Source: Flavobacteriales bacterium (lineage in GTDB: Bacteria; Bacteroidota; Bacteroidia; Flavobacteriales_D; Crocinitomicaceae). Taken from it: a stretch of 64,000 nt of DNA. Location of the stretch: positions 124,001 through 188,000 of the forward strand of contig CANHHA010000001.1 of the NCBI GenBank assembly GCA_947460825.1, in the 5' to 3' direction. The notes under the pieces were generated by a model. The model was not told the DNA's origin. It worked only from the letters and a program-made list of their open reading frames with translations, and searched no databases. A program made the position numbers and the translations under genes. This document shows, one piece after another, positions 1 through 64,000 of this stretch. Position 1 is the stretch's first letter. Every line of letters starts with the position of its first letter.

Positions 1-811
1 ATTCTTCTAGGCCTTTCATACCTATTTCACTCTTTGATAGAAATGCAGAAAGGAAGGAAATCCGTTCTTCAAACGAACCTTTTAGTTGAAACAAGGGTTT
101 GATCGAATCGATCACGGAAGCTTCAAATCCTTTGCCCATCAACTCGTTGATTACCCCAACCTCACCAATTTTATCCAATTTATCGAGCGCTACGGTTAGG
201 TGAATCAAGTGCTCAGAGGCATTGCACACTTCAGCGATACCACTCAATACTTTTCTATTGTTGAGTTTGATGGTAAACCCGGGTAATTTTAAGGTACTAA
301 GCACTTGATCAATCACTTGAATAAGTTCCACTTCATTGCGCAACGAATCACTCCCTACGACATCCCCGTCGCATTGATAAAACTCCTGGTACCTCCCATG
401 TTGAGGACGATCCGCTCTCCAGACGGGCTGAATTTGATAGCGTTTAAAGGGAAAACTAAGTTCATGCTGATGTTGTACCACAAAACGAGCAAAAGGAACG
501 GTTAAATCGTAACGCAGTGCTTTTTCAGACAAGGAATTCGCAAAACGAGGCAGGTTATCCGAGGCCAAAGCGTCTAGGTCCGCCTTGCGCACTTTTTCGC
601 CGGAATTTAGAATGCGAAAAATCAAGCGATCGCCTTCTTCCCCATATTTGCCCATTAACGTGCTTGATAACTCAAAACTTGGGGTTTCAATAGGCTGAAA
701 ACCAAAACGATTGAACGCGGTTGAAATGGTAGAAAAAATCAAATTTCGCTTCAAGACATCTTCAGGCAAAAAATCCCTTGTACCCTTTGGAATCGCTGGT
801 TTTTGACTCAT
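1..811 (-). CDS. hisS: Histidyl-tRNA synthetase, N-terminal part (runs off the window start)
   Basis: Reverse-strand reading from ATG at 809-811 gives MSQKPAIPKGTRDFLPEDVLKRNLIFSTISTAFNRFGFQPIETPSFE, matching the HisRS N-terminus (KGTRDFLP). Starts by ATGA overlap with the upstream ppx stop. Confidence 0.9.
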   Translation of the reverse strand, partial: MSQKPAIPKGTRDFLPEDVLKRNLIFSTISTAFNRFGFQPIETPSFELSSTLMGKYGEEGDRLIFRILNSGEKVRKADLDALASDNLPRFANSLSEKALRYDLTVPFARFVVQHQHELSFPFKRYQIQPVWRADRPQHGRYQEFYQCDGDVVGSDSLRNEVELIQVIDQVLSTLKLPGFTIKLNNRKVLSGIAEVCNASEHLIHLTVALDKLDKIGEVGVINELMGKGFEASVIDSIKPLFQLKGSFEERISFLSAFLSKSEIGMKGLEE

Positions 812-1683
812 AGTGTTTTTTCTCGGTATAAATCTAACATCATTCCATCGGACAGCCCCATTTTGGGCACATAAATTTGCTGCAAATTTAAGGTCTGCAT
901 GAGCTTGATGTAAATTTCCATGGCGGGACCTATAACATCTGCTCGATCTGGCTTTATTTTGAATTGGTGGATGCGCTCTTCTATACTTAACGGTTCTAGC
1001 TGTGATTGGAGCCACTTCATTTCTGAGAGATCTACTGGCGATTTATCCTGTTTTCCGAGCACTTTGTGTACGCTATTGATTGTGCCACCAGACCCAAAAA
1101 TACGGTCAGGCTTAAACGGCAACACCTCGGCAGTTAACCACTCAACTACCTCCTCCCAGGCTGTAATAGCAACTTTATTTTTTAATAATCGAACACTGCC
1201 GATTTGGAAAGATCGCGCCGTATGCACGCGGTTATTTTGAAATAACGTAATTTCTGTACTTCCTCCACCCACATCAATCAAGACATAATTCATTTTTAGA
1301 TCGGGGATCAATTGAAAGGTAAGATAAACCAACTCCGCTTCCTCCTTCCCTGTTATGACCTCAAGGGTGATTCCCGTTTCTTTTTTTACGCGTTGAATAA
1401 TTTTTTTCGCATTCGAACTGTCCCTCATGGCAGAGGTAGCCACTGCACGGTAATCCAAAACACCATAAAAATCGAGGTAGTTCTTAAAAATACGCATGCC
1501 CTCAATAAACTTCTCAATTTTCTCGTCGGAAATTTTTCCTTTATCAAAGACCTCTTCCCCTAATCGTACGGGAAGTCTTAAATACGCTGTTTTTGAATAA
1601 TGCCATAGCCCAACAGGTTTGGTCACCTCCCCTATGAGTACGCGCATGGCATTGGACCCCACATCGATTGCACCTAGTTTCAT
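808..1683 (-). CDS. Ppx/GppA-family phosphatase (exopolyphosphatase-like)
   Basis: GAIDVGSNAMRVLIGE, ATSAMRDSSNA, LIDVGGGSTEITLF and GSGGTINS motifs of the ASKHA Ppx/GppA fold. Confidence 0.9.
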   Translation of the reverse strand: MKLGAIDVGSNAMRVLIGEVTKPVGLWHYSKTAYLRLPVRLGEEVFDKGKISDEKIEKFIEGMRIFKNYLDFYGVLDYRAVATSAMRDSSNAKKIIQRVKKETGITLEVITGKEEAELVYLTFQLIPDLKMNYVLIDVGGGSTEITLFQNNRVHTARSFQIGSVRLLKNKVAITAWEEVVEWLTAEVLPFKPDRIFGSGGTINSVHKVLGKQDKSPVDLSEMKWLQSQLEPLSIEERIHQFKIKPDRADVIGPAMEIYIKLMQTLNLQQIYVPKMGLSDGMMLDLYREKTL

Positions 1684-1688
1684 AAATA

Positions 1689-1696
1689 CAAAAGTA
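1689..1696 (-). promoter_or_regulatory. TAnnTTTG promoter element (TACTTTTG), 5 nt before the ppx/gppA ATG
   Basis: Reverse complement of CAAAAGTA at 1689-1696; spacer TATTT then ATG. Confidence 0.6.
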
Positions 1697-1727
1697 GAAA
1701 ACCTTACCTTTGTGACGCGTAAATTCT

Positions 1728-2312
1728 GTGAAAAAGACTAGTTTAATATTTGAACACACTGAAAAACCAAAAGCTGGAGGTTTTTTATTGTCCGATCCCT
1801 TTCAGGGTGATCCCTTCTTTGAACGCGCTGTGGTGTACTTATGTCAACACGACAGTGAGGGCACATTCGGCTTTGTACTGAACCACCCTTTAGCCCTTAA
1901 TTTACATGACATTATCGAACGTGAGGACCTAAAAGACCAGGCCTTATTTGTAGGCGGTCCTGTTGCGAAAAATCAACTCTTTTTCTTGCACAATGTGGGC
2001 GATAGCATTGCGAATTCTCTTTCTTGCGGCAACGATATTTATTTCAGCGGTGATTTCGATGGTTTGGTAGAATATTTGGAAATAAACGGTTATGAATCCA
2101 TCCAATTAAAGTTTTTTGTAGGCTACAGCGGTTGGGACGAACAGCAATTGGAAGAAGAAATTAAAGAGCATAGCTGGATTGCAGCCAATAATATCCCAAC
2201 ACACCTTGTCTTTGAATCAACATACGAGACTCTTTGGAAAATATGCATGGAATTACAGGGGTCAAAGTTTAAAATGATTGCCAATTTCCCTAAAAACCCG
2301 AGCGAAAATTAA
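1728..2312 (+). CDS. YqgE/AlgH family protein (GTG start)
   Basis: AGGFLLSDPFQGDPFFERAVVYLCQHDSEGTFGFVLNHP and LFVGGPVAKNQLFFLHN are YqgE/AlgH signatures. Confidence 0.9.
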   Translation: MKKTSLIFEHTEKPKAGGFLLSDPFQGDPFFERAVVYLCQHDSEGTFGFVLNHPLALNLHDIIEREDLKDQALFVGGPVAKNQLFFLHNVGDSIANSLSCGNDIYFSGDFDGLVEYLEINGYESIQLKFFVGYSGWDEQQLEEEIKEHSWIAANNIPTHLVFESTYETLWKICMELQGSKFKMIANFPKNPSEN

Positions 2313-2343
2313 CGCAAACATTCGGAATCTTAGATTTTAAGTG

Positions 2344-2351
2344 TACCTTTG
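2344..2351 (+). promoter_or_regulatory. TAnnTTTG promoter element (TACCTTTG) for rpsA, followed by a leader of about 90 nt
   Basis: TACCTTTG at 2344-2351; rpsA ATG at 2445. Confidence 0.6.
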
Positions 2352-2444
2352 CACCCTTGAAATAGGGTCGACGTTCGGAGTCTGGCCAATTAATTAACCC
2401 TTTCAAAGGCCGAACACTTTGAAATACAAATTTTTAAACGCCAT

Positions 2445-4262
2445 ATGGCAAAATCTAACAAAAAAGAAATCGCCATGCACGGAAGTGCGGATTTCGATTG
2501 GGAAGCGTTATCCTTAGACGGATACACCCAAATTCAACGGTCTGAGTTATCAGATCAGTATGAGAAAACGTTGACTTCTATCAATGAGAAAGAGGTAATT
2601 CAAGGTACGGTTGAAATAATCACCAAAAAAGAAGTAATCGTAAACATCGGTTACAAATCTGAAGGGGTTATCGCAGCAAATGAGTTTCGTTATAATACGG
2701 AATTAAAAGTTGGTGATATCGTGGATGTGTACGTTGAAGTGCAGGAAGACAAAACAGGTCAATTGATTGTTTCTCACCGAACAGCTCGTATGCACAGCGC
2801 ATGGATTCGTGTGAATGATGTATTGCGCAGTGGTGAAATCATTACAGGATTTGTTAAGTGCCGCACCAAAGGAGGGCTCATCGTTGATGTATTCGGAATT
2901 GAGGCGTTTTTACCTGGTTCTCAAATTGATGTGAAGCCTATCCGTGACTACGACATTTATGTAGGTAAAAACATGGAATTCAAAGTGGTGAAAATCAATG
3001 AAGAATTTAGAAACGTCGTTGTATCTCACAAAGCGCTGATTGAAGCAGAAATTGAAGAACAGAAAAAACAAATCATCTCTGGCCTTGAAAAAGGACAAGT
3101 ATTGGAAGGGGTTGTTAAAAACATTACTTCATACGGAGTATTCATCGATCTTGGTGGCGTAGACGGATTAATTCACATTACAGACCTTTCTTGGGGTCGC
3201 GTAAATCATCCCGAAGAATTACTAGAGCTTGATCAAAAAATCAATGTGGTAATCCTTGATTTTGATGACGACAAAAAACGAATCGCACTAGGATTGAAAC
3301 AACTTCAACCACATCCGTGGGATTCACTTGACGTGAACTTAAATGTGGGTGATAAAGTTTCTGGTAAAGTGGTGGTTATGGCAGACTACGGTGCGTTTAT
3401 TGAAATCGCAGCAGGCGTAGAAGGCTTAATTCACGTGTCAGAAATGTCTTGGTCTCAACACTTACGTAGCGCGCAGGATTTCATGAAAATTGGAGATACG
3501 GTAGAGGGAGTTATTTTGACACTAGACCGTGACGAACGCAAAATGAGTCTTGGAATCAAACAATTGATGACCGATCCGTGGAGTGAAATCGAAAACAAAT
3601 ATGGCGTAGATTCTAAACATACCGCCAAAGTTCGAAACTTTACGAACTTCGGAGTATTTGTTGAATTGGAAGAAGGAGTTGATGGATTAATTCACATCTC
3701 GGACTTGTCTTGGCAAAAGAAAATCAAGCACCCATCAGAATTCTGTAAGGTTGGTGACATGCTCGATGTAATTGTTATGGAAATCGATCGCGAAAACCGT
3801 AGAATTTCATTAGGTCACAAACAATTAGAAGAAAATCCATGGGATGTATTTGAAGGGACCTTTGCTGAAGGATCAACACATTCAGGAACTATCACTGAAA
3901 TGAAAGATAAGTCAGGGATCGTTTCTCTACCATACGGCGTTGAAGGAATTTGCCCGAGCAAGCACTTGCGTAAAGCAGATGGTTCTAATGCCAAAGTAGA
4001 AGAAACCTTGGAATTTGTAGTGATTGAGTTTAATAAGGATGCTAAGAAAATTGTGTTGTCACATACACGTACGTTTGATGATACCCAAGAGACTCCAGCG
4101 CCAGTTGCTAAACCAGCCAAAACAGGAGGAACCAAGAAAACTTCTACCGGATCAAATACGGATGAAGCGGTTAAAGCAATCAACAAAGGAAACGAGAAAT
4201 CTACCCTTGGTGATTTAGATGCCTTAGCTGGATTGAAAGAAAAAATGGAGAAAGGCGAATAA
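2445..4262 (+). CDS. rpsA: 30S ribosomal protein S1
   Basis: 605 aa with six consecutive S1 RNA-binding domains (e.g. GVFIDLGGVDGLIHITDLSW, GAFIEIAAGVEGLIHVSEMSW, GVFVELEEGVDGLIHISDLSW). Confidence 0.97.
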   Translation: MAKSNKKEIAMHGSADFDWEALSLDGYTQIQRSELSDQYEKTLTSINEKEVIQGTVEIITKKEVIVNIGYKSEGVIAANEFRYNTELKVGDIVDVYVEVQEDKTGQLIVSHRTARMHSAWIRVNDVLRSGEIITGFVKCRTKGGLIVDVFGIEAFLPGSQIDVKPIRDYDIYVGKNMEFKVVKINEEFRNVVVSHKALIEAEIEEQKKQIISGLEKGQVLEGVVKNITSYGVFIDLGGVDGLIHITDLSWGRVNHPEELLELDQKINVVILDFDDDKKRIALGLKQLQPHPWDSLDVNLNVGDKVSGKVVVMADYGAFIEIAAGVEGLIHVSEMSWSQHLRSAQDFMKIGDTVEGVILTLDRDERKMSLGIKQLMTDPWSEIENKYGVDSKHTAKVRNFTNFGVFVELEEGVDGLIHISDLSWQKKIKHPSEFCKVGDMLDVIVMEIDRENRRISLGHKQLEENPWDVFEGTFAEGSTHSGTITEMKDKSGIVSLPYGVEGICPSKHLRKADGSNAKVEETLEFVVIEFNKDAKKIVLSHTRTFDDTQETPAPVAKPAKTGGTKKTSTGSNTDEAVKAINKGNEKSTLGDLDALAGLKEKMEKGE

Positions 4263-4284
4263 GCCCAATTCAATATATCATGTT

Positions 4285-4311
4285 AAAGAGGTCTTCGGAC
4301 CTCTTTTTTTT
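4285..4311 (+). terminator. Rho-independent terminator of rpsA
   Basis: Perfect 9-bp stem AAAGAGGTC-TTCG-GACCTCTTT with UUCG loop, then a T tract. Confidence 0.93.
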
Positions 4312-4450
4312 GTCTTAAAATTACCGCTGTTAATGTTTAAATGCGGCGCTTTAATTATCTAAGTCTCTGAGGCTAGATGATTATATATACCTGTGAAGTA
4401 ACATCAAATTAAAATACGGTTAAACACTGGGGTTAAAACAGTTAATTACA

Positions 4451-4480
4451 ATAAAAAAAGGGGAATACTTCCCCTTTTAA
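4451..4480 (-). terminator. Probable intrinsic terminator of the convergent gene 4501-5622 (potentially bidirectional)
   Basis: Stem AAAAGGGGAA-TAC-TTCCCCTTTT; minus-strand reading is followed by TTTTTTT. Confidence 0.8.
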
Positions 4481-4500
4481 TTGATTTGATGTTTGTTAAA

Positions 4501-5622
4501 CTAATCGTATTTACCAATACGTATTAATGGATAACTAATTCCAAAAGTAAATAAGTTTTTTTCTGTTAATGATCTAACCGATTTATCAAATGTTAGATTG
4601 TATGCATAACTAGCCTTGAATATCCCGTAACTCAATCCGATTTCGGGCCTGTACAACCATTTACCTTTATCCGCAACTCCATAATGAATACCAAACTGAA
4701 TCAAATTAATGTTTAATAGGGGATGTTTAAAATTTAGAATATCAAACAATAAATCTTGTTTTGTCCGATCGTTTATATTTATCAGATAAGAAGTTCCAAA
4801 AAAACTAAACCTCCCATGCGGAGAACCCGAAATGGGATGAGACAATAAAAAAGGATTGGTGTACTGGACATATTCATCAGACAATTCGTAACCAATCCAA
4901 TTTCCTTTTCCAATCGCACCTGTAGCACCTACCCCTATCGCAAAATAAGAAGAGAAAGGAACATAATTGGTTGCTTCCTCGTCCTCAAGAAAAATCTTTG
5001 CCGCATTTCTCCGGTCATCATCAACTCCTTTGAGTGAATTAATGTTTTTATCAGAATACCAGTCAATGTCCTTGTCCACCATATCAAAAGCATAAGACTC
5101 AAACATATATTTCATTCTCAATTCTCTTAAATACTCATTTGTTGATTCACTTATATTCAAAGAAATCATTTCATCAATGAGCCCATTAATTTCGCTAACT
5201 CCCTTAAAATTTGGATAATCTTCGTAATCAGAATCGGTTAATGCAAGGTTGTATACTTTATTGTCTTTTTCGATAACCGATGCAATTAACAATTTGGTTT
5301 TTACTATAAGGAGTCGACCATAAATTTCTTTTTCCGAAGTCAACTCAGGCAAATGTGCGTTATACATTGAATTATATCGAATAATTTCATTGTCGATTAT
5401 CTTAAGCTGATTTAGAACAGTTGTTTCAACGTCAGTACCGACCGCTTTATTTAACACTAAATCAATAGAATCTAAATACTCATTGGTTTTTGTATTTTTT
5501 GTCTTACACAAATCACACGCACTCATCTTCCGGCAACGATCTAAAAACGGTATTCCGATAAAAAACTGAGCACTTATATTTCCTAAACACAGGAAGGAAG
5601 TAATAAAAAAGATTTTTCTCAT
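4501..5622 (-). CDS. Hypothetical secreted / outer-membrane-associated protein
   Basis: Signal-peptide-like start MRKIFFITSFLCLGNISAQ (internal ATG of the 393-aa ORF); C-terminal half has alternating beta-barrel-like segments; no recognised family. Confidence 0.6.
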   Translation of the reverse strand: MRKIFFITSFLCLGNISAQFFIGIPFLDRCRKMSACDLCKTKNTKTNEYLDSIDLVLNKAVGTDVETTVLNQLKIIDNEIIRYNSMYNAHLPELTSEKEIYGRLLIVKTKLLIASVIEKDNKVYNLALTDSDYEDYPNFKGVSEINGLIDEMISLNISESTNEYLRELRMKYMFESYAFDMVDKDIDWYSDKNINSLKGVDDDRRNAAKIFLEDEEATNYVPFSSYFAIGVGATGAIGKGNWIGYELSDEYVQYTNPFLLSHPISGSPHGRFSFFGTSYLININDRTKQDLLFDILNFKHPLLNINLIQFGIHYGVADKGKWLYRPEIGLSYGIFKASYAYNLTFDKSVRSLTEKNLFTFGISYPLIRIGKYD

Positions 5623-5721
5623 AAAATTTAGTTTAATTATATAAAGATATAATTTTTTTTCGATTATTGAATTCAAATACAATTTTACATTAACAAACTT
5701 ATTTATAGAACCATTATCCCC

Positions 5722-5729
5722 TACCTTTG
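5722..5729 (+). promoter_or_regulatory. TAnnTTTG promoter element (TACCTTTG), 4 nt before the uvrB ATG
   Basis: TACCTTTG-TACC-ATG. Confidence 0.65.
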
Positions 5730-5733
5730 TACC

Positions 5734-7737
5734 ATGGATTTTGAATTGGTTTCAGCATACCAACCCACCGGGGATCAACCTGAGGCGATTCGTCAATTAG
5801 TGCAAGGAATCCATGAGGAAATTACCTTCCAAACCTTGCTTGGAGTAACAGGCAGTGGCAAGACCTTCACCATGGCTAATGTGATTGAACAGGTGAAAAA
5901 ACCAACCTTGATTCTCTCACACAATAAAACCTTAGCTGCCCAACTCTATTCAGAATTCAAACAGTTCTTTCCTAATAACTCCGTAGAGTATTTTGTATCG
6001 TATTATGATTATTATCAACCAGAGGCCTACATACCTGTCACGAATACCTACATCGAAAAAGACCTTTCCATCAATGATGAAATAGAAAAACTTCGCTTAG
6101 CAGCCTCCTCGGCACTGCTGTCAGGGAGAAGAGACATCATTGTGGTAGCCTCTGTTTCGTGCATCTATGGAATCGGTAACCCCAACGAATTCAAAAAAAG
6201 CATACTCCCGATTCATGTAGGCATGGAAGTTCCTAGAAATAAATTCCTGCACCGATTGGTTGAAAATTTATATACCCGCAGCGAAGACGTGTTTGAACGA
6301 GGAATGTTCCGCGTAACCGGCGATACCGTAGATATTTACCTTGCCTATGCCGACCATGTAGTCCGGGTATTATTTTTTGGAGATGAAATCGAAGGAATTC
6401 AGTCCATAGATCCCATTACCAATCATATTTTTGAAACCCATTCTGACCTTAACCTCTATCCCGCAAATTTATTTGTTTCGAGTCCTGAAAACACACTTCA
6501 AGCCATCCATCAGATACAGGATGATTTGGTGTTTCAAGTAGAGCAATTCAAAAAACAGGGACGCTTGGAAGAGTCCAAACGTTTGTATGAGCGGGTTTCC
6601 TATGACCTAGAAATGATCCGTGAGCTCGGGTATTGCTCAGGTATTGAGAATTATTCCAGGTATTTCGATAATCGTCAACCCGGTGAACGTCCATTTTGCC
6701 TGCTGGATTACTTTCCTGAGGATTTCTTGATGATGGTTGATGAAAGCCACGTGACCTTGCCTCAAGTTAAAGGGATGTACGGAGGAGACAGGGCAAGAAA
6801 AACGAACCTCATTGAATACGGATTTAGACTTCAAGCAGCCATAGACAACCGTCCTTTAAAGTATGAAGAATTCGAAGGATTACTGAATCAATGTGTGTTT
6901 GTATCTGCCACCCCTGCTGCCCTTGAAGTAGCACTCTCCGAAGGCATCATGGTTGAACAGGTGATCCGTCCAACCGGTTTACTTGACCCCATCATTGAAG
7001 TCCGACCAAGCCGCTTTCAGATTGATAATTTGATTGAAGAAATTCAAGCGCGTGTTGCCTTAAATGAACGCACCTTGGTGACCACACTCACCAAACGGAT
7101 GGCCGAAGAACTTCAAAAATATCTCACTAAGGTTGGTGTTAAATGCCAATACATACATAGCGATATTGTTACACTTGACCGGGTAGAAATCTTGCGTGAA
7201 CTTCGAATCGGAACCTTCGATGTACTGATTGGTGTGAACCTACTTCGGGAGGGACTTGACTTACCAGAAGTGTCTTTGGTTGCAATTTTGGATGCAGACA
7301 AAGAAGGGTTTCTCCGCAATGTAAAGTCGTTGGTGCAAACCGTTGGAAGAGCAGCAAGAAATGTCAACGGACGGGTTATCATGTATGCTGACAAAATGAC
7401 TGAATCCATGCGTTTGACCATCGAAGAAACAGAACGCAGAAGAGCTATACAAATCGCCTACAATGAAACCCACGGACTTTCTCCTCAACCCTTAAATAAA
7501 CCGATTGAAATGGGGCTTCGAAACAGCTCAAGTCGTGAGCCCAATTATCAGCAGGCAGATAAGGCCAAAAACATGAGGGAGGCTAAGGAAGAATACCACA
7601 GCATCCAAGCCGTTGATAAAGAAATAAAACAATTAAAAAAGGAGATGCAACGCGCTGCAAAAGAATTAGACTTTATCTTAGCGGCATCGATTCGAGATCA
7701 AACAATCATGTTAGAAAAATTAAAAGAAACCTTGTGA
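5734..7737 (+). CDS. uvrB: Excinuclease ABC subunit B
   Basis: GVTGSGKTFTMANVI, SYYDYYQPEAYIP, DTYIEKDLSINDEIEKLR-type region, VGRAARN, and a C-terminal UVR motif. Confidence 0.98.
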   Translation: MDFELVSAYQPTGDQPEAIRQLVQGIHEEITFQTLLGVTGSGKTFTMANVIEQVKKPTLILSHNKTLAAQLYSEFKQFFPNNSVEYFVSYYDYYQPEAYIPVTNTYIEKDLSINDEIEKLRLAASSALLSGRRDIIVVASVSCIYGIGNPNEFKKSILPIHVGMEVPRNKFLHRLVENLYTRSEDVFERGMFRVTGDTVDIYLAYADHVVRVLFFGDEIEGIQSIDPITNHIFETHSDLNLYPANLFVSSPENTLQAIHQIQDDLVFQVEQFKKQGRLEESKRLYERVSYDLEMIRELGYCSGIENYSRYFDNRQPGERPFCLLDYFPEDFLMMVDESHVTLPQVKGMYGGDRARKTNLIEYGFRLQAAIDNRPLKYEEFEGLLNQCVFVSATPAALEVALSEGIMVEQVIRPTGLLDPIIEVRPSRFQIDNLIEEIQARVALNERTLVTTLTKRMAEELQKYLTKVGVKCQYIHSDIVTLDRVEILRELRIGTFDVLIGVNLLREGLDLPEVSLVAILDADKEGFLRNVKSLVQTVGRAARNVNGRVIMYADKMTESMRLTIEETERRRAIQIAYNETHGLSPQPLNKPIEMGLRNSSSREPNYQQADKAKNMREAKEEYHSIQAVDKEIKQLKKEMQRAAKELDFILAASIRDQTIMLEKLKETL

Positions 7738-8045
7738 TGACACCATTAAAAACGCTGAAAATTCTAGCAATTACTGAAGGAATATCATACATCTCCTTCG
7801 CGATAACCATGCCCCTAAAGTATATGATGCATTGGCCGCTTCCGAATAAAATCGTCGGCTTAGCCCATGGGATTCTTTTCATTGCCTATTGTATTTGGGT
7901 GTTAATCGTTGGAGTGCGTTTTAAAAGGAAGATTGAATTTTATGTGATTGGCTGGCTTATGTCCTTAATCCCCTTTGGAACGTTTTGGTTTGAGCGCAAA
8001 TACCTCAACGAGAATAACTTCACCGATTCCGAACTTTTGGATTAA
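7734..8045 (+). CDS. DUF3817-family small membrane protein
   Basis: LKILAITEGISYISFAITMPLKYMMHWPLPNKIVGLAHGILFIAY is typical of DUF3817; 4-nt overlap with uvrB. Confidence 0.85.
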   Translation: MMTPLKTLKILAITEGISYISFAITMPLKYMMHWPLPNKIVGLAHGILFIAYCIWVLIVGVRFKRKIEFYVIGWLMSLIPFGTFWFERKYLNENNFTDSELLD

Positions 8046-8083
8046 TGACCCGAGCGTTCCTTTAACTTTCATAAACCCATTTC

Positions 8084-8563
8084 ATGTTAATCCCCGCATA
8101 CCAAGATTTACTCAATAAAAGCGACGTTTCAAGAAAGGAAATCCAATCCTTTTTAAAGAAAGTTAGAAAACATAAACAATTAGACACCATATTTCGAGAG
8201 GCCCATGAGCGTACCTTTCAAAAAATTGATTGCCTGAAATGTGCTAATTGTTGTAAAACAACCTCTCCAATATTTAGAAATACGGATATTCGGAGAATTT
8301 CAAAACACCTTCGCATGAAGGAATCAAAGTTTATTAGCGAATACTTACGATCGGATGAAGACGCTGATTATGTGCTGCAAAAAAGCCCTTGTTCCTTTCT
8401 CGGAGCAGACAATGCCTGCAGCATTTACGAACATCGTCCACTTGCGTGCCGGGAATACCCACATACCAATCGCAAATACATGCATCAGGTACTCGATATC
8501 ACTGAAAAAAACGCAGACATTTGTCCTGCTGTGGCAGATATTGTCTTTCAACTCATGGGTTAA
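8084..8563 (+). CDS. YkgJ-family cysteine-cluster protein (putative Zn/Fe-chelating)
   Basis: CLKCANCCKTTSPIF ... CSFLGADNACSIYEHRPLACREYP. Confidence 0.88.
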   Translation: MLIPAYQDLLNKSDVSRKEIQSFLKKVRKHKQLDTIFREAHERTFQKIDCLKCANCCKTTSPIFRNTDIRRISKHLRMKESKFISEYLRSDEDADYVLQKSPCSFLGADNACSIYEHRPLACREYPHTNRKYMHQVLDITEKNADICPAVADIVFQLMG

Positions 8564-8581
8564 TTGCCTATATTTGAGCAA

Positions 8582-9382
8582 ATGCCCGTTTCGCTCATCA
8601 TTACGGTCTATAAAGACTATAAAACACTTGAACGTGTGTTGGAATCTGTTTGTCAGCAATCGATCATTCCAGCACAAATCATCATAGCCCATGATGCTAT
8701 TGATCTTACCATCCGCAAAACGATAGATAAATTCTCAGGCACCCTCAACATCACGCACATTGATCAAGAGGATACTGGATTTAATAAAAATAGAATACTC
8801 AACAAAGCAATTCTTCTTTCCAGCAATGAAAAGCTAATTTTTATTGATGGGGATTGTGTGTTACATCCCAAGTTTGTCGCAGCGCATCGGACGTACATTC
8901 AAGTGGGATATTTCACCGCGGGAAGGAGACTAGATCTCGACCAAAAAACTTCAGAGCAGATTCGAACCCTTGGATTGCGCGCAATCAATCTCTACAGGTT
9001 ACTCGTGCAAAAAACAAAACGCATTGAAGAGGGGATATATTTCCCAGGAAGGCCCTTACAGTTGAACAAGCGGGTTCGATTATTAGGATGTAACATGGGT
9101 TGGCACAAACAAGACCTATTGGCACTCAATGGATTTGATATGGATTACATTTTACCGGGATACGGTGAGGATACCGACATTGAATACCGCGCCCACCTCA
9201 TGGGTATAAAGTCTGTTAACCTTCGATGGAAAGCCATTCAATACCATCTTTTTCACGAACGTCCCGAACGAGAAGAGGACATAACGGAAAGTCGCCTTAT
9301 GTTTGAAAAAAAGAAAGAAATTGGATACTATTTTTGTGAACACGGGCTCACAAACCTTGATTTAAAGTTTCCGCACGAATAA
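8582..9382 (+). CDS. Glycosyltransferase family 2
   Basis: PVSLIITVYKDYKTLERVLESVCQQS, LIFIDGDCVLHPKF (DxD), and galactosyltransferase-type GYGEDTDIEYRAHLMG. Confidence 0.88.
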   Translation: MPVSLIITVYKDYKTLERVLESVCQQSIIPAQIIIAHDAIDLTIRKTIDKFSGTLNITHIDQEDTGFNKNRILNKAILLSSNEKLIFIDGDCVLHPKFVAAHRTYIQVGYFTAGRRLDLDQKTSEQIRTLGLRAINLYRLLVQKTKRIEEGIYFPGRPLQLNKRVRLLGCNMGWHKQDLLALNGFDMDYILPGYGEDTDIEYRAHLMGIKSVNLRWKAIQYHLFHERPEREEDITESRLMFEKKKEIGYYFCEHGLTNLDLKFPHE

Positions 9383-9427
9383 AACAACTAATTTTACGAT
9401 TCAAACGTCTCCTGCTCACTCCAAGTC

Positions 9428-12400
9428 ATGAAACATTTTTTTTTAATTTCCTTAATACTGTTGGTGGCGTTACACGGCCACGCACAACGCGGTAAAGATG
9501 GGTCCTACACGGTTACCTCCTTAAATGCTTTAGTGAACAGTTACACCGTACTTAATGCCAATGCATCGGCTGGACAATCCTTAATTACCGTTGCGTCAAA
9601 TACCATGGTTGGTGGATTTTTTCAAGGGGTTCTGACTCCAGGTGATTTAATCATGATCATTCAAATGCAAGGCGCAAATCTCAATGTGGATACCTACCCC
9701 GCCAGTGAATATGTTTCGTCTAACGGACAATTCTGGGGCCCCTACACCACGCCACAAGGGCACATAAACGATTGGTTTCAATACATTCCGTTGTGGGGTG
9801 AAATCACTAACTACAATAACGCTGGTAAATTCGAGCTCGCTGAGGTCAAATCCATTTCAGGAGCGAATACAATCAGTCTGATGTGTCCTCTGAGTAACAA
9901 CTATTCGATTTCCGGACACGTTCAAGTTGTTCGTGTTCCTCGGTATATAAACCTAACTCTGAATGCAAATACGTCGATTGTACCTAGTTTATGGAATGGA
10001 AACACGGGTGGCGTCGTAGCGGTAGAAGTTAACGGCAACCTGCTCATTAATTCTAGTGCTAAAATTTCAGCAAGTGGCTATGGCTTTCGCGGCGGTGCTA
10101 CGGAAGATCAGACCTTAGGGAGTCCACCCGGAAATGTGAATGATGTTGGATTTTGCGCGTCTCATGTGGCTACCCAAGGAGCAGAAAAAGGAGAAAGTAT
10201 TGCAGGATTCTACACAGAATATGACGCCATATACTCCAGGTATTGTAAGAGTGCTGCTGCTAATGGCGGCGGCGGCGGAAACAATCACAACGCCGGAGGT
10301 GGAGGCGGATGTAATGTGGGTAATGTGGCGCTAACCTACACAGGAAAAGGAGTTCCTAATCCTACGTATAACGTGAATTGGAATCTAGAATTAGCCGGGA
10401 TGGGCGGGTCAATTAGTCCGGGCGGAGGAAGAGGTGGTTATTCTGGCGCTACAGTAAACCAAAACGAAAATACCGTTGGTCCGAACAGTACCCCTTGGGG
10501 AGGTGATTATCGAAGAAAAGAAGGCGGTTTGGGTGGTCATCCCCTAACCCAAGATAATACGCGCTTGTTTGCAGGAGGAGGAGGCGGTGCTGGAGATCAG
10601 AACAACGCGCAAGGAGGTAATGGAGGACGAGGTGGAGGCATCGCTTACATCAAAGTTTATGGTAGTATCTCAGGTAATGGAACCGTTGAAGCGAATGGTG
10701 CCAACGGAGTAAACGCCAATCCAAATGGGCAAACAGCCCCTCAGGCATCAACACAAAAATATGGAAACGATGGTGCGGGTGGCGCAGGAGGAGGTGGAAG
10801 TATTTACATCTCCAATGCTAGCGCCATACCGAATACCATTACGCTTCAAGCCAATGGAGGAAATGGAGGAGATCAAGTCATTTCCTTTGGGGCATTTGCC
10901 CCATCACCTTCCATGGAAGCGGATGGACCCGGTGGCGGTGGCGGCGGTGGATACATTTCCATAACAAACGGAACCCCTATTCAGCAAGTGAATGGAGGAA
11001 TATCTGGCGTCACAAATTCAACCTTTGTTCCGAATTTCCCTCCAAATGGAGCTACGGGAGGTGCAAGCGGGATTTCAACTACAAACACCTCTTTTTATGA
11101 CATTATTGCCGCGAATGATACCCTTTGCGGTTCTGGTTCAGCCACACTCAGTGCTTCAACCATTGGAAATCCACCCGCTGGGAATTTAACATGGTATACC
11201 ACCCCTTTTGGTAATACCGTTGCAGGTACTGGAATAACTTTCACTACCCCTGTGCTCAACACCACGACAACCTATTATATCGCCCTTTGTCCTGGATCAT
11301 TCCGCAAACCAGTTACTGTTGTAATTGGAGCCTCTCCCCTAATTACTGGAATCCCAACCATTACAAACGCAACGTGTTTAGTTCCAGGTTCCATAAGTGG
11401 ACTTAGCGTAAGCGGTGGTGCACAACCCTACAGCTTCGTATGGTCTAATAATGGAGGAAACGCGCAAAATCTGACCAATGCTCCTGCTGGCACCTATACA
11501 CTCACTGTTTCAGACGCTGCAGGTTGTTCTACCACTTCTTCTCCTTATACAATTACCGGGACGAGCGGTCCAAGCGTTAACACGACCAATGCAGTAATTA
11601 CCCCACAAACGTGTAATGGAACCCTGGGAAGCATTAGCGGAATCACCACCACTGGAAATAATTTAACCTATTCTTGGAGTAATAATGGTGGTACTTCGAT
11701 AAGTCCTTCTGGTTTAGTAAGTGGCAGCTATACCCTCACTGTAACCGATGGAAATGGGTGTGTTGCCGTTTCAAGTCCACTAACAGTTCCATTCATTAGT
11801 GGCCCTACTATAGATTCCAATCAAGCCGTATATTCCATAGAACATTGCGGACAAAGCGATGGGGGAATTAGTGGAATTACAGCCACAGGTGTAGGGATAC
11901 AATACCAATGGACACCTGGCAACGGCAACTCGGTCAATCTTAGTAATGTAGCGGCCGGACAGTATACCCTTGTAGTTACGGATCAAAATAACTGCACGGA
12001 TACAATAGGTCCACTTACCATTCAGGCTTCTACCCCTCCCGTTATTGATACAAGTTCAATTCAATTACTAAATGAACTTTGCGGGCAAAACAATGGAGGG
12101 ATTTCCGGTATAACAGTTAGCGGTGGCACCGCCCCGTTAACCTACCTTTGGTCGAACCAACAAACTACCCTAAATATCCCAAATGGCCTAGCACCAGGTT
12201 CTTATTCCTTGGTAGTGACTGATATCGAAGGATGTATGGATAGCATCACTGGATTAACAATTAGTTCCACTGGAGGTCCTTCAATTGATACAACACAATT
12301 GCTCATTACGCCGCTGGGTTGCGAGGGGGAAGCGGGAGCAATTTCAGGAATCACCAGCAATGGTAATGGAATTCAATACAGCTGGAGTAATTCCGTAAAT

Positions 12401-13234
12401 ACAGCCAATAACACCAACCTTACGGCCGGAACCTACGTGCTAACCATAACTGATGCTAACAATTGCACTTCAACAATGACTGTTTTCGTTCCTGCGTTAA
12501 CACCTGTGGTCCTTGATGAAACTCAGGTAACCTTGGTTAATCCGACCTGCTTAGTAAATGGAAGCCTTACCGGAATAACCGCAAGTGGAGGAACAAACTC
12601 CTATACCTATACTTGGCAACCTGGAAACATCAATAGTTTGAATTTACAAAATTTAGCTGCAGGCAGCTATCTTCTTTTGGTAACCGATGCCAATGGGTGT
12701 AGTGATACCTCTGCGCTATATACCTTAACCCCACCAAACAATCCCATTGCTTCATTTACCTATACTCCGCTCATTCCCAATCTTGGTGATAGCGTAACAT
12801 TTACAAACACTTCAATAAATTACACTACAGAACAATGGGTGAACGCGGGAATCACTGTGTTTCAACCTTCCCCATGGAGTTATAGTTATACCGCAGGGAC
12901 CTTTCAAGTGACATTGACCGTAACCAATAACGAAGGATGCGTGGATACCGCGAATGCATTCATTACGGTGTACGACCAAATTGAAGTACCCAATGTATTT
13001 AGTCCCAACGGAGATCAAATCAATGAGGTATTATATATCCAATCCCTCAAACCAAATACATCCCTTACCATCCTCAACCGATGGGGAAATGTGGTTTACT
13101 TTTCCGAAAATTACTTGAATAATTGGAACGGAACGGATGAAAACGGAACGGAGCTTACCGAAGGAGTTTACACCATTATTTTAACAGACCTACAGCAAAA
13201 TGAGGCATACTACTTTATTCACTTATTTCGATAA
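9428..13234 (+). CDS. Large T9SS-exported surface protein: Gly-rich N-terminal region, Ig-like domain, about six SprB-type repeats, PKD-like domain, gliding-motility-associated (CHU_C/type B) C-terminal domain
   Basis: Signal peptide MKHFFLISLILLVALHGHAQ; repeats of the type (N)xTC...GSISGIT..GG..Y.W(S)N...L.AGxYTLTVTDxxGC; C-terminus VPNVFSPNGDQINEVLYIQSLKPNTSLTILNRWGNVVYFSENYLNNWNGTDENGTELTEGVYTIIL. Confidence 0.9.
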   Translation: MKHFFLISLILLVALHGHAQRGKDGSYTVTSLNALVNSYTVLNANASAGQSLITVASNTMVGGFFQGVLTPGDLIMIIQMQGANLNVDTYPASEYVSSNGQFWGPYTTPQGHINDWFQYIPLWGEITNYNNAGKFELAEVKSISGANTISLMCPLSNNYSISGHVQVVRVPRYINLTLNANTSIVPSLWNGNTGGVVAVEVNGNLLINSSAKISASGYGFRGGATEDQTLGSPPGNVNDVGFCASHVATQGAEKGESIAGFYTEYDAIYSRYCKSAAANGGGGGNNHNAGGGGGCNVGNVALTYTGKGVPNPTYNVNWNLELAGMGGSISPGGGRGGYSGATVNQNENTVGPNSTPWGGDYRRKEGGLGGHPLTQDNTRLFAGGGGGAGDQNNAQGGNGGRGGGIAYIKVYGSISGNGTVEANGANGVNANPNGQTAPQASTQKYGNDGAGGAGGGGSIYISNASAIPNTITLQANGGNGGDQVISFGAFAPSPSMEADGPGGGGGGGYISITNGTPIQQVNGGISGVTNSTFVPNFPPNGATGGASGISTTNTSFYDIIAANDTLCGSGSATLSASTIGNPPAGNLTWYTTPFGNTVAGTGITFTTPVLNTTTTYYIALCPGSFRKPVTVVIGASPLITGIPTITNATCLVPGSISGLSVSGGAQPYSFVWSNNGGNAQNLTNAPAGTYTLTVSDAAGCSTTSSPYTITGTSGPSVNTTNAVITPQTCNGTLGSISGITTTGNNLTYSWSNNGGTSISPSGLVSGSYTLTVTDGNGCVAVSSPLTVPFISGPTIDSNQAVYSIEHCGQSDGGISGITATGVGIQYQWTPGNGNSVNLSNVAAGQYTLVVTDQNNCTDTIGPLTIQASTPPVIDTSSIQLLNELCGQNNGGISGITVSGGTAPLTYLWSNQQTTLNIPNGLAPGSYSLVVTDIEGCMDSITGLTISSTGGPSIDTTQLLITPLGCEGEAGAISGITSNGNGIQYSWSNSVNTANNTNLTAGTYVLTITDANNCTSTMTVFVPALTPVVLDETQVTLVNPTCLVNGSLTGITASGGTNSYTYTWQPGNINSLNLQNLAAGSYLLLVTDANGCSDTSALYTLTPPNNPIASFTYTPLIPNLGDSVTFTNTSINYTTEQWVNAGITVFQPSPWSYSYTAGTFQVTLTVTNNEGCVDTANAFITVYDQIEVPNVFSPNGDQINEVLYIQSLKPNTSLTILNRWGNVVYFSENYLNNWNGTDENGTELTEGVYTIILTDLQQNEAYYFIHLFR
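11350..12740 (+). repeat. Tandem SprB-type protein repeats (about 6 copies, ~75 aa each)
   Basis: Recurring ISGIT...YxWSN...AGxYTLxVTDxxGC blocks read in the translated 1268-aa ORF; boundaries approximate. Confidence 0.8.
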
Positions 13235-13246
13235 TATAATTACACC

Positions 13247-14020
13247 ATGGTTAACGCAGGATTGATTACAGGAGCCTCGAGTGGCATAGGAAAAGAACTC
13301 GCTCGAATACATGCATCACGCGGAAACAACGTGGTTTTGGTTGCCCGGAGGGTTGACGCATTAAACCAGCTCGCCACAGAGCTCAGGGATAAATATTCGA
13401 TTGAAGCACATGTATTTGCTGCGGATTTGGGGAACATGGAAGAAGTAGAACGGCTGATTTCTAGCATTAAATCCACCGGGATTTTTATTAATTATCTATT
13501 CAATAATGCCGGATTCGGTGGCTGGGGTAAATTCTCAGATCGATCCGCATCGGATGACCATCAAATGATTGCTGTAAATGTGCAAGCCTTAACCGCGTTA
13601 ACTCATGGCTTTCTTCCCGAAATGATTGAGAAAAATGAAGGGAAAATACTTCATACGGCAAGTACCGCAGGATTTATTCCGGGTCCGCTTCAGGCCACCT
13701 ATTTTGCGACCAAAGCGTTTGTGGTTTCCTTAACCAAGGCGACAAATTATGAATTACGAAATACCGGAGTTAGTGTTACTGCGCTTTGTCCTGGGCCCGT
13801 TAAAACGGAATTCGAATTTGCAGCAGGCATGGGAAATTCGAAAATGTTTGAAAAAGGCGCCGATGCATATTCTACTGCACTAAAGGGATATAAAGCAATG
13901 ATGAAAGGAAAATCCATCGTCATTAGCGACCTTGGCTTTCATATCTTAATCAATTATCTCTCTCCATTTATTCCAGAAATATTCATTCTTAAGGTGGTGG
14001 AAAAAATACAAACGAAGTAA
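13247..14020 (+). CDS. Short-chain dehydrogenase/reductase
   Basis: GLITGASSGIGKELARIHASRGNNVVLVARR, NNAGFGGWG, YFATKAFV. Confidence 0.93.
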   Translation: MVNAGLITGASSGIGKELARIHASRGNNVVLVARRVDALNQLATELRDKYSIEAHVFAADLGNMEEVERLISSIKSTGIFINYLFNNAGFGGWGKFSDRSASDDHQMIAVNVQALTALTHGFLPEMIEKNEGKILHTASTAGFIPGPLQATYFATKAFVVSLTKATNYELRNTGVSVTALCPGPVKTEFEFAAGMGNSKMFEKGADAYSTALKGYKAMMKGKSIVISDLGFHILINYLSPFIPEIFILKVVEKIQTK

Positions 14021-14027
14021 AATGTCG

Positions 14028-14035
14028 TAACTTTG
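14028..14035 (+). promoter_or_regulatory. TAnnTTTG promoter element (TAACTTTG), 5 nt before the ATG at 14041
   Basis: TAACTTTG-TTTTG-ATG. Confidence 0.6.
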
Positions 14036-14040
14036 TTTTG

Positions 14041-14484
14041 ATGATTACATTGCCACTGCTTTTTAACGATGTTGACGGCTATGAAGTACTCGTCATTATT
14101 CTCGTGGTGCTTATTTTTTTTGGTCCAAAGAGCATACCAGGTATTGCGAAAACCCTAGGAAAAGCATTATTTTCCATTCGAAATGCATCCGAAGAAATCA
14201 AAAGTGAAATTCGAAAGTCTGGCGTGGATATCAAAAAAGATTTAAACATCGAACAGATTTTGAAACAACCGGAAGAAGAATTATTGAAGCCCATGGATCA
14301 GATATTCTCAGACATCGGAAATACCATGCATTACGAAGCGAGTAAAATCAATACGGTGATTCAACAACAATCCGAAAGCGAGCATCTAACTTCTGAGGCA
14401 AGTTCATCGGAATCTGAATCAATGGAGCCATCCATAGAGAACCCGAAATTAACTCAAGAAAATACCCCATCAAATGACGTATAA
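14041..14484 (+). CDS. Sec-independent translocase TatA/TatB-type protein
   Basis: YEVLVIILVVLIFFGPKSIPGIAKTLGKALFSIRNASEEIKSEI: TatA/Hcf106 TM with FGPKxxP hinge and amphipathic helix. Confidence 0.88.
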   Translation: MITLPLLFNDVDGYEVLVIILVVLIFFGPKSIPGIAKTLGKALFSIRNASEEIKSEIRKSGVDIKKDLNIEQILKQPEEELLKPMDQIFSDIGNTMHYEASKINTVIQQQSESEHLTSEASSSESESMEPSIENPKLTQENTPSNDV

Positions 14485-14965
14485 GGTTGCAATTATCATG
14501 GGAAGCGCCTCTGATTATCCAATCATGAAGGAAGCGGAGCTTATTTTAAAGGATTTTGGAATCCCCACCCATGTGGAGGTCGTTTCGGCGCACAGAACCC
14601 CAGAAAAGATGGTGGCTTTTGCAAAAGCCGCTAAGTCAAATGGAATTAATGTAATAATTGCCGGCGCCGGTGGGGCAGCGCACTTGCCTGGAATGGTCGC
14701 ATCGCTTACTTCTCTTCCCGTAATTGGCGTTCCGATAAAATCAAGTAATTCAATCGATGGTTGGGATAGTATCTTAAGTATTTTACAAATGCCCAATGGC
14801 ATTCCTGTTGCTACCGTGGCCTTGAATGCTTCAAAAAATGCCGGTATTTTGGCCGCTCGAATAATCGGTGCAACTGACCCAGAAATTGGAGCGCTTATTG
14901 ATGCGTATGCGCAACAAATGGAAACTGCTGTGGCGGAGAGTCAGGAACGCTTAACTCAGCGATAA
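14474..14965 (+). CDS. purE: 5-(carboxyamino)imidazole ribonucleotide mutase
   Basis: VAIIMGSASDYPIMKEA, VVSAHRTPEKM, IAGAGGAAHLPGMVASLTSLPVIGVPI. Confidence 0.97.
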   Translation: MTYKVAIIMGSASDYPIMKEAELILKDFGIPTHVEVVSAHRTPEKMVAFAKAAKSNGINVIIAGAGGAAHLPGMVASLTSLPVIGVPIKSSNSIDGWDSILSILQMPNGIPVATVALNASKNAGILAARIIGATDPEIGALIDAYAQQMETAVAESQERLTQR

Positions 14966-16158
14966 ATTAAATATTTCTTACGAATGCTTAGGAATTTTTC
15001 TATTCCTGGTTCCCATGATGCTCTAATTTCCTTAGGACCCCAACCCTTGTATAATTGTTCTTTTAATGTATTGGTTCCTGCCAAGCGGTTGAAGAAGGCA
15101 TTTTGATCAATAAATACAGCAGAATCCCCGAGTAAATCTCGCGCATTGGTTAAGAAAAATAAGTTCAACTCGTACGTTCGAGTTTGGGAGTTTTTCGCCA
15201 AATCAAAGCCATGACACATGCGGTCCACATGCGGGGGGTTCTTGGCGCCTGTTTGAGGCTTGGGCACAAAGTAATACCCAATATTTGGAAATCTCGGGTG
15301 CCCGTATTGCTCAAAAGGTCGTCCAGTCCCTCGACCAATACTTACTGTGGTAGCTTCAAAAAGACAAAGACTGGGATACAACGCAATGGCCAGATCAGAT
15401 TTCAAATTGGGAGACGGGGGAACGGGAAGCCTGTACACGGATTTATGGGAATAGTTTTTACATGGAATTACCTGAAGCTGACATTGGATAGAGTCACTTA
15501 ACCAAAACTCACCGTTGATCATAGTGGCGTATTCACCGATGCTCATTCCATATACTATAGGCACTGGATGCATTCCCACAAAGGACTTAAAATCAGGCTC
15601 TAAGATCGGCCCGTCCACATAATGCGCATTCGGATTCGGTCGGTCAAGAATAATCAAGCGTTTATTGTTTTCCGCACACGCTTCCATTACATAGTGCAAG
15701 GTGGATAAATACGTATAAAATCGAACTCCAACATCTTGAATATCAAAAATAACAACATCCACATCCAACAAGTCAAAGGCGGTAGGCTTCTTGTGGTTTC
15801 CATACAACGAGACTACCGGAATTCCCGTACGTTCATCTTTTGAACTATAGATGTGTTCCCCGGCGTCACCCTCCCCTCTAAATCCATGCTCGGGTGCGAA
15901 AATCTTTACGATATTAATTTCTTCACAAAGCAAGGTATCTACCAAGTGAACTCCTTTCACCACAGAGGTTTGGTTCGCTACGACTGCAATGCGTTTTCCC
16001 TTCAAACTATCCAAATAAAGCCCCATGCGTTCAGCACCTGGGTAAATTGGTTTTGTACCAGATGAGCCCGCAATTCCCGAAGCATTAATAAACCAACCGA
16101 GTACAAGTAAAACGAATAGACGAATTAACCAAGGATAATTTTGTGATCCATGCTGCAT
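14956..16158 (-). CDS. DUF1343 protein (NamZ-type exo-N-acetylmuramidase family)
   Basis: GAERMGLYLDSLKGKRIAVVANQTSVV, FAPEHGFRGEGDAGE, DIQDVGVRFYTYLSTL, LDRPNPN. Start placed at the internal ATG 16156-16158 to avoid overlap with the divergent gene. Confidence 0.85.
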   Translation of the reverse strand: MQHGSQNYPWLIRLFVLLVLGWFINASGIAGSSGTKPIYPGAERMGLYLDSLKGKRIAVVANQTSVVKGVHLVDTLLCEEINIVKIFAPEHGFRGEGDAGEHIYSSKDERTGIPVVSLYGNHKKPTAFDLLDVDVVIFDIQDVGVRFYTYLSTLHYVMEACAENNKRLIILDRPNPNAHYVDGPILEPDFKSFVGMHPVPIVYGMSIGEYATMINGEFWLSDSIQCQLQVIPCKNYSHKSVYRLPVPPSPNLKSDLAIALYPSLCLFEATTVSIGRGTGRPFEQYGHPRFPNIGYYFVPKPQTGAKNPPHVDRMCHGFDLAKNSQTRTYELNLFFLTNARDLLGDSAVFIDQNAFFNRLAGTNTLKEQLYKGWGPKEIRASWEPGIEKFLSIRKKYLIYR

Positions 16159-16201
16159 ACCCAATAGATTAGCGTATTTTTGGCTTAGTAAATTAAAAAA
16201 A

Positions 16202-17845
16202 GTGTCAGTAGAAATTTTCATTGCAAAACGGATTCTTCCGAATCGCTCGCAAGGTATAAAAGTTTCCCGTCCGATTTTGCGCATAGCAGTAATAAGTATT
16301 TCACTATCCATTGTTGTAAACCTACTAACCCTCGCTGTAGTGAATGGTTTTCAAAATGAAATCCGTAGAAAGGTCACTGGATTTACAGCTCCACTTTTTA
16401 TACAACATGAAAACAATGCTGATTTCTACGAATCCGACCCGATACATACTTCAAGCCGTGTAGAACGCGTACTGAAAGCAACAGTTGATGTGCAAGGATT
16501 TAATCGCGTAGCCTATAAACCTGGATTAATTCAAGCGCTTGGAGAACGATCGGATGTGGTAGGATTGGTATTTAAAGGCATTGACCAGTCCTATAATTTT
16601 TCGTTCATTCAGGAACATTTAATCGAGGGAAAGATTCCAAGCTACATTGGCCCCTCTGTTTCATCCGAAATATTGATTTCTTCGCGGATATGCAAGAAAC
16701 TAAATCTAAAGTTAAACGATGAGATTTCAGCATTTTTTGTGAAAGACTCTCCCATTTCCAGGAAGTTTAAAATTATTGGCATTTACGATACTGGCTTTGA
16801 AGATTACGACGAGAAATTGGTGATCTGCGATATCCGTATTACCCAAAAATTAAACGATTGGGGCCTTAGCGGTCAGCTAGATCTCTGGGATTCTTTAGAG
16901 AATAACCAATTCGTAGTTAGTTTTGCTATGCAAGGAAAGCCAACGAACATAAGCTATGATTGGGGTAAAGGATTAAGTCAATTCCAAGGACAATATCTTG
17001 GGACCAAGCTCAGCGATACCACACTGCGTGTAAAACTTTACGAAACCACCACGGAGCTAAAAACGCAACTCATTGATTCTCATGAGATTAATATCCGCTA
17101 TTTAACGACCGCTCGAACGGCGCCTGGAGCATCTAACAACCCGTATAAAGAAATTTTGGATGAATCGGGGCTGCATTATCGGTACTATTATCCTGTAAGC
17201 AATGCGGAAACCCGGGTATATGAGGTGAAGATCAGCGCAGGAAATGGTACATCGGGTGATTTCATTTCGGGATACGAAATCCATACGAATGATTGGTATG
17301 AATTAGACCATACGCTACTGGCCTTAAGAAAACAATTAAAACTCATCCCCAACGAACATGGGGAATTGGTGAAGGTGGTTAGTATTTTTGATTTGGAGCA
17401 AGATTTATTCAATTGGTTAGCTTTTCTAGACATCAATGTGATTATCATCCTGGTATTAATGCTGTTGATTGGAATCATTAACATGGGCTCTGCCCTGTTG
17501 GTATTGATAATAATTCGATCAAATTTCATTGGATTAATGAAAGCGATGGGAGGCAGTAATCGACAACTGCGAAGAATCTTCTTAATTCAAGCAGCGTATT
17601 TGGTAGGAAGTGGCATGTTCATTGGAAATATTGCAGGACTAGCCCTCTATGCACTGCAGCGTTTCACGGGAATGTTAACCTTGAATCCGGAGGTATATTA
17701 TTTAGATCGAGTACCTGTTGAATTAACCTTGAATTCATTTTTACTACTGAATTTAGGCAGCTTTGTAGTCTGCATGACCGCCTTGTTGCTCCCAAGCGCA
17801 TTAATTGCCAGAGTTAATCCAGTAAAAACGATTAAGTTTAATTAA
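16202..17845 (+). CDS. ABC transporter permease, LolC/LolE / FtsX family (GTG start)
   Basis: FIAKRILPNRSQGIKVSRPILRIAVISISLSIVVNLLTLAVVNGFQNEI and C-terminal MGSALLVLIIIRSNFIGLMKAMGGSNRQLRRIFLIQAAYLV. Confidence 0.88.
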   Translation: MSVEIFIAKRILPNRSQGIKVSRPILRIAVISISLSIVVNLLTLAVVNGFQNEIRRKVTGFTAPLFIQHENNADFYESDPIHTSSRVERVLKATVDVQGFNRVAYKPGLIQALGERSDVVGLVFKGIDQSYNFSFIQEHLIEGKIPSYIGPSVSSEILISSRICKKLNLKLNDEISAFFVKDSPISRKFKIIGIYDTGFEDYDEKLVICDIRITQKLNDWGLSGQLDLWDSLENNQFVVSFAMQGKPTNISYDWGKGLSQFQGQYLGTKLSDTTLRVKLYETTTELKTQLIDSHEINIRYLTTARTAPGASNNPYKEILDESGLHYRYYYPVSNAETRVYEVKISAGNGTSGDFISGYEIHTNDWYELDHTLLALRKQLKLIPNEHGELVKVVSIFDLEQDLFNWLAFLDINVIIILVLMLLIGIINMGSALLVLIIIRSNFIGLMKAMGGSNRQLRRIFLIQAAYLVGSGMFIGNIAGLALYALQRFTGMLTLNPEVYYLDRVPVELTLNSFLLLNLGSFVVCMTALLLPSALIARVNPVKTIKFN

Positions 17846-19641
17846 TCTCTAGTAAAGCGACGTCGATCTGCTTCCTTCAAAAATATCTTACGAATACGCA
17901 AACTGTTTGGGGTAACTTCCGCATACTCATCGCTTTGAATGTACTCCAATACTTCTTCAAGACTCATGATTTTTGCAGGGATAATTTTCACTTTATCATC
18001 TGAGCCGGAAGCACGCATGTTTGTTAACTTCTTAGTTTTTGTTACGTTGACCGTCATATCTCCAGCCCGAGCATTCTCACCAATTACCTGTCCTTCGTAG
18101 ATGTCTTCATTCGGATTGATAAAGAATCGTCCGCGTTCTTGTAAGTTATTGATGGAATAAGGAATTGCTGTACCTTGTTCCAGGGATATGAGTGAACCGT
18201 TTTGTCGGCCAGGAATTTCTCCCTTGTACGGTTGGTATTCTAAAAATCGGTGTGTAACAATGGCTTCGCCAGCGGTTTGTGTGAGCAAATAACTTCGCAA
18301 ACCGATGATACCTCTTGATGGGATTAAAAATTGAATAATCATTCTTCCACCCCGAGGAGTCATTGAGGTTAATTCCCCCTTTCGTTTAGATACTGCTTCA
18401 ACAGCTGTACCGCCATGTTCTTCTGGTAAATCGATGGTTAATTCTTCTACAGGTTCGCAGCGTTGACCATCAATTTCTTTAAAGATAACGCGAGGTTGTC
18501 CCACTTGAAGTTCATATCCTTCCCTTCTCATGGTTTCAATTAGCACCGATAAATGCAATACCCCACGACCATGAACGATCCAGCGGTCTGCTTTATCCGT
18601 ATCAATCACACGCAGCGCCAAGTTTTTCTCTAGTTCCTTGTGCAAACGCTCTTGAATATGCCGAGAAGTCACAAACTTACCCTCCTTACCAAAGAATGGA
18701 GAATCGTTGATGGTGAAAAGCATTGACATGGTAGGTTCATCGAGCTCAATAGTCGGCAATGGATCGGGATTTTCAGCATCACATACCGAATCACCGATAT
18801 CAAAGCCTTCCAAACCTGTGATGGCACAAATGTCTCCTGCTTGAACCTCTGAAACTTTTCTGCGCTCTAGTCCGTCAAATACATACACCTCTTTAATTTT
18901 GTGTTTCTGTAACGTGCCGTCGCGCTTACCGAGAATAACGGGTTGATTCTCGACAATTTTGCCTCGACTTAAACGACCAATCGCAATTCTTCCAACATAG
19001 GAGGAATAATCTAAAGAGGTAATCAGCAATTGCGTATTTCCCTGAGGAATTGGTTTTGGTTTAAAAAAGTCTAATATTTTATCCAACAACGGAGCGATGT
19101 CGGTTGTTGGCTGCTTCCAATCTTCCGACATCCAACCATTTTTAGCTGAACCGTAAATTGTTGGGAAATTTAATTGTTCCTCTGTAGCATCCAACTCAAA
19201 CATTAGATCAAACACCTTTTCATGTACTTCGTCAGGGGTACAATTTTCTTTATCCACTTTATTGATAACCAACAAAGGGTTGATACCCATTGCCAATGCT
19301 TTTCCGAGCACAAAGCGCGTTTGTGGCATCGGTCCTTCAAAGGCGTCCACCAAGATACATACACCATCTGCCATGTTCAAAACACGCTCTACCTCTCCCC
19401 CGAAGTCGGCGTGACCTGGGGTGTCAATAATATTGATTTTCGTGCCTTTGTACGTTACAGAAACATTTTTGGAAACGATGGTAATTCCACGTTCACGTTC
19501 AAGGTCATTGTTATCTAAAATCAATTCTCCTGTTGGACGATCTCTCTCATTTAAGACGGTTCCGGCTTCAATTAACTTATCTACCAGGGTAGTTTTACCG
19601 TGGTCAACGTGAGCAATGATTGCAATATTTCTAATTTCCAT
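17842..19641 (-). CDS. typA: Ribosome-associated translational GTPase TypA/BipA
   Basis: IRNIAIIAHVDHGKTTLVDKLIEAG, DTPGHADFGGEVERVL, VNKVDK, GRGVLHLSVLIETMRREGYELQVGQPRV. Confidence 0.97.
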   Translation of the reverse strand: MEIRNIAIIAHVDHGKTTLVDKLIEAGTVLNERDRPTGELILDNNDLERERGITIVSKNVSVTYKGTKINIIDTPGHADFGGEVERVLNMADGVCILVDAFEGPMPQTRFVLGKALAMGINPLLVINKVDKENCTPDEVHEKVFDLMFELDATEEQLNFPTIYGSAKNGWMSEDWKQPTTDIAPLLDKILDFFKPKPIPQGNTQLLITSLDYSSYVGRIAIGRLSRGKIVENQPVILGKRDGTLQKHKIKEVYVFDGLERRKVSEVQAGDICAITGLEGFDIGDSVCDAENPDPLPTIELDEPTMSMLFTINDSPFFGKEGKFVTSRHIQERLHKELEKNLALRVIDTDKADRWIVHGRGVLHLSVLIETMRREGYELQVGQPRVIFKEIDGQRCEPVEELTIDLPEEHGGTAVEAVSKRKGELTSMTPRGGRMIIQFLIPSRGIIGLRSYLLTQTAGEAIVTHRFLEYQPYKGEIPGRQNGSLISLEQGTAIPYSINNLQERGRFFINPNEDIYEGQVIGENARAGDMTVNVTKTKKLTNMRASGSDDKVKIIPAKIMSLEEVLEYIQSDEYAEVTPNSLRIRKIFLKEADRRRFTRD

Positions 19642-19651
19642 ACCTTAAGTT

Positions 19652-21547
19652 CTATCTTCGTTTTTTTGTAAAGTCACTTGATGTTGATGGCTTGCGATCT
19701 CCTGAGCCACCACTGGCTTTACGATCTCCACCGCCGCCGAACTTGCGATCTCCACCGCCGCCGAACTTGCGATCTCCACCGCCGCCGAACTTGCGATCTC
19801 CACCACCACCAAACTTGCGATCTCCACCGCCGCCAAACTTGCGATCTCCACCACCACCAAACTTGCGGTCACCGCCGCCACTTCTATTTCCTGCTGAAGA
19901 GCCTTCGCTTTTACCTCCTGCTGAAACTTCAACACTAATGGTATGACCCTCGAATTCAGCACCGTTTAGGTTTTTGAGTACTTTATCAACATGCTCGTTA
20001 TCGGTATCGAAAAATGAGAAAGATTCCTTGATATCAATTCTTCCAACATTTCCGGATTTGACTCCTGTCGTATCGCAAACAACCCGAAGTAATCCACCAA
20101 CGTTCAAGCCATCTCGTTTTCCGAGGTTAACAAAAAACCGCGTTTTATCTTCGTCTCTACGACGATCACCGGTGCCACGTTCTCCAAACCGATCCGCCTT
20201 GGAACCCATTCCTTTTTCTGCGCGCTCCGTAGCATTTAAGTCTCCAGCGCGTTCGTAATATTCGATAAATCGATTAAATTCTGCAGAAACAAACAACTTA
20301 ATTACCTCTTCTTTCGACAAGTCTTGAAAATGACTTAACATATCTGGAAGAAAGGGCTGAATTTCTTTCTCTCGGATCGCAGTTGATGTAACTTTCTCTA
20401 CTAATTTTTTAAGTTGAACTTGACAAATTTCTTGCGCATTAGGAATAACTCCTTTGGTGAAATCTGTGCGCATTTGACGCTCAATACCTTTTACTTTGAA
20501 CAGTTCTTTTTGGGTGATTAAGCTTAGTGACTCCCCTTTTTTTCCTGCCCGAGCTGTTCTACCGCTTCGGTGGGTATAGTTTTCGACATCATCCGGTAAG
20601 TTGTAGTGAATTACGTGAGAAATTGAATCGACGTCTAATCCTCGCGCGGCGACATCGGTAGCAACCAACAACTGTACTTCTTTGCTTCTAAACCGTGCCA
20701 TCACCATATCGCGCATGGCTTGAGAAAGGTCGCCATGTAAGGGTTCAGCGTTGTAACCATCCCTACTTAATTTCTGGGCAACATTGGCAGTTTCATTTTT
20801 TGTCCTGCAAAAAATTAAGCCATAAATCTCTGGATTAAAATCAATTACGCGTTTTAATGCCGGGTAACGATCCTTTTCATAAACCATATAATAAATGTGG
20901 TGAATGTTTTCATTTCCTTGGTTTTTACGCCCAATGGAAACCTCGAGGGGCTCAGACATATAGGTTGCTGCAATGGTAGCTACCTCCTTGGGCATCGTGG
21001 CAGAAAACAACCAAACGCTCTTTGTTTCGGGCGTATACTTTAAAATATCGTCAATATCTTCTTTAAAGCCCATGTTGAGCATTTCATCGGCCTCATCGAG
21101 TACTACGAATTCAATTTCATTTAACTTAATCACCTTGCGGTTCATAAGGTCCATGAGCCGTCCTGGGGTGGCGACAATAATATCAACGCCTTTTCGAATG
21201 TCTGTAATCTGTTTTTTAATATCTACTCCGCCATATACAGGGACTACATTTACTTTCAGGTATTTACCGAAAGTCTTTAAGTCACTCGAAATTTGCAAGC
21301 AAAGTTCACGGGTCGGACAGATAATTACCGCAGACGGGTATAGTTGACCGGGTTGGATGCGACTTAGCAAAGGCAATCCAAAGGCTGCTGTTTTACCAGT
21401 TCCTGTTTGTGCTAGGCCTACAAAATCGCTTTCTTCTTGGAGTAGATGTGGAATCGCTTGTTCCTGGATGGGTGTTGGTTCGGTGTACCCGAGCTCTTTG
21501 ATAGACTGCAGCACCTCATTCCGCAATCCCAACGCTTCAAATGTCAT
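19652..21547 (-). CDS. DEAD-box ATP-dependent RNA helicase with DbpA-type C-terminal RNA-binding domain and RGG-like tail
   Basis: AQTGTGKTAAF, PTRELCLQ, VATPGRLMDL, DEADEML, SATMP, HRSGRTARAGKKG; C-terminal (GGGGDRKF)n. Confidence 0.95.
   Translation of the reverse strand: MTFEALGLRNEVLQSIKELGYTEPTPIQEQAIPHLLQEESDFVGLAQTGTGKTAAFGLPLLSRIQPGQLYPSAVIICPTRELCLQISSDLKTFGKYLKVNVVPVYGGVDIKKQITDIRKGVDIIVATPGRLMDLMNRKVIKLNEIEFVVLDEADEMLNMGFKEDIDDILKYTPETKSVWLFSATMPKEVATIAATYMSEPLEVSIGRKNQGNENIHHIYYMVYEKDRYPALKRVIDFNPEIYGLIFCRTKNETANVAQKLSRDGYNAEPLHGDLSQAMRDMVMARFRSKEVQLLVATDVAARGLDVDSISHVIHYNLPDDVENYTHRSGRTARAGKKGESLSLITQKELFKVKGIERQMRTDFTKGVIPNAQEICQVQLKKLVEKVTSTAIREKEIQPFLPDMLSHFQDLSKEEVIKLFVSAEFNRFIEYYERAGDLNATERAEKGMGSKADRFGERGTGDRRRDEDKTRFFVNLGKRDGLNVGGLLRVVCDTTGVKSGNVGRIDIKESFSFFDTDNEHVDKVLKNLNGAEFEGHTISVEVSAGGKSEGSSAGNRSGGGDRKFGGGGDRKFGGGGDRKFGGGGDRKFGGGGDRKFGGGGDRKFGGGGDRKASGGSGDRKPSTSSDFTKKRR
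19721..19880 (-). repeat. 24-bp in-frame tandem repeat encoding (GGGGDRKF)n
   Basis: Five contiguous full 24-bp units (19741-19860: acttgcgatctccaccgccgccga and variants) plus degenerate flanking units. Confidence 0.93.
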
Positions 21548-21612
21548 TGATTTCTTCTAAAAATTAGGTGCAAAGGTAGGTATAATATAATGGAACTTAC
21601 TATTATTTTGAA

Positions 21613-22239
21613 ATGAAGCAAGAAATGATAGAGCCAAATCAGAAAGAATTTCTAATTTTGGGCAAAATCAAACATATGGACTTACAAGGAATTATTTCCA
21701 TCTCTGGTCGCCCGGGATTATTTAAAATCGTTACTCAAGGAAAAAGCAATGTGATTGTGGAATCATTGATTGACAAGAAAAGATTTCCTGCGTTTGCATC
21801 GGAAAAGATTAGTTCCATTGAAGACATAAGCATATTCACGTATGAGGAAGATGTTAAATTAACGGATGTTTTTTCAACGTTATTAAGTCAAAACGATGGT
21901 AAGGAAAGCATCAACCACAAAGTGGAAGAGTCCGTATTGAGAAGTACGTTTACGAGCGTGTTATCTAATTACGACATTGATCGTGTGTATTTATCTGACA
22001 TCCGCAAGGTATTTCAGTGGTATAACCTGTTGCTCAAAGAAGGATTATTGAAATTAGAAGTTATCGAAGAGACTGAGGCAGCAAGTGAAGGCAAGATAGA
22101 AAAAGAGACGAAAAAGGTGAAAACGGAGGCGGTTAAGAAAACTACGAAAAAAGTCGCCACCAAAGAACCGAAGGTGTCTAAGCCTGCAGTAAGCAAAAAA
22201 GCACCGGTGGTAAAAACTGGAAGTTCACGCGGGAAATAA
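21613..22239 (+). CDS. DUF5606-family protein with Lys-rich C-terminal tail
   Basis: MDLQGIISISGRPGLFKIVTQGKSNVIVESLIDKKRFPAFASEKISSIEDISIFTYEEDVKL; family start may be the internal ATG at 21676. Confidence 0.82.
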   Translation: MKQEMIEPNQKEFLILGKIKHMDLQGIISISGRPGLFKIVTQGKSNVIVESLIDKKRFPAFASEKISSIEDISIFTYEEDVKLTDVFSTLLSQNDGKESINHKVEESVLRSTFTSVLSNYDIDRVYLSDIRKVFQWYNLLLKEGLLKLEVIEETEAASEGKIEKETKKVKTEAVKKTTKKVATKEPKVSKPAVSKKAPVVKTGSSRGK

Positions 22240-22241
22240 AC

Positions 22242-24398
22242 TTAATCTTTCTTAAAGATACTCCCTACCTCTTTTCCAATTCTGGATAACGTGTCTACCC
22301 CTAGTCCTATGGCATTCCCGGAGATATCCTCATACTCTTTGAACAGATTCTCTTTCTCTTGTCCGGGCATAACCAACACCCAATCATTGTCCTCATAAGC
22401 TTTTTGCACCTTGGATAAGAAGTTTTCAGCCTCAGGAAAATAAGAGACTGAACCGACACGGGCTCCAACCGCTACCACAAAATCATTTTCCTTGCGCTCC
22501 GCGTACAGAAAAAAATCGGAAATTTCTTCAATTGGGATATGCTTGGTGGTTGCAATGATTTTATTGGCTATCCCTACCTTTAAAAAACGGTCATAGGTGC
22601 TTGCATGCATAAATGCCTCAATCGGAATCTTCAACTCATGAGACAAGCGAAAAACTCGCTCAACCCAAGAAACGAAGGTGGACTCTAATTCGGCGAGCAC
22701 GGATGCAACAACCACAATTTTCTCATAATTCACAGAGGGTCGCTCCACCTGACAAAAGAAAATTGTTTTGTCACAAGAATCCATAAGGTGAGCTCGATCG
22801 TCTCCTATAATGCGCTTGAATAAATTTATTTTATTACTGTCGTTCACCAAAACAACATCGGCAAATAGCTCCTTCGATACCCTAGAAATTCCGGAAGAAA
22901 CATTTAAATCAATCGTAGCAATGGTATTTAGCTTAGTTTCATATCCTGAGAAATGTTTGACAATTTCCTCCAAATTTTTACGGGACTTATGAATAATGCG
23001 TTCCGCATAAGTAGATGTAGGCAGGACACTTACAATGGAAATTGGGTTTATCACTTTAGGATCTGATACTTGTAGCGCAAATTCCAATAATTTTTCATTG
23101 CCTTGGAGTTCATTCATCGCAACCACGAGGTGCTTGTTTCGAAGTTTAGTTTCATATGCCTCATCTTCACCATCATCTGCAATTTGTATTAATAGCTCCT
23201 TTCCGGCATGTTCCGTTACAAAGGATGCTGTCATGCACGTGAATAAGATGAGTAAAATAGTTCCATTCACAATATTAATGTTGAGAATGTGGTCTTGATA
23301 TCCTACCATAATAATTGCTAAGGTTGCAGCGGCATGAGAAGTACTTAAACCAAAGATCACCTTTCGCTCTACGTTTGACATCTTATAGATCAATTGTGTA
23401 GCAAGTGCGGCCAACCATTTACTGAAAATTGCGAAGAGTGTTAAAACTACTGCGATAATCAAGGGCCAAGAGCCTTGAAACAACGCCCGATAATCAACCA
23501 CCATACCCACGAAAATCAAAAAACTGGGAATAAACAGGGCGTTACCTATAAAATCAATGCGATTCATTAACACGGAATTGTGTGGGATAAACCGATTTAA
23601 AACCAGACCCGCAACAAATGCCCCAATAATGGGCTCAACGCCTGCTACTTCCGCCAGGAATGCAGAGAAGAAAACGATGGAGAGTACAAAGATATATTGG
23701 GAGGACTTTTCGCTGTCCAATTTTTTAAAGAACCAACGTGTGATTTTTGGTACCAAGTAAAACATAATCACAGTAAAAAATGTGAGTGAGGTAAGCAGGC
23801 TCACCCAAAAATTCCAATCCAACTGTCCTTTTGACGCACTTGAGATAATGGCCAGAATGATCAATACTGCCGTATCGGTTAGGATAGTCCCTCCTACCGT
23901 AATGGCTACTGCGTTGTGTTTTGAAAGCCCATATTTACTGATGATGGGATAGGCAACTAAGGTATGTGTGGCAAACATGCTTGAGGTCAGCAAACTCGCC
24001 AAAGGATTCAGGTTGAGGACATAAAAACACAAAGGATACCCCAAGGCAATGGGGATCGCGAAGGTTAAAAACCCAAACACCAAGCTTTTTTTGTAGTACC
24101 GTTTAAATTGATTGAGGTCAAGATCTAACCCTGCCATGAACATGATGTAGAGCAATCCAATGGTAGAAAAAAGCTTAATCCAACCTTCGGCAGCAAGGGT
24201 ATTCTCACCGATTATACCGAGACCTTTTGGACCTATAATTATACCCGATAAAATCAATCCAATAATTCCTGGAATGCGAATGCGTCGCAAGAGAATTGGA
24301 GACAACAAAATAATAAAAAGCATCAAAGAAAAAACCAATACAGGATTGGTAAGTGGGAATTGAAATTCTGAAAGGAGATGCTCTAAGAAGTAATTCAT
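22242..24398 (-). CDS. Cation:proton antiporter (CPA2/Kef-type) with C-terminal USP-like region
   Basis: Multiple TM, IPGIIGLILSGIIIGPKGLGII, AGLDLDLNQFKRYYKKS, GVEPIIGAFVAGLVLNRFIP. Confidence 0.92.
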   Translation of the reverse strand: MNYFLEHLLSEFQFPLTNPVLVFSLMLFIILLSPILLRRIRIPGIIGLILSGIIIGPKGLGIIGENTLAAEGWIKLFSTIGLLYIMFMAGLDLDLNQFKRYYKKSLVFGFLTFAIPIALGYPLCFYVLNLNPLASLLTSSMFATHTLVAYPIISKYGLSKHNAVAITVGGTILTDTAVLIILAIISSASKGQLDWNFWVSLLTSLTFFTVIMFYLVPKITRWFFKKLDSEKSSQYIFVLSIVFFSAFLAEVAGVEPIIGAFVAGLVLNRFIPHNSVLMNRIDFIGNALFIPSFLIFVGMVVDYRALFQGSWPLIIAVVLTLFAIFSKWLAALATQLIYKMSNVERKVIFGLSTSHAAATLAIIMVGYQDHILNINIVNGTILLILFTCMTASFVTEHAGKELLIQIADDGEDEAYETKLRNKHLVVAMNELQGNEKLLEFALQVSDPKVINPISIVSVLPTSTYAERIIHKSRKNLEEIVKHFSGYETKLNTIATIDLNVSSGISRVSKELFADVVLVNDSNKINLFKRIIGDDRAHLMDSCDKTIFFCQVERPSVNYEKIVVVASVLAELESTFVSWVERVFRLSHELKIPIEAFMHASTYDRFLKVGIANKIIATTKHIPIEEISDFFLYAERKENDFVVAVGARVGSVSYFPEAENFLSKVQKAYEDNDWVLVMPGQEKENLFKEYEDISGNAIGLGVDTLSRIGKEVGSIFKKD

Positions 24399-24403
24399 TT
24401 AAG

Positions 24404-24411
24404 CAAAAGTA
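24404..24411 (-). promoter_or_regulatory. TAnnTTTG promoter element (TACTTTTG), 5 nt before the antiporter ATG
   Basis: Reverse complement reads TACTTTTG-CTTAA-ATG. Confidence 0.6.
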
Positions 24412-24474
24412 GGTGATAAATTTGTTAAATTATATCGCAAAGGAAATTCTTATCCTTTTATTGACTTGACACAC

Positions 24475-25614
24475 CTAAAAACTCGCTAATTTTTCTTTTT
24501 TAAACAGTCTTCTGTAACAATTATAAATCCAATTGAGCCGTTTTTCATCGTTCTGGAAATCCGAATACCACCTTGGGGGTCCGGTAATTATTTCATGAAA
24601 TTCTTGCTCAGTAAACTCAAGTTTCTTGGCAATGTATTTCATTTCAGAGTGGGTCCGTTCAACGGTATATGGCTTTACCTTAAGAACTTCTAATGCCTGT
24701 AATCTTGTAACTGTTCCTGCACAAATTTGGGAGGACAAGGTAGCCTTTCGGTAATCAATGTTAAATTTTTCGTAGAGGTAATAGGATTGTATAAATCCGG
24801 TGTATTTGGATTCATAGTGTTTTCCTCCATACGCTTTCCAATCCAATTTTTCCTTCAGAAATTCAATACTCTCTGTCTTTTCAAACGGAAGATAATTCAA
24901 GAAATATATCATGTGGATACCTTTAAACACCTTGTAGTATGTTTCTCTTAGAAAACCAAAGGTTGGAAAAGTCTTCAATTGAACCTTCCCGAAATTTGCA
25001 CAGATGTATTTAAAATAGGTAAGGTCTTTGGCATTATAGTGCCAATGTTTTGGAAGAATTCCTTCGGTAGCAAAATTACCACCGCTCAAGATATACGTTA
25101 CCCCGTATTTTGCTGCTATTTTGTGCAATACGGACAGAATCGCAATATCTGTTGGCGTATCGGCTTCGGGAATGCTTGCCTTCAGAAATGCCCGTTGAAT
25201 TTCTTTAAATTCTTGCCAATCCAACACCACACATTCATAATCAATATCCAATTTAGTTGCAATATTCCGAATATTCTGGTTTGCCTCTATCGAATTCCAT
25301 CCGTTATCCATATGCACAGCCAAGACTCTTAGTCCTAATTCTTTAGCTTTCCATGCAGTATAGGATGAATCTACCCCCCCACTTAACCCAACAACGCAAT
25401 CATAAGCTTTTCCGATACCATTCTTTTTAATCACTTGAACAAGCTTTTCTAGGGCAAGATCACTTTCAAGGCCTTTATAACTGTAGTTAGCGCGTTTGCT
25501 TAGAAATTCGGTGCAGTGATTGCAATTCCCTTCCTTATCAAAATAAATTCCAGGGTCACTGGTATCCATTACGCAACGGTTACAAAGTTGATAAGGTACA
25601 AGATGCTTAATCAT
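24475..25614 (-). CDS. N-acetyl sugar amidotransferase (WbpG/PseA-like)
   Basis: LCNRCVMDTSDPGIYFDKEGNCNHCTEF, VVGLSGGVDSSYTAWKAKELGLRVLAVHMDNGWNS (PP-loop ATPase). Adjacent to HisF/HisH-like partners. Start at the internal ATG. Confidence 0.92.
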   Translation of the reverse strand: MIKHLVPYQLCNRCVMDTSDPGIYFDKEGNCNHCTEFLSKRANYSYKGLESDLALEKLVQVIKKNGIGKAYDCVVGLSGGVDSSYTAWKAKELGLRVLAVHMDNGWNSIEANQNIRNIATKLDIDYECVVLDWQEFKEIQRAFLKASIPEADTPTDIAILSVLHKIAAKYGVTYILSGGNFATEGILPKHWHYNAKDLTYFKYICANFGKVQLKTFPTFGFLRETYYKVFKGIHMIYFLNYLPFEKTESIEFLKEKLDWKAYGGKHYESKYTGFIQSYYLYEKFNIDYRKATLSSQICAGTVTRLQALEVLKVKPYTVERTHSEMKYIAKKLEFTEQEFHEIITGPPRWYSDFQNDEKRLNWIYNCYRRLFKKEKLASF

Positions 25615-25623
25615 AATTTCGCG

Positions 25624-25631
25624 CAAAGATA
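25624..25631 (-). promoter_or_regulatory. TAnnTTTG promoter element (TATCTTTG) upstream of the WbpG-like gene
   Basis: Reverse complement reads TATCTTTG-CGCGAAATT-ATG. Confidence 0.5.
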
Positions 25632-25671
25632 GTTCCCACAACACTATCTTTTCACATAATTAACAATTATG

Positions 25672-26430
25672 TTAAAATAAAAGTTTTAATTCTTCACTGG
25701 ATGGGTAATTAATAAGCACTCCCCTATTTTTTCCTTGAAATACAAACAAACTGCCTGCACCATAGCCATTCAGGTTCAATGTGTGATGTGCTTGTTTTAT
25801 TTCGTCTGTAGAACTAAGCCCCCCAATACCGGTAATGGGAATCGAAAGTTGGCGTGTAATTTCAAACAGCAACTCCTGGTCCAATCCCATAAATGTTCCG
25901 TCTCGGTCTACTGATTGAATCAGCAGCTCACCGGCTCCATAGGCTTCCATTTGTTTAGCAAATTGAAAAATATCCGTATTCGCTGTTTTTTTTGCATTTT
26001 GGTACACAAGCTTTTGTTTTCCTAAAAAAGTACGCTTAACATCAATACAAACAACGATAGTAGATCTCCCAAAACGTTGACTGGCTTCCCTTACAAAGGC
26101 TGGATTAACGGCTGCTATCGAACCTAATACGACACGTTCCGCACCTACTTCTATGAGCTGTTGAATTTGATCTATGGTTGAAATTCCACCACCAACTGAA
26201 AATGGCATGTTCGCCTCCTCTCCTATTTCTCTTACCAAATCGATTGAGATGCAGCGATTTTCAATGCTTGCATTAATGTCTAACAACAACAATTCATCTG
26301 CTTTATACTCATTAAACAAATGCACCGCATGCATCGGATCACCGATATACGTAGGCGAAGAAAACTTAATTGTTTTAACAAGGCCTTGACCTTGCAATAA
26401 TAAACATGGAATTATTCGTGGACGATACAT
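25672..26430 (-). CDS. Imidazole-glycerol-phosphate synthase cyclase-like protein (HisF paralogue, sugar-amidation type)
   Basis: RPRIIPCLLLQGQGLVKTIKFSSPTYIGDPMHAVHLFNEYKADELLLLDI, VGGGISTIDQI, GAERVVLGSIA. Position next to the WbpG-like gene. Confidence 0.9.
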   Translation of the reverse strand: MYRPRIIPCLLLQGQGLVKTIKFSSPTYIGDPMHAVHLFNEYKADELLLLDINASIENRCISIDLVREIGEEANMPFSVGGGISTIDQIQQLIEVGAERVVLGSIAAVNPAFVREASQRFGRSTIVVCIDVKRTFLGKQKLVYQNAKKTANTDIFQFAKQMEAYGAGELLIQSVDRDGTFMGLDQELLFEITRQLSIPITGIGGLSSTDEIKQAHHTLNLNGYGAGSLFVFQGKNRGVLINYPSSEELKLLF

Positions 26431-27047
26431 GAATTAATGAAATTTGAAAGAATGCCTTGACCGTTTCCATGACTTTTTTCGGGATGAAATTGGAGTCCAA
26501 TCAAGTGATTACGACACAATCCAGAAACAAATTCAATCCCATACGATGTAGTACATAAGACCTCTTCCTCCATCGCTTCAACAACCCCAAAACCATGAAC
26601 AAAATACATTTCATCTGAAGCGGAAATATCGGCAAGGATTTTATGGTCATTTTTTACAGTAAGGGTGTTCCACCCCAGGTGAGGAATTTTAATACTCGGT
26701 TCAGTGTAGGCTTGTAAGTTAATGGTCTTGCATTTAAACCAACCTAACCCTTCACAATCGCCTTCTTCACTGAAAGATGTCATCAATTGCATTCCCAGAC
26801 AAATACCAAGAATAGATCTTTTTTCTTCCAGTGCAAGGTAATTCAACACCTCGATTAACTCATTGCGTTTAAGTTGCTCCATGGCTTGACCAAAATGACC
26901 GACCCCAGGTAGAATTAAATGTGTTGCAGTCAAAAGTTCCGACGCCTTGTTACTAATAGTCACGGGAATATTATGGGACGAAACAATTCGTTTAAGGGAA
27001 TGAAGATTCCCCATGCCATAATCAACAATCACAATCTTTCTATTCAT
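26412..27047 (-). CDS. Imidazole-glycerol-phosphate synthase glutaminase-like protein (HisH paralogue)
   Basis: IVDYGMGNLHSLKRIV, LPGVGHFGQAM, LGICLGMQLM, LQFHPEKSHGNG (class I glutamine amidotransferase triad). Confidence 0.92.
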   Translation of the reverse strand: MNRKIVIVDYGMGNLHSLKRIVSSHNIPVTISNKASELLTATHLILPGVGHFGQAMEQLKRNELIEVLNYLALEEKRSILGICLGMQLMTSFSEEGDCEGLGWFKCKTINLQAYTEPSIKIPHLGWNTLTVKNDHKILADISASDEMYFVHGFGVVEAMEEEVLCTTSYGIEFVSGLCRNHLIGLQFHPEKSHGNGQGILSNFINSCIVHE

Positions 27048-27048
27048 G

Positions 27049-28383
27049 TTATGATTGGGAAGAAATTGATTTAATTAGGCTTGCCAAACGTTCCACCTGA
27101 ATTTTTCTAGAATATTGTTCAATGTCTCGCGAATCACAGGCAATATTCCCGGTCCGCAAAAACTCTTCCTGAAGGGATGTTAATACACGCTGTAAATGTT
27201 CCGCATCGGTTACCACAATTCCCCCATTCGTTTTCCGCAATACATCTGCTTGCAGTTGAGTGTTCCCATTCGACGATTCTTCTATTGAGAAATATCTCTT
27301 TCGTAGTGCTTCAGCAACAGGATCTTGCTCAAAACACAAAATAATTTGCCTTTTAATGGCCAAGTAATCGAATATTTTAGTGCCTAGATAGGAATAATAA
27401 TTAAACAGAATCATGACATGGTGTGAAGCAAGCGTTTTAAGCAACACTTGGTTTGGCATTTTGCTGTAGGTATTCACTGTGCCAATCAAGCTCGGGTATT
27501 TACTGCGAATAAACTCATTAATCCATGTTGTTTTATTCGTACCATAGAAGTTTGCCTCTAAGGAGATTTCATTGTTTTTCTTGAATAAATGTAGTTGTTC
27601 TAAAAATAACTCCAGTGGATGCCATTCATAGATCGTTCCAACAAAAGCAAAACGCAGCACCTTGTTTTGCGGTGTAATATTATACACCGATGCAAGGGCA
27701 TCTGGATCATATCCATTCGGGATAATCTCCATGGGTAGTTTTGGTAAAATTTCGTTGATTTTCTGCTGGACAAATGTTGAAACGGTAGTTGCGTAAATCG
27801 ACTGACTTACAATGCGTTTCTCAATCGACTTCAACCATAACTTAACAAAATATGTCCGGGTATTTTCTTTGTGATGAGACCAGGGATCTCTATAATCAGC
27901 AATCCATGGCGTGTTATATTCTTTGCTTAATTTATTTGCATAATGAAACAATACAAACGGATCTCCTGTAGCAAGAATAAGATCAACTTTGTTTGACTTC
28001 AAATATCGATTTGCGGCATGATACACTTCAATTTTTGGTCCAACCGGTATGTAAAACTGAGCGACCTCTAGGATTGCTGAATTTGCCTTACGAACAAAGC
28101 GCCACTTACGCTCCCCCTTGTTCAGTAAGATGCGATTACTCAAATTCGGATGGTAGGGACTACGAATAATTGTACCCAATTCACTTTCTTCAATGATTTC
28201 GGAAGCGCTGGTACCCGGTGCGATATAATCCAGGTGATTTCCATACGAATTACTCCACTGCCGCGTGATCACCACCGGATCGACGCCAAATTCCCGAAAA
28301 TACTTATACCAGCTGAATGGACGGAGTCCACCTACCGATACGTAGGGAGGAAAGTCGTAGGCAAGGATTAAGACGCGGATCAT
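27049..28383 (-). CDS. Glycosyltransferase (GT-B, family 4-like)
   Basis: VLILAYDFPPYVSVGGLRPFSWYKYFREFGVDPVVITRQW, WIADYRDPWS, IPNGYDPDAL. Confidence 0.88.
   Translation of the reverse strand: MIRVLILAYDFPPYVSVGGLRPFSWYKYFREFGVDPVVITRQWSNSYGNHLDYIAPGTSASEIIEESELGTIIRSPYHPNLSNRILLNKGERKWRFVRKANSAILEVAQFYIPVGPKIEVYHAANRYLKSNKVDLILATGDPFVLFHYANKLSKEYNTPWIADYRDPWSHHKENTRTYFVKLWLKSIEKRIVSQSIYATTVSTFVQQKINEILPKLPMEIIPNGYDPDALASVYNITPQNKVLRFAFVGTIYEWHPLELFLEQLHLFKKNNEISLEANFYGTNKTTWINEFIRSKYPSLIGTVNTYSKMPNQVLLKTLASHHVMILFNYYSYLGTKIFDYLAIKRQIILCFEQDPVAEALRKRYFSIEESSNGNTQLQADVLRKTNGGIVVTDAEHLQRVLTSLQEEFLRTGNIACDSRDIEQYSRKIQVERLASLIKSISSQS
28325..28370. repeat. 46-bp perfect direct repeat, copy 1 (within the 5' end of the GT gene)
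   Basis: agtccacctaccgatacgtagggaggaaagtcgtaggcaaggatta, identical to 30428-30473. Confidence 0.97.
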
Positions 28384-28386
28384 GAA

Positions 28387-28803
28387 TCAAAGATACAAAA
28401 TCCCATCGTGTAGCTGCCGATAGATTTCATTCAATTGATGCATAATAACCTCTGCTGCAAAACGACTTTTTGCTGTCTCACGGATTGTTTCCGGATCATA
28501 GCTATCCAACGATTGAATCATATGAATCAACCCCTTAGCGAAGGCCTCTGGACTACATTCCGTTACTATACCCGTGTTTTGGGTAACGATATCCCTTACC
28601 CCTCCCGAATCTGTAACAACCACGGGTTTCCCCATCGCTTGCGCTTCAGCTATGGTCAAACCAAAGGTTTCTACGTTACTCGTTGAAAGAATCGGCAATA
28701 AATGGAATGAATTGTGAGGAGGCCTATAATTAGTCGATAATCCAATGTCCCCCTTTCTGTTCCTCCATGTGTTCTTAATACTTAGAAACCTACGAACGTA
28801 CAC
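28387..28803 (-). pseudogene. C-terminal remnant of a family-4 glycosyltransferase
   Basis: Only the C-terminal part ([43 protein letters not shown]) is present; no GT-B N-terminal domain upstream. Confidence 0.75.
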
Positions 28804-28862
28804 CAGCTAGCCCCATTGAATTTCCAACCTTGAACTTAGGAAGATCTTTTTGTTGAGTATTG

Positions 28863-30338
28863 TTAATTTTTACGTTGGTAAATCAACTGAAAAGCATGAG
28901 CACGTGCTTTTGCGATATCACTTTGCATATCGGAAAGAACGGCCAAAGCTTTAATCATGGGCGAATGGTCGAAATTATCTATCAACCAATGGGTTCTTTG
29001 GCCATAAAAATAATTCTCAGAAATTTCCGCTTTAGCCAAATCGGAATAAACATCTACCAATGCGTAAAGTTCTGTTTCATTGACTTTGTTTTTCAAGAGC
29101 AGCTCCATTAATTGTTCTTCATTGCTTACGGAAACATTTTTGGGCATAGTTAACCGGTATTGACCATAGGTTGCGCAGAGTTCTAAAAGTTGGTTTTGGA
29201 AAGCCACGTATGGATTCCAAAGTTTTTGAATACCGACTCCGTTCTGCTCAAAATCATCGTAACCTCGAATCCCTAACTCTCGCATCGGTGTATCATAATC
29301 ATCTTTGGACATGATTGCATAAAAATTGAGGGAAGTAGGGATCAAGGGGTTTTTATCGTCGTACTTACTAACCAATAGGAAATTTTCACCGGTGGACCTA
29401 AGGTCTTCTCCTGCTTTTTCTAACAGAAGTATTTTAATCTGGTCTATGTTCCTAATAACCTCAATGGACGCTGCATTGATTTGAAGCATAGCAGCTTGTT
29501 TTACCTTATCGGCTTCGCTGAGGGAAAGGCCCATTTTTTGGCGTTGGTTAAATGAATTTAACATTCTGTCGCCGCGCTTTACGTAGTTCAGGGTTTTTAC
29601 ATGAACCATGTTTCCATAATTCAAATCATTCGAAATAATGCGTAAACTCCGGTTATCTCTCAAAAGCAAGAAACTACCGACAAGAATCAAAACGGCTAAT
29701 TTGAAGATCGAATGATTGCCGATTAAATCAATGTTTTTGCGCTTCAAATATCCATAAGCAATAATTACAAAAGGAAGTGTACCAAGACCAATAATGATCA
29801 TCTCATCAGTTCCAGGCCACTTCATCAGAAAAAATAGACTGGACAAGATTGTCACGGACAACCCTAAGAAGAAAATAGAACTTGAAACTGCAATTCTAGT
29901 GAATGGTGAACCCGCAGGTAAAAACGGTGCTCCAGCAGGTTTTACCATAAAACCTTTTAGCATAGAAACTAACGACAAAATCCCTATTCCTAAAATGATC
30001 ATTTCATTGCATCCAGGCCAATGCATTGTTTTGAAGAGGAATCCAATAATCAAGACCGCCAAGGACAAATAGGAACAGAAATTAAGCCACACAGCTTGTC
30101 GCGGAGTCAATCCTAAGGCGCTTTCCTTGGGAACTTGAAATGCTGCGATACATAGGATGGTTGCGGTAGATTGTAAACTTATTATTAACAGCGAATTCGC
30201 TCCTGGCCAGTGCATGATTTTGAACAATAAACTGATAATCGAGGTTAAAATAATTACATAATAGGCAATATCCATTATTTGTATCCCTTTTTCGGTGCTT
30301 AAAAAATGGCCTACTGAAGTTCCTTGTTTTCTTGACAT
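28863..30338 (-). CDS. GldL/GldM-like hybrid membrane protein (three GldL_N-like 2-TM repeats, one further TM, GldM N-terminal-like periplasmic domain)
   Basis: FKIMHWPGANSLLIISL, FKTMHWPGCNEMIILGI and FFLMKWPGTDEMIIIGL repeats; then FKLAVLILVGSFLLL TM; C-terminal HWLIDNFDHSPMIKALAVLSDMQSDIAKARAHAF resembles the GldM NFEGxPLxAxLxxLxxMQSDxxxxE motif. Start placed at internal ATG 30336-30338. Confidence 0.7.
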   Translation of the reverse strand: MSRKQGTSVGHFLSTEKGIQIMDIAYYVIILTSIISLLFKIMHWPGANSLLIISLQSTATILCIAAFQVPKESALGLTPRQAVWLNFCSYLSLAVLIIGFLFKTMHWPGCNEMIILGIGILSLVSMLKGFMVKPAGAPFLPAGSPFTRIAVSSSIFFLGLSVTILSSLFFLMKWPGTDEMIIIGLGTLPFVIIAYGYLKRKNIDLIGNHSIFKLAVLILVGSFLLLRDNRSLRIISNDLNYGNMVHVKTLNYVKRGDRMLNSFNQRQKMGLSLSEADKVKQAAMLQINAASIEVIRNIDQIKILLLEKAGEDLRSTGENFLLVSKYDDKNPLIPTSLNFYAIMSKDDYDTPMRELGIRGYDDFEQNGVGIQKLWNPYVAFQNQLLELCATYGQYRLTMPKNVSVSNEEQLMELLLKNKVNETELYALVDVYSDLAKAEISENYFYGQRTHWLIDNFDHSPMIKALAVLSDMQSDIAKARAHAFQLIYQRKN

Positions 30339-30381
30339 AATAGTATGAATTAATACTTGTAAAAGTATTAAAAAAACTAAC

Positions 30382-30486
30382 TCAACCTTTCTTTTGAAAA
30401 ATTTTAAAATTCCTCGCACGGGGCAGAAGTCCACCTACCGATACGTAGGGAGGAAAGTCGTAGGCAAGGATTAGGATTTTTTTCAC
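30382..30486 (-). pseudogene. N-terminal remnant of a GT-B glycosyltransferase
   Basis: GTG at 30484-30486: (V/M)KKILILAYDFPPYVSVGGLLPRARNFKIFQ..., same N-terminus as the GT at 27049-28383, then truncated. Confidence 0.75.
30428..30473. repeat. 46-bp perfect direct repeat, copy 2
   Basis: Identical to 28325-28370; flanking bases differ on both sides. Confidence 0.97.
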
Positions 30487-30557
30487 AACTCTAAAAGTAA
30501 TCATTCTAAACAAACGAATTAAAACTATATCTTCGTAGATTAACGAAATCGACAGCA

Positions 30558-31667
30558 TTGAAGAAAGCACTCATTACCGGGGTCACAGGGCAAGACGGAG
30601 CATATCTCGCAGAACTCCTGCTTGAAAAAGGGTACGAAGTCCATGGAATCAAGCGAAGATCCTCTTTGTTTAATACAGAAAGGATTGATCATTTGTACAA
30701 GGATTTGCACGAAAAAAATGTGCGCTTCATTCTGCATTACGGTGATTTGTCTGATTCAATGAACATTACCCGAATTATTCAAGAAGTGCAGCCTGATGAA
30801 ATTTATAATCTCGGTGCCATGTCGCATGTCAAAGTGAGTTTTGAAACACCTGAATATACAGCTGATGTCGATGGAATAGGTACCTTGAGAATTTTAGAAG
30901 CAGTGCGCTTGTTAGGACTTGATAAAACAAGGATATATCAAGCTTCAACTTCTGAATTGTATGGTTTAGTTCAGGAAGTGCCCCAATCTGAAAAAACACC
31001 CTTCTATCCAAGAAGTCCGTATGCTGTTGCTAAGCAATATGCTTATTGGATTACGGTAAATTATAGAGAAGCATACAACATGTATGCATGCAATGGAATT
31101 CTTTTTAATCACGAGTCGCCTCGCCGCGGAGAAACTTTTGTTACGCGCAAAATCACACGTGCAGCAGCACAAATATCTCTAGGATTACAGAATTGCTTGT
31201 ACCTCGGAAATCTCGATGCACAGCGTGATTGGGGACACGCCAAGGATTATGTGGAAGCGATGTGGAGAATGCTTCAACAAAATCAGCCAGAAGATTTTGT
31301 TATTGCAACAGGTGTGACTACTACTGTAAGAGAATTTGCACGTATGGCTTTTGAAGAAGCGGGAATTTATTTACGATTCGAAGGAAGTGGCGCGGACGAA
31401 ATAGGTTTAGTGGAAAAACTTGATTCAAAGGTCACATGCTTGGAAATAGGGCAAGTAGTGTTAAAGGTGGATGCAACTTATTTTAGACCAACTGAAGTGG
31501 AATTGCTTATTGGAGATCCAACGAAAGCAAAAACGAAATTAGGCTGGGAACCAAAATATGATTTGAATGCCTTAGTGAAAGAAATGATGCTTGCTGATCT
31601 TGCGTATTTTGAAAGAGAAAAATACCTCGAAGAAGGTGGTCATAAACGCTTTAGTCCGAATGAATAA
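30558..31667 (+). CDS. gmd: GDP-mannose 4,6-dehydratase (TTG start)
   Basis: [91 protein letters not shown]. Confidence 0.97.
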
Positions 31668-32583
31668 AACAGCCAAAATTTATGTAGCAGGTCACAACGG
31701 AATGGTAGGATCAGCAATAGTGCGCAAATTACAGCACGAGGGATACACCAATTTGTTGCTGCGTTCATCCAAAGAATTGGATTTGAGAAATCAAGAAGCA
31801 GTGAATCAGTTTTTTGAAACGGAACGACCAGAATATGTTTTTTTAGCTGCGGCAAAGGTGGGTGGAATTCACGCGAACAATACATTTAAGGCGGATTTTA
31901 TCTACGAAAACTTGATGATGGAATGTAATGTGATCCATGCGGCGTATCAAACAGGCGTTCAAAAACTGCTCTTTTTAGGCTCTTCGTGTATCTATCCAAA
32001 GTTTGCTGAACAACCCATTTCAGAAGACAGCTTGTTGACAGGAGCCTTGGAACCAACAAATGAACCTTATGCCCTAGCAAAGATCGCAGGATTAAAAATG
32101 TGTGATTACTACCGAGAGCAATATGGTTGCGATTTCATTTCGTTGATGCCAACCAATCTGTATGGACCAAATGATAATTATGATTTACAGAATTCTCATG
32201 TGATACCGGCAATGCTGCGTAAATTTCACGAAGCAAAGGAAGCAAATAAACCCACAGTTGAACTGTGGGGAACAGGTTCCCCACGCCGAGAGTTTTTGCA
32301 TGTGGATGACTTGGCCGATGCTTGCAACTATTTCATGTTGAATCATTCAGAAGCTGGCCACATCAATATTGGCACAGGGGAAGATATTTCGATTAAAGAA
32401 TTGGCTGAGATGATTCAAAATATAGTTGGCTATACAGGTGAAATCAGTTGGAATACTCAATACCCTGACGGAACACCACGAAAATTATTGAATGTGGATA
32501 AGGCAACGAAGTTGGGATGGCATCCTTCAATTTCTCTTCAAAAAGGACTAATTGATGTTTATACAAAAAAATTCATTTGTTGA
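31660..32583 (+). CDS. fcl: GDP-L-fucose synthase
   Basis: [63 protein letters not shown]. Start at internal ATG 31660. Confidence 0.97.
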
Positions 32584-33751
32584 CACTTGAGTAATAACTT
32601 ATTAGTCGTTGATAGATCTTCTCTGAATAGAATTTTGAAAAGGTTTTTTGTCTGATATACTCATGATCGTACTTTGAAACATTTTGTTGTATTTGAATGA
32701 GCCCATCTGCCAGTTCGTCAATTGAATGATCAGTAATAATACCAGTTTCTGCATCAACAATATCTCTAACCCCGCCTGAGTCTGTTACAACTACGGGTTT
32801 TCCCATGGCTTGAGCCTCTGCGACTGTCAAACCGAATGTTTCCAGTTGACTGGTACTTACTAAAACATGATGTTTTGAAATTTGCTCACGAACCTCTGCT
32901 CGACTCAATCTAGGCAAAAACAAGACAGAATTTTGAATACCAAATTGGCGAACCATTTCGGACAATCTTTCTTTTTCAGAACCTTCACCAGCAATCGTCA
33001 ATTTAGAATTTGGATAAACTTTAAGCAACTCGCAACAAGCTGTTAACAAAAGATCGACGTTCTTTAAAGGAATCAAATTGCAGATAATAATGTATAAAAA
33101 CTCATCCTTTACGCAATTCTGAGTCAATGGAGACTTAAAAAAAGAAGTATCAACAACATTGGAGAGAACCTCATATCGTTGGTTAGATTCAATACAATAC
33201 TGTTGCAATGTTTTTTCCAATGCAAAACGACTTACAAAAAACACATTCTGTGCAGACTGATACACCGACTTTATGATTTTTATATCTTGACGTGAATATT
33301 GTTCTGGATTGAAAATAAGCCCAGATGTATGTTCCGTATGAAAAAACGGTTTGCCAAATTTTTCACCCAAGTGCATCGCTATGAATCCACCCATAAATAG
33401 TGCATGGCTATGAATAAGATCAAAATCTGCTGCATTGATTTTATACTTTGCAAATGCTTTTATGGAAAATCTCAATAACTTTTGGTAAGCAATACCTCTA
33501 AATCCGGGTAGAGTTGGCGTAACACCAACACGAATAACATCTACTCCACTTCGCTTTGTTTTTTGACACGTATCTTTTTGATTCAATGATTCTAAAAATG
33601 TACCCATTAAGAAGGTATGCAGCACAGTCACTCGATGACCAGCTTTAATTAACATCTGCGCCTGCTCTTCCACGAAAGATCCATTAGTAGGATGCTGATC
33701 ATCAGGATACCACGAAGCCACAATCAATATATTCAATGGTCTAGCGCTCAT
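32573..33751 (-). CDS. Glycosyltransferase family 4
   Basis: [62 protein letters not shown]. Confidence 0.92.
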
Positions 33752-34652
33752 GCATACCGATTTTCAGTTGGTTTAAAAAGATCTTTGGTAATTCTGTTAC
33801 TAAATACCATGAGGGTTTATGAAACATGGCTTTTAACCAGATGTTGAGAGCAATTAAATATTGACCATTTTGACGAGTTTGATAAAGAAACATTCTATAT
33901 TTTCTATCCATATAATCACGGATATCATATTTAGATATCACAGGACTCAATAGTAGTGAATAATTCTCATACATGTGTTGTATCATACTCAGATGGTCTT
34001 TGACACGTTTCATAGATATCTTTGAATTAACACTTCGCCCAGGGTGTTCTGCCAAGACATTGGTGAAAGATGACAGTTGATAGAATGGATAAGACATAGC
34101 TAAGCGAATCCACAGATGAGTATCTTCCCAGTAAGATTTTTTAAAGACTTCTGCAAACCTGTGTTGATCAAAACACTCGCGATGAATGCAAACACTTATA
34201 GGAGTAATGATCGTCTGCCTCAATATGTAAAGGGCGGGATGTTCGTCTGCTGAAGGGTCATAAAGAGGTTTTTTGATCAATTCACCATTGCGTTCCTCAT
34301 ACCCACCGGTGATTAAAAAGCTGGGGCCCGGATTCTCTTGGTCTATGAATTGAGAAAAGGATTCTAGGTGATTAGGTAAAAAATAATCGTCACTATCCAA
34401 AAAACAAATCCATTCACCGGAGGCATGTCTCATACCATTATTTCGAGCAGCACTTCTTTCAGCATTGTCTTGATAAAGATACCTTACTCGATCATCAAGA
34501 AAAGATTCAACAATTTCCTTTGTATTGTCGGTAGAACCGTCGTCAACAACTATTAGTTGCCAGTTCGTATAGTTCTGATCTATAACACTATTAATTGTTT
34601 TAGATATTAATTGGGCACGATTATATGTTGGTAATATAATAGAAAAAGTCAT
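33741..34652 (-). CDS. Glycosyltransferase family 2
   Basis: FSIILPTYNRAQLISKTINSVIDQNYTNWQLIVVDDGSTDNT; CFLDSDDYFLPNHL. Confidence 0.93.
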   Translation of the reverse strand: MTFSIILPTYNRAQLISKTINSVIDQNYTNWQLIVVDDGSTDNTKEIVESFLDDRVRYLYQDNAERSAARNNGMRHASGEWICFLDSDDYFLPNHLESFSQFIDQENPGPSFLITGGYEERNGELIKKPLYDPSADEHPALYILRQTIITPISVCIHRECFDQHRFAEVFKKSYWEDTHLWIRLAMSYPFYQLSSFTNVLAEHPGRSVNSKISMKRVKDHLSMIQHMYENYSLLLSPVISKYDIRDYMDRKYRMFLYQTRQNGQYLIALNIWLKAMFHKPSWYLVTELPKIFLNQLKIGMHER

Positions 34653-34746
34653 TTTTAAAGCTTCATATTAATTGTTATTCACGATTAGAAAGCTATTTAA
34701 TATTTTCAAATATTTGTTGATTACAAATTACTAGGCGGCTTAGTTG

Positions 34747-35442
34747 TTAATATAGAATTGAAGTCGAATTGTCCTTTTCAATAAATGTTTTATAATCAAA
34801 GCGTCTTAAATAATCAATAATATTTTGATGTTCATTATATGTAATATGGGCATGCTCAAAATGGATAATCTTAGGCTTTACGATATTAAAATCAATAGAA
34901 CAAATCAAATTATTTTCATATCCTTCTACATCAATCAATAAAAGATCAAAATCTAAAAGCTCATGTTTTTTACAAATATTTTCCAACGTGTCGCATGGAA
35001 CCTGAATCGTTTCAATTGAATTGATATAATTTGACCTTGATAAGATACCTTTATGGGGTGTTACAGTGCTGAATAATTTATTAGAATCTAAACTTGGGTC
35101 ATTACTGAAAGAAAGTGAAATTTCACCTTTAAAATCGGCAATTGCCATGTTTTCAAAAATGAGATTATCTCTGTCAATATAGTTTTTCCGTAAAAGTTTA
35201 TTAACTTTCGGCTCAGGTTCAATTAATACTCCATTCCAATTATATTTTTTAACGAATTCATGAATTGGATCACAACTAATTCCATCATTCTCACCTATTT
35301 GTATAAATTTGAGTTTAGGTTCTTTTTTACAAATTTTATTAATAAGCAAATCAAAGAATTCACCATCCTTTTTAAATTTTTCACCTAAATACATATGTAA
35401 TCTCCAGGAGAAAGGGATCATTTTTTTAATAACGTTTATCAT
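34747..35442 (-). CDS. FkbM-family methyltransferase
   Basis: LKFIQIGENDGISCDPIHEFVKKYNWNGVLIEPEP; DLLLIDVEGYENNLI. Confidence 0.85.
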   Translation of the reverse strand: MINVIKKMIPFSWRLHMYLGEKFKKDGEFFDLLINKICKKEPKLKFIQIGENDGISCDPIHEFVKKYNWNGVLIEPEPKVNKLLRKNYIDRDNLIFENMAIADFKGEISLSFSNDPSLDSNKLFSTVTPHKGILSRSNYINSIETIQVPCDTLENICKKHELLDFDLLLIDVEGYENNLICSIDFNIVKPKIIHFEHAHITYNEHQNIIDYLRRFDYKTFIEKDNSTSILY

Positions 35443-35452
35443 TCGTAGTTTT

Positions 35453-36391
35453 TTAAATGTATTTTTTTATTGATTCTTTGATTTTGTTGTCTTTAACAAA
35501 TAGAAAATCAGTTACTTCATTTATTGATTCAATATCATTAACAGAATTTAGCTTATTTAAAAGTTTGCCGCTCCACCTATCAGAAAACAAAGCAAAACAT
35601 TGGTAATTGAAATCTTTTAAAGTATTAAAAATTACATTGAAGTTTTTTGATTTATCATTAATTTCAATTATTAAAGTTGGTGACAATGATTCAATAACAT
35701 TAATTGCTCCACTTATCATCTCCTTTTCATGTCCCTCAATATCAACTTTAATAAAAATATCTTTTGTTGTAATTCCATTTTCTTTTATGAATGAATCGAG
35801 TGTTATTGTTTCAATAGAAAGAGATTTAATAAATTCCGTTTCTAAATTATCATTGATTGAACTTTTATAGCTTGAAGAATCAATATTAAATGTTACGTGT
35901 CCATTTTTGTTTGATATTCCCTTTCGAATTATTTGGTAATTGTTGTAATTATTTAATTTACAGCGAGACTCATTAATATCGCTTACTTCATTATTTGGTT
36001 CAAACATATAAGTTTGTTGACCATTAGATAATGCTAACAAAGATCGCATACCCAAATTTGCTCCAATGTCTATGTAAAGACAGTCTTTTCCAATTGCTTT
36101 TAGGATTTCATTTTCAACAATTGCGATGCCAGGTGAATACCATTTATAGTCCAAAGCGAACTGAAGAGTTTTATAATCGTCCGGATTAATTTTGGTCTTG
36201 ATAATTTTGCCGTTTCTCAATTTTATTTTCCAATCAATTTTTTTTCGAGGAATTTTAACATATTGATGTAACACATTTATTACTCGTGGACCTGATCTTT
36301 CATAAATGAAGTTGTAAAGTTTGATCATGTAAGGCAAATAGAGCGAGATCGAAATGATGCTACATGTCAATTTTAATAGTTGTTTTTTCAT
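35453..36391 (-). CDS. FkbM-family methyltransferase
   Basis: CLYIDIGANLGMRSLLAL, TYMFEPNNEV, ITLDSFIKENGI...IFIKVDIEGHEKEMISGA. Confidence 0.9.
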   Translation of the reverse strand: MKKQLLKLTCSIISISLYLPYMIKLYNFIYERSGPRVINVLHQYVKIPRKKIDWKIKLRNGKIIKTKINPDDYKTLQFALDYKWYSPGIAIVENEILKAIGKDCLYIDIGANLGMRSLLALSNGQQTYMFEPNNEVSDINESRCKLNNYNNYQIIRKGISNKNGHVTFNIDSSSYKSSINDNLETEFIKSLSIETITLDSFIKENGITTKDIFIKVDIEGHEKEMISGAINVIESLSPTLIIEINDKSKNFNVIFNTLKDFNYQCFALFSDRWSGKLLNKLNSVNDIESINEVTDFLFVKDNKIKESIKKYI

Positions 36392-37317
36392 TTGTTGGTG
36401 TTATACCTAAGTGGTTTTGAATAAGAATTGAACAGAACATTCATATAGTATTTTGTTGCGCCAAAATAAGCCTTAAAACTGAGCCAATAGTCTTTTTTGT
36501 AGGATTTATCCATAAATGGAAGCAGGAAGAAATTACTTGAAAAATTTAAGCAATTGAGCCAGAAAAATAGGATGACCCCTAAAGTACCTCTCGCTTTCAA
36601 AAATAATAGACAATTACTAATGTTTCTTTGGGTATTAGTTTTTAGTTTATTCGATTGAGTGGCTTCACCAATATGAAGTACTTGGATATCACTATAAAAT
36701 GAAATACAGAAACCTCTTTTAATAGCTCGATGACAAAGTTCTATTTCTTCTGCGTATAAAAAAAAATCTTCATCGAAGAAAATATCCTCTTGTAGCATTG
36801 ATTTTGAAAGAATCATACATGATCCATGAACAGCTTTTACAGTTTCTAAAGGGGGAGGTAAAATACGTAATTTATCGATAATCAGGTTTTGCCTAAGTAT
36901 TTGGCGAAAAGACGCATACTCACTGTAGAAGGAATTTGAGTTTTTCCCATTAGAATCTATTAACTGAACCCCAGCAATAGCTGGTTCGTCTTTATCATGG
37001 TTAAATCGATGGTACAGATCAATTAACTTATTAGAATCTATTATTGAGTCTGGGTTTAAAAGGAGAATGGTTTCATATTGTGCTATCTTGAAAGCACGGT
37101 TATTTGCCTTTCCGAATCCTACGTTGTATTCATTTGAGATCCAGATTATTGTCGGATATATTTTTTTAACACGAGTTTGATCATCTGAATTTGAACCATT
37201 GTCTGAAATAATTACTTCGTAAGGGAAATCGTAATCAGCATGTAAAAAATGGCCAATACACTGCAGAATCAGATCAACAGACCAATAGTTTACAATAACA
37301 ATACTCAATCCTTTCAT
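36388..37317 (-). CDS. Glycosyltransferase family 2 (rhamnosyltransferase-like)
   Basis: LSIVIVNYWSVDLILQCIGHF, VIISDNGSNSDD, NVGFGKANNRAF, LLLNPDS, FFLYAEEIELCHRA. Confidence 0.93.
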   Translation of the reverse strand: MKGLSIVIVNYWSVDLILQCIGHFLHADYDFPYEVIISDNGSNSDDQTRVKKIYPTIIWISNEYNVGFGKANNRAFKIAQYETILLLNPDSIIDSNKLIDLYHRFNHDKDEPAIAGVQLIDSNGKNSNSFYSEYASFRQILRQNLIIDKLRILPPPLETVKAVHGSCMILSKSMLQEDIFFDEDFFLYAEEIELCHRAIKRGFCISFYSDIQVLHIGEATQSNKLKTNTQRNISNCLLFLKARGTLGVILFFWLNCLNFSSNFFLLPFMDKSYKKDYWLSFKAYFGATKYYMNVLFNSYSKPLRYNTNK

Positions 37318-38243
37318 TATTTAAGTATAATGGACTTAATAAATTTGTAAGCATAATGGCGATCAATTTTCCACAACTTAAGGTGAATTCTAATAGCTTC
37401 ATTTAAGCTCACCTCCTTCCGAAAATAATTACAGTATTTAAAGATGAGTCTATCGCTGAGTATTCTTTTTTTATCGGGATAAAAATTAATTAAGTAAATA
37501 TAAAGATTTATGTTTTCAAAAAAAGTAGCCAATTGTTTACTTTTTTGTTTCCGCACGGTATTTTCATGAATTCTAAAATTATTCATAAGGGCTGGCGTGA
37601 AGTATACGTCACCTTTTTGAGCTAGTAGAATCCAGAAATACCAATCACCATAGAGCTTAAAATCAAGAATTGAATTTATGTAATTGTTTCTAAGAGCGCT
37701 TTTTCTGAACAGAACTGCACTTGCGTTTGGAATGTTATTTTCGGCAAGTAATAATTCTTGTATAAACTCACCTCCTTTTAAAACAAATTCACTCGAAAAC
37801 CGCTGATCCTGAGCAATATTTGGTAATGAGGTATAGTTTAAATAGTTTGTTCTTTTGCCATTTTCATCAATTATTTTAGATCCACAATAACCAAGAACTA
37901 CATTTTCATGATTCAGCATTTTCTGAATCATCGTTTGTAGGAAGTCTTCTTCTGCAGCATCATCACTTTCAGCAATCCATATAAAATCTCCTGAACATTT
38001 GTCAATGCCTTTCAACCATTGCTTGAACGTTGATCCAGAATTAATATCATTAGTTATAATACCTTTTACTTTAGGATTATTACTAAATAAATTGATCGTG
38101 TTTAAGCTGTCATCCGTTGATTTATCATCCAAAATTATTACTTCGATATTTGAGTAGGATTGATTCAAAATTGAATTAATCCGATCAATAAGAAATTTTG
38201 AATGGTTATAATTCGGCAGTATAACAGAAACTAATGGGGTCAT
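37317..38243 (-). CDS. Glycosyltransferase family 2
   Basis: PLVSVILPNYNHSKFLIDRINSILNQSYSNIEVIILDDKSTDDS; WIAESDDAAEEDFL. Confidence 0.93.
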   Translation of the reverse strand: MTPLVSVILPNYNHSKFLIDRINSILNQSYSNIEVIILDDKSTDDSLNTINLFSNNPKVKGIITNDINSGSTFKQWLKGIDKCSGDFIWIAESDDAAEEDFLQTMIQKMLNHENVVLGYCGSKIIDENGKRTNYLNYTSLPNIAQDQRFSSEFVLKGGEFIQELLLAENNIPNASAVLFRKSALRNNYINSILDFKLYGDWYFWILLAQKGDVYFTPALMNNFRIHENTVRKQKSKQLATFFENINLYIYLINFYPDKKRILSDRLIFKYCNYFRKEVSLNEAIRIHLKLWKIDRHYAYKFIKSIILK

Positions 38244-38956
38244 TTTATAAAAAATTTACTAATCATGTAGTGGAACTTCACTTTAATAGTTCTCTTCCTT
38301 AATTCTTTTTTGATGATTTTTTGGATATTCTTTAGAAACATAGTGTCTGTAGCTGCACTTACTCCGTTTTCGTTGTAACATGCTATGATCTGATCGACGA
38401 ATTTAGAGGCATACTTATCCATCCATTTTAAATTGAATTCCCAGTCGGCATATAACTTATAATCTGTGTTGAAATAACCAATTTCTTGAAATAGATTTCG
38501 ATTGTAAAAAATAGCTTGATGACAAATGTTCTTATAGCTAAGTCTAAATAAGTTGAAATCTCTGTCGTATTCGAGTCTGGAATTTTGAAATTTTACTTTG
38601 CCATATACTACCATCAACTCTTGATGATCTTTTATGGAGTTATAAACATGTTGTAATACAGAATTTGTATAAAAATAATCATCAGAGCCGGTGAAGTAAA
38701 TCCAATCTCCAGTGGCTTCAACTATTCCTTTATTCATTCCATCATAAATACCGTCATCCTTTTTTCTAAAATATTTTATTCGAGAATCTGAAAGAAAGTT
38801 CTCAATTAATAATTGGGTTAAATCAACACTTTCACTGTCCATTATAATTAATTCCCAATTTGTATACGTTTGATCAAGGACGCCACGAATTGTCCGCTCA
38901 ATAGTTTTTTCTCCATTGAAAACAGGTAGAATAATGCTAAATAATGGATCAGTCAT
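38240..38956 (-). CDS. Glycosyltransferase family 2 (WcaA-like)
   Basis: FSIILPVFNGEKTIERTIRGVLDQTYTNWELIIMDSESVD; ATGDWIYFTGSDDYFY. Confidence 0.92.
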   Translation of the reverse strand: MTDPLFSIILPVFNGEKTIERTIRGVLDQTYTNWELIIMDSESVDLTQLLIENFLSDSRIKYFRKKDDGIYDGMNKGIVEATGDWIYFTGSDDYFYTNSVLQHVYNSIKDHQELMVVYGKVKFQNSRLEYDRDFNLFRLSYKNICHQAIFYNRNLFQEIGYFNTDYKLYADWEFNLKWMDKYASKFVDQIIACYNENGVSAATDTMFLKNIQKIIKKELRKRTIKVKFHYMISKFFIK

Positions 38957-39900
38957 AAATTGAAATTAAAAAAACTCTTTTTTGGGCATTGAATTATTTG
39001 TAGGATTTCATTTTCATGACGATTCCAATTTTCTCTAATTTCAAATGATTTTGCAATAGAATTTTCTTGTATTTTTTTAAAATCGATTTCTAAACTTATA
39101 TTTAAGCTTGCGTCAGCGTTAAGTAAAAAACCGTTTATTTCATGTGTCACATATTCATTGAATGTAGGGAAATTAAATCCAATTAATATTTTTCCTTTTG
39201 ACATTGCCTCGAGAAACGACATTCCTATTCCTTCAAATTTGCGAGGGGCGAGATAAAAAGTACATTTTTCTATTAATAACAAATAATCTTGTTGATTTTC
39301 GATCCAATTTGATACGAATACCGAAAATGTCTGATTTTCAATTTCATCATTTGATATCTGTAAAATATTCTCAGGATTATGTATCACTAATCGATCAACA
39401 TTTAATTTTTGGCAAATAGCTTTCAAATCGGTCCAGTTAATATCCCCGTTTCGAGACCAGAAAAACAGCGATTTTTCATCGTCAATTTTGTTAGATTCTA
39501 TATTTAAAGGGGGCATATATTGAAAAAAATATAGATTTTTAAAACCAATTTTCAACATTTCGTCGTATAATTTTCTGCAAAAACAAATAACTTTCAATTT
39601 TTTTATTTCATTTTTCAGGTAATATTTTTTTGTTATTAAATAATCGTCGTACATAGGAAAGAAGGTAACATTATTGCACTTAATTTTTTTTAAAAATCCA
39701 TATGGGAAGTTTTGCCAAAAACAAATGAAATCAGGGTTTATATTATTTATAGTTCCAATCAGATAACTTTTATCATCTTTAAATTGATCAAAATAAATAA
39801 GAATAATCTCGTGCTTTAAACTTAATAAATTCTTTATAAAGTTACTTGAACCAGTTTTTTCATGAAATGGATGATCAACGAAAACTATTTTGCTTTTCAT
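38953..39900 (-). CDS. Putative GT-B glycosyltransferase
   Basis: C-terminal CTFYLAPRKFEGIGMSFLEAMSKGKILIGFNFPTFNEYVTHEINGFLL resembles the GT-B donor-binding motif; N-terminus unrecognised. Confidence 0.7.
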   Translation of the reverse strand: MKSKIVFVDHPFHEKTGSSNFIKNLLSLKHEIILIYFDQFKDDKSYLIGTINNINPDFICFWQNFPYGFLKKIKCNNVTFFPMYDDYLITKKYYLKNEIKKLKVICFCRKLYDEMLKIGFKNLYFFQYMPPLNIESNKIDDEKSLFFWSRNGDINWTDLKAICQKLNVDRLVIHNPENILQISNDEIENQTFSVFVSNWIENQQDYLLLIEKCTFYLAPRKFEGIGMSFLEAMSKGKILIGFNFPTFNEYVTHEINGFLLNADASLNISLEIDFKKIQENSIAKSFEIRENWNRHENEILQIIQCPKKSFFNFNL

Positions 39901-39917
39901 AAGTCCATTAATATTGT

Positions 39918-40865
39918 TTATTTAGATTGGATCAAATTTCTATTAAGTTTTAAAGCTACTTTCCATTCGGCTCTGAAGATTTTAAAAAACCTAGAAGTGT
40001 AAGGTTTAAATAGAAATAGAATTTTCATTCTACGAAAACTATTTAAGCAATTGTATTCAGCTGTTGGTTTAATGCGCTTATAAAATTCAAATTGTAAATC
40101 TTTTATGTCATTATCAAACCTGTTTTTTAACTCACTATTGATCAATGAATACATTTTCAAACGATTTAAATACAGGTTAAAGTTTTCTTTATGTTGAATC
40201 GTATTGCTGATGCCCCCTCGGTGTAATCTATATACGCTCATTTTTTCAGGAATACATATAAAATCGCCATTACCTGACATCAATGCCAGTATTGGAAGAT
40301 CACCACAAATTGACTCTTTCCAAATCCTAGTATTAAAATTGAGCAACTCTTTTTTGAAGACGATACTCCCAGTTGGAAACCATTGATTTATAACTTCACG
40401 AAATGTATGTTTTGTTTTATTTACTGTATAAATGAAGTTTATTAGCGTTCCTGTATCATTAAGGGACCAAGCATCGTGAACACATAGAGAAGAATTGGAA
40501 TTTGCTTCAAGTAAGTCAACTTGTTTTTGAAGTTTTAATGGATCCGTCCAATAATCATCACCTTCGCAAAGTGCAATGTATTTCCCCTTTGCCTGTTCAA
40601 TAGCCCAAATAAAATTAGGCATCATGCCTTTATTGCGCTCATGTTGCGTATACTTTATCCAATGCCCCTTCGGGTGTGTTTCGATGTAGGTTTTAACAAT
40701 TTGGGATGTTTGATCTGGCGAACAATCATCTGCAATAATTAATTCAACAGGGAAATCGACCTCTTGCATCAATACCCCTTCGATTGCTTCCGCAATAAAA
40801 GCTTCGTGCATGTAGGTAATCATGATGACACTTACCAAGGGCGTATTTTCAGCTATTTTTCTCAC
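39918..40865 (-). CDS. Glycosyltransferase family 2
   Basis: PLVSVIMITYMHEAFIAEAIEGVLMQEVDFPVELIIADDCSPDQT; IALCEGDDYWTDPLKLQKQVDLLE. Confidence 0.93.
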   Translation of the reverse strand: MRKIAENTPLVSVIMITYMHEAFIAEAIEGVLMQEVDFPVELIIADDCSPDQTSQIVKTYIETHPKGHWIKYTQHERNKGMMPNFIWAIEQAKGKYIALCEGDDYWTDPLKLQKQVDLLEANSNSSLCVHDAWSLNDTGTLINFIYTVNKTKHTFREVINQWFPTGSIVFKKELLNFNTRIWKESICGDLPILALMSGNGDFICIPEKMSVYRLHRGGISNTIQHKENFNLYLNRLKMYSLINSELKNRFDNDIKDLQFEFYKRIKPTAEYNCLNSFRRMKILFLFKPYTSRFFKIFRAEWKVALKLNRNLIQSK

Positions 40866-41479
40866 TTTGCTGGCACCCCTTTAACTGTAACTCCCGCTGG
40901 GACATCTTTTGTCACCACCGCCCCTGCCCCAATGATGGCCTTATCACCAATGGTTATGCCGGGAAGGATTACTGAACCTGTGCCTATGAAACACCCATTT
41001 CCGATATTTACATTTCCTGAAATATGCACGCCAGGGCAAATCTCAGAAAATGAACCAATTTTTACATCATGACCAATGGTGCAATTCAAATTAATCAAAA
41101 CCCCTTTTGAGATATAGATATCATTTGTCAAAACACTTCCGGTCATTATGCATACTCCTTCTTCGACCATGTTATTAAAAGAACCAACCGACGCCTTTGG
41201 ACTTATCAATGTCTCTAATCGTCCCCCCAAAGCGATGAATTGATTTGATAGTTGTTTTCGTAAGATCGGGTTTCCTATCCCCAATGCGAATAAGTTGGAT
41301 TGTCCGTTGAAATGAGCTGTAACTTCCTTTTCAGTTTTTAAAATAGGGAACTTTCCAAAAAGTAGTCCCGGTAATTGAGTCGAAACATTGTCAAAAAACA
41401 CCAAATTTTCTGTGTGCCCCAATTGGTGGCATACTTCAAGCAATTCCTTGGCAAAGCCTCCAGCACCTATAATGACCAT
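40862..41479 (-). CDS. NeuD/PglD/VioB-type sugar O/N-acyltransferase (left-handed beta-helix)
   Basis: MVIIGAGGFAKELLEVCHQLG; hexapeptide repeats ISGNVNIGNGCFIGTGSVILPGITIGDKAIIGAGAVVTKDVPAGVTVKGVPAK. Confidence 0.9.
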   Translation of the reverse strand: MVIIGAGGFAKELLEVCHQLGHTENLVFFDNVSTQLPGLLFGKFPILKTEKEVTAHFNGQSNLFALGIGNPILRKQLSNQFIALGGRLETLISPKASVGSFNNMVEEGVCIMTGSVLTNDIYISKGVLINLNCTIGHDVKIGSFSEICPGVHISGNVNIGNGCFIGTGSVILPGITIGDKAIIGAGAVVTKDVPAGVTVKGVPAK

Positions 41480-41489
41480 TGATTCTAAA

Positions 41490-42566
41490 TTAAAAATTAT
41501 TAATAATCGAGGCAATGCCCTTTACTTCATTTTCACTCAACCCATAAAATAACGGTAAACATAAAATCCGTGAAGAGACATCCGAAGCAATCTCACAGGT
41601 GCTTTGCGGAACATACGGTAACTGGGTAAGTGATGGATAAAAGTACCTGCGTGGAAATACCTCAGCAGTTTGTAACGATTTTTGCACTTCCATTAATTGA
41701 TTTTCAGATTCAAGCAGCACTGGATAATATGCTGTATTCCAATTGGTTTCTTTTCTAATATTAATACGTATTAGCGAGTCTAATTTCAAGTATTCAGTAT
41801 ACCACGATACCACTCGGCTTCGTTCCTCCAAGATCTCCTGCATATGCGGTAAAACCGCCAAACCCATGGCCGCCTGCAATTCACTCATCTTCCCATTGAT
41901 TCCAAGTCCATGAAATCCTAAAGGACCATCATGGCCAAAGTTATGACTGTAATATAGCTGATTAAACAAGGCGGGATCTTTACAGAAAATCGCGCCTCCC
42001 TCTCCGGTATGGAACAATTTCGTGGCGTGAAAACTGCAGGTAGTTACATCCCCATATTCAAAAATACTTTTCCCTTTGTAGTTAACTCCGAACGCATGTG
42101 CACCGTCATATATTACCTTCAGGTTATGCTTCTTGGCAATTCGTTCTATTTCTTCTACGTTACACGGATTTCCAAACACGTGAGTCGCTAAAATACACGT
42201 AGTTTTTTCTGTAATCGCTGCTTCAATTTTGGTTTCATCAATGGTTAGGCATTCCGGGTGAATATCCACAAACACGGGCGTACATCCTTCCCAAACAATC
42301 GCAGAGGTTGTCGCGACATACGAGAATGGTGTGGTAATGACTTCTCCGCCCTTCGCCAAACACTTCAATGCGATTTGCAAGGGAATCGTCCCGTTGTTCA
42401 TGAGGATAATTTTCGCGTCTTCGAGATGGAGATACTCCGTGAGTTTAGCCTCTAATTCCAGAACCAAGGCTCCCCGATTCGTCAACCAACCGTTATTGTA
42501 GGCCCGTTGCACTTGAGCCGTGTATTCCTCCAAGGGCGGTAAAAACGATTTGGTTACGGGAATCAT
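41490..42566 (-). CDS. DegT/DnrJ/EryC1/StrS-family sugar aminotransferase
   Basis: IPVTKSFLPPLEEYTAQVQRAYNNGWLTNRG, TTPFSYVATTSAIVWEGCTPVFVDI, YDGAHAFGVNYKGKSI, SFHATKLFHTGEGGAIF (PLP lysine). Confidence 0.93.
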   Translation of the reverse strand: MIPVTKSFLPPLEEYTAQVQRAYNNGWLTNRGALVLELEAKLTEYLHLEDAKIILMNNGTIPLQIALKCLAKGGEVITTPFSYVATTSAIVWEGCTPVFVDIHPECLTIDETKIEAAITEKTTCILATHVFGNPCNVEEIERIAKKHNLKVIYDGAHAFGVNYKGKSIFEYGDVTTCSFHATKLFHTGEGGAIFCKDPALFNQLYYSHNFGHDGPLGFHGLGINGKMSELQAAMGLAVLPHMQEILEERSRVVSWYTEYLKLDSLIRINIRKETNWNTAYYPVLLESENQLMEVQKSLQTAEVFPRRYFYPSLTQLPYVPQSTCEIASDVSSRILCLPLFYGLSENEVKGIASIINNF

Positions 42567-43822
42567 GCGTTAATTTTAAAATCAATATTCGGTCGAACAA
42601 ATCCCGGGAATTTACCATGCCAATTGGTGTTTTCTCGTTCTTCCTCCACCTCAAACGTTAATACCTCGTCAAAGTTAAAAAGCGGCTTTGCCGTATCTTG
42701 GACCAGCATGAAAGATACATAGAATACTCCTGTATTTAATAATTCTTTTGGAATCACACATCGTGCATGATGAAGACCGACACCAAGCGTAGGCGGTGGT
42801 AATTGGGTAATTACATTGAACACACATTCTCCTGTTGCTGCAAAGAGGTGTAGGCTAAGATTAGCGACTAAGTCTTCTACATAATTCCAAAAACTTATGT
42901 TTATTTCAAGGGAGCTTTTTACCGTAATCATTGGTTTACCGTCTTCACGTATCGGTTTAAGCGCTATCGATTTCAAGCGTGTAAATTCATTCCCTGGTGC
43001 CTCATGTTCTTCGTAGGAACGACCCCAGTCTGCTTTATTTCGGTTATTAAGATACGTTTCTATTACGTGGGAAGGGCTGCCTTCAGAAACAATAGTGCCA
43101 TGCTCCAAGAGCAGGGCACGAGAACACAGATTCTTCACCGCTTCCATGTTGTGACTAACAAAAAGCACTGTTCTTCCTGCACTGGCCACATCCTTCATTT
43201 TCCCGATGCATTTTTTTTGAAAATCTACATCCCCCACTGCCAACACTTCGTCTACAATTAAAATCTCTGGTTCAAGATGAGCCGCTACAGCGAAGGCTAA
43301 ACGAACATACATCCCTGAGGAATAGCGTTTAACGGGTGTATCAATGTATTTTTCAACGCCACTGAAGGAAACGATTTCATCAAATTTTCTAGCAATCTCT
43401 TTTTTAGTCATCCCCAAAATGGCTCCATTCAAGTAAATGTTTTCCCTTCCTGTCAGCTCAGGATTAAACCCTGTTCCAACCTCTAACAAGGAGGCTACTC
43501 GTCCATTTAGCGTTATTCTTCCTTTAGTTGGCGAAGTCACCTTAGAAAGGATTTTTAACAAGGAACTCTTCCCTGCCCCATTGCGTCCGATAATACCCAG
43601 TACTTCCCCTTGATTTACAGCGAAATTAATGTCTTCCAGTGCCCATACAAAATCACCTTTCCCTTTCGTCGTTCGATCGTTTGTTTCAATGATTACCTCA
43701 TACGGATCTGCCTTTCCTCTGATCTTATACCACCAGCGATTTACATCCTGAATTAAGGACCCAGTGCCTACTTGCCCCAGTCGATATTGTTTAGATAAAT
43801 GTTCTACCTTGATTACCTCCAT
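42563..43822 (-). CDS. Polysaccharide ABC transporter ATP-binding protein with C-terminal Wzt-type glycan-recognition domain
   Basis: IIGRNGAGKSSLLKILSKVTSPTKG, YSSGMYVRLAFAVAAHLEPEILIVDEVLAVGD; about 150-aa C-terminal extension. Confidence 0.93.
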   Translation of the reverse strand: MEVIKVEHLSKQYRLGQVGTGSLIQDVNRWWYKIRGKADPYEVIIETNDRTTKGKGDFVWALEDINFAVNQGEVLGIIGRNGAGKSSLLKILSKVTSPTKGRITLNGRVASLLEVGTGFNPELTGRENIYLNGAILGMTKKEIARKFDEIVSFSGVEKYIDTPVKRYSSGMYVRLAFAVAAHLEPEILIVDEVLAVGDVDFQKKCIGKMKDVASAGRTVLFVSHNMEAVKNLCSRALLLEHGTIVSEGSPSHVIETYLNNRNKADWGRSYEEHEAPGNEFTRLKSIALKPIREDGKPMITVKSSLEINISFWNYVEDLVANLSLHLFAATGECVFNVITQLPPPTLGVGLHHARCVIPKELLNTGVFYVSFMLVQDTAKPLFNFDEVLTFEVEEERENTNWHGKFPGFVRPNIDFKINA

Positions 43823-43830
43823 ACTTCCAA

Positions 43831-44679
43831 CTATACGGTATCCATAAAGGACTGTTCAATGCGATTAAAAACCAAAATTCCTAAGACCAAAACAACCAAG
43901 GTAAAACCAGCGGTATAAAGTAACCCATATACGTCGAATTGACCTATACCATAGATTGAATAACGCACATTCTCAAGAATTGAAGTCAAGGGATTGTAAG
44001 CTAAGGCGTCACGAATTCTACCGCTTGTAAAAGATAAGGGATAAATGACCGGCGTTGCATACATTAACAACTGAACACCAAACGTAAGTAGAAAACTTAA
44101 ATCCCGATATTTTGTGGTTAAGGCAGAAAATAAGATACCAAGACCCAAGCCTAAGAATCCCATGAGCATTACGTAAAAAGGAAACAAAACAATGGTCCAA
44201 TCCATGGAAATCTGTTGTGTCCCGCTCATGCTAAACATACCAATTAATATACTAAGAATTACCAGTTGTATTAATAATTTGAATAACCCAGAAATTACAA
44301 TGGAAATTGGAACGGTTAAGCGCGGGAAATAAACCTTTCCGAATAAATTTGAATTGGCAATGAAGGTCCCTGATGTTTTAGTAAAACACTCGGAAAAATA
44401 TCCCCATATGGTTAATCCGGTGAAATAAAATAAAAATTGATGCACACCCTGTGTAGGAATTGAAGCAATCATTCCAAAAACAACATAAAACATGAAGGAC
44501 GTAAGTACGGGTTGAATTATAAACCAAAGGGGACCGAGAATGGTTTGTTTATATTGTGCAACAAAATCTCTTCGAACAAACAACAGAATTAAATCTCTAT
44601 ATCCCCACAATTCATGCAAGCGAACATCAAACATGCCTCGCTTAGGGGTAATCACCTCGACTTTACGCAACGATTCCAT
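43831..44679 (-). CDS. Polysaccharide ABC transporter permease (Wzm-like)
   Basis: LWGYRDLILLFVRRDFVAQYKQTILGPLWFIIQPVLTSFMFYVVFG; ABC-2 type. Confidence 0.93.
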   Translation of the reverse strand: MESLRKVEVITPKRGMFDVRLHELWGYRDLILLFVRRDFVAQYKQTILGPLWFIIQPVLTSFMFYVVFGMIASIPTQGVHQFLFYFTGLTIWGYFSECFTKTSGTFIANSNLFGKVYFPRLTVPISIVISGLFKLLIQLVILSILIGMFSMSGTQQISMDWTIVLFPFYVMLMGFLGLGLGILFSALTTKYRDLSFLLTFGVQLLMYATPVIYPLSFTSGRIRDALAYNPLTSILENVRYSIYGIGQFDVYGLLYTAGFTLVVLVLGILVFNRIEQSFMDTV

Positions 44680-44705
44680 CTACCAATCTCCTAAATGTAT
44701 GAAGG

Positions 44706-44713
44706 CAAAGGTA
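44706..44713 (-). promoter_or_regulatory. TAnnTTTG promoter element (TACCTTTG) upstream of the Wzm/Wzt operon
   Basis: Reverse complement of CAAAGGTA, 26 nt upstream of the wzm-like ATG. Confidence 0.55.
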
Positions 44714-44837
44714 CGCTTTATAAAACAACATGTACCGAAGCCCTTGGGTATTCGAAGAAATGCTACCGTTCAACGAGTAAATATTCAATATGGTTGAAGA
44801 TGTATTCAAATGAAACGAACACATGCTAAATATTTCT

Positions 44838-44845
44838 TATTTTTG
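44838..44845 (+). promoter_or_regulatory. TAnnTTTG promoter element (TATTTTTG), 5 nt before the ATG at 44851
   Basis: TATTTTTG-GAAGG-ATG. Confidence 0.55.
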
Positions 44846-44850
44846 GAAGG

Positions 44851-47800
44851 ATGCATCGAATGTTTCACCTTAGACTCCTACAAATTATTCTGATATGTTC
44901 ATCAGGATTAGGAAGCTATTTTGCGCAACCTTTGAGTGGTATTTTACCCAAAAACCAGTCAAATCTTAGCACCTTCAACGTATCCTTTCAATGGAACAAC
45001 TCCCCAAACGCTGTAAATTATCGGGTTCAGTTTGCGAGCAACAATACCTTTAGTAGTAATTATACGCAATCTCCGCTTACTAACCTCACCTCTTGGAGTT
45101 CATTCGTTCCTACTCAAGGGACCTATTATTGGCGTATAAAAGCATACACAGCGAATGATTCCACCTGCTCACCAACGTACACGTTCACGTATTTTACCCC
45201 ATCTAATTTAAATTCCACCAGTTTATGGTTGAAAGCGGATGCTGGCGTTACCCCGGATGCAAGTAATAAAGTTCAACAATGGGCTGACTTGAGCGCGAAC
45301 TCGCATGTGATGAGTCAAAACCTGGCAGCAAAAAGGCCCACTGTAGTAAATAATTCAGTCAATGGTTATCCAAGCATTAGTTTTGCTGGAGCTCAAGTAC
45401 TAAGTGGTGGAGACATTTTGGACCTCGGTTTTAACTCGAGAGCCATGTTTGTCATTGGAAAAATGGCTGCCTCAAATCAAACGTTGCTCGCTAAATCAAG
45501 AGCAGCAAATGCTACTTTTCGCTATGCACTCCTCAAGGACGTAACCTCTACAGCCTTCCTATTTCAAAGCGACAACAATACCAGTAATTATTCTGCTTTT
45601 AATACCACTAATTTTGCCTTGTATAATGCGTTTGTAAATCGAACTACTGCCAAGAATCACCTGGATGTGAATAATTCTTCGTTAGGCATAAGTTCTTTTA
45701 ATAGCAATCTACTCTTTGAATCTAACTTTCGTTTTTTAATCGGTGCATATAACAATGCAAATGACGATGGCGAACTCCTTTTTTTAAACGGGAATATTTG
45801 TGAGATAATTTTTGCCGACACCAACGATTCCTTGGATATTCAAAAAATCAAGAACTATTTAAAATTCAAATATACGCCTGTATTTAATTTAGGGAGTGAC
45901 ATTGCAATAAGCAATGGATTTTGTCCACAATCCTTAACTGCACCTGCCGGTTTTTCAAACTATCAATGGAGTACCGGCGCAACAACCGCTAGCATTTCAG
46001 TAAATCAATCTGGAACTTATTGGGTTTCAGCCAATGATGCCTTTGGATTCAAATGGTCCGACACTCTTTTTGTAAAATTCCCTACGATTGCTCCCCCTCC
46101 AAGCACGTCGATTTGCTCTAACAGTTCTGTTTTATGGAATACTGGATTAGGTGCTGGATTTACCCACCTGTGGAATACCGGATCCACTGCAAATCAACTA
46201 ACGATAACTCAAGGCGGAACCTACAGCGTACAAATTACAGGAGCAGGTGGTTGTCCATCAGTTCTTCAACAAAACACATTTAGCATAGATACCTACCCAT
46301 TGACTGCGTCGCTAGGCATCGATACCTCCTTGTGCATTGGAAATGTTGTTTCGTTGCAGCAAGGGGCACAGCAAACAACATCCTATGCATGGAACAACGG
46401 GACCACGGGAATCACCTTCCCTATTACTAACGGAGGAATGGCTGTTATTTCGTTAACCTCAACGAATGTTAATGGATGTGTTGCGCAAGACACGATACTG
46501 GTCAACGTGAACGGTACCGCTCCAACGATAAACGTATCGCTTCCAATGACCAATTGCACAAATAGCTTATTTCAAGGTTCAAATCAATCCAGCGTTCCGT
46601 TGCCTGCTGCGATCACAAGTCAGGTATGGAGCTTTTCAAACGGAATTCAATTAAATGGAAACACCGTTCAAACGACCTTCCCTACCACAGGATGGATCTA
46701 TGGCTCAATCGAGGTCACGGCAAGCGATAATTGCAGTTCGTTAGATACCTTCTCCTTTTATGTTCATGTGCCTCCAACCTTAAACATACAACACAGCGGA
46801 TCATGCAATAATGAGCTTATCTTATTTCAAGCAACGGACCTAAGCGGAAATCCACTAAGTACCTATGCTTGGGATTATCTTGGAGGTTTTGTAGATACAG
46901 ACTCCATTGGAAGCCACCTGTTTAGTCAAGCCGGATTGAATCAAATTGCCTTAGTGGCACAAAACACTTATGGATGCGCAGATACAGCAGCATATTCATT
47001 CAACGTGTTGGCAGCACCGAGCTCTATTTTCACCATTAACATTAGCTGTGAAGAAACCTTGATTTATCCGTTAAACTCGAGCATTGGAAACGATACAACT
47101 GGAATTCAATCCGTGCTGTGGGATTTTGGAAACAATACAACGTCTGCGGCATTTACTCCTTCCTATGCCTACTCGTCGGAGGGATCGTATTCGATGTCTT
47201 TAATCTGTTATGCCGGCAATGGATGTACCGATTCGAGTTCACAAGTGGTCACAATTCATCCGATGCCCGAGTTAAATTGGAACCTAGCACCTGCCTGTAA
47301 AGACAATCCAACAGTTTTTACAAGCACAAGCACCATTTCAAGCGGAACCATCGATAGCACCTCATGGTTGGTTAATTTACAATACCCAATTGAGGGTATT
47401 CAAGGACAATATTCCTTTACCACCTTGGGGATTCAGTTTTTAACACTTTCCGCAGTTTCTAACATGGGCTGCCAAGCCGACACCTTAATTCAGGTCAATG
47501 TAAATCCGGAACTAAGCAGCAGTTTTGTGTATGAACCAGCAATTTGCATCGCAGGTGACGAGTTAACCCTGTCCTCCACCGCTAATGGTTCAAATACCAT
47601 CGATTGGGTGATCAATGGCGTTTCGTATGAGGACACGATCTCGTTGAATTATCTGATTCCGGATTCATTAATTGGCGGGGATCTATTTGTCTACAGCATA
47701 ACGAGTAACTTGTATGGGTGTTCGGATACTACCCTGACAGTTATCCCAATCAATGAACCCCTATTGGAATTAGCCCTTAATCAAGTATATCTTGGGAGTC

Positions 47801-48351
47801 AGAATTCCCAGTCCATCATAGGATGTTCAATACAAAACGAAGGAACCGTGTCCATTGTAGGTGGAATTCTTACCTTATCTGTATCTGGAATCCCTCGACT
47901 AAGCGGAACGCTAAACGACACCATTCTTCCGGGAGATTCGTACTATTATATTTTTGAAAACAGCCCGAATTTAGCGGGGTTATCTCAAAACAATACGGTT
48001 GATTTTGTGTGTGTTAGTGCAGACTTGACTGGATTTCATTTCATGGAGGAACAGAATTTATCAAACAACTATGCGTGTTTATTAATCGAGGAGGGAACAT
48101 TTTCTCTGGGTGCCCTCTCCCCTAACCCTGTAACGAATCAGAGTGATTTCCCCCTTATCCTTACAGAAAAAACACCAGTCACTGTTGAGGTATTCGATGT
48201 GCTTGGGAATTTGTGCACGCGTTCAGAAAACACCCTGGAAGCAGGAACACATATCTTATCGGTGCTCATGAACGATAAAGCCGCAGGAGTCTATTTCTTG
48301 CGAGTACGTGTAGGATCCGAACATAAAATTTTACAATTCATTAAAATTTAG
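44851..48351 (+). CDS. T9SS-secreted multidomain protein (LamG/concanavalin-like, PKD/Ig-like modules, type A sorting domain)
   Basis: SLWLKADAGVTPDASNKVQQWADLS; several PKD-like segments (WDFGNNTTSAAFTPSYAYSSEGSYSMSLICYAGNGC); C-terminus LSPNPVTNQSDFPL...VEVFDVLGNL...AGVYFLRVRVGSEHKILQFIKI. Confidence 0.88.
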   Translation: MHRMFHLRLLQIILICSSGLGSYFAQPLSGILPKNQSNLSTFNVSFQWNNSPNAVNYRVQFASNNTFSSNYTQSPLTNLTSWSSFVPTQGTYYWRIKAYTANDSTCSPTYTFTYFTPSNLNSTSLWLKADAGVTPDASNKVQQWADLSANSHVMSQNLAAKRPTVVNNSVNGYPSISFAGAQVLSGGDILDLGFNSRAMFVIGKMAASNQTLLAKSRAANATFRYALLKDVTSTAFLFQSDNNTSNYSAFNTTNFALYNAFVNRTTAKNHLDVNNSSLGISSFNSNLLFESNFRFLIGAYNNANDDGELLFLNGNICEIIFADTNDSLDIQKIKNYLKFKYTPVFNLGSDIAISNGFCPQSLTAPAGFSNYQWSTGATTASISVNQSGTYWVSANDAFGFKWSDTLFVKFPTIAPPPSTSICSNSSVLWNTGLGAGFTHLWNTGSTANQLTITQGGTYSVQITGAGGCPSVLQQNTFSIDTYPLTASLGIDTSLCIGNVVSLQQGAQQTTSYAWNNGTTGITFPITNGGMAVISLTSTNVNGCVAQDTILVNVNGTAPTINVSLPMTNCTNSLFQGSNQSSVPLPAAITSQVWSFSNGIQLNGNTVQTTFPTTGWIYGSIEVTASDNCSSLDTFSFYVHVPPTLNIQHSGSCNNELILFQATDLSGNPLSTYAWDYLGGFVDTDSIGSHLFSQAGLNQIALVAQNTYGCADTAAYSFNVLAAPSSIFTINISCEETLIYPLNSSIGNDTTGIQSVLWDFGNNTTSAAFTPSYAYSSEGSYSMSLICYAGNGCTDSSSQVVTIHPMPELNWNLAPACKDNPTVFTSTSTISSGTIDSTSWLVNLQYPIEGIQGQYSFTTLGIQFLTLSAVSNMGCQADTLIQVNVNPELSSSFVYEPAICIAGDELTLSSTANGSNTIDWVINGVSYEDTISLNYLIPDSLIGGDLFVYSITSNLYGCSDTTLTVIPINEPLLELALNQVYLGSQNSQSIIGCSIQNEGTVSIVGGILTLSVSGIPRLSGTLNDTILPGDSYYYIFENSPNLAGLSQNNTVDFVCVSADLTGFHFMEEQNLSNNYACLLIEEGTFSLGALSPNPVTNQSDFPLILTEKTPVTVEVFDVLGNLCTRSENTLEAGTHILSVLMNDKAAGVYFLRVRVGSEHKILQFIKI

Positions 48352-48400
48352 TGCGGTTTTTTTGGCACAATGTGTGATATTTGCACTGTAAAATAAACCC

Positions 48401-49045
48401 ATGAAAATTATCTTATTAATCTCCGTGTTATTCATTTCGCTCTCGCAATTCCACGGCCAAACGGAATTAAGCAAGTCCCAGAAAATCCTAAACAAGCTTT
48501 CAAAAAAAATGAAAGGCTTAAAGTCTTTTTACATGGAATATAGCGCCAACATTAAGAATGAAGAATTGAATCAAAACGATGATTATTCAGGAAAAGGATG
48601 GGTTAAAAACAACAAATACTACGCTACCTATGCAGACAATGTCATCTTGTGTAACGGACTTAAAACATGGACCATCATCGCCAAAGACAAAGAGGTGTAT
48701 GAAAGTGATAATTCGGAGGACGAAGATGGGATAAATCCAAAAAAACTCATGACCATTTGGGAAACTGGGTTCAAGAATAAATTCATTAAAGAAGATAAAC
48801 TGAGTGGTGAAACGGTTGATGTTATTGATTTGTATCCAAAAAATCCAAAGACGGCAGACTATAATACCATTGTCATTTACATCTCGAAATCTAAAAATGA
48901 ATTGAAAAAAGCAGTCATGAAATCGAATGATGGTTCAGTAATGACCTATTCTGTGACCAAATTCACCTCGAATCCTGAAATTAAGGATACTAAATTTGCA
49001 TTTGACAAGAAAAACTATCCGGGGTATAAAGTGATCAAGAACTAA
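48401..49045 (+). CDS. LolA-like outer-membrane lipoprotein carrier protein
   Basis: Signal peptide; AQKILNKLSKKMKGLKSFYMEYSANIKN-type start, SGKGWVKNNKYYATYADNVILCNGLKTWTI. Confidence 0.82.
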   Translation: MKIILLISVLFISLSQFHGQTELSKSQKILNKLSKKMKGLKSFYMEYSANIKNEELNQNDDYSGKGWVKNNKYYATYADNVILCNGLKTWTIIAKDKEVYESDNSEDEDGINPKKLMTIWETGFKNKFIKEDKLSGETVDVIDLYPKNPKTADYNTIVIYISKSKNELKKAVMKSNDGSVMTYSVTKFTSNPEIKDTKFAFDKKNYPGYKVIKN

Positions 49046-49494
49046 CGTTTCAAGGCTCGATCCATTTCGCGTTGGTCATCTTTCATTTTCAGGTCGTGCC
49101 GTTTATCATGTAATTTTTTACCGACCGCACACGCAATTTCAATTTTCACCCAGCCTTTATCTGACAGGAACAGTTTAAGAGCAATAAGGGTATTTCCCTT
49201 CACTTTTAGAAATTTCTCAATTCGATTGATTTCTTTTTTATTCAAAAGTAACTTGCGATCTGCTCTAGGCTTGTGGTTATAAAAGGTTCCGTTTTCGTAT
49301 TCATTCACAAACATATTACGAACCCATACTTCTCCTTCATGAAAAATGCCATACGCTTCTAAAATACTGGCTTTTCCGTTGCGTATACTTTTAATTTCAG
49401 TACCTGACAATACAATTCCGGCAAGAAATGAATCCTCCAAATGATATTCAAAGCGGGCGCGCTTATTTCGTATATTTAATTGTGGGCTTGCCAT
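49042..49494 (-). CDS. smpB: SsrA-binding protein
   Basis: NIRNKRARFEYHLEDSFLAGIVLSGTEIKSIRNGKASILEAY; KLFLSDKGWVKIEIACAVGKKLHDKRHDLKMKDDQREMDRALK. Confidence 0.97.
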   Translation of the reverse strand: MASPQLNIRNKRARFEYHLEDSFLAGIVLSGTEIKSIRNGKASILEAYGIFHEGEVWVRNMFVNEYENGTFYNHKPRADRKLLLNKKEINRIEKFLKVKGNTLIALKLFLSDKGWVKIEIACAVGKKLHDKRHDLKMKDDQREMDRALKR

Positions 49495-49498
49495 GCGA

Positions 49499-49506
49499 CA
49501 AAAATA
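49499..49506 (-). promoter_or_regulatory. TAnnTTTG promoter element (TATTTTTG), 4 nt before the smpB ATG
   Basis: Reverse complement reads TATTTTTG-TCGC-ATG. Confidence 0.6.
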
Positions 49507-49528
49507 CGCAAAGCGAACTGAAAATAAC

Positions 49529-49536
49529 TACTTTTG
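49529..49536 (+). promoter_or_regulatory. TAnnTTTG promoter element (TACTTTTG), 4 nt before the recR ATG
   Basis: TACTTTTG-TTAC-ATG (49541). Confidence 0.65.
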
Positions 49537-49540
49537 TTAC

Positions 49541-50152
49541 ATGCAAATTCCCTCTAAATACCTAGAACAAGCCACGGAGCAATTGGCTACCTTGCCTGGA
49601 ATTGGGAAGCGGACCGCATTGCGTTTAGCACTGAATTTACACCGTAGGGATGGCGATGAGATCAAGACGTTTGTGGAAGCCCTCATACAACTCAAAACAG
49701 AAACCTTTGCCTGCATTCAATGCGGAAACATTTCAGATACCGAAACGTGTTCCATTTGTGCCAATGAACGGCGTGCCAACGATATCATTTGTGTGGTTGA
49801 AGACGTGCGCGACATCATGGCGATTGAGAGCACCGAAACATTTAAGGGCAGATACCATGTGCTTGGCGGCGTAATCTCTCCAATGGATGGCATTGGACCG
49901 CAAGCGTTAAACATTGATGCACTGGTGGAGCGCTCAAAAAACGCCCTAATTACAGAGGTTATCTTTGCGTTAAGTCCGACCATGGAAGGCGATACTACCA
50001 ACTTTTATTTATTCAAACGTATTGATCGCGAGGGCTTAATTATCACTACCTTATCTCGTGGCGTTTCGGTTGGATCTGAATTACAATACGCCGATGAAAT
50101 TACATTGGGAAGATCCCTTCAACAACGTCAGATATTTAAATTGAACGTTTAA
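49541..50152 (+). CDS. recR: Recombination mediator RecR
   Basis: IPSKYLEQATEQLATLPGIGKRTALRLALNL; CIQCGNISDTETCSIC zinc finger; ICVVEDVRDIMAIE, YHVLGGVISPMDGIGP Toprim. Confidence 0.97.
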   Translation: MQIPSKYLEQATEQLATLPGIGKRTALRLALNLHRRDGDEIKTFVEALIQLKTETFACIQCGNISDTETCSICANERRANDIICVVEDVRDIMAIESTETFKGRYHVLGGVISPMDGIGPQALNIDALVERSKNALITEVIFALSPTMEGDTTNFYLFKRIDREGLIITTLSRGVSVGSELQYADEITLGRSLQQRQIFKLNV

Positions 50153-50870
50153 GCCAACGCAGTACAACCACGTATTTGAAAAAACGACCTCCGATTCCAA
50201 GTGCAACACCTACCGCAATCCAACAGTAGATATTAGACACAAGGTAATCCGTGGACTGGGTAAAAAAATACCTTAGAAGATCGGTCAAAAGCAATCCCGC
50301 AACGATGGCAATCCATGTGGGATATTCTGTAGCTAACACGCGTACTCCATCAAATGAATTTTTAGCTGGGATAAAAGAAAACGGATTCACATAAAAAACC
50401 GGGGTTCGCTTGCTCCATTCTGTATATAAATCACCAAATTTCTCTCTTAAAAAATTGGATTCTACGCGAATAAGCATGGTAAAAAAACCCATAGAGAATA
50501 CAATCGTACCGAGAAAAAAAATTAGATTATTCAGTGGAATAATCACCCCAATCCAAATCAAGAAACTTCCAAGATATAAGGGATGTTGAGTAATCGAATA
50601 CGGCCCTGTCGTATTCAATGTCTGAGCCACTTGTTCATGTCGATTTCTACCCGAGGTATGGGGCGCTTTAAATCCTACAACTATTACCCGAAGTATTAGG
50701 CCTATCGATATAAAGCAAATGGATGAGACCTTCATTAGGATTGAAAATTCCCTGGGGAAAAGCTCCATTTGAAAACCAAACGCTAAGGGTAATAATACGG
50801 CTAGAAAAACAAAGGGCAACTGGCCCCTAAACCTAAAAAAAAATGCACCAAGGGATTGAAAACGAGGCAT
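50136..50870 (-). CDS. Isoprenylcysteine carboxyl methyltransferase-like (ICMT/NnrU-type) integral membrane protein
   Basis: QTLNTTGPYSITQHPLYLGSFLIWIGVIIPLNN; RVESNFLREKFGDLYTEWSKRTP. Confidence 0.8.
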   Translation of the reverse strand: MPRFQSLGAFFFRFRGQLPFVFLAVLLPLAFGFQMELFPREFSILMKVSSICFISIGLILRVIVVGFKAPHTSGRNRHEQVAQTLNTTGPYSITQHPLYLGSFLIWIGVIIPLNNLIFFLGTIVFSMGFFTMLIRVESNFLREKFGDLYTEWSKRTPVFYVNPFSFIPAKNSFDGVRVLATEYPTWIAIVAGLLLTDLLRYFFTQSTDYLVSNIYCWIAVGVALGIGGRFFKYVVVLRWLKRSI

Positions 50871-50892
50871 TGAACGATTGATAATTAATTTG

Positions 50893-50906
50893 TACCTTGC
50901 AAGGTA
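50893..50906. promoter_or_regulatory. 14-bp perfect palindrome TACCTTGCAAGGTA in a divergent intergenic region
   Basis: Direct reading; between starts at 50870 (-) and 50938 (+). Confidence 0.5.
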
Positions 50907-50937
50907 AAACCAAAGATACTACGCTTTTCTTAACCCT

Positions 50938-51321
50938 ATGAAAGAAAAATTTCAAATTGAGCAACTGCTCAAAACATCGCCAAAAATTTTGGATGCCAAA
51001 CTTACGAGTGCGGAAGGGTTAAGTGAATGGTTTGCTGATGACGTGAATATACGGGACGGGAAATACTTCTTTCTGTGGGACGGTTATGAGGAAGAAGCGT
51101 TCTTACTGAGCCACAAAGCCAATCAACACATTCGTTTTCAATGGCAATCAGACATCGATGAGGCCCTTGACACCTATTTTGAGCTTGCTTTTTCGCTAGA
51201 CCCAATGACCCAAGCCATCATCCTTATCGTTACTGATTTCGCTGAAGCTGAAGAAAAAGACAGCAGCATCTTAATGTGGGAACAACAACTTCAAAAACTA
51301 CGGCGGCTTATCGGTGCATAA
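50938..51321 (+). CDS. START-like / SRPBCC domain protein
   Basis: KFQIEQLLKTSPKILDAKLTSAEGLSEWFADDVNIRDGKYFFLWDGYEEEAFLLSHKANQHIRFQW. Confidence 0.85.
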   Translation: MKEKFQIEQLLKTSPKILDAKLTSAEGLSEWFADDVNIRDGKYFFLWDGYEEEAFLLSHKANQHIRFQWQSDIDEALDTYFELAFSLDPMTQAIILIVTDFAEAEEKDSSILMWEQQLQKLRRLIGA

Positions 51322-51360
51322 TTATTCGATTAGTAGCCCTATTTTTGTAAAAAATTTGTT

Positions 51361-52821
51361 TTGAAACGCTTATACCTATTCAGTATTCGGTCGTTCATTG
51401 GCCCCTTCATTGTTACCTTGGTCATTTCCATGTTCATTTTGATTATGCAATTTTTTTGGGTTTACATCGACGACCTCATGGGTAAAGGATTGAGCATTTG
51501 GGTTATCCTTGAACTACTTTTTTATGTTTCAGCGAGTTTAATTCCATTGGCTCTGCCACTGGCAATTTTACTATCGTCGTTAATGACCTTTGGCAACATG
51601 TCGGAAAACAATGAATTAACCGCATTAAAATCGAACGGCTTTTCCCTCCTTAAAATTATGCGACCATTAACGGTTGTTGTTTTGCTACTTTCAGGGTTCA
51701 CCTTTTATTTTGCGAATTATGTCATTCCTGTTGCCAACTTAAAATGGCACTCGCTCATTTATGACATTCAGAACACCAAACTTTCATCGCTTATTGTTCC
51801 GGGAGTTTATACCACTGAAATTGATGGATATGCCATCAAGATAAACAAGGGAAAAGATAGCAGCTTCAACAACATAACCATTCACGATCATACGGAACCC
51901 AATGTATTAAAAACAGTCAAGGCAAAACAGGCAAGAATTTATCGATCAACCAGCGGTAACTATTTGTTTTTTGACCTAAAAAACGGAGCAATTTATGAAG
52001 AATTAGAACTTGAAAATGGCGAGATTGGGCCCAATGGAATGCCTTTATTGGGAAAGATCAGCTCCCACCCCGACCGCATTTCAACGTTTGAACGTGCCAC
52101 CTACAAAATGAATGTCACGGGAATCAGTTTAAAACGTTCCGATGAGGATATTTTCCAAGATAAATATGAAATGATGAATGTGTTTCAAATTGGTCGTGCA
52201 ACGGATTCACTGAAACGAAGAAGAAACGGGTTAGACAGTACCTTTCTTGCTAGCATCAAAGGAAGCTTTGCCTCCTTTCATGTGATTAACAACCAGCTAA
52301 AAACGATGCCAATTACAGATCCTAGCTTAAAGGACCCCCCCGTCATCTACAGAACCTATAAAAGCCTGAAGCGCTCAGAACGGAAAGAACTCATTCCGGA
52401 TGTACTCACAAAACTATATCAAATCAACGAAAACGTGCGGAATCAGTCCACCTTTATGGAGACCCTTAATCACGAAGAAGATCAGTTTTGGATTGAATTC
52501 CATCGAAAATTCGCTCTAACCTATGCGATTATTGTGTTATTTTTTGTTGGGGCTCCGCTTGGGGCCTTGGTAAAAAAAGGTGGATTCGGTGCTCCTGTGG
52601 TGATCGCAGCATTTATTTTCATGGTTTATTTCATAATTCTAAGCATTGGAGACAATTTAGCAGACACCTACGTAATTGCCCCTTGGCTAGGCATGTGGCT
52701 TTCCGGGTTATTTTTTACTCCAATTGCCATGTTAGTAACCTATACCGCGAATAACGACGTTCCCATAGCGAGCATAGAAACTTGGAAAATGTGGACAAAA
52801 CGAATGATAAGACGCGGATGA
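51361..52821 (+). CDS. LptF/LptG-family permease (TTG start)
   Basis: YLFSIRSFIGPFIVTLVISMFILIMQFFWVYIDDLMGKGLSIWVI; LALPLAILLSSLMTFGNMSENNELTALKSNGFSLLKIMRPL. Confidence 0.93.
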   Translation: MKRLYLFSIRSFIGPFIVTLVISMFILIMQFFWVYIDDLMGKGLSIWVILELLFYVSASLIPLALPLAILLSSLMTFGNMSENNELTALKSNGFSLLKIMRPLTVVVLLLSGFTFYFANYVIPVANLKWHSLIYDIQNTKLSSLIVPGVYTTEIDGYAIKINKGKDSSFNNITIHDHTEPNVLKTVKAKQARIYRSTSGNYLFFDLKNGAIYEELELENGEIGPNGMPLLGKISSHPDRISTFERATYKMNVTGISLKRSDEDIFQDKYEMMNVFQIGRATDSLKRRRNGLDSTFLASIKGSFASFHVINNQLKTMPITDPSLKDPPVIYRTYKSLKRSERKELIPDVLTKLYQINENVRNQSTFMETLNHEEDQFWIEFHRKFALTYAIIVLFFVGAPLGALVKKGGFGAPVVIAAFIFMVYFIILSIGDNLADTYVIAPWLGMWLSGLFFTPIAMLVTYTANNDVPIASIETWKMWTKRMIRRG

Positions 52822-53969
52822 AACGCTTACTCTACATCAGCCAAAAACCACATCATCCCATAATCGATGGTGGAAGTCAAGCCATTGCCTCTTTTTTCCA
52901 TGGACTCCTTCAATGCCGAGACGTCGCACTTACCTATGCGCCGATTTGTACGAAAAAACATCCCGGAGATTTTTCAGCCGTAGATCACGCCATTCAACTT
53001 ATACCACTGCGGATCGATACATCCATAACCATGAAAGTACTGCGTTATGCCGTGTCTGCTCCGATGAATGTGCTCAGATACAGTACCTCTGAAGCCATGT
53101 CCACCCTCTACTCTCGAGACTCCATTCAACAATTTGACGTGGTCATTTGTGACGGTTTTTATGCTCTTACCATTGTGCCTAAATCTTGGTTTGCATCAAA
53201 ACGAATCATTTACCGATCACACAACCTCGAACATGAACATTGGAAACAGCGCGCGCAGTTTATGCCTTGGTATCTGCGTTGGTTTTACAAACGAATTAGC
53301 AGGCAAATGAAGCGCTTAGAGCAATCTTTAGTGGGTGCAGCTCATGCTGTACTCAGTATTTCACACGAGGAAACGCTTACGTTGCGGAATTGGAATGTAA
53401 ATACGCACACCTGTTATCCAGTTTTGAAGACCAAAGATGAACTCATCAAGGATAAAGCCAGCGAACCGTGTGTGGGATTTATTGGAAACTTCGATTGGTT
53501 TCCAAATGTGGATGCCGTGAATAAATTCATTGATGAAATTTGGCCATTAATTATCGCTAAACACCCTTCTGCAACACTAGAAATCGCAGGTCGGGGGTCT
53601 GAAATCTTTAACCATCCACAACATCGCATCAAAGGCCTTGGCTTCGTCGATTCCCTAGAAAATTATTATCAGCGACAACGGATCATGGTTAGTCCCTTAA
53701 CGTATGGGACAGGGTTAAATATGAAAGTCATAGAAGCGTTATTGTATGGAAAAGTGATTGTAACAAGCGGGATCAGCGTCCGTGGATTCGAAGATAAAAC
53801 ACCCTTTTTAATCGCTGATACACCTCAGGAATTTGCTGATTTCGTGCTAGCGCTATTGGGCAATTCGGACCAGAGAGAGACGCTTGAATCGGACATATCC
53901 GCCTATATCAATACTACCTTTGATGCAGAGACTTTTAAGACTCAACTAGAACAACGCATACATGGATAA
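52818..53969 (+). CDS. Glycosyltransferase family 4
   Basis: RLLYISQKPHHPIIDGGSQAIASFFHGLLQ; GFIGNFDWFPNVDAVNKFIDEIWPLI; SPLTYGTGLNMKVIEALLYGKVIVTS. ATGA overlap with the lptF/G-like stop. Confidence 0.9.
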   Translation: MKRLLYISQKPHHPIIDGGSQAIASFFHGLLQCRDVALTYAPICTKKHPGDFSAVDHAIQLIPLRIDTSITMKVLRYAVSAPMNVLRYSTSEAMSTLYSRDSIQQFDVVICDGFYALTIVPKSWFASKRIIYRSHNLEHEHWKQRAQFMPWYLRWFYKRISRQMKRLEQSLVGAAHAVLSISHEETLTLRNWNVNTHTCYPVLKTKDELIKDKASEPCVGFIGNFDWFPNVDAVNKFIDEIWPLIIAKHPSATLEIAGRGSEIFNHPQHRIKGLGFVDSLENYYQRQRIMVSPLTYGTGLNMKVIEALLYGKVIVTSGISVRGFEDKTPFLIADTPQEFADFVLALLGNSDQRETLESDISAYINTTFDAETFKTQLEQRIHG

Positions 53970-55140
53970 GCGACCTACCCTCCTTTTCATGACATCTCGA
54001 TTTCCATATCCGCTAGAAAAAGGAGATAAATTACGCGCTTACCATTTAATCAAAGGCCTAAGCAAAACCCATCAAATTCACTTGTTCGCCTTGAGCTCTG
54101 AATCTATTGATGCCTCGTGGATCAACGAACTGTCTCCGTATGTAGTATCCATTCAGCACTTCCATCTGAATAAATTTGCACAATGGTTTCGATTAATTGG
54201 ATGCTTATTTACGAATCAACCCTTTCAATTGGCGTATTTCACCTCTTATCAATTAAAACGAACCCTTAAAAAATCAATTTCAACCCTTTCTCCCGATCAT
54301 ATCTTTTGTCAGATGATCCGCCCAGCAGAGTACGTAAAAAATTATCATCGGTGTAACAAAACCATTGATTACATGGATGCCTTATCCGTTGGTATGGAGC
54401 GAAGGGCTCAAAAAGCTCCGTGGTATACTCGGTGGATATTCAACATGGAAGCTGCACGACTTAAAGAATATGAACAGCGTATTTTTAATTATTTTGAATT
54501 TCAAACGATGATAAGTCATCAGGATGTTCACTACATTGCTCATCCGGACCAACGCAAAATACGTGTAATTCCAAACGGTATTGATACGGAGTATTTCCAC
54601 CCAATGAAAGACATTCAAGCCAGTTTTGATTTAGTGTTTGTAGGGAATTTATCCTACGCGCCAAATATTGATGCGATGCGTTGGTTTGCAGAGCACCTAC
54701 TAACGAAGCGACCAACATGGACCTTACTGATTGCGGGTGCAAATCCTTCACCAGCGTTCGTTCAGTCTTTAAAAAAATACCCAAACATTACAATCGAAGG
54801 GTGGCAGGAAGATATTCGCAGGGCCTATGCTAGAGGAAAGATATTTGTTGCTCCGATGCAGATAGGTACAGGCATGCAAAACAAACTCCTTGAAGCCATG
54901 GCTATGGGAATTCCATGCCTCACCACACCCTTGGCCAGTGAAGCCCTAGAAATAGTTCCGGGACGAGACCTGTGGGTAGGGAATAATGCAGAAGCCATGG
55001 AGGAACACATTGTGTATTTACTCGATAATCCAGAAGAAGCGGAGGCACTTGGAGATCAAGGAAGAAAAACGGTGCGGGAGATTTATGGTTGGGGACGTGC
55101 GGTGAACGCACTAGATGGCTTGATTACTCCCCGGCATTAA
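53962..55140 (+). CDS. Glycosyltransferase family 4 (similar to the exosortase/PEP-CTERM-associated sugar transferase type)
   Basis: TLLFMTSRFPYPLEKGDKLRAYHLIKGLSKTHQIHLFAL; FVGNLSYAPNIDAMRWFAEHLL; APMQIGTGMQNKLLEAMAMGIPCLTTPLASEAL. Confidence 0.9.
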   Translation: MDKRPTLLFMTSRFPYPLEKGDKLRAYHLIKGLSKTHQIHLFALSSESIDASWINELSPYVVSIQHFHLNKFAQWFRLIGCLFTNQPFQLAYFTSYQLKRTLKKSISTLSPDHIFCQMIRPAEYVKNYHRCNKTIDYMDALSVGMERRAQKAPWYTRWIFNMEAARLKEYEQRIFNYFEFQTMISHQDVHYIAHPDQRKIRVIPNGIDTEYFHPMKDIQASFDLVFVGNLSYAPNIDAMRWFAEHLLTKRPTWTLLIAGANPSPAFVQSLKKYPNITIEGWQEDIRRAYARGKIFVAPMQIGTGMQNKLLEAMAMGIPCLTTPLASEALEIVPGRDLWVGNNAEAMEEHIVYLLDNPEEAEALGDQGRKTVREIYGWGRAVNALDGLITPRH

Positions 55141-55834
55141 AGCGTTTGAAATGCTCGTATTTATCCTTGATATACGTGATTAATTCAAGTTCTGATGCCG
55201 TCTTTAAGAAATCGTCGTCTAGATTCAAAAACAGCATAAACGAATCGAAATCTGCTTCGGGTAAATCAATAATGTCATAAGCGACATATAATCTCAAAAG
55301 TTCTTGCACCACTTTGCGTTGATCATCGCGATAAACTTGTGCTGCAATCCAACGTTTGTTTTGCTCTTTTTTAGAAAAGGCTTGATAAAGGGCTGTAATG
55401 GGACTTTCAAGAATATTTATTCCGGAAACCATTCGTGTATCAACCATGGCTAGGGCTGCACGCTCCTCTTTAATTTGTTCCAAGGTTTTTAACGGTTTCA
55501 CCACAACTTCTGCCACTTCTTGAGGGAGGCGATCGATGTAAGCGAGCACATTGCATTGGCAATTGGAATCTGGTGTTACCTTAAACTCATAAATTGGATA
55601 TTGTTTAACCGAGAGTGCAATGCGTTCGTTTGCCAAGGCATATACAGAAAAGGAACCACTGGGTTGACCAAAACTGGCCTTGCCACTGCTGCGATTCACG
55701 ACCATTAGGTTATAAAAGCTTTGCGGTCGCAATGAATCTATGACACGACCTCGAATCAATACCTTATTGCATTGTCCTTGTACAAAAAAGGAAATAAACA
55801 AGGTGCCTAAAAGAAATATGCTACAGTTTTTCAA
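55124..55834 (-). CDS. Secreted protein with CarboxypepD_reg-like beta-sandwich domain
   Basis: Signal peptide; VLIRGRVIDSLRPQSFYNLMVVNRSSGKASFGQPSGSFSVYALANERIALSVKQYP. Confidence 0.7.
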   Translation of the reverse strand: MKNCSIFLLGTLFISFFVQGQCNKVLIRGRVIDSLRPQSFYNLMVVNRSSGKASFGQPSGSFSVYALANERIALSVKQYPIYEFKVTPDSNCQCNVLAYIDRLPQEVAEVVVKPLKTLEQIKEERAALAMVDTRMVSGINILESPITALYQAFSKKEQNKRWIAAQVYRDDQRKVVQELLRLYVAYDIIDLPEADFDSFMLFLNLDDDFLKTASELELITYIKDKYEHFKRFNAGE

Positions 55835-56756
55835 AATACCAATTAAAATCGAGGGTCAACAACAAGTAAATGGGCAAGGCAAATAACACAATCCAGGCCA
55901 AAAACAGGAATACCTTCGCGAGTAGACTTAAATCTTGTGTGATTGGAGGAATCAACAAATCGCTCACATGCGCAGCTAGGTTAGAATTTCCCTCTTCAGT
56001 ATAGGCATCTAGTTCAGCCAATACAGGTTTATCTTTGATGAGTACCTGTTTAATCATGTGGTAATCCCGATTAGATAACTCCTCGTAGGTAACAATGTAA
56101 TTTACATGTAATTCATTTAAGTCCTTCCTCAATTGATAGTTCTTTTGCATGGCGCGAACTCGAATCCCCATGAGAAATCCAAAACCGGCAACTAACCAAT
56201 CTTTCATTAAAAGTCCGAGGATAATTAATGCTAATGAAGAGATTAAGGCAAAAATCATTAAATATAAATCCCGTTGGCGAATGACAAGTAACTTCAGGAT
56301 TTGACCACCATCTAAGGGATCGATAGGTAATAAATTGATCGCATTAACAAAAATGAAAATAAAGGAAAGCAGCAAGAGCCAATCCCACTGATAAACGCCG
56401 CTCAGGTAAAGACCTACAGACCCTAGAATTATCCCCGGAAACGGGCCAAAAATAACCACCAATAAACTCTCTTTTTGGGAATAACGATCTTTGCTTCCTT
56501 GAACAAAGGCCCCCATTAAGGGAATAAAAAGCATTCTAACATTTTCATAATTAAAGCGTTTCATCTGGCTAAAATGACCAAATTCATGCACGAGAAGTAC
56601 TAAGACCAAAAAAAATACAAAATCTGCCCGGTCACTGTAAATACTCAAGAAAACTGCAATAAACAAGACAATTGTAAATACGGTCAAGCCCCAATTGCTT
56701 TTAACTACTTGCTTGTGAAGATGTGGTTTTTCGGGGTACAATTCAAATTCTACCAT
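55821..56756 (-). CDS. Site-2 protease (peptidase M50) family membrane protein
   Basis: LVHEFGHFSQMKRFNYENVRMLFIPLMGAFVQG (HExxH) and NLLPIDPLDGGQILKLL. Confidence 0.9.
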   Translation of the reverse strand: MVEFELYPEKPHLHKQVVKSNWGLTVFTIVLFIAVFLSIYSDRADFVFFLVLVLLVHEFGHFSQMKRFNYENVRMLFIPLMGAFVQGSKDRYSQKESLLVVIFGPFPGIILGSVGLYLSGVYQWDWLLLLSFIFIFVNAINLLPIDPLDGGQILKLLVIRQRDLYLMIFALISSLALIILGLLMKDWLVAGFGFLMGIRVRAMQKNYQLRKDLNELHVNYIVTYEELSNRDYHMIKQVLIKDKPVLAELDAYTEEGNSNLAAHVSDLLIPPITQDLSLLAKVFLFLAWIVLFALPIYLLLTLDFNWYFEKL

Positions 56757-56759
56757 TGA

Positions 56760-58091
56760 CTAGCGCATGTTTTTCATTTGTCCCATCATGTTGGCCATAT
56801 TTCGGGGGTTACTCATCATCTTCATCATCTTACGCATGTCCTCAAACTGCTTAATGAGCTTATTTACATCTTGTATGGTGGTACCACTTCCACTGGCTAT
56901 TCTCGCCTTTCTGGAAGGATTTAAAATAGCCGGCATTGATCGTTCTTTCGGGGTCATGGAGCGAATAATGGCTTCCACTCCTTTGAACGCATCATCAGGA
57001 ACATCTACTTCTTTCATGGCCTTAGACATCCCAGGAATCATCCCCATAAGGTCTTTTACATTCCCCATCTTTTTAATTTGTTCCAGTTGCCCTAAGAAAT
57101 CATTAAAATCAAACTGATCTTTCATGATTTTCTTTTGCAAACGTCTTGCCTCCTCCTCATTAAACTGCTCTTGAGCCCGCTCCACTAAAGAAACAACGTC
57201 GCCCATCCCAAGAATTCGATCTGCCATCCTAGACGGATAAAACACATCCAAGGCATCCATTTTCTCGCCTGTACCAACAAATTTTATGGGCTTGTTAACG
57301 ATGGACTTGATCGATAAGGCGGCACCGCCGCGTGTATCACCGTCTAGCTTTGTTAATACGACTCCATCGAAGTTGATTCGGTCGTTAAATGCTTTTGCGG
57401 TATTTACAGCATCTTGTCCGGTCATGGAATCCACTACGAACAGGGTTTCTGAAGGCTGAATCGCTGCTTTTACTTGCGCAATTTCATCCATCATCGCTTC
57501 ATCAACAGCCAAACGCCCCGCGGTATCTACGATAACTACATTAAAGCCTTTTGAACGCGCATGATTAAGTGCTTTGGTAGCAATGTTCACCGGACTTTTT
57601 TCTTCCCGGTCAGAAAACACCTCAATACCTAATTGCTCGCCGAGTACATGCAATTGATCAATCGCTGCCGGACGATAGACATCGCAGGCTACGAGTAGTA
57701 CATTTTTACCTTTTTTTGATTTTAAGTAGCTTCCGAGCTTTCCGGTAAATGTTGTTTTACCAGAACCTTGAAGACCCGACATGAGAATGACAGCAGGAGC
57801 TCCTTTTAAATTGATCTCTGACTCATTCCCTCCCATTAATTCCACCAATTCCTCATGACAAATCTTAATCATGAGTTGTCCTGGAGAAACCGCGGTTAAC
57901 ACATCCCTTCCTAGGGCTTTTTCTTTAACCGTATTGGTAAATTGTTTGGCTGTATTAAAGTTGACATCGGCATCTAGTAAAGCACGACGAACCTCTTTCA
58001 AGGTTTCAGCGACATTAATTTCTGTAATTTGACCTTGACCTTTCAGAACTTTGAACGCACGTTCAAATTTATCCGTTAAATTTTCAAACAT
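56760..58091 (-). CDS. ffh: Signal recognition particle protein Ffh
   Basis: MSGLQGSGKTTFTGKLGSYLKSKKGKNVLLVACDVYRPAAIDQL; VDTAGRLAVDEAMM; M-domain GSGTTIQDVNKLIKQFEDMRKMMKMM. Confidence 0.97.
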   Translation of the reverse strand: MFENLTDKFERAFKVLKGQGQITEINVAETLKEVRRALLDADVNFNTAKQFTNTVKEKALGRDVLTAVSPGQLMIKICHEELVELMGGNESEINLKGAPAVILMSGLQGSGKTTFTGKLGSYLKSKKGKNVLLVACDVYRPAAIDQLHVLGEQLGIEVFSDREEKSPVNIATKALNHARSKGFNVVIVDTAGRLAVDEAMMDEIAQVKAAIQPSETLFVVDSMTGQDAVNTAKAFNDRINFDGVVLTKLDGDTRGGAALSIKSIVNKPIKFVGTGEKMDALDVFYPSRMADRILGMGDVVSLVERAQEQFNEEEARRLQKKIMKDQFDFNDFLGQLEQIKKMGNVKDLMGMIPGMSKAMKEVDVPDDAFKGVEAIIRSMTPKERSMPAILNPSRKARIASGSGTTIQDVNKLIKQFEDMRKMMKMMSNPRNMANMMGQMKNMR

Positions 58092-58145
58092 ATGCTTTTG
58101 CTATTGAAGCTACAAAAGTAAGGAAATGTATGCATAATTGGAAGG

Positions 58146-60101
58146 TTATTCACCTACTAATCTCGGTTTAGCTAATTTCGAGTGGGTCCTACCGTAGCTA
58201 AAATAAATGATCAACCCAAGTGCCAACCAGATTGAGAAATACAACCAGTTTTCAGCTTTAATCTCACTCATCATATACAAACAACTCAATAAGCCAAGCA
58301 ATGGAATCATCGACAGATTTTTAAGGAAACTCATAATGGTGATAAAAATCGTAAACAAAATAAAAATCCAACGCGGTATTTTATGTGCAAAGTGCTTGAA
58401 CCCATAGTTATAGAAATGAGATTTCGGCAAATTCAGAAACTTCAAATCCTCTACCAAGGCTTTTGTTCCGTGAAGTTCATAATAAGCATCTACATTCCGC
58501 TTTGAAAACGTGAAGGAAGCATTCTTATCCTGAATAAGGTGATTTTTTAGGGACATAATTTGATTTGGATTCATGCCCTCGATCATTTCTGCCTTGGTTT
58601 TCAAGGACTCTTTATTCGTTATGAAATCTATCGTTTGCCGCTGAAATGCGGTAAAAAAGAATACCAATGTCCCAATAAGCAATACCGGCATAATGTATTT
58701 TCCATTCAAATAGGGAGTTCTGAATTTCCCGCGCGGAATATCCGTTCTGTGCTGCAGCATGAGCACACCGCCACACACTAGCACAAATGCAAATAAGGTA
58801 CCAATGCTACAAAGATCTGTAACCATGGTTAAATTCATGAAAAGTGCAGGTACCGCAACCACAAAACCAACTACGATGGTGGCAAAGGAAGGGGTCTTGT
58901 ATTTTGGGTGAACCTTTGCAAATCGACTTGGTAACAACCCATCACGGCTCATACTCATCCAAATCCTTGGCTGTCCCATTTGAAAAACTAAAAGCACTGA
59001 AGCCATCGCAACTACTGCACTTACCGAAATAATTCCACTGAGATAGGGCAGGTTGATCTCAGTAAACACAAAGGATAATGGTTCACCTACGCGCAAGGTT
59101 TTGTAAGAGACAATACCGGTTAACACTAACGCAATGGCAATGTATAAAATCGTACAGATGATAATCGCCCACATCATCCCGCGGGGTAAATCGCGTTGTG
59201 GATCTTCGCACTCCTCAGCGGTTGTTGATATAGCATCAAACCCAATGTAGGCAAAGAACACCGCCGATACGCCTTTCAAAACACCGCCAATCCCCTTTGG
59301 AGCAAAGGGATTCCAATTGGAAACATCGATGTAAAACACCCCCACTCCAATCACCAATAAAATAACGGCTAATTTGATAATTACCATAGCATTCGATGCG
59401 TTTCGACTCTCTTTAATTCCTCGATAAACTAAAGCCGTAATTAAAATGATAATGAATAAAGCAGGCAAGTCTAAAATCACATGAAAGCCTAAAAACGTAG
59501 GACTTAGCTCGTAAGCACTGTAAGCGGTTTGTATTCCTTCAGGAATGTCTGTCAATGATTTCCCGGATTCCAATAAGGTCATTGCTTGCTGATGGCCTTT
59601 AAACGCTGAGAAATAATCCATTTGAGACCACAAGGGAATATGAATTCCATCAATTCCCAATCCTGAAATTTTGATGTTACTGAGCATGTCGGTGAAATAA
59701 TCAGACCATGAAATAGCTACTGTAATGTTACCAATCGCATATTCCATAATCAAAGCCCAGCCTATGATCCAGGCAATAATCTCACCAAAGGCGACGTAAG
59801 AATACGTGTATGCACTACCGGAAACAGGCACAATTGATGCAAATTCAGCATAGGCAAAAGCCGCAAATCCACAGGCAATTGCGGTGAATAAAAACAAGAA
59901 AATAACGGCAGGACCCGCCTGATAACTTGCCTCTCCGATGGTAGAAAAAATCCCTGCCCCAATAATCGCTGCTATACCAAATGCAGTTAAATCCCTTACC
60001 TTCAGGTGCTTTCCAAGCGCCCCATGTCCATCCGCTAATTGATTTGCTTCAAGTTGTTTGAGAATATCTGGTATTTGTTTTCTTCGAAATAAAGTGCGCA
60101 T
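58146..60101 (-). CDS. APC-family amino acid permease with large extracytoplasmic loop
   Basis: LTAFGIAAIIGAGIFSTIGEASYQAGPAVIFLFLFTAIACGFAAFAYAEFASIVPVSGSAYTYSYVAFGEIIAWIIGW. Confidence 0.93.
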   Translation of the reverse strand: MRTLFRRKQIPDILKQLEANQLADGHGALGKHLKVRDLTAFGIAAIIGAGIFSTIGEASYQAGPAVIFLFLFTAIACGFAAFAYAEFASIVPVSGSAYTYSYVAFGEIIAWIIGWALIMEYAIGNITVAISWSDYFTDMLSNIKISGLGIDGIHIPLWSQMDYFSAFKGHQQAMTLLESGKSLTDIPEGIQTAYSAYELSPTFLGFHVILDLPALFIIILITALVYRGIKESRNASNAMVIIKLAVILLVIGVGVFYIDVSNWNPFAPKGIGGVLKGVSAVFFAYIGFDAISTTAEECEDPQRDLPRGMMWAIIICTILYIAIALVLTGIVSYKTLRVGEPLSFVFTEINLPYLSGIISVSAVVAMASVLLVFQMGQPRIWMSMSRDGLLPSRFAKVHPKYKTPSFATIVVGFVVAVPALFMNLTMVTDLCSIGTLFAFVLVCGGVLMLQHRTDIPRGKFRTPYLNGKYIMPVLLIGTLVFFFTAFQRQTIDFITNKESLKTKAEMIEGMNPNQIMSLKNHLIQDKNASFTFSKRNVDAYYELHGTKALVEDLKFLNLPKSHFYNYGFKHFAHKIPRWIFILFTIFITIMSFLKNLSMIPLLGLLSCLYMMSEIKAENWLYFSIWLALGLIIYFSYGRTHSKLAKPRLVGE

Positions 60102-60164
60102 AGTATGAATTGAACCCCTAAAATAGAAATATTTTTAAGATGAACCCTTTTTACCCACAAGTGT

Positions 60165-60172
60165 TACCTTTG
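60165..60172 (+). promoter_or_regulatory. TAnnTTTG promoter element (TACCTTTG), 4 nt before the uvrA GTG
   Basis: TACCTTTG-TATC-GTG. Confidence 0.65.
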
Positions 60173-60176
60173 TATC

Positions 60177-62948
60177 GTGTCAAGATTCATCGAAATAAAA
60201 GGGGCAGCGGCGAATAATTTAAAACAAATTGATGCGCAGATTCCACATGGAAAAATCACCGTAATTACGGGGGTTTCAGGTTCTGGAAAATCAACCCTAG
60301 CGTTCGACACGCTATATGCGGAGGGACAACGACGTTTTATTGAATCCATGTCTTCTTACGCGCGGCAATTTCTAGGTAAATTGGAAAAACCGAAGGTTGA
60401 TTACATCAAAGGTCTTTCCCCTGCGATTGCTATTCAGCAGAAAGTAATTTCCTCTAACCCGAGATCTACGGTGGGAACAACTACAGAGATTTATGACTTT
60501 TTAAAATTACTCTTCGCTCGAGAAGGAAAAACCTACTCTCCCGTTTCGAATCAAGAAGTGGTAAAAGATACGCCATCAAGCATTTTAAACGCGATTCTTT
60601 CTCCCGAAGACTCCTCCTTTGCTGTGCTTTCACCCATTAAAGTAAATCCAAAACGAAGCACTTCTGAAGAATTGCAAATAATTGCTAATGAGGGATTTAT
60701 TCGAATCTATGTAAACAAAAAGATTACTTTAATTTCAGACATCTCTGAACTCGAGCCTTGCGAAGAAATCACCGTTGTCATTGATCGATTCAAAACCACT
60801 CAATTAACCGAGCAAGAACAAGCGCAATTAATTGACTCCATTCAAATGGCCTTTGCTAAAAACGGTGGGACCTGCGGGATACTGAACATGGCGAACCAAG
60901 AAATTACTTGGTTCAACAACCGATTCGAACGCGACGGCATGACCTTTCAGGAACCAAGTTTGCATTTCTTTACCTTCAACAATCCCTTCGGTGCGTGTAA
61001 AACGTGTGAAGGTTTCGGAAGTGTGTTAGGCATTGATCCGAACTTAGTAATTCCTGATCCAAACTTAAGTATTTATGAAGGCGCCATTTATCCTTGGAAA
61101 GGTGAGGTAATGGGTGAATACCTGCAGCAATTATTGGTTCAAGCACACAAATTTGAATTCCCGGTGCACAAAGCGTATCGGTTGTTAACGAGTGCTCAGC
61201 AAGAATTACTGTGGGAAGGAAACACTTATTTTACAGGACTTCGAGCGTTTTTTAAATTCATTGAAAGTCAAACCTATAAAATTCAATACCGTGTGATGCT
61301 TTCCCGGTATAGAGGAAAGACCCAATGCCAAGAATGTCAGGGTACGCGACTCAGAGGCGATGCTGGTTATGTTAAATTCTATGGTAAATCACTCCAAGAG
61401 GTTGTCCTTATGCCGGTGAGTAAATTGCAAGGATTTTTTGAAGAAGCACAAGCGTCCATACCAACAAACAATGTACTTAAACGGCTACTCCCGGAAATCA
61501 TTCAACGCATTCGATTCTTGAATGAAGTCGGTCTGGGCTACCTTACCCTGAATCGTTCTACCAATACCTTGTCCGGCGGAGAATCTCAACGAATTCATTT
61601 GGCAACCTCCTTAGGCTCAAGCCTTGTGGGCTCCACCTATGTGTTGGATGAGCCATCGATTGGACTTCATCCAAGAGACACTAAAAACCTAATCCGCGTA
61701 TTAAATTCTTTGAAGGAAATTGGAAATACGCTCGTGATCGTGGAGCATGAAGAAGAAGTTATTAAAGCCGCAGATCACCTGATTGATATAGGTCCTTACG
61801 CCGGAGAAAACGGGGGGACCGTTGTATTTCAAGGTAATTTAAGCGCATTTAAAAAGAATAAGGGCTTGACAGCGAACTATTTTAATGGTACAACGCGTAT
61901 CCAAAGTCCCAGTGTTCGCCGAAAAGCGAGTTATTCCATTACCTTAAGCAATGCCAATTTGCACAATCTTAAAGAGGTTCACATTGAAATCCCGCTTCGC
62001 CAATTGGTTTGTATATCCGGGGTGTCCGGCTCTGGAAAATCTACGCTCCTTAAAACCTTATGCTATCCGGCGATAAAGCAAGCGTTATTTGATGCTAAAA
62101 ACACCTTGTACCGTGGGTGTACCTTATCCGGAGATATTAATAAAATCAAGGAGATTGAACTCATTGATCAAAATCCGATTGGAAAAAGCTCACGAAGCAA
62201 TCCGATTACCTACCTTAAAATCTTTGATGAAATCCGCGACCTCTATGCACGGCAGCCTTTAGCTAAAAATCGGAACTATAAACCCGGTTTCTTTAGCTTT
62301 AACGTGGAAGGCGGACGCTGTGATGCCTGTGATGGCGAAGGACTGGTAACCATTGGCATGCAATTCATGGCGGATATTCAATTGAAATGCGATACCTGTC
62401 AAGGAACTCGATTCAAGGAAGAAACCTTGGAAATTGTATATCGCCAAAAATCTATAGCCGATTTATTGGAAATGACCTTAGACGATCTTTCTTCTTTTTT
62501 TCATGAAAGTTCCGATAAGAAAGAAAAGCATATCGCTTCCATGATACAACCCTTGCTGGACGTAGGCTTGGGGTATTTAAGAGCTGGTCAAGCCTCCAGC
62601 ACACTTTCGGGCGGTGAAGCGCAACGCATCAAACTCGCATCGTTTTTGGCGAAAGGAAACAATCAAGCTCCTACCCTCTTTTTATTTGACGAACCCTCCA
62701 CTGGACTTCACTATTACGACATTGAAAAACTGTTGCAATCCTTGCAGGCTTTGATCGCAAACGGACATAGTATCGTTGTGATTGAACACAATTTAGACAT
62801 TATTAAAACCGCAGACCATGTGATCGATATTGGTCCGGAAGGTGGTGAAGGCGGTGGAAAGATTGTATTTACAGGAACTCCGGAGGACTTGGTGAACCAA
62901 ACGGACAACTATACCGGAATTGCCCTTGCAGAAAAAGGCCTGAATTAG
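60177..62948 (+). CDS. uvrA: Excinuclease ABC subunit A (GTG start)
   Basis: GAAANNLKQIDAQIPHGKITVITGVSGSGKSTLAFDTLYAEGQRRFIESMSSYARQFLG; two SGGESQR/SGGEAQR signatures; C-terminal zinc finger CDACDGEG...CDTCQGTR. Confidence 0.98.
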   Translation: MSRFIEIKGAAANNLKQIDAQIPHGKITVITGVSGSGKSTLAFDTLYAEGQRRFIESMSSYARQFLGKLEKPKVDYIKGLSPAIAIQQKVISSNPRSTVGTTTEIYDFLKLLFAREGKTYSPVSNQEVVKDTPSSILNAILSPEDSSFAVLSPIKVNPKRSTSEELQIIANEGFIRIYVNKKITLISDISELEPCEEITVVIDRFKTTQLTEQEQAQLIDSIQMAFAKNGGTCGILNMANQEITWFNNRFERDGMTFQEPSLHFFTFNNPFGACKTCEGFGSVLGIDPNLVIPDPNLSIYEGAIYPWKGEVMGEYLQQLLVQAHKFEFPVHKAYRLLTSAQQELLWEGNTYFTGLRAFFKFIESQTYKIQYRVMLSRYRGKTQCQECQGTRLRGDAGYVKFYGKSLQEVVLMPVSKLQGFFEEAQASIPTNNVLKRLLPEIIQRIRFLNEVGLGYLTLNRSTNTLSGGESQRIHLATSLGSSLVGSTYVLDEPSIGLHPRDTKNLIRVLNSLKEIGNTLVIVEHEEEVIKAADHLIDIGPYAGENGGTVVFQGNLSAFKKNKGLTANYFNGTTRIQSPSVRRKASYSITLSNANLHNLKEVHIEIPLRQLVCISGVSGSGKSTLLKTLCYPAIKQALFDAKNTLYRGCTLSGDINKIKEIELIDQNPIGKSSRSNPITYLKIFDEIRDLYARQPLAKNRNYKPGFFSFNVEGGRCDACDGEGLVTIGMQFMADIQLKCDTCQGTRFKEETLEIVYRQKSIADLLEMTLDDLSSFFHESSDKKEKHIASMIQPLLDVGLGYLRAGQASSTLSGGEAQRIKLASFLAKGNNQAPTLFLFDEPSTGLHYYDIEKLLQSLQALIANGHSIVVIEHNLDIIKTADHVIDIGPEGGEGGGKIVFTGTPEDLVNQTDNYTGIALAEKGLN

Positions 62949-62952
62949 GGAA

Positions 62953-63429
62953 ATGAAAGCTAGAAACTTTGAGGAAAGAGATACAGAAGCCTGTCTGAGA
63001 ATTTTTGACGGTAATTGTCCACCCTATTTTGCTACCGAAGAGCGCACTGCCTTTGAACATTGGTTAGTATGCCAAGGAAAAACGTTGAAAAACGCATACA
63101 AGAACACAAGCTTGGAAACGTATCGCGTGATTGAACATGAAGGGGGTGAACTTTTGGGATGTGGCGGCTATTACTTGAACTTAGATCAAACGGAAGCCCG
63201 ATTTGCATGGGGAATGATTCGAAGGGAACTGCAGCATCAAGGAATCGGAAGATACCTTTCAATGCAGCGCATAGAAGAAATCAAAGTCAACTATCCGTTG
63301 GCAGAAATTACCTTAGCTACAAGTCAACACACCGTTCCGTTTTATGCCCAACTTGGGTTTGAAGTATTGGACATCATTCCATCGGGATTCGCTCCGAAGC
63401 TAGACAAATATGAAATGAAATGGAAGTGA
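62953..63429 (+). CDS. GNAT-family N-acetyltransferase
   Basis: ARNFEERDTEACLRIFD; ARFAWGMIRRELQHQGIGRYLSMQRIEEI; TSQHTVPFYAQLGFEV. Confidence 0.9.
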   Translation: MKARNFEERDTEACLRIFDGNCPPYFATEERTAFEHWLVCQGKTLKNAYKNTSLETYRVIEHEGGELLGCGGYYLNLDQTEARFAWGMIRRELQHQGIGRYLSMQRIEEIKVNYPLAEITLATSQHTVPFYAQLGFEVLDIIPSGFAPKLDKYEMKWK

Positions 63430-63485
63430 AATTGAACCGATCTTAAGTTAACCTGTATCTTTGGGTGAACTCAAAATAACATAAC

Positions 63486-64000
63486 ATGAAATCACAGCAA
63501 TCCATCCTTGCAATCCTTTGTATTTCCCTTTTTTATTCGATTCATTATGGTCAAACGAAACCTACAGAAGAAATCCCCTACATTGAAGTCAATGGCTATG
63601 CGGAGAAGGAAGTAATTCCAAATGAAATTTACATCGGAATCACCTTACGAGAGCGGATGGAAAACAAAGAAAAGGTCACCATTGAAGCGCAAGAAAAACT
63701 ACTGCGAGAAGCGCTTACTACCTTAAGCATTCCGATCTCGAACCTCTCTGTTGCTGATGCCAATGCCGACTATGTGAAAGTGAGCTGGCAGAAACGTGAT
63801 GTACTCACGAAAAAGGAATATCAATTAAAAGTTGGAAACGCCACAACCGTTGGCAAGGTATTCCAAGAATTAGAAAAAATGAAAATCCAAGATGGTTACA
63901 TCGATCATGTGAGTCATTCTGCCATGGATAGCTTAAGAAAGCAAGTGCGAATTGAAGCAATCAAAGCGGCTAAAGAGAAATCAGATTATTTGCTTAATGC
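63486..64000 (+). CDS. SIMPL-domain (DUF541) secreted protein, partial (runs off the window end)
   Basis: ATG at 63486: MKSQQSILAILCISLFYSIHYGQTKPTEEIPYIEVNGYAEKEVIPNEIYIGITLRERMENKEKVTIEAQEKLLREAL... Confidence 0.82.
   Translation, partial: MKSQQSILAILCISLFYSIHYGQTKPTEEIPYIEVNGYAEKEVIPNEIYIGITLRERMENKEKVTIEAQEKLLREALTTLSIPISNLSVADANADYVKVSWQKRDVLTKKEYQLKVGNATTVGKVFQELEKMKIQDGYIDHVSHSAMDSLRKQVRIEAIKAAKEKSDYLLN

Follow-up and report, generated by a model that had tools for sequence, protein, structure and literature searches.

Rotary motors of 5:2 stoichiometry, such as MotAB, ExbBD, TolQR and GldLM, are force generators. In the motor of the T9SS and of gliding, GldL (or PorL) forms the ring and GldM (or PorM) the axle. 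The glutamate E49 of GldL is strictly conserved and is needed for secretion (PMC8986121).

The gene described here lies in a stretch of 64,000 nucleotides (hereafter, the window) from a metagenome-assembled genome of the Crocinitomicaceae. Its product shares with GldL the two-helix unit, the FK-x-HWPG loop, the GldL_N family and the fold of PorL (7sat), but it has three such units per chain, lacks both the TM2 glutamate and the long cytoplasmic tail, and is encoded outside gldKLMN. With GldM it shares a single TM helix followed by domain D1, a match to GldM_1st and structural matches by Foldseek (6ys8, 7sau, 6ey4); unlike GldM, it has neither Arg9 nor domains D2-D4, carries the helix behind GldL units and falls below the NCBIfam GldM cut-off. 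In summary, the window protein derives from GldL and GldM, joined in one chain, and lacks the known proton residues.

Domain structure of the window protein

The open reading frame (28863..30338, minus strand) runs from an ATG at 30338 to a stop at 28863 and encodes 491 aa; an alternative GTG start at 30434 would give a protein of 523 aa. The three GldL-type units, all on the same strand, cover residues 22-69 (30132..30275, with FKIMHWPGAN at 39-48), 79-133 (29940..30104, FKTMHWPGCN at 102-111) and 145-200 (29739..29906, FFLMKWPGTD at 169-178). The position of E49 is occupied in them by T58, L121 and L188, respectively, so that the TM2 glutamate, which the earlier note had described as seemingly absent, is indeed missing. 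A seventh membrane helix in the place of the GldM TM helix (residues 210-227, 29658..29711) leads into a GldM D1-type periplasmic domain (residues 228-488, 28875..29657). The chain stops after D1, and the D2-D4 shaft is missing.

This arrangement of three two-helix units, a seventh helix and a GldM-like domain had been read from the sequence in the earlier note, and Pfam, AlphaFold and Foldseek all agree with it. GldL_N matched in three stretches (E 8.5e-18, 64.7 bits against a cut-off of 24), and GldM_1st matched residues 445-484 (E 6.6e-7, 30 bits against a cut-off of 25). The note had allowed that neither family might match, or that the resemblance might be confined to a generic HWPG membrane loop; the opposite was found, and HMM and fold each identify the GldM part independently, which rules out the generic loop. 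The score against the NCBIfam GldL equivalog, which is a sum over the three repeats, was 68.2 bits (cut-off 68.3), while that against the GldM equivalog was 21.9 bits (cut-off 180). The window D1 (residues 228-489) is 37% identical to that of the canonical GldM of the same genome.

The AlphaFold model (mean pLDDT 73.9) has seven long membrane helices (16-41, 47-68, 79-105, 110-131, 145-172, 177-200 and 210-227), as expected for a topology of 3 x 2 + 1 TM helices, and a soluble C-terminal part of about 260 aa that is mainly helical. The structure comparison proposed in the earlier note returned as top PDB matches the GldM chains of the GldLM structures 6ys8, 7sau, 7sax and 7saz (probability 1.00, E from 0.012, the best value being just 0.012 for a model built on an alignment of six rows). 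Further matches were the GldM/PorM periplasmic domains 6ey4, 7cmg and 7sb2, and a single unit superposed on PorL (7sat_D/E) at 2.1-2.5 Å.

Canonical GldM and a GldN-like protein are encoded elsewhere in the genome, on contig C38, which starts within the 3' end of GldL, ahead of gldM and gldN; no gldKLMN operon context is present at the window gene. In addition, contig C26 carries another fusion with the architecture of the window protein (402 aa), separated from porT by a single gene. The window gene is thus an extra and not a replacement, and misannotation of a canonical GldL or GldM is ruled out by the canonical GldM and by the loss of E49. A second GldM_2nd match (E 2.5e-8) was observed outside the window, at 7675-7962 of contig C11, in an open frame of 326 aa. 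A plasmid-borne element was rejected, the plasmid collection having given no match.

Relatives of the fusion and their origins

Full-length fusions of the window type (lone fusions) were found in at least nine genomes, all of the window's own genus among the matches listed: its own (two copies), G239, G238, G172, G212, G232, G192, G222 and G228, the last with an in-frame stop. Nine of these proteins (the two own copies and seven others, G228 being left out) were examined in detail, and the count is three GldL units plus one GldM-type helix in all nine, although unit 1 is degenerate in those of loci L033 and L038. The G239 relative, from another species, is full-length and 73% identical to the window protein; comparison of the two genes gave dN 0.152 and dS 0.671, i.e. 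a dN/dS of about 0.23, which was below 0.5 in every segment and indicates purifying selection. Matches to GldL_N and GldM_1st above the cut-offs in one protein, together with this relative and this ratio, place the GldL-GldM identity above chance.

The G172 fusion is longer (755 aa) and retains the GldM domain D2. It is flanked (L033, 399-6882) by two small proteins that weakly match the C-terminal part of GldM and by two larger ones of no assigned kind, a possible second, divergent motor cluster.

A scan of named genomes revealed a second kind of GldL-GldM protein, linked to PadR, in many Bacteroidota. Type A has at its N-terminus a helical region that is HAAS-like and continues with three GldL units, a helix resembling that of GldM (e.g. 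LLAMNVSK, compared with LLALNVSK in GldM) and D1. Type B, encoded directly after A, contains two GldL units ahead of its helix and D1, while type S stands alone as one gene with two units. Pfam GldL_N matched 13/13 A and 13/13 B proteins, GldM_1st 11/13 and 8/13, respectively. For one A protein, an AlphaFold model (pLDDT 79.9) matched GldM of 7sau by Foldseek with E 3.9e-7 and a TM-score of 0.83 by target, and in profile comparison type B matched the lone fusions with 99.8% probability.

Of the 55 relatives that combine a HAAS-like N-terminus with GldL units, 49 are immediately preceded by a PadR-type gene, identified by its motif, and two of the six exceptions start less than 100 bases from the end of the locus. 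The order of PadR gene, HAAS-like N-terminus and membrane sensor is that of the HAAS-PadR systems, which have a fused membrane sensor and are described as an alternative to two-component systems (PMC11237479); these relatives differ from them in the GldLM-like sensor part. We call the N-terminus HAAS-like only, because the Pfam HAAS-type model did not match it, a 'permease prefix' match stayed below the cut-off, and a custom HMM of it matched the N-terminus of FtsX/MacB permeases. Such a domain also stands ahead of FtsX/MacB-type permeases in Bacteroidota (L205, 2197-4908; L206, 1766-4495). At the window gene, neither an output domain, nor a PadR gene, nor a HAAS-like domain was found. In the open-access journal literature searched, no paper joined GldL to PadR or used the terms GldL-like and GldM-like.

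Where a HAAS-like protein is followed by an adjacent downstream gene with GldL units, 28 of 29 pairs have 3+2 units, the remaining one being a 1+1 fragment pair. It should be noted that both canonical and fused units went into the iterative construction of the unit HMM, which is therefore partly circular, yet the motifs are visible by eye, and that the 28 pairs share ancestry and are not 28 independent events. In the tails checked, one hydrophobic helix follows the units in each chain, giving 10+2 helices as in GldL5GldM2. D1 is gone in L185, L188, L190 and L191, where the 3+2 units and both axle-like helices are retained; the B gene of L192 is cut by the locus end, and A-type genes without an adjacent B occur in L098, L187 and L189. 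No natural single chain of five units was found among the ORFs of the loci searched. The A+B pairs, with five ring units and two axle helices in total, would form a 5:2 ring, differing from the known motors in being split 3+2 over two fused chains and in lacking the TM2 glutamate; the window protein, in contrast, is 3:1. If true, this constant division into 3+2 and 1+1 would support the 5:2 stoichiometry with genetic evidence from nature.

A tree built on the GldM helix and D1, which contains long branches, places the lone fusions with GldM of the Crocinitomicaceae type (support 98/99) and leaves types A, B and S outside. A single clade of all fusions was rejected (AU p 0.002), whereas one origin of all lone fusions was not (p 0.45); joining the window and G239 proteins alone to the PadR types gave p 0.09, short of a rejection. 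Canonical and PadR-like HMMs gave mixed matches as to the provenance of the fusion units. The tree placement and the topology tests point to two origins of GldL-GldM fusions, with the lone fusions likely separate from the PadR-linked type, though less firmly so for the window gene itself. The lone fusions would most likely have arisen by duplication and fusion of T9SS motor genes within one Crocinitomicaceae genus.

Possible functions of the window protein

The E49 position holds a glutamate in all 45 canonical GldL proteins and an acidic residue in 0/116 fused units, while the K and H of the loop are retained in 106/116 and 109/116 units. Likewise, the Arg9 that stands ahead of the GldM TM helix is present in 82/82 canonical GldM and in 0/9 lone fusions, and is also missing from the type A and type B groups; type S proteins have a K or R near this column, where the alignment placement is ambiguous. 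These residues suggest that the window protein does not use protons, although the loss of E49 may still leave another proton route. As the D2-D4 shaft is missing too, torque generation appears unlikely.

The protein would then be a 'pseudo-motor' in one chain, in which three GldL-type hairpins, one GldM-type helix and D1 keep the motor's membrane and D1 fold, whereas the proton-carrying residues and the periplasmic shaft are lost, so that most likely no torque is produced. It would assemble in the inner membrane through its GldL- and GldM-type helices and D1, and would monitor or adjust the envelope or the genuine T9SS motor. We prefer to read the protein as a GldLM-derived sensor or modulator rather than a motor, with confidence and doubt about evenly balanced. 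This reading draws on analogy to homologous GldL-GldM chains that bear or adjoin signal outputs. Besides the PadR-linked proteins with their HAAS-like domain, these include an 814 aa protein (L204, 1721-4165, minus strand). The units, helix and D1 in the N-terminal part of this protein align with type A (99% by hhalign; A3 profile E 1.3e-20), and a second membrane helix leads on to a histidine kinase (HATPase_c 1.3e-29; HisKA a little below cut-off). In L214 (1501-3714, plus strand), two GldL-like units (GldL_N 22.1 bits, just below cut-off), GldM_1st (3.4e-20) and SpoIIE (1.6e-17) are found in one chain. By these matches, one predicted input module carries three kinds of output: PadR, histidine kinase and SpoIIE phosphatase. 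Of the roles suggested in the earlier note, that of a regulator gains from these relatives, while that of a non-canonical motor is improbable given the missing proton residues. A limit to the sensor role is that the tree appears to place the output-bearing branch apart from the window protein.

More tentatively, and with the balance somewhat against it, Bacteroidota may have repeatedly made GldLM into proton-dead receptors. The A+B pairs would be covalently fixed 5:2 rings that sense the envelope or the T9SS and signal through PadR, histidine kinase or SpoIIE, and the window protein would be an independently evolved member. A ring-and-axle family that has lost the proton residues and is coupled to signalling outputs would be to motors what pseudokinases are to kinases, and would offer a possible, testable route by which Bacteroidota sense the state of the T9SS or envelope. 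Co-occurrence with the T9SS (20/20 genomes) was discarded as evidence of a link, as GldM is common in these groups.

Second to a sensor or modulator we rank a throttling subunit of the real motor, which is unlikely but deserves consideration. One fusion chain would combine with two GldL and one GldM into a mixed 5:2 motor that has fewer sites for protons and acts as a throttle or brake on the T9SS. The sums 3+2 and 1+1 suit this stoichiometry, the D1 of lone fusions lies in the tree within the GldM of this lineage, and no 2-unit partner protein for the window fusion was found in its own genome; however, Arg9 is lost, the loops have diverged, most of all in unit 3, and one genome holds two 3:1 copies. 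It is improbable that the protein works as a non-canonical motor through other protonatable residues: the fold and most of the loop K and H residues are kept, but the essential E49 is lost with no acidic substitute at its position, and the shaft that would transmit torque is missing. The restriction to one genus (among the matches listed), the long branches, the degenerate unit motifs and the stop in G228 could also indicate a decaying, functionless duplicate, which we hold to be very doubtful, considering the common 3+1 layout of the nine lone fusions and the low dN/dS in every segment.

Gene neighbourhood and surface glycans

From the setting of the window gene among glycosyltransferase genes, the earlier note had raised a possible link to surface-polysaccharide export or anchoring. 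Such neighbours occur only at the window copy and at one relative, and 4/9 lone fusions, including the own second copy and the 73% relative, adjoin instead the block that contains porT, a T9SS gene, or genes flanking it. The four share a syntenic site, where porT is followed by the FAD-dehydrogenase gene and then by the fusion, which lies ahead of mnmA in three cases (the L166 contig starts inside the FAD gene, with porT itself outside the contig). We count this position beside the porT block in favour of the sensor or modulator reading. The glycan setting is not general to lone fusions and the glycan link is weak, so that a scaffold exporting or anchoring the polysaccharide encoded nearby is the least probable of the explanations considered.

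Close to the window gene, a group-1 glycosyltransferase fragment of 138 aa (28387-28803, minus strand) resembles the C-terminal half of the intact gene at 32573-33751 and looks like a gene remnant within the glycan locus. HisH-like, HisF-like and N-acetyl-sugar-amidotransferase-like genes stand consecutively at 24475-27047 (minus strand), outside a histidine operon, a row that presumably suggests an amidated sugar in the surface glycan. Further away, a DbpA-type DEAD-box helicase (19652-21547, minus strand) carries tandem GGGGDRKF repeats close to its C-terminus.
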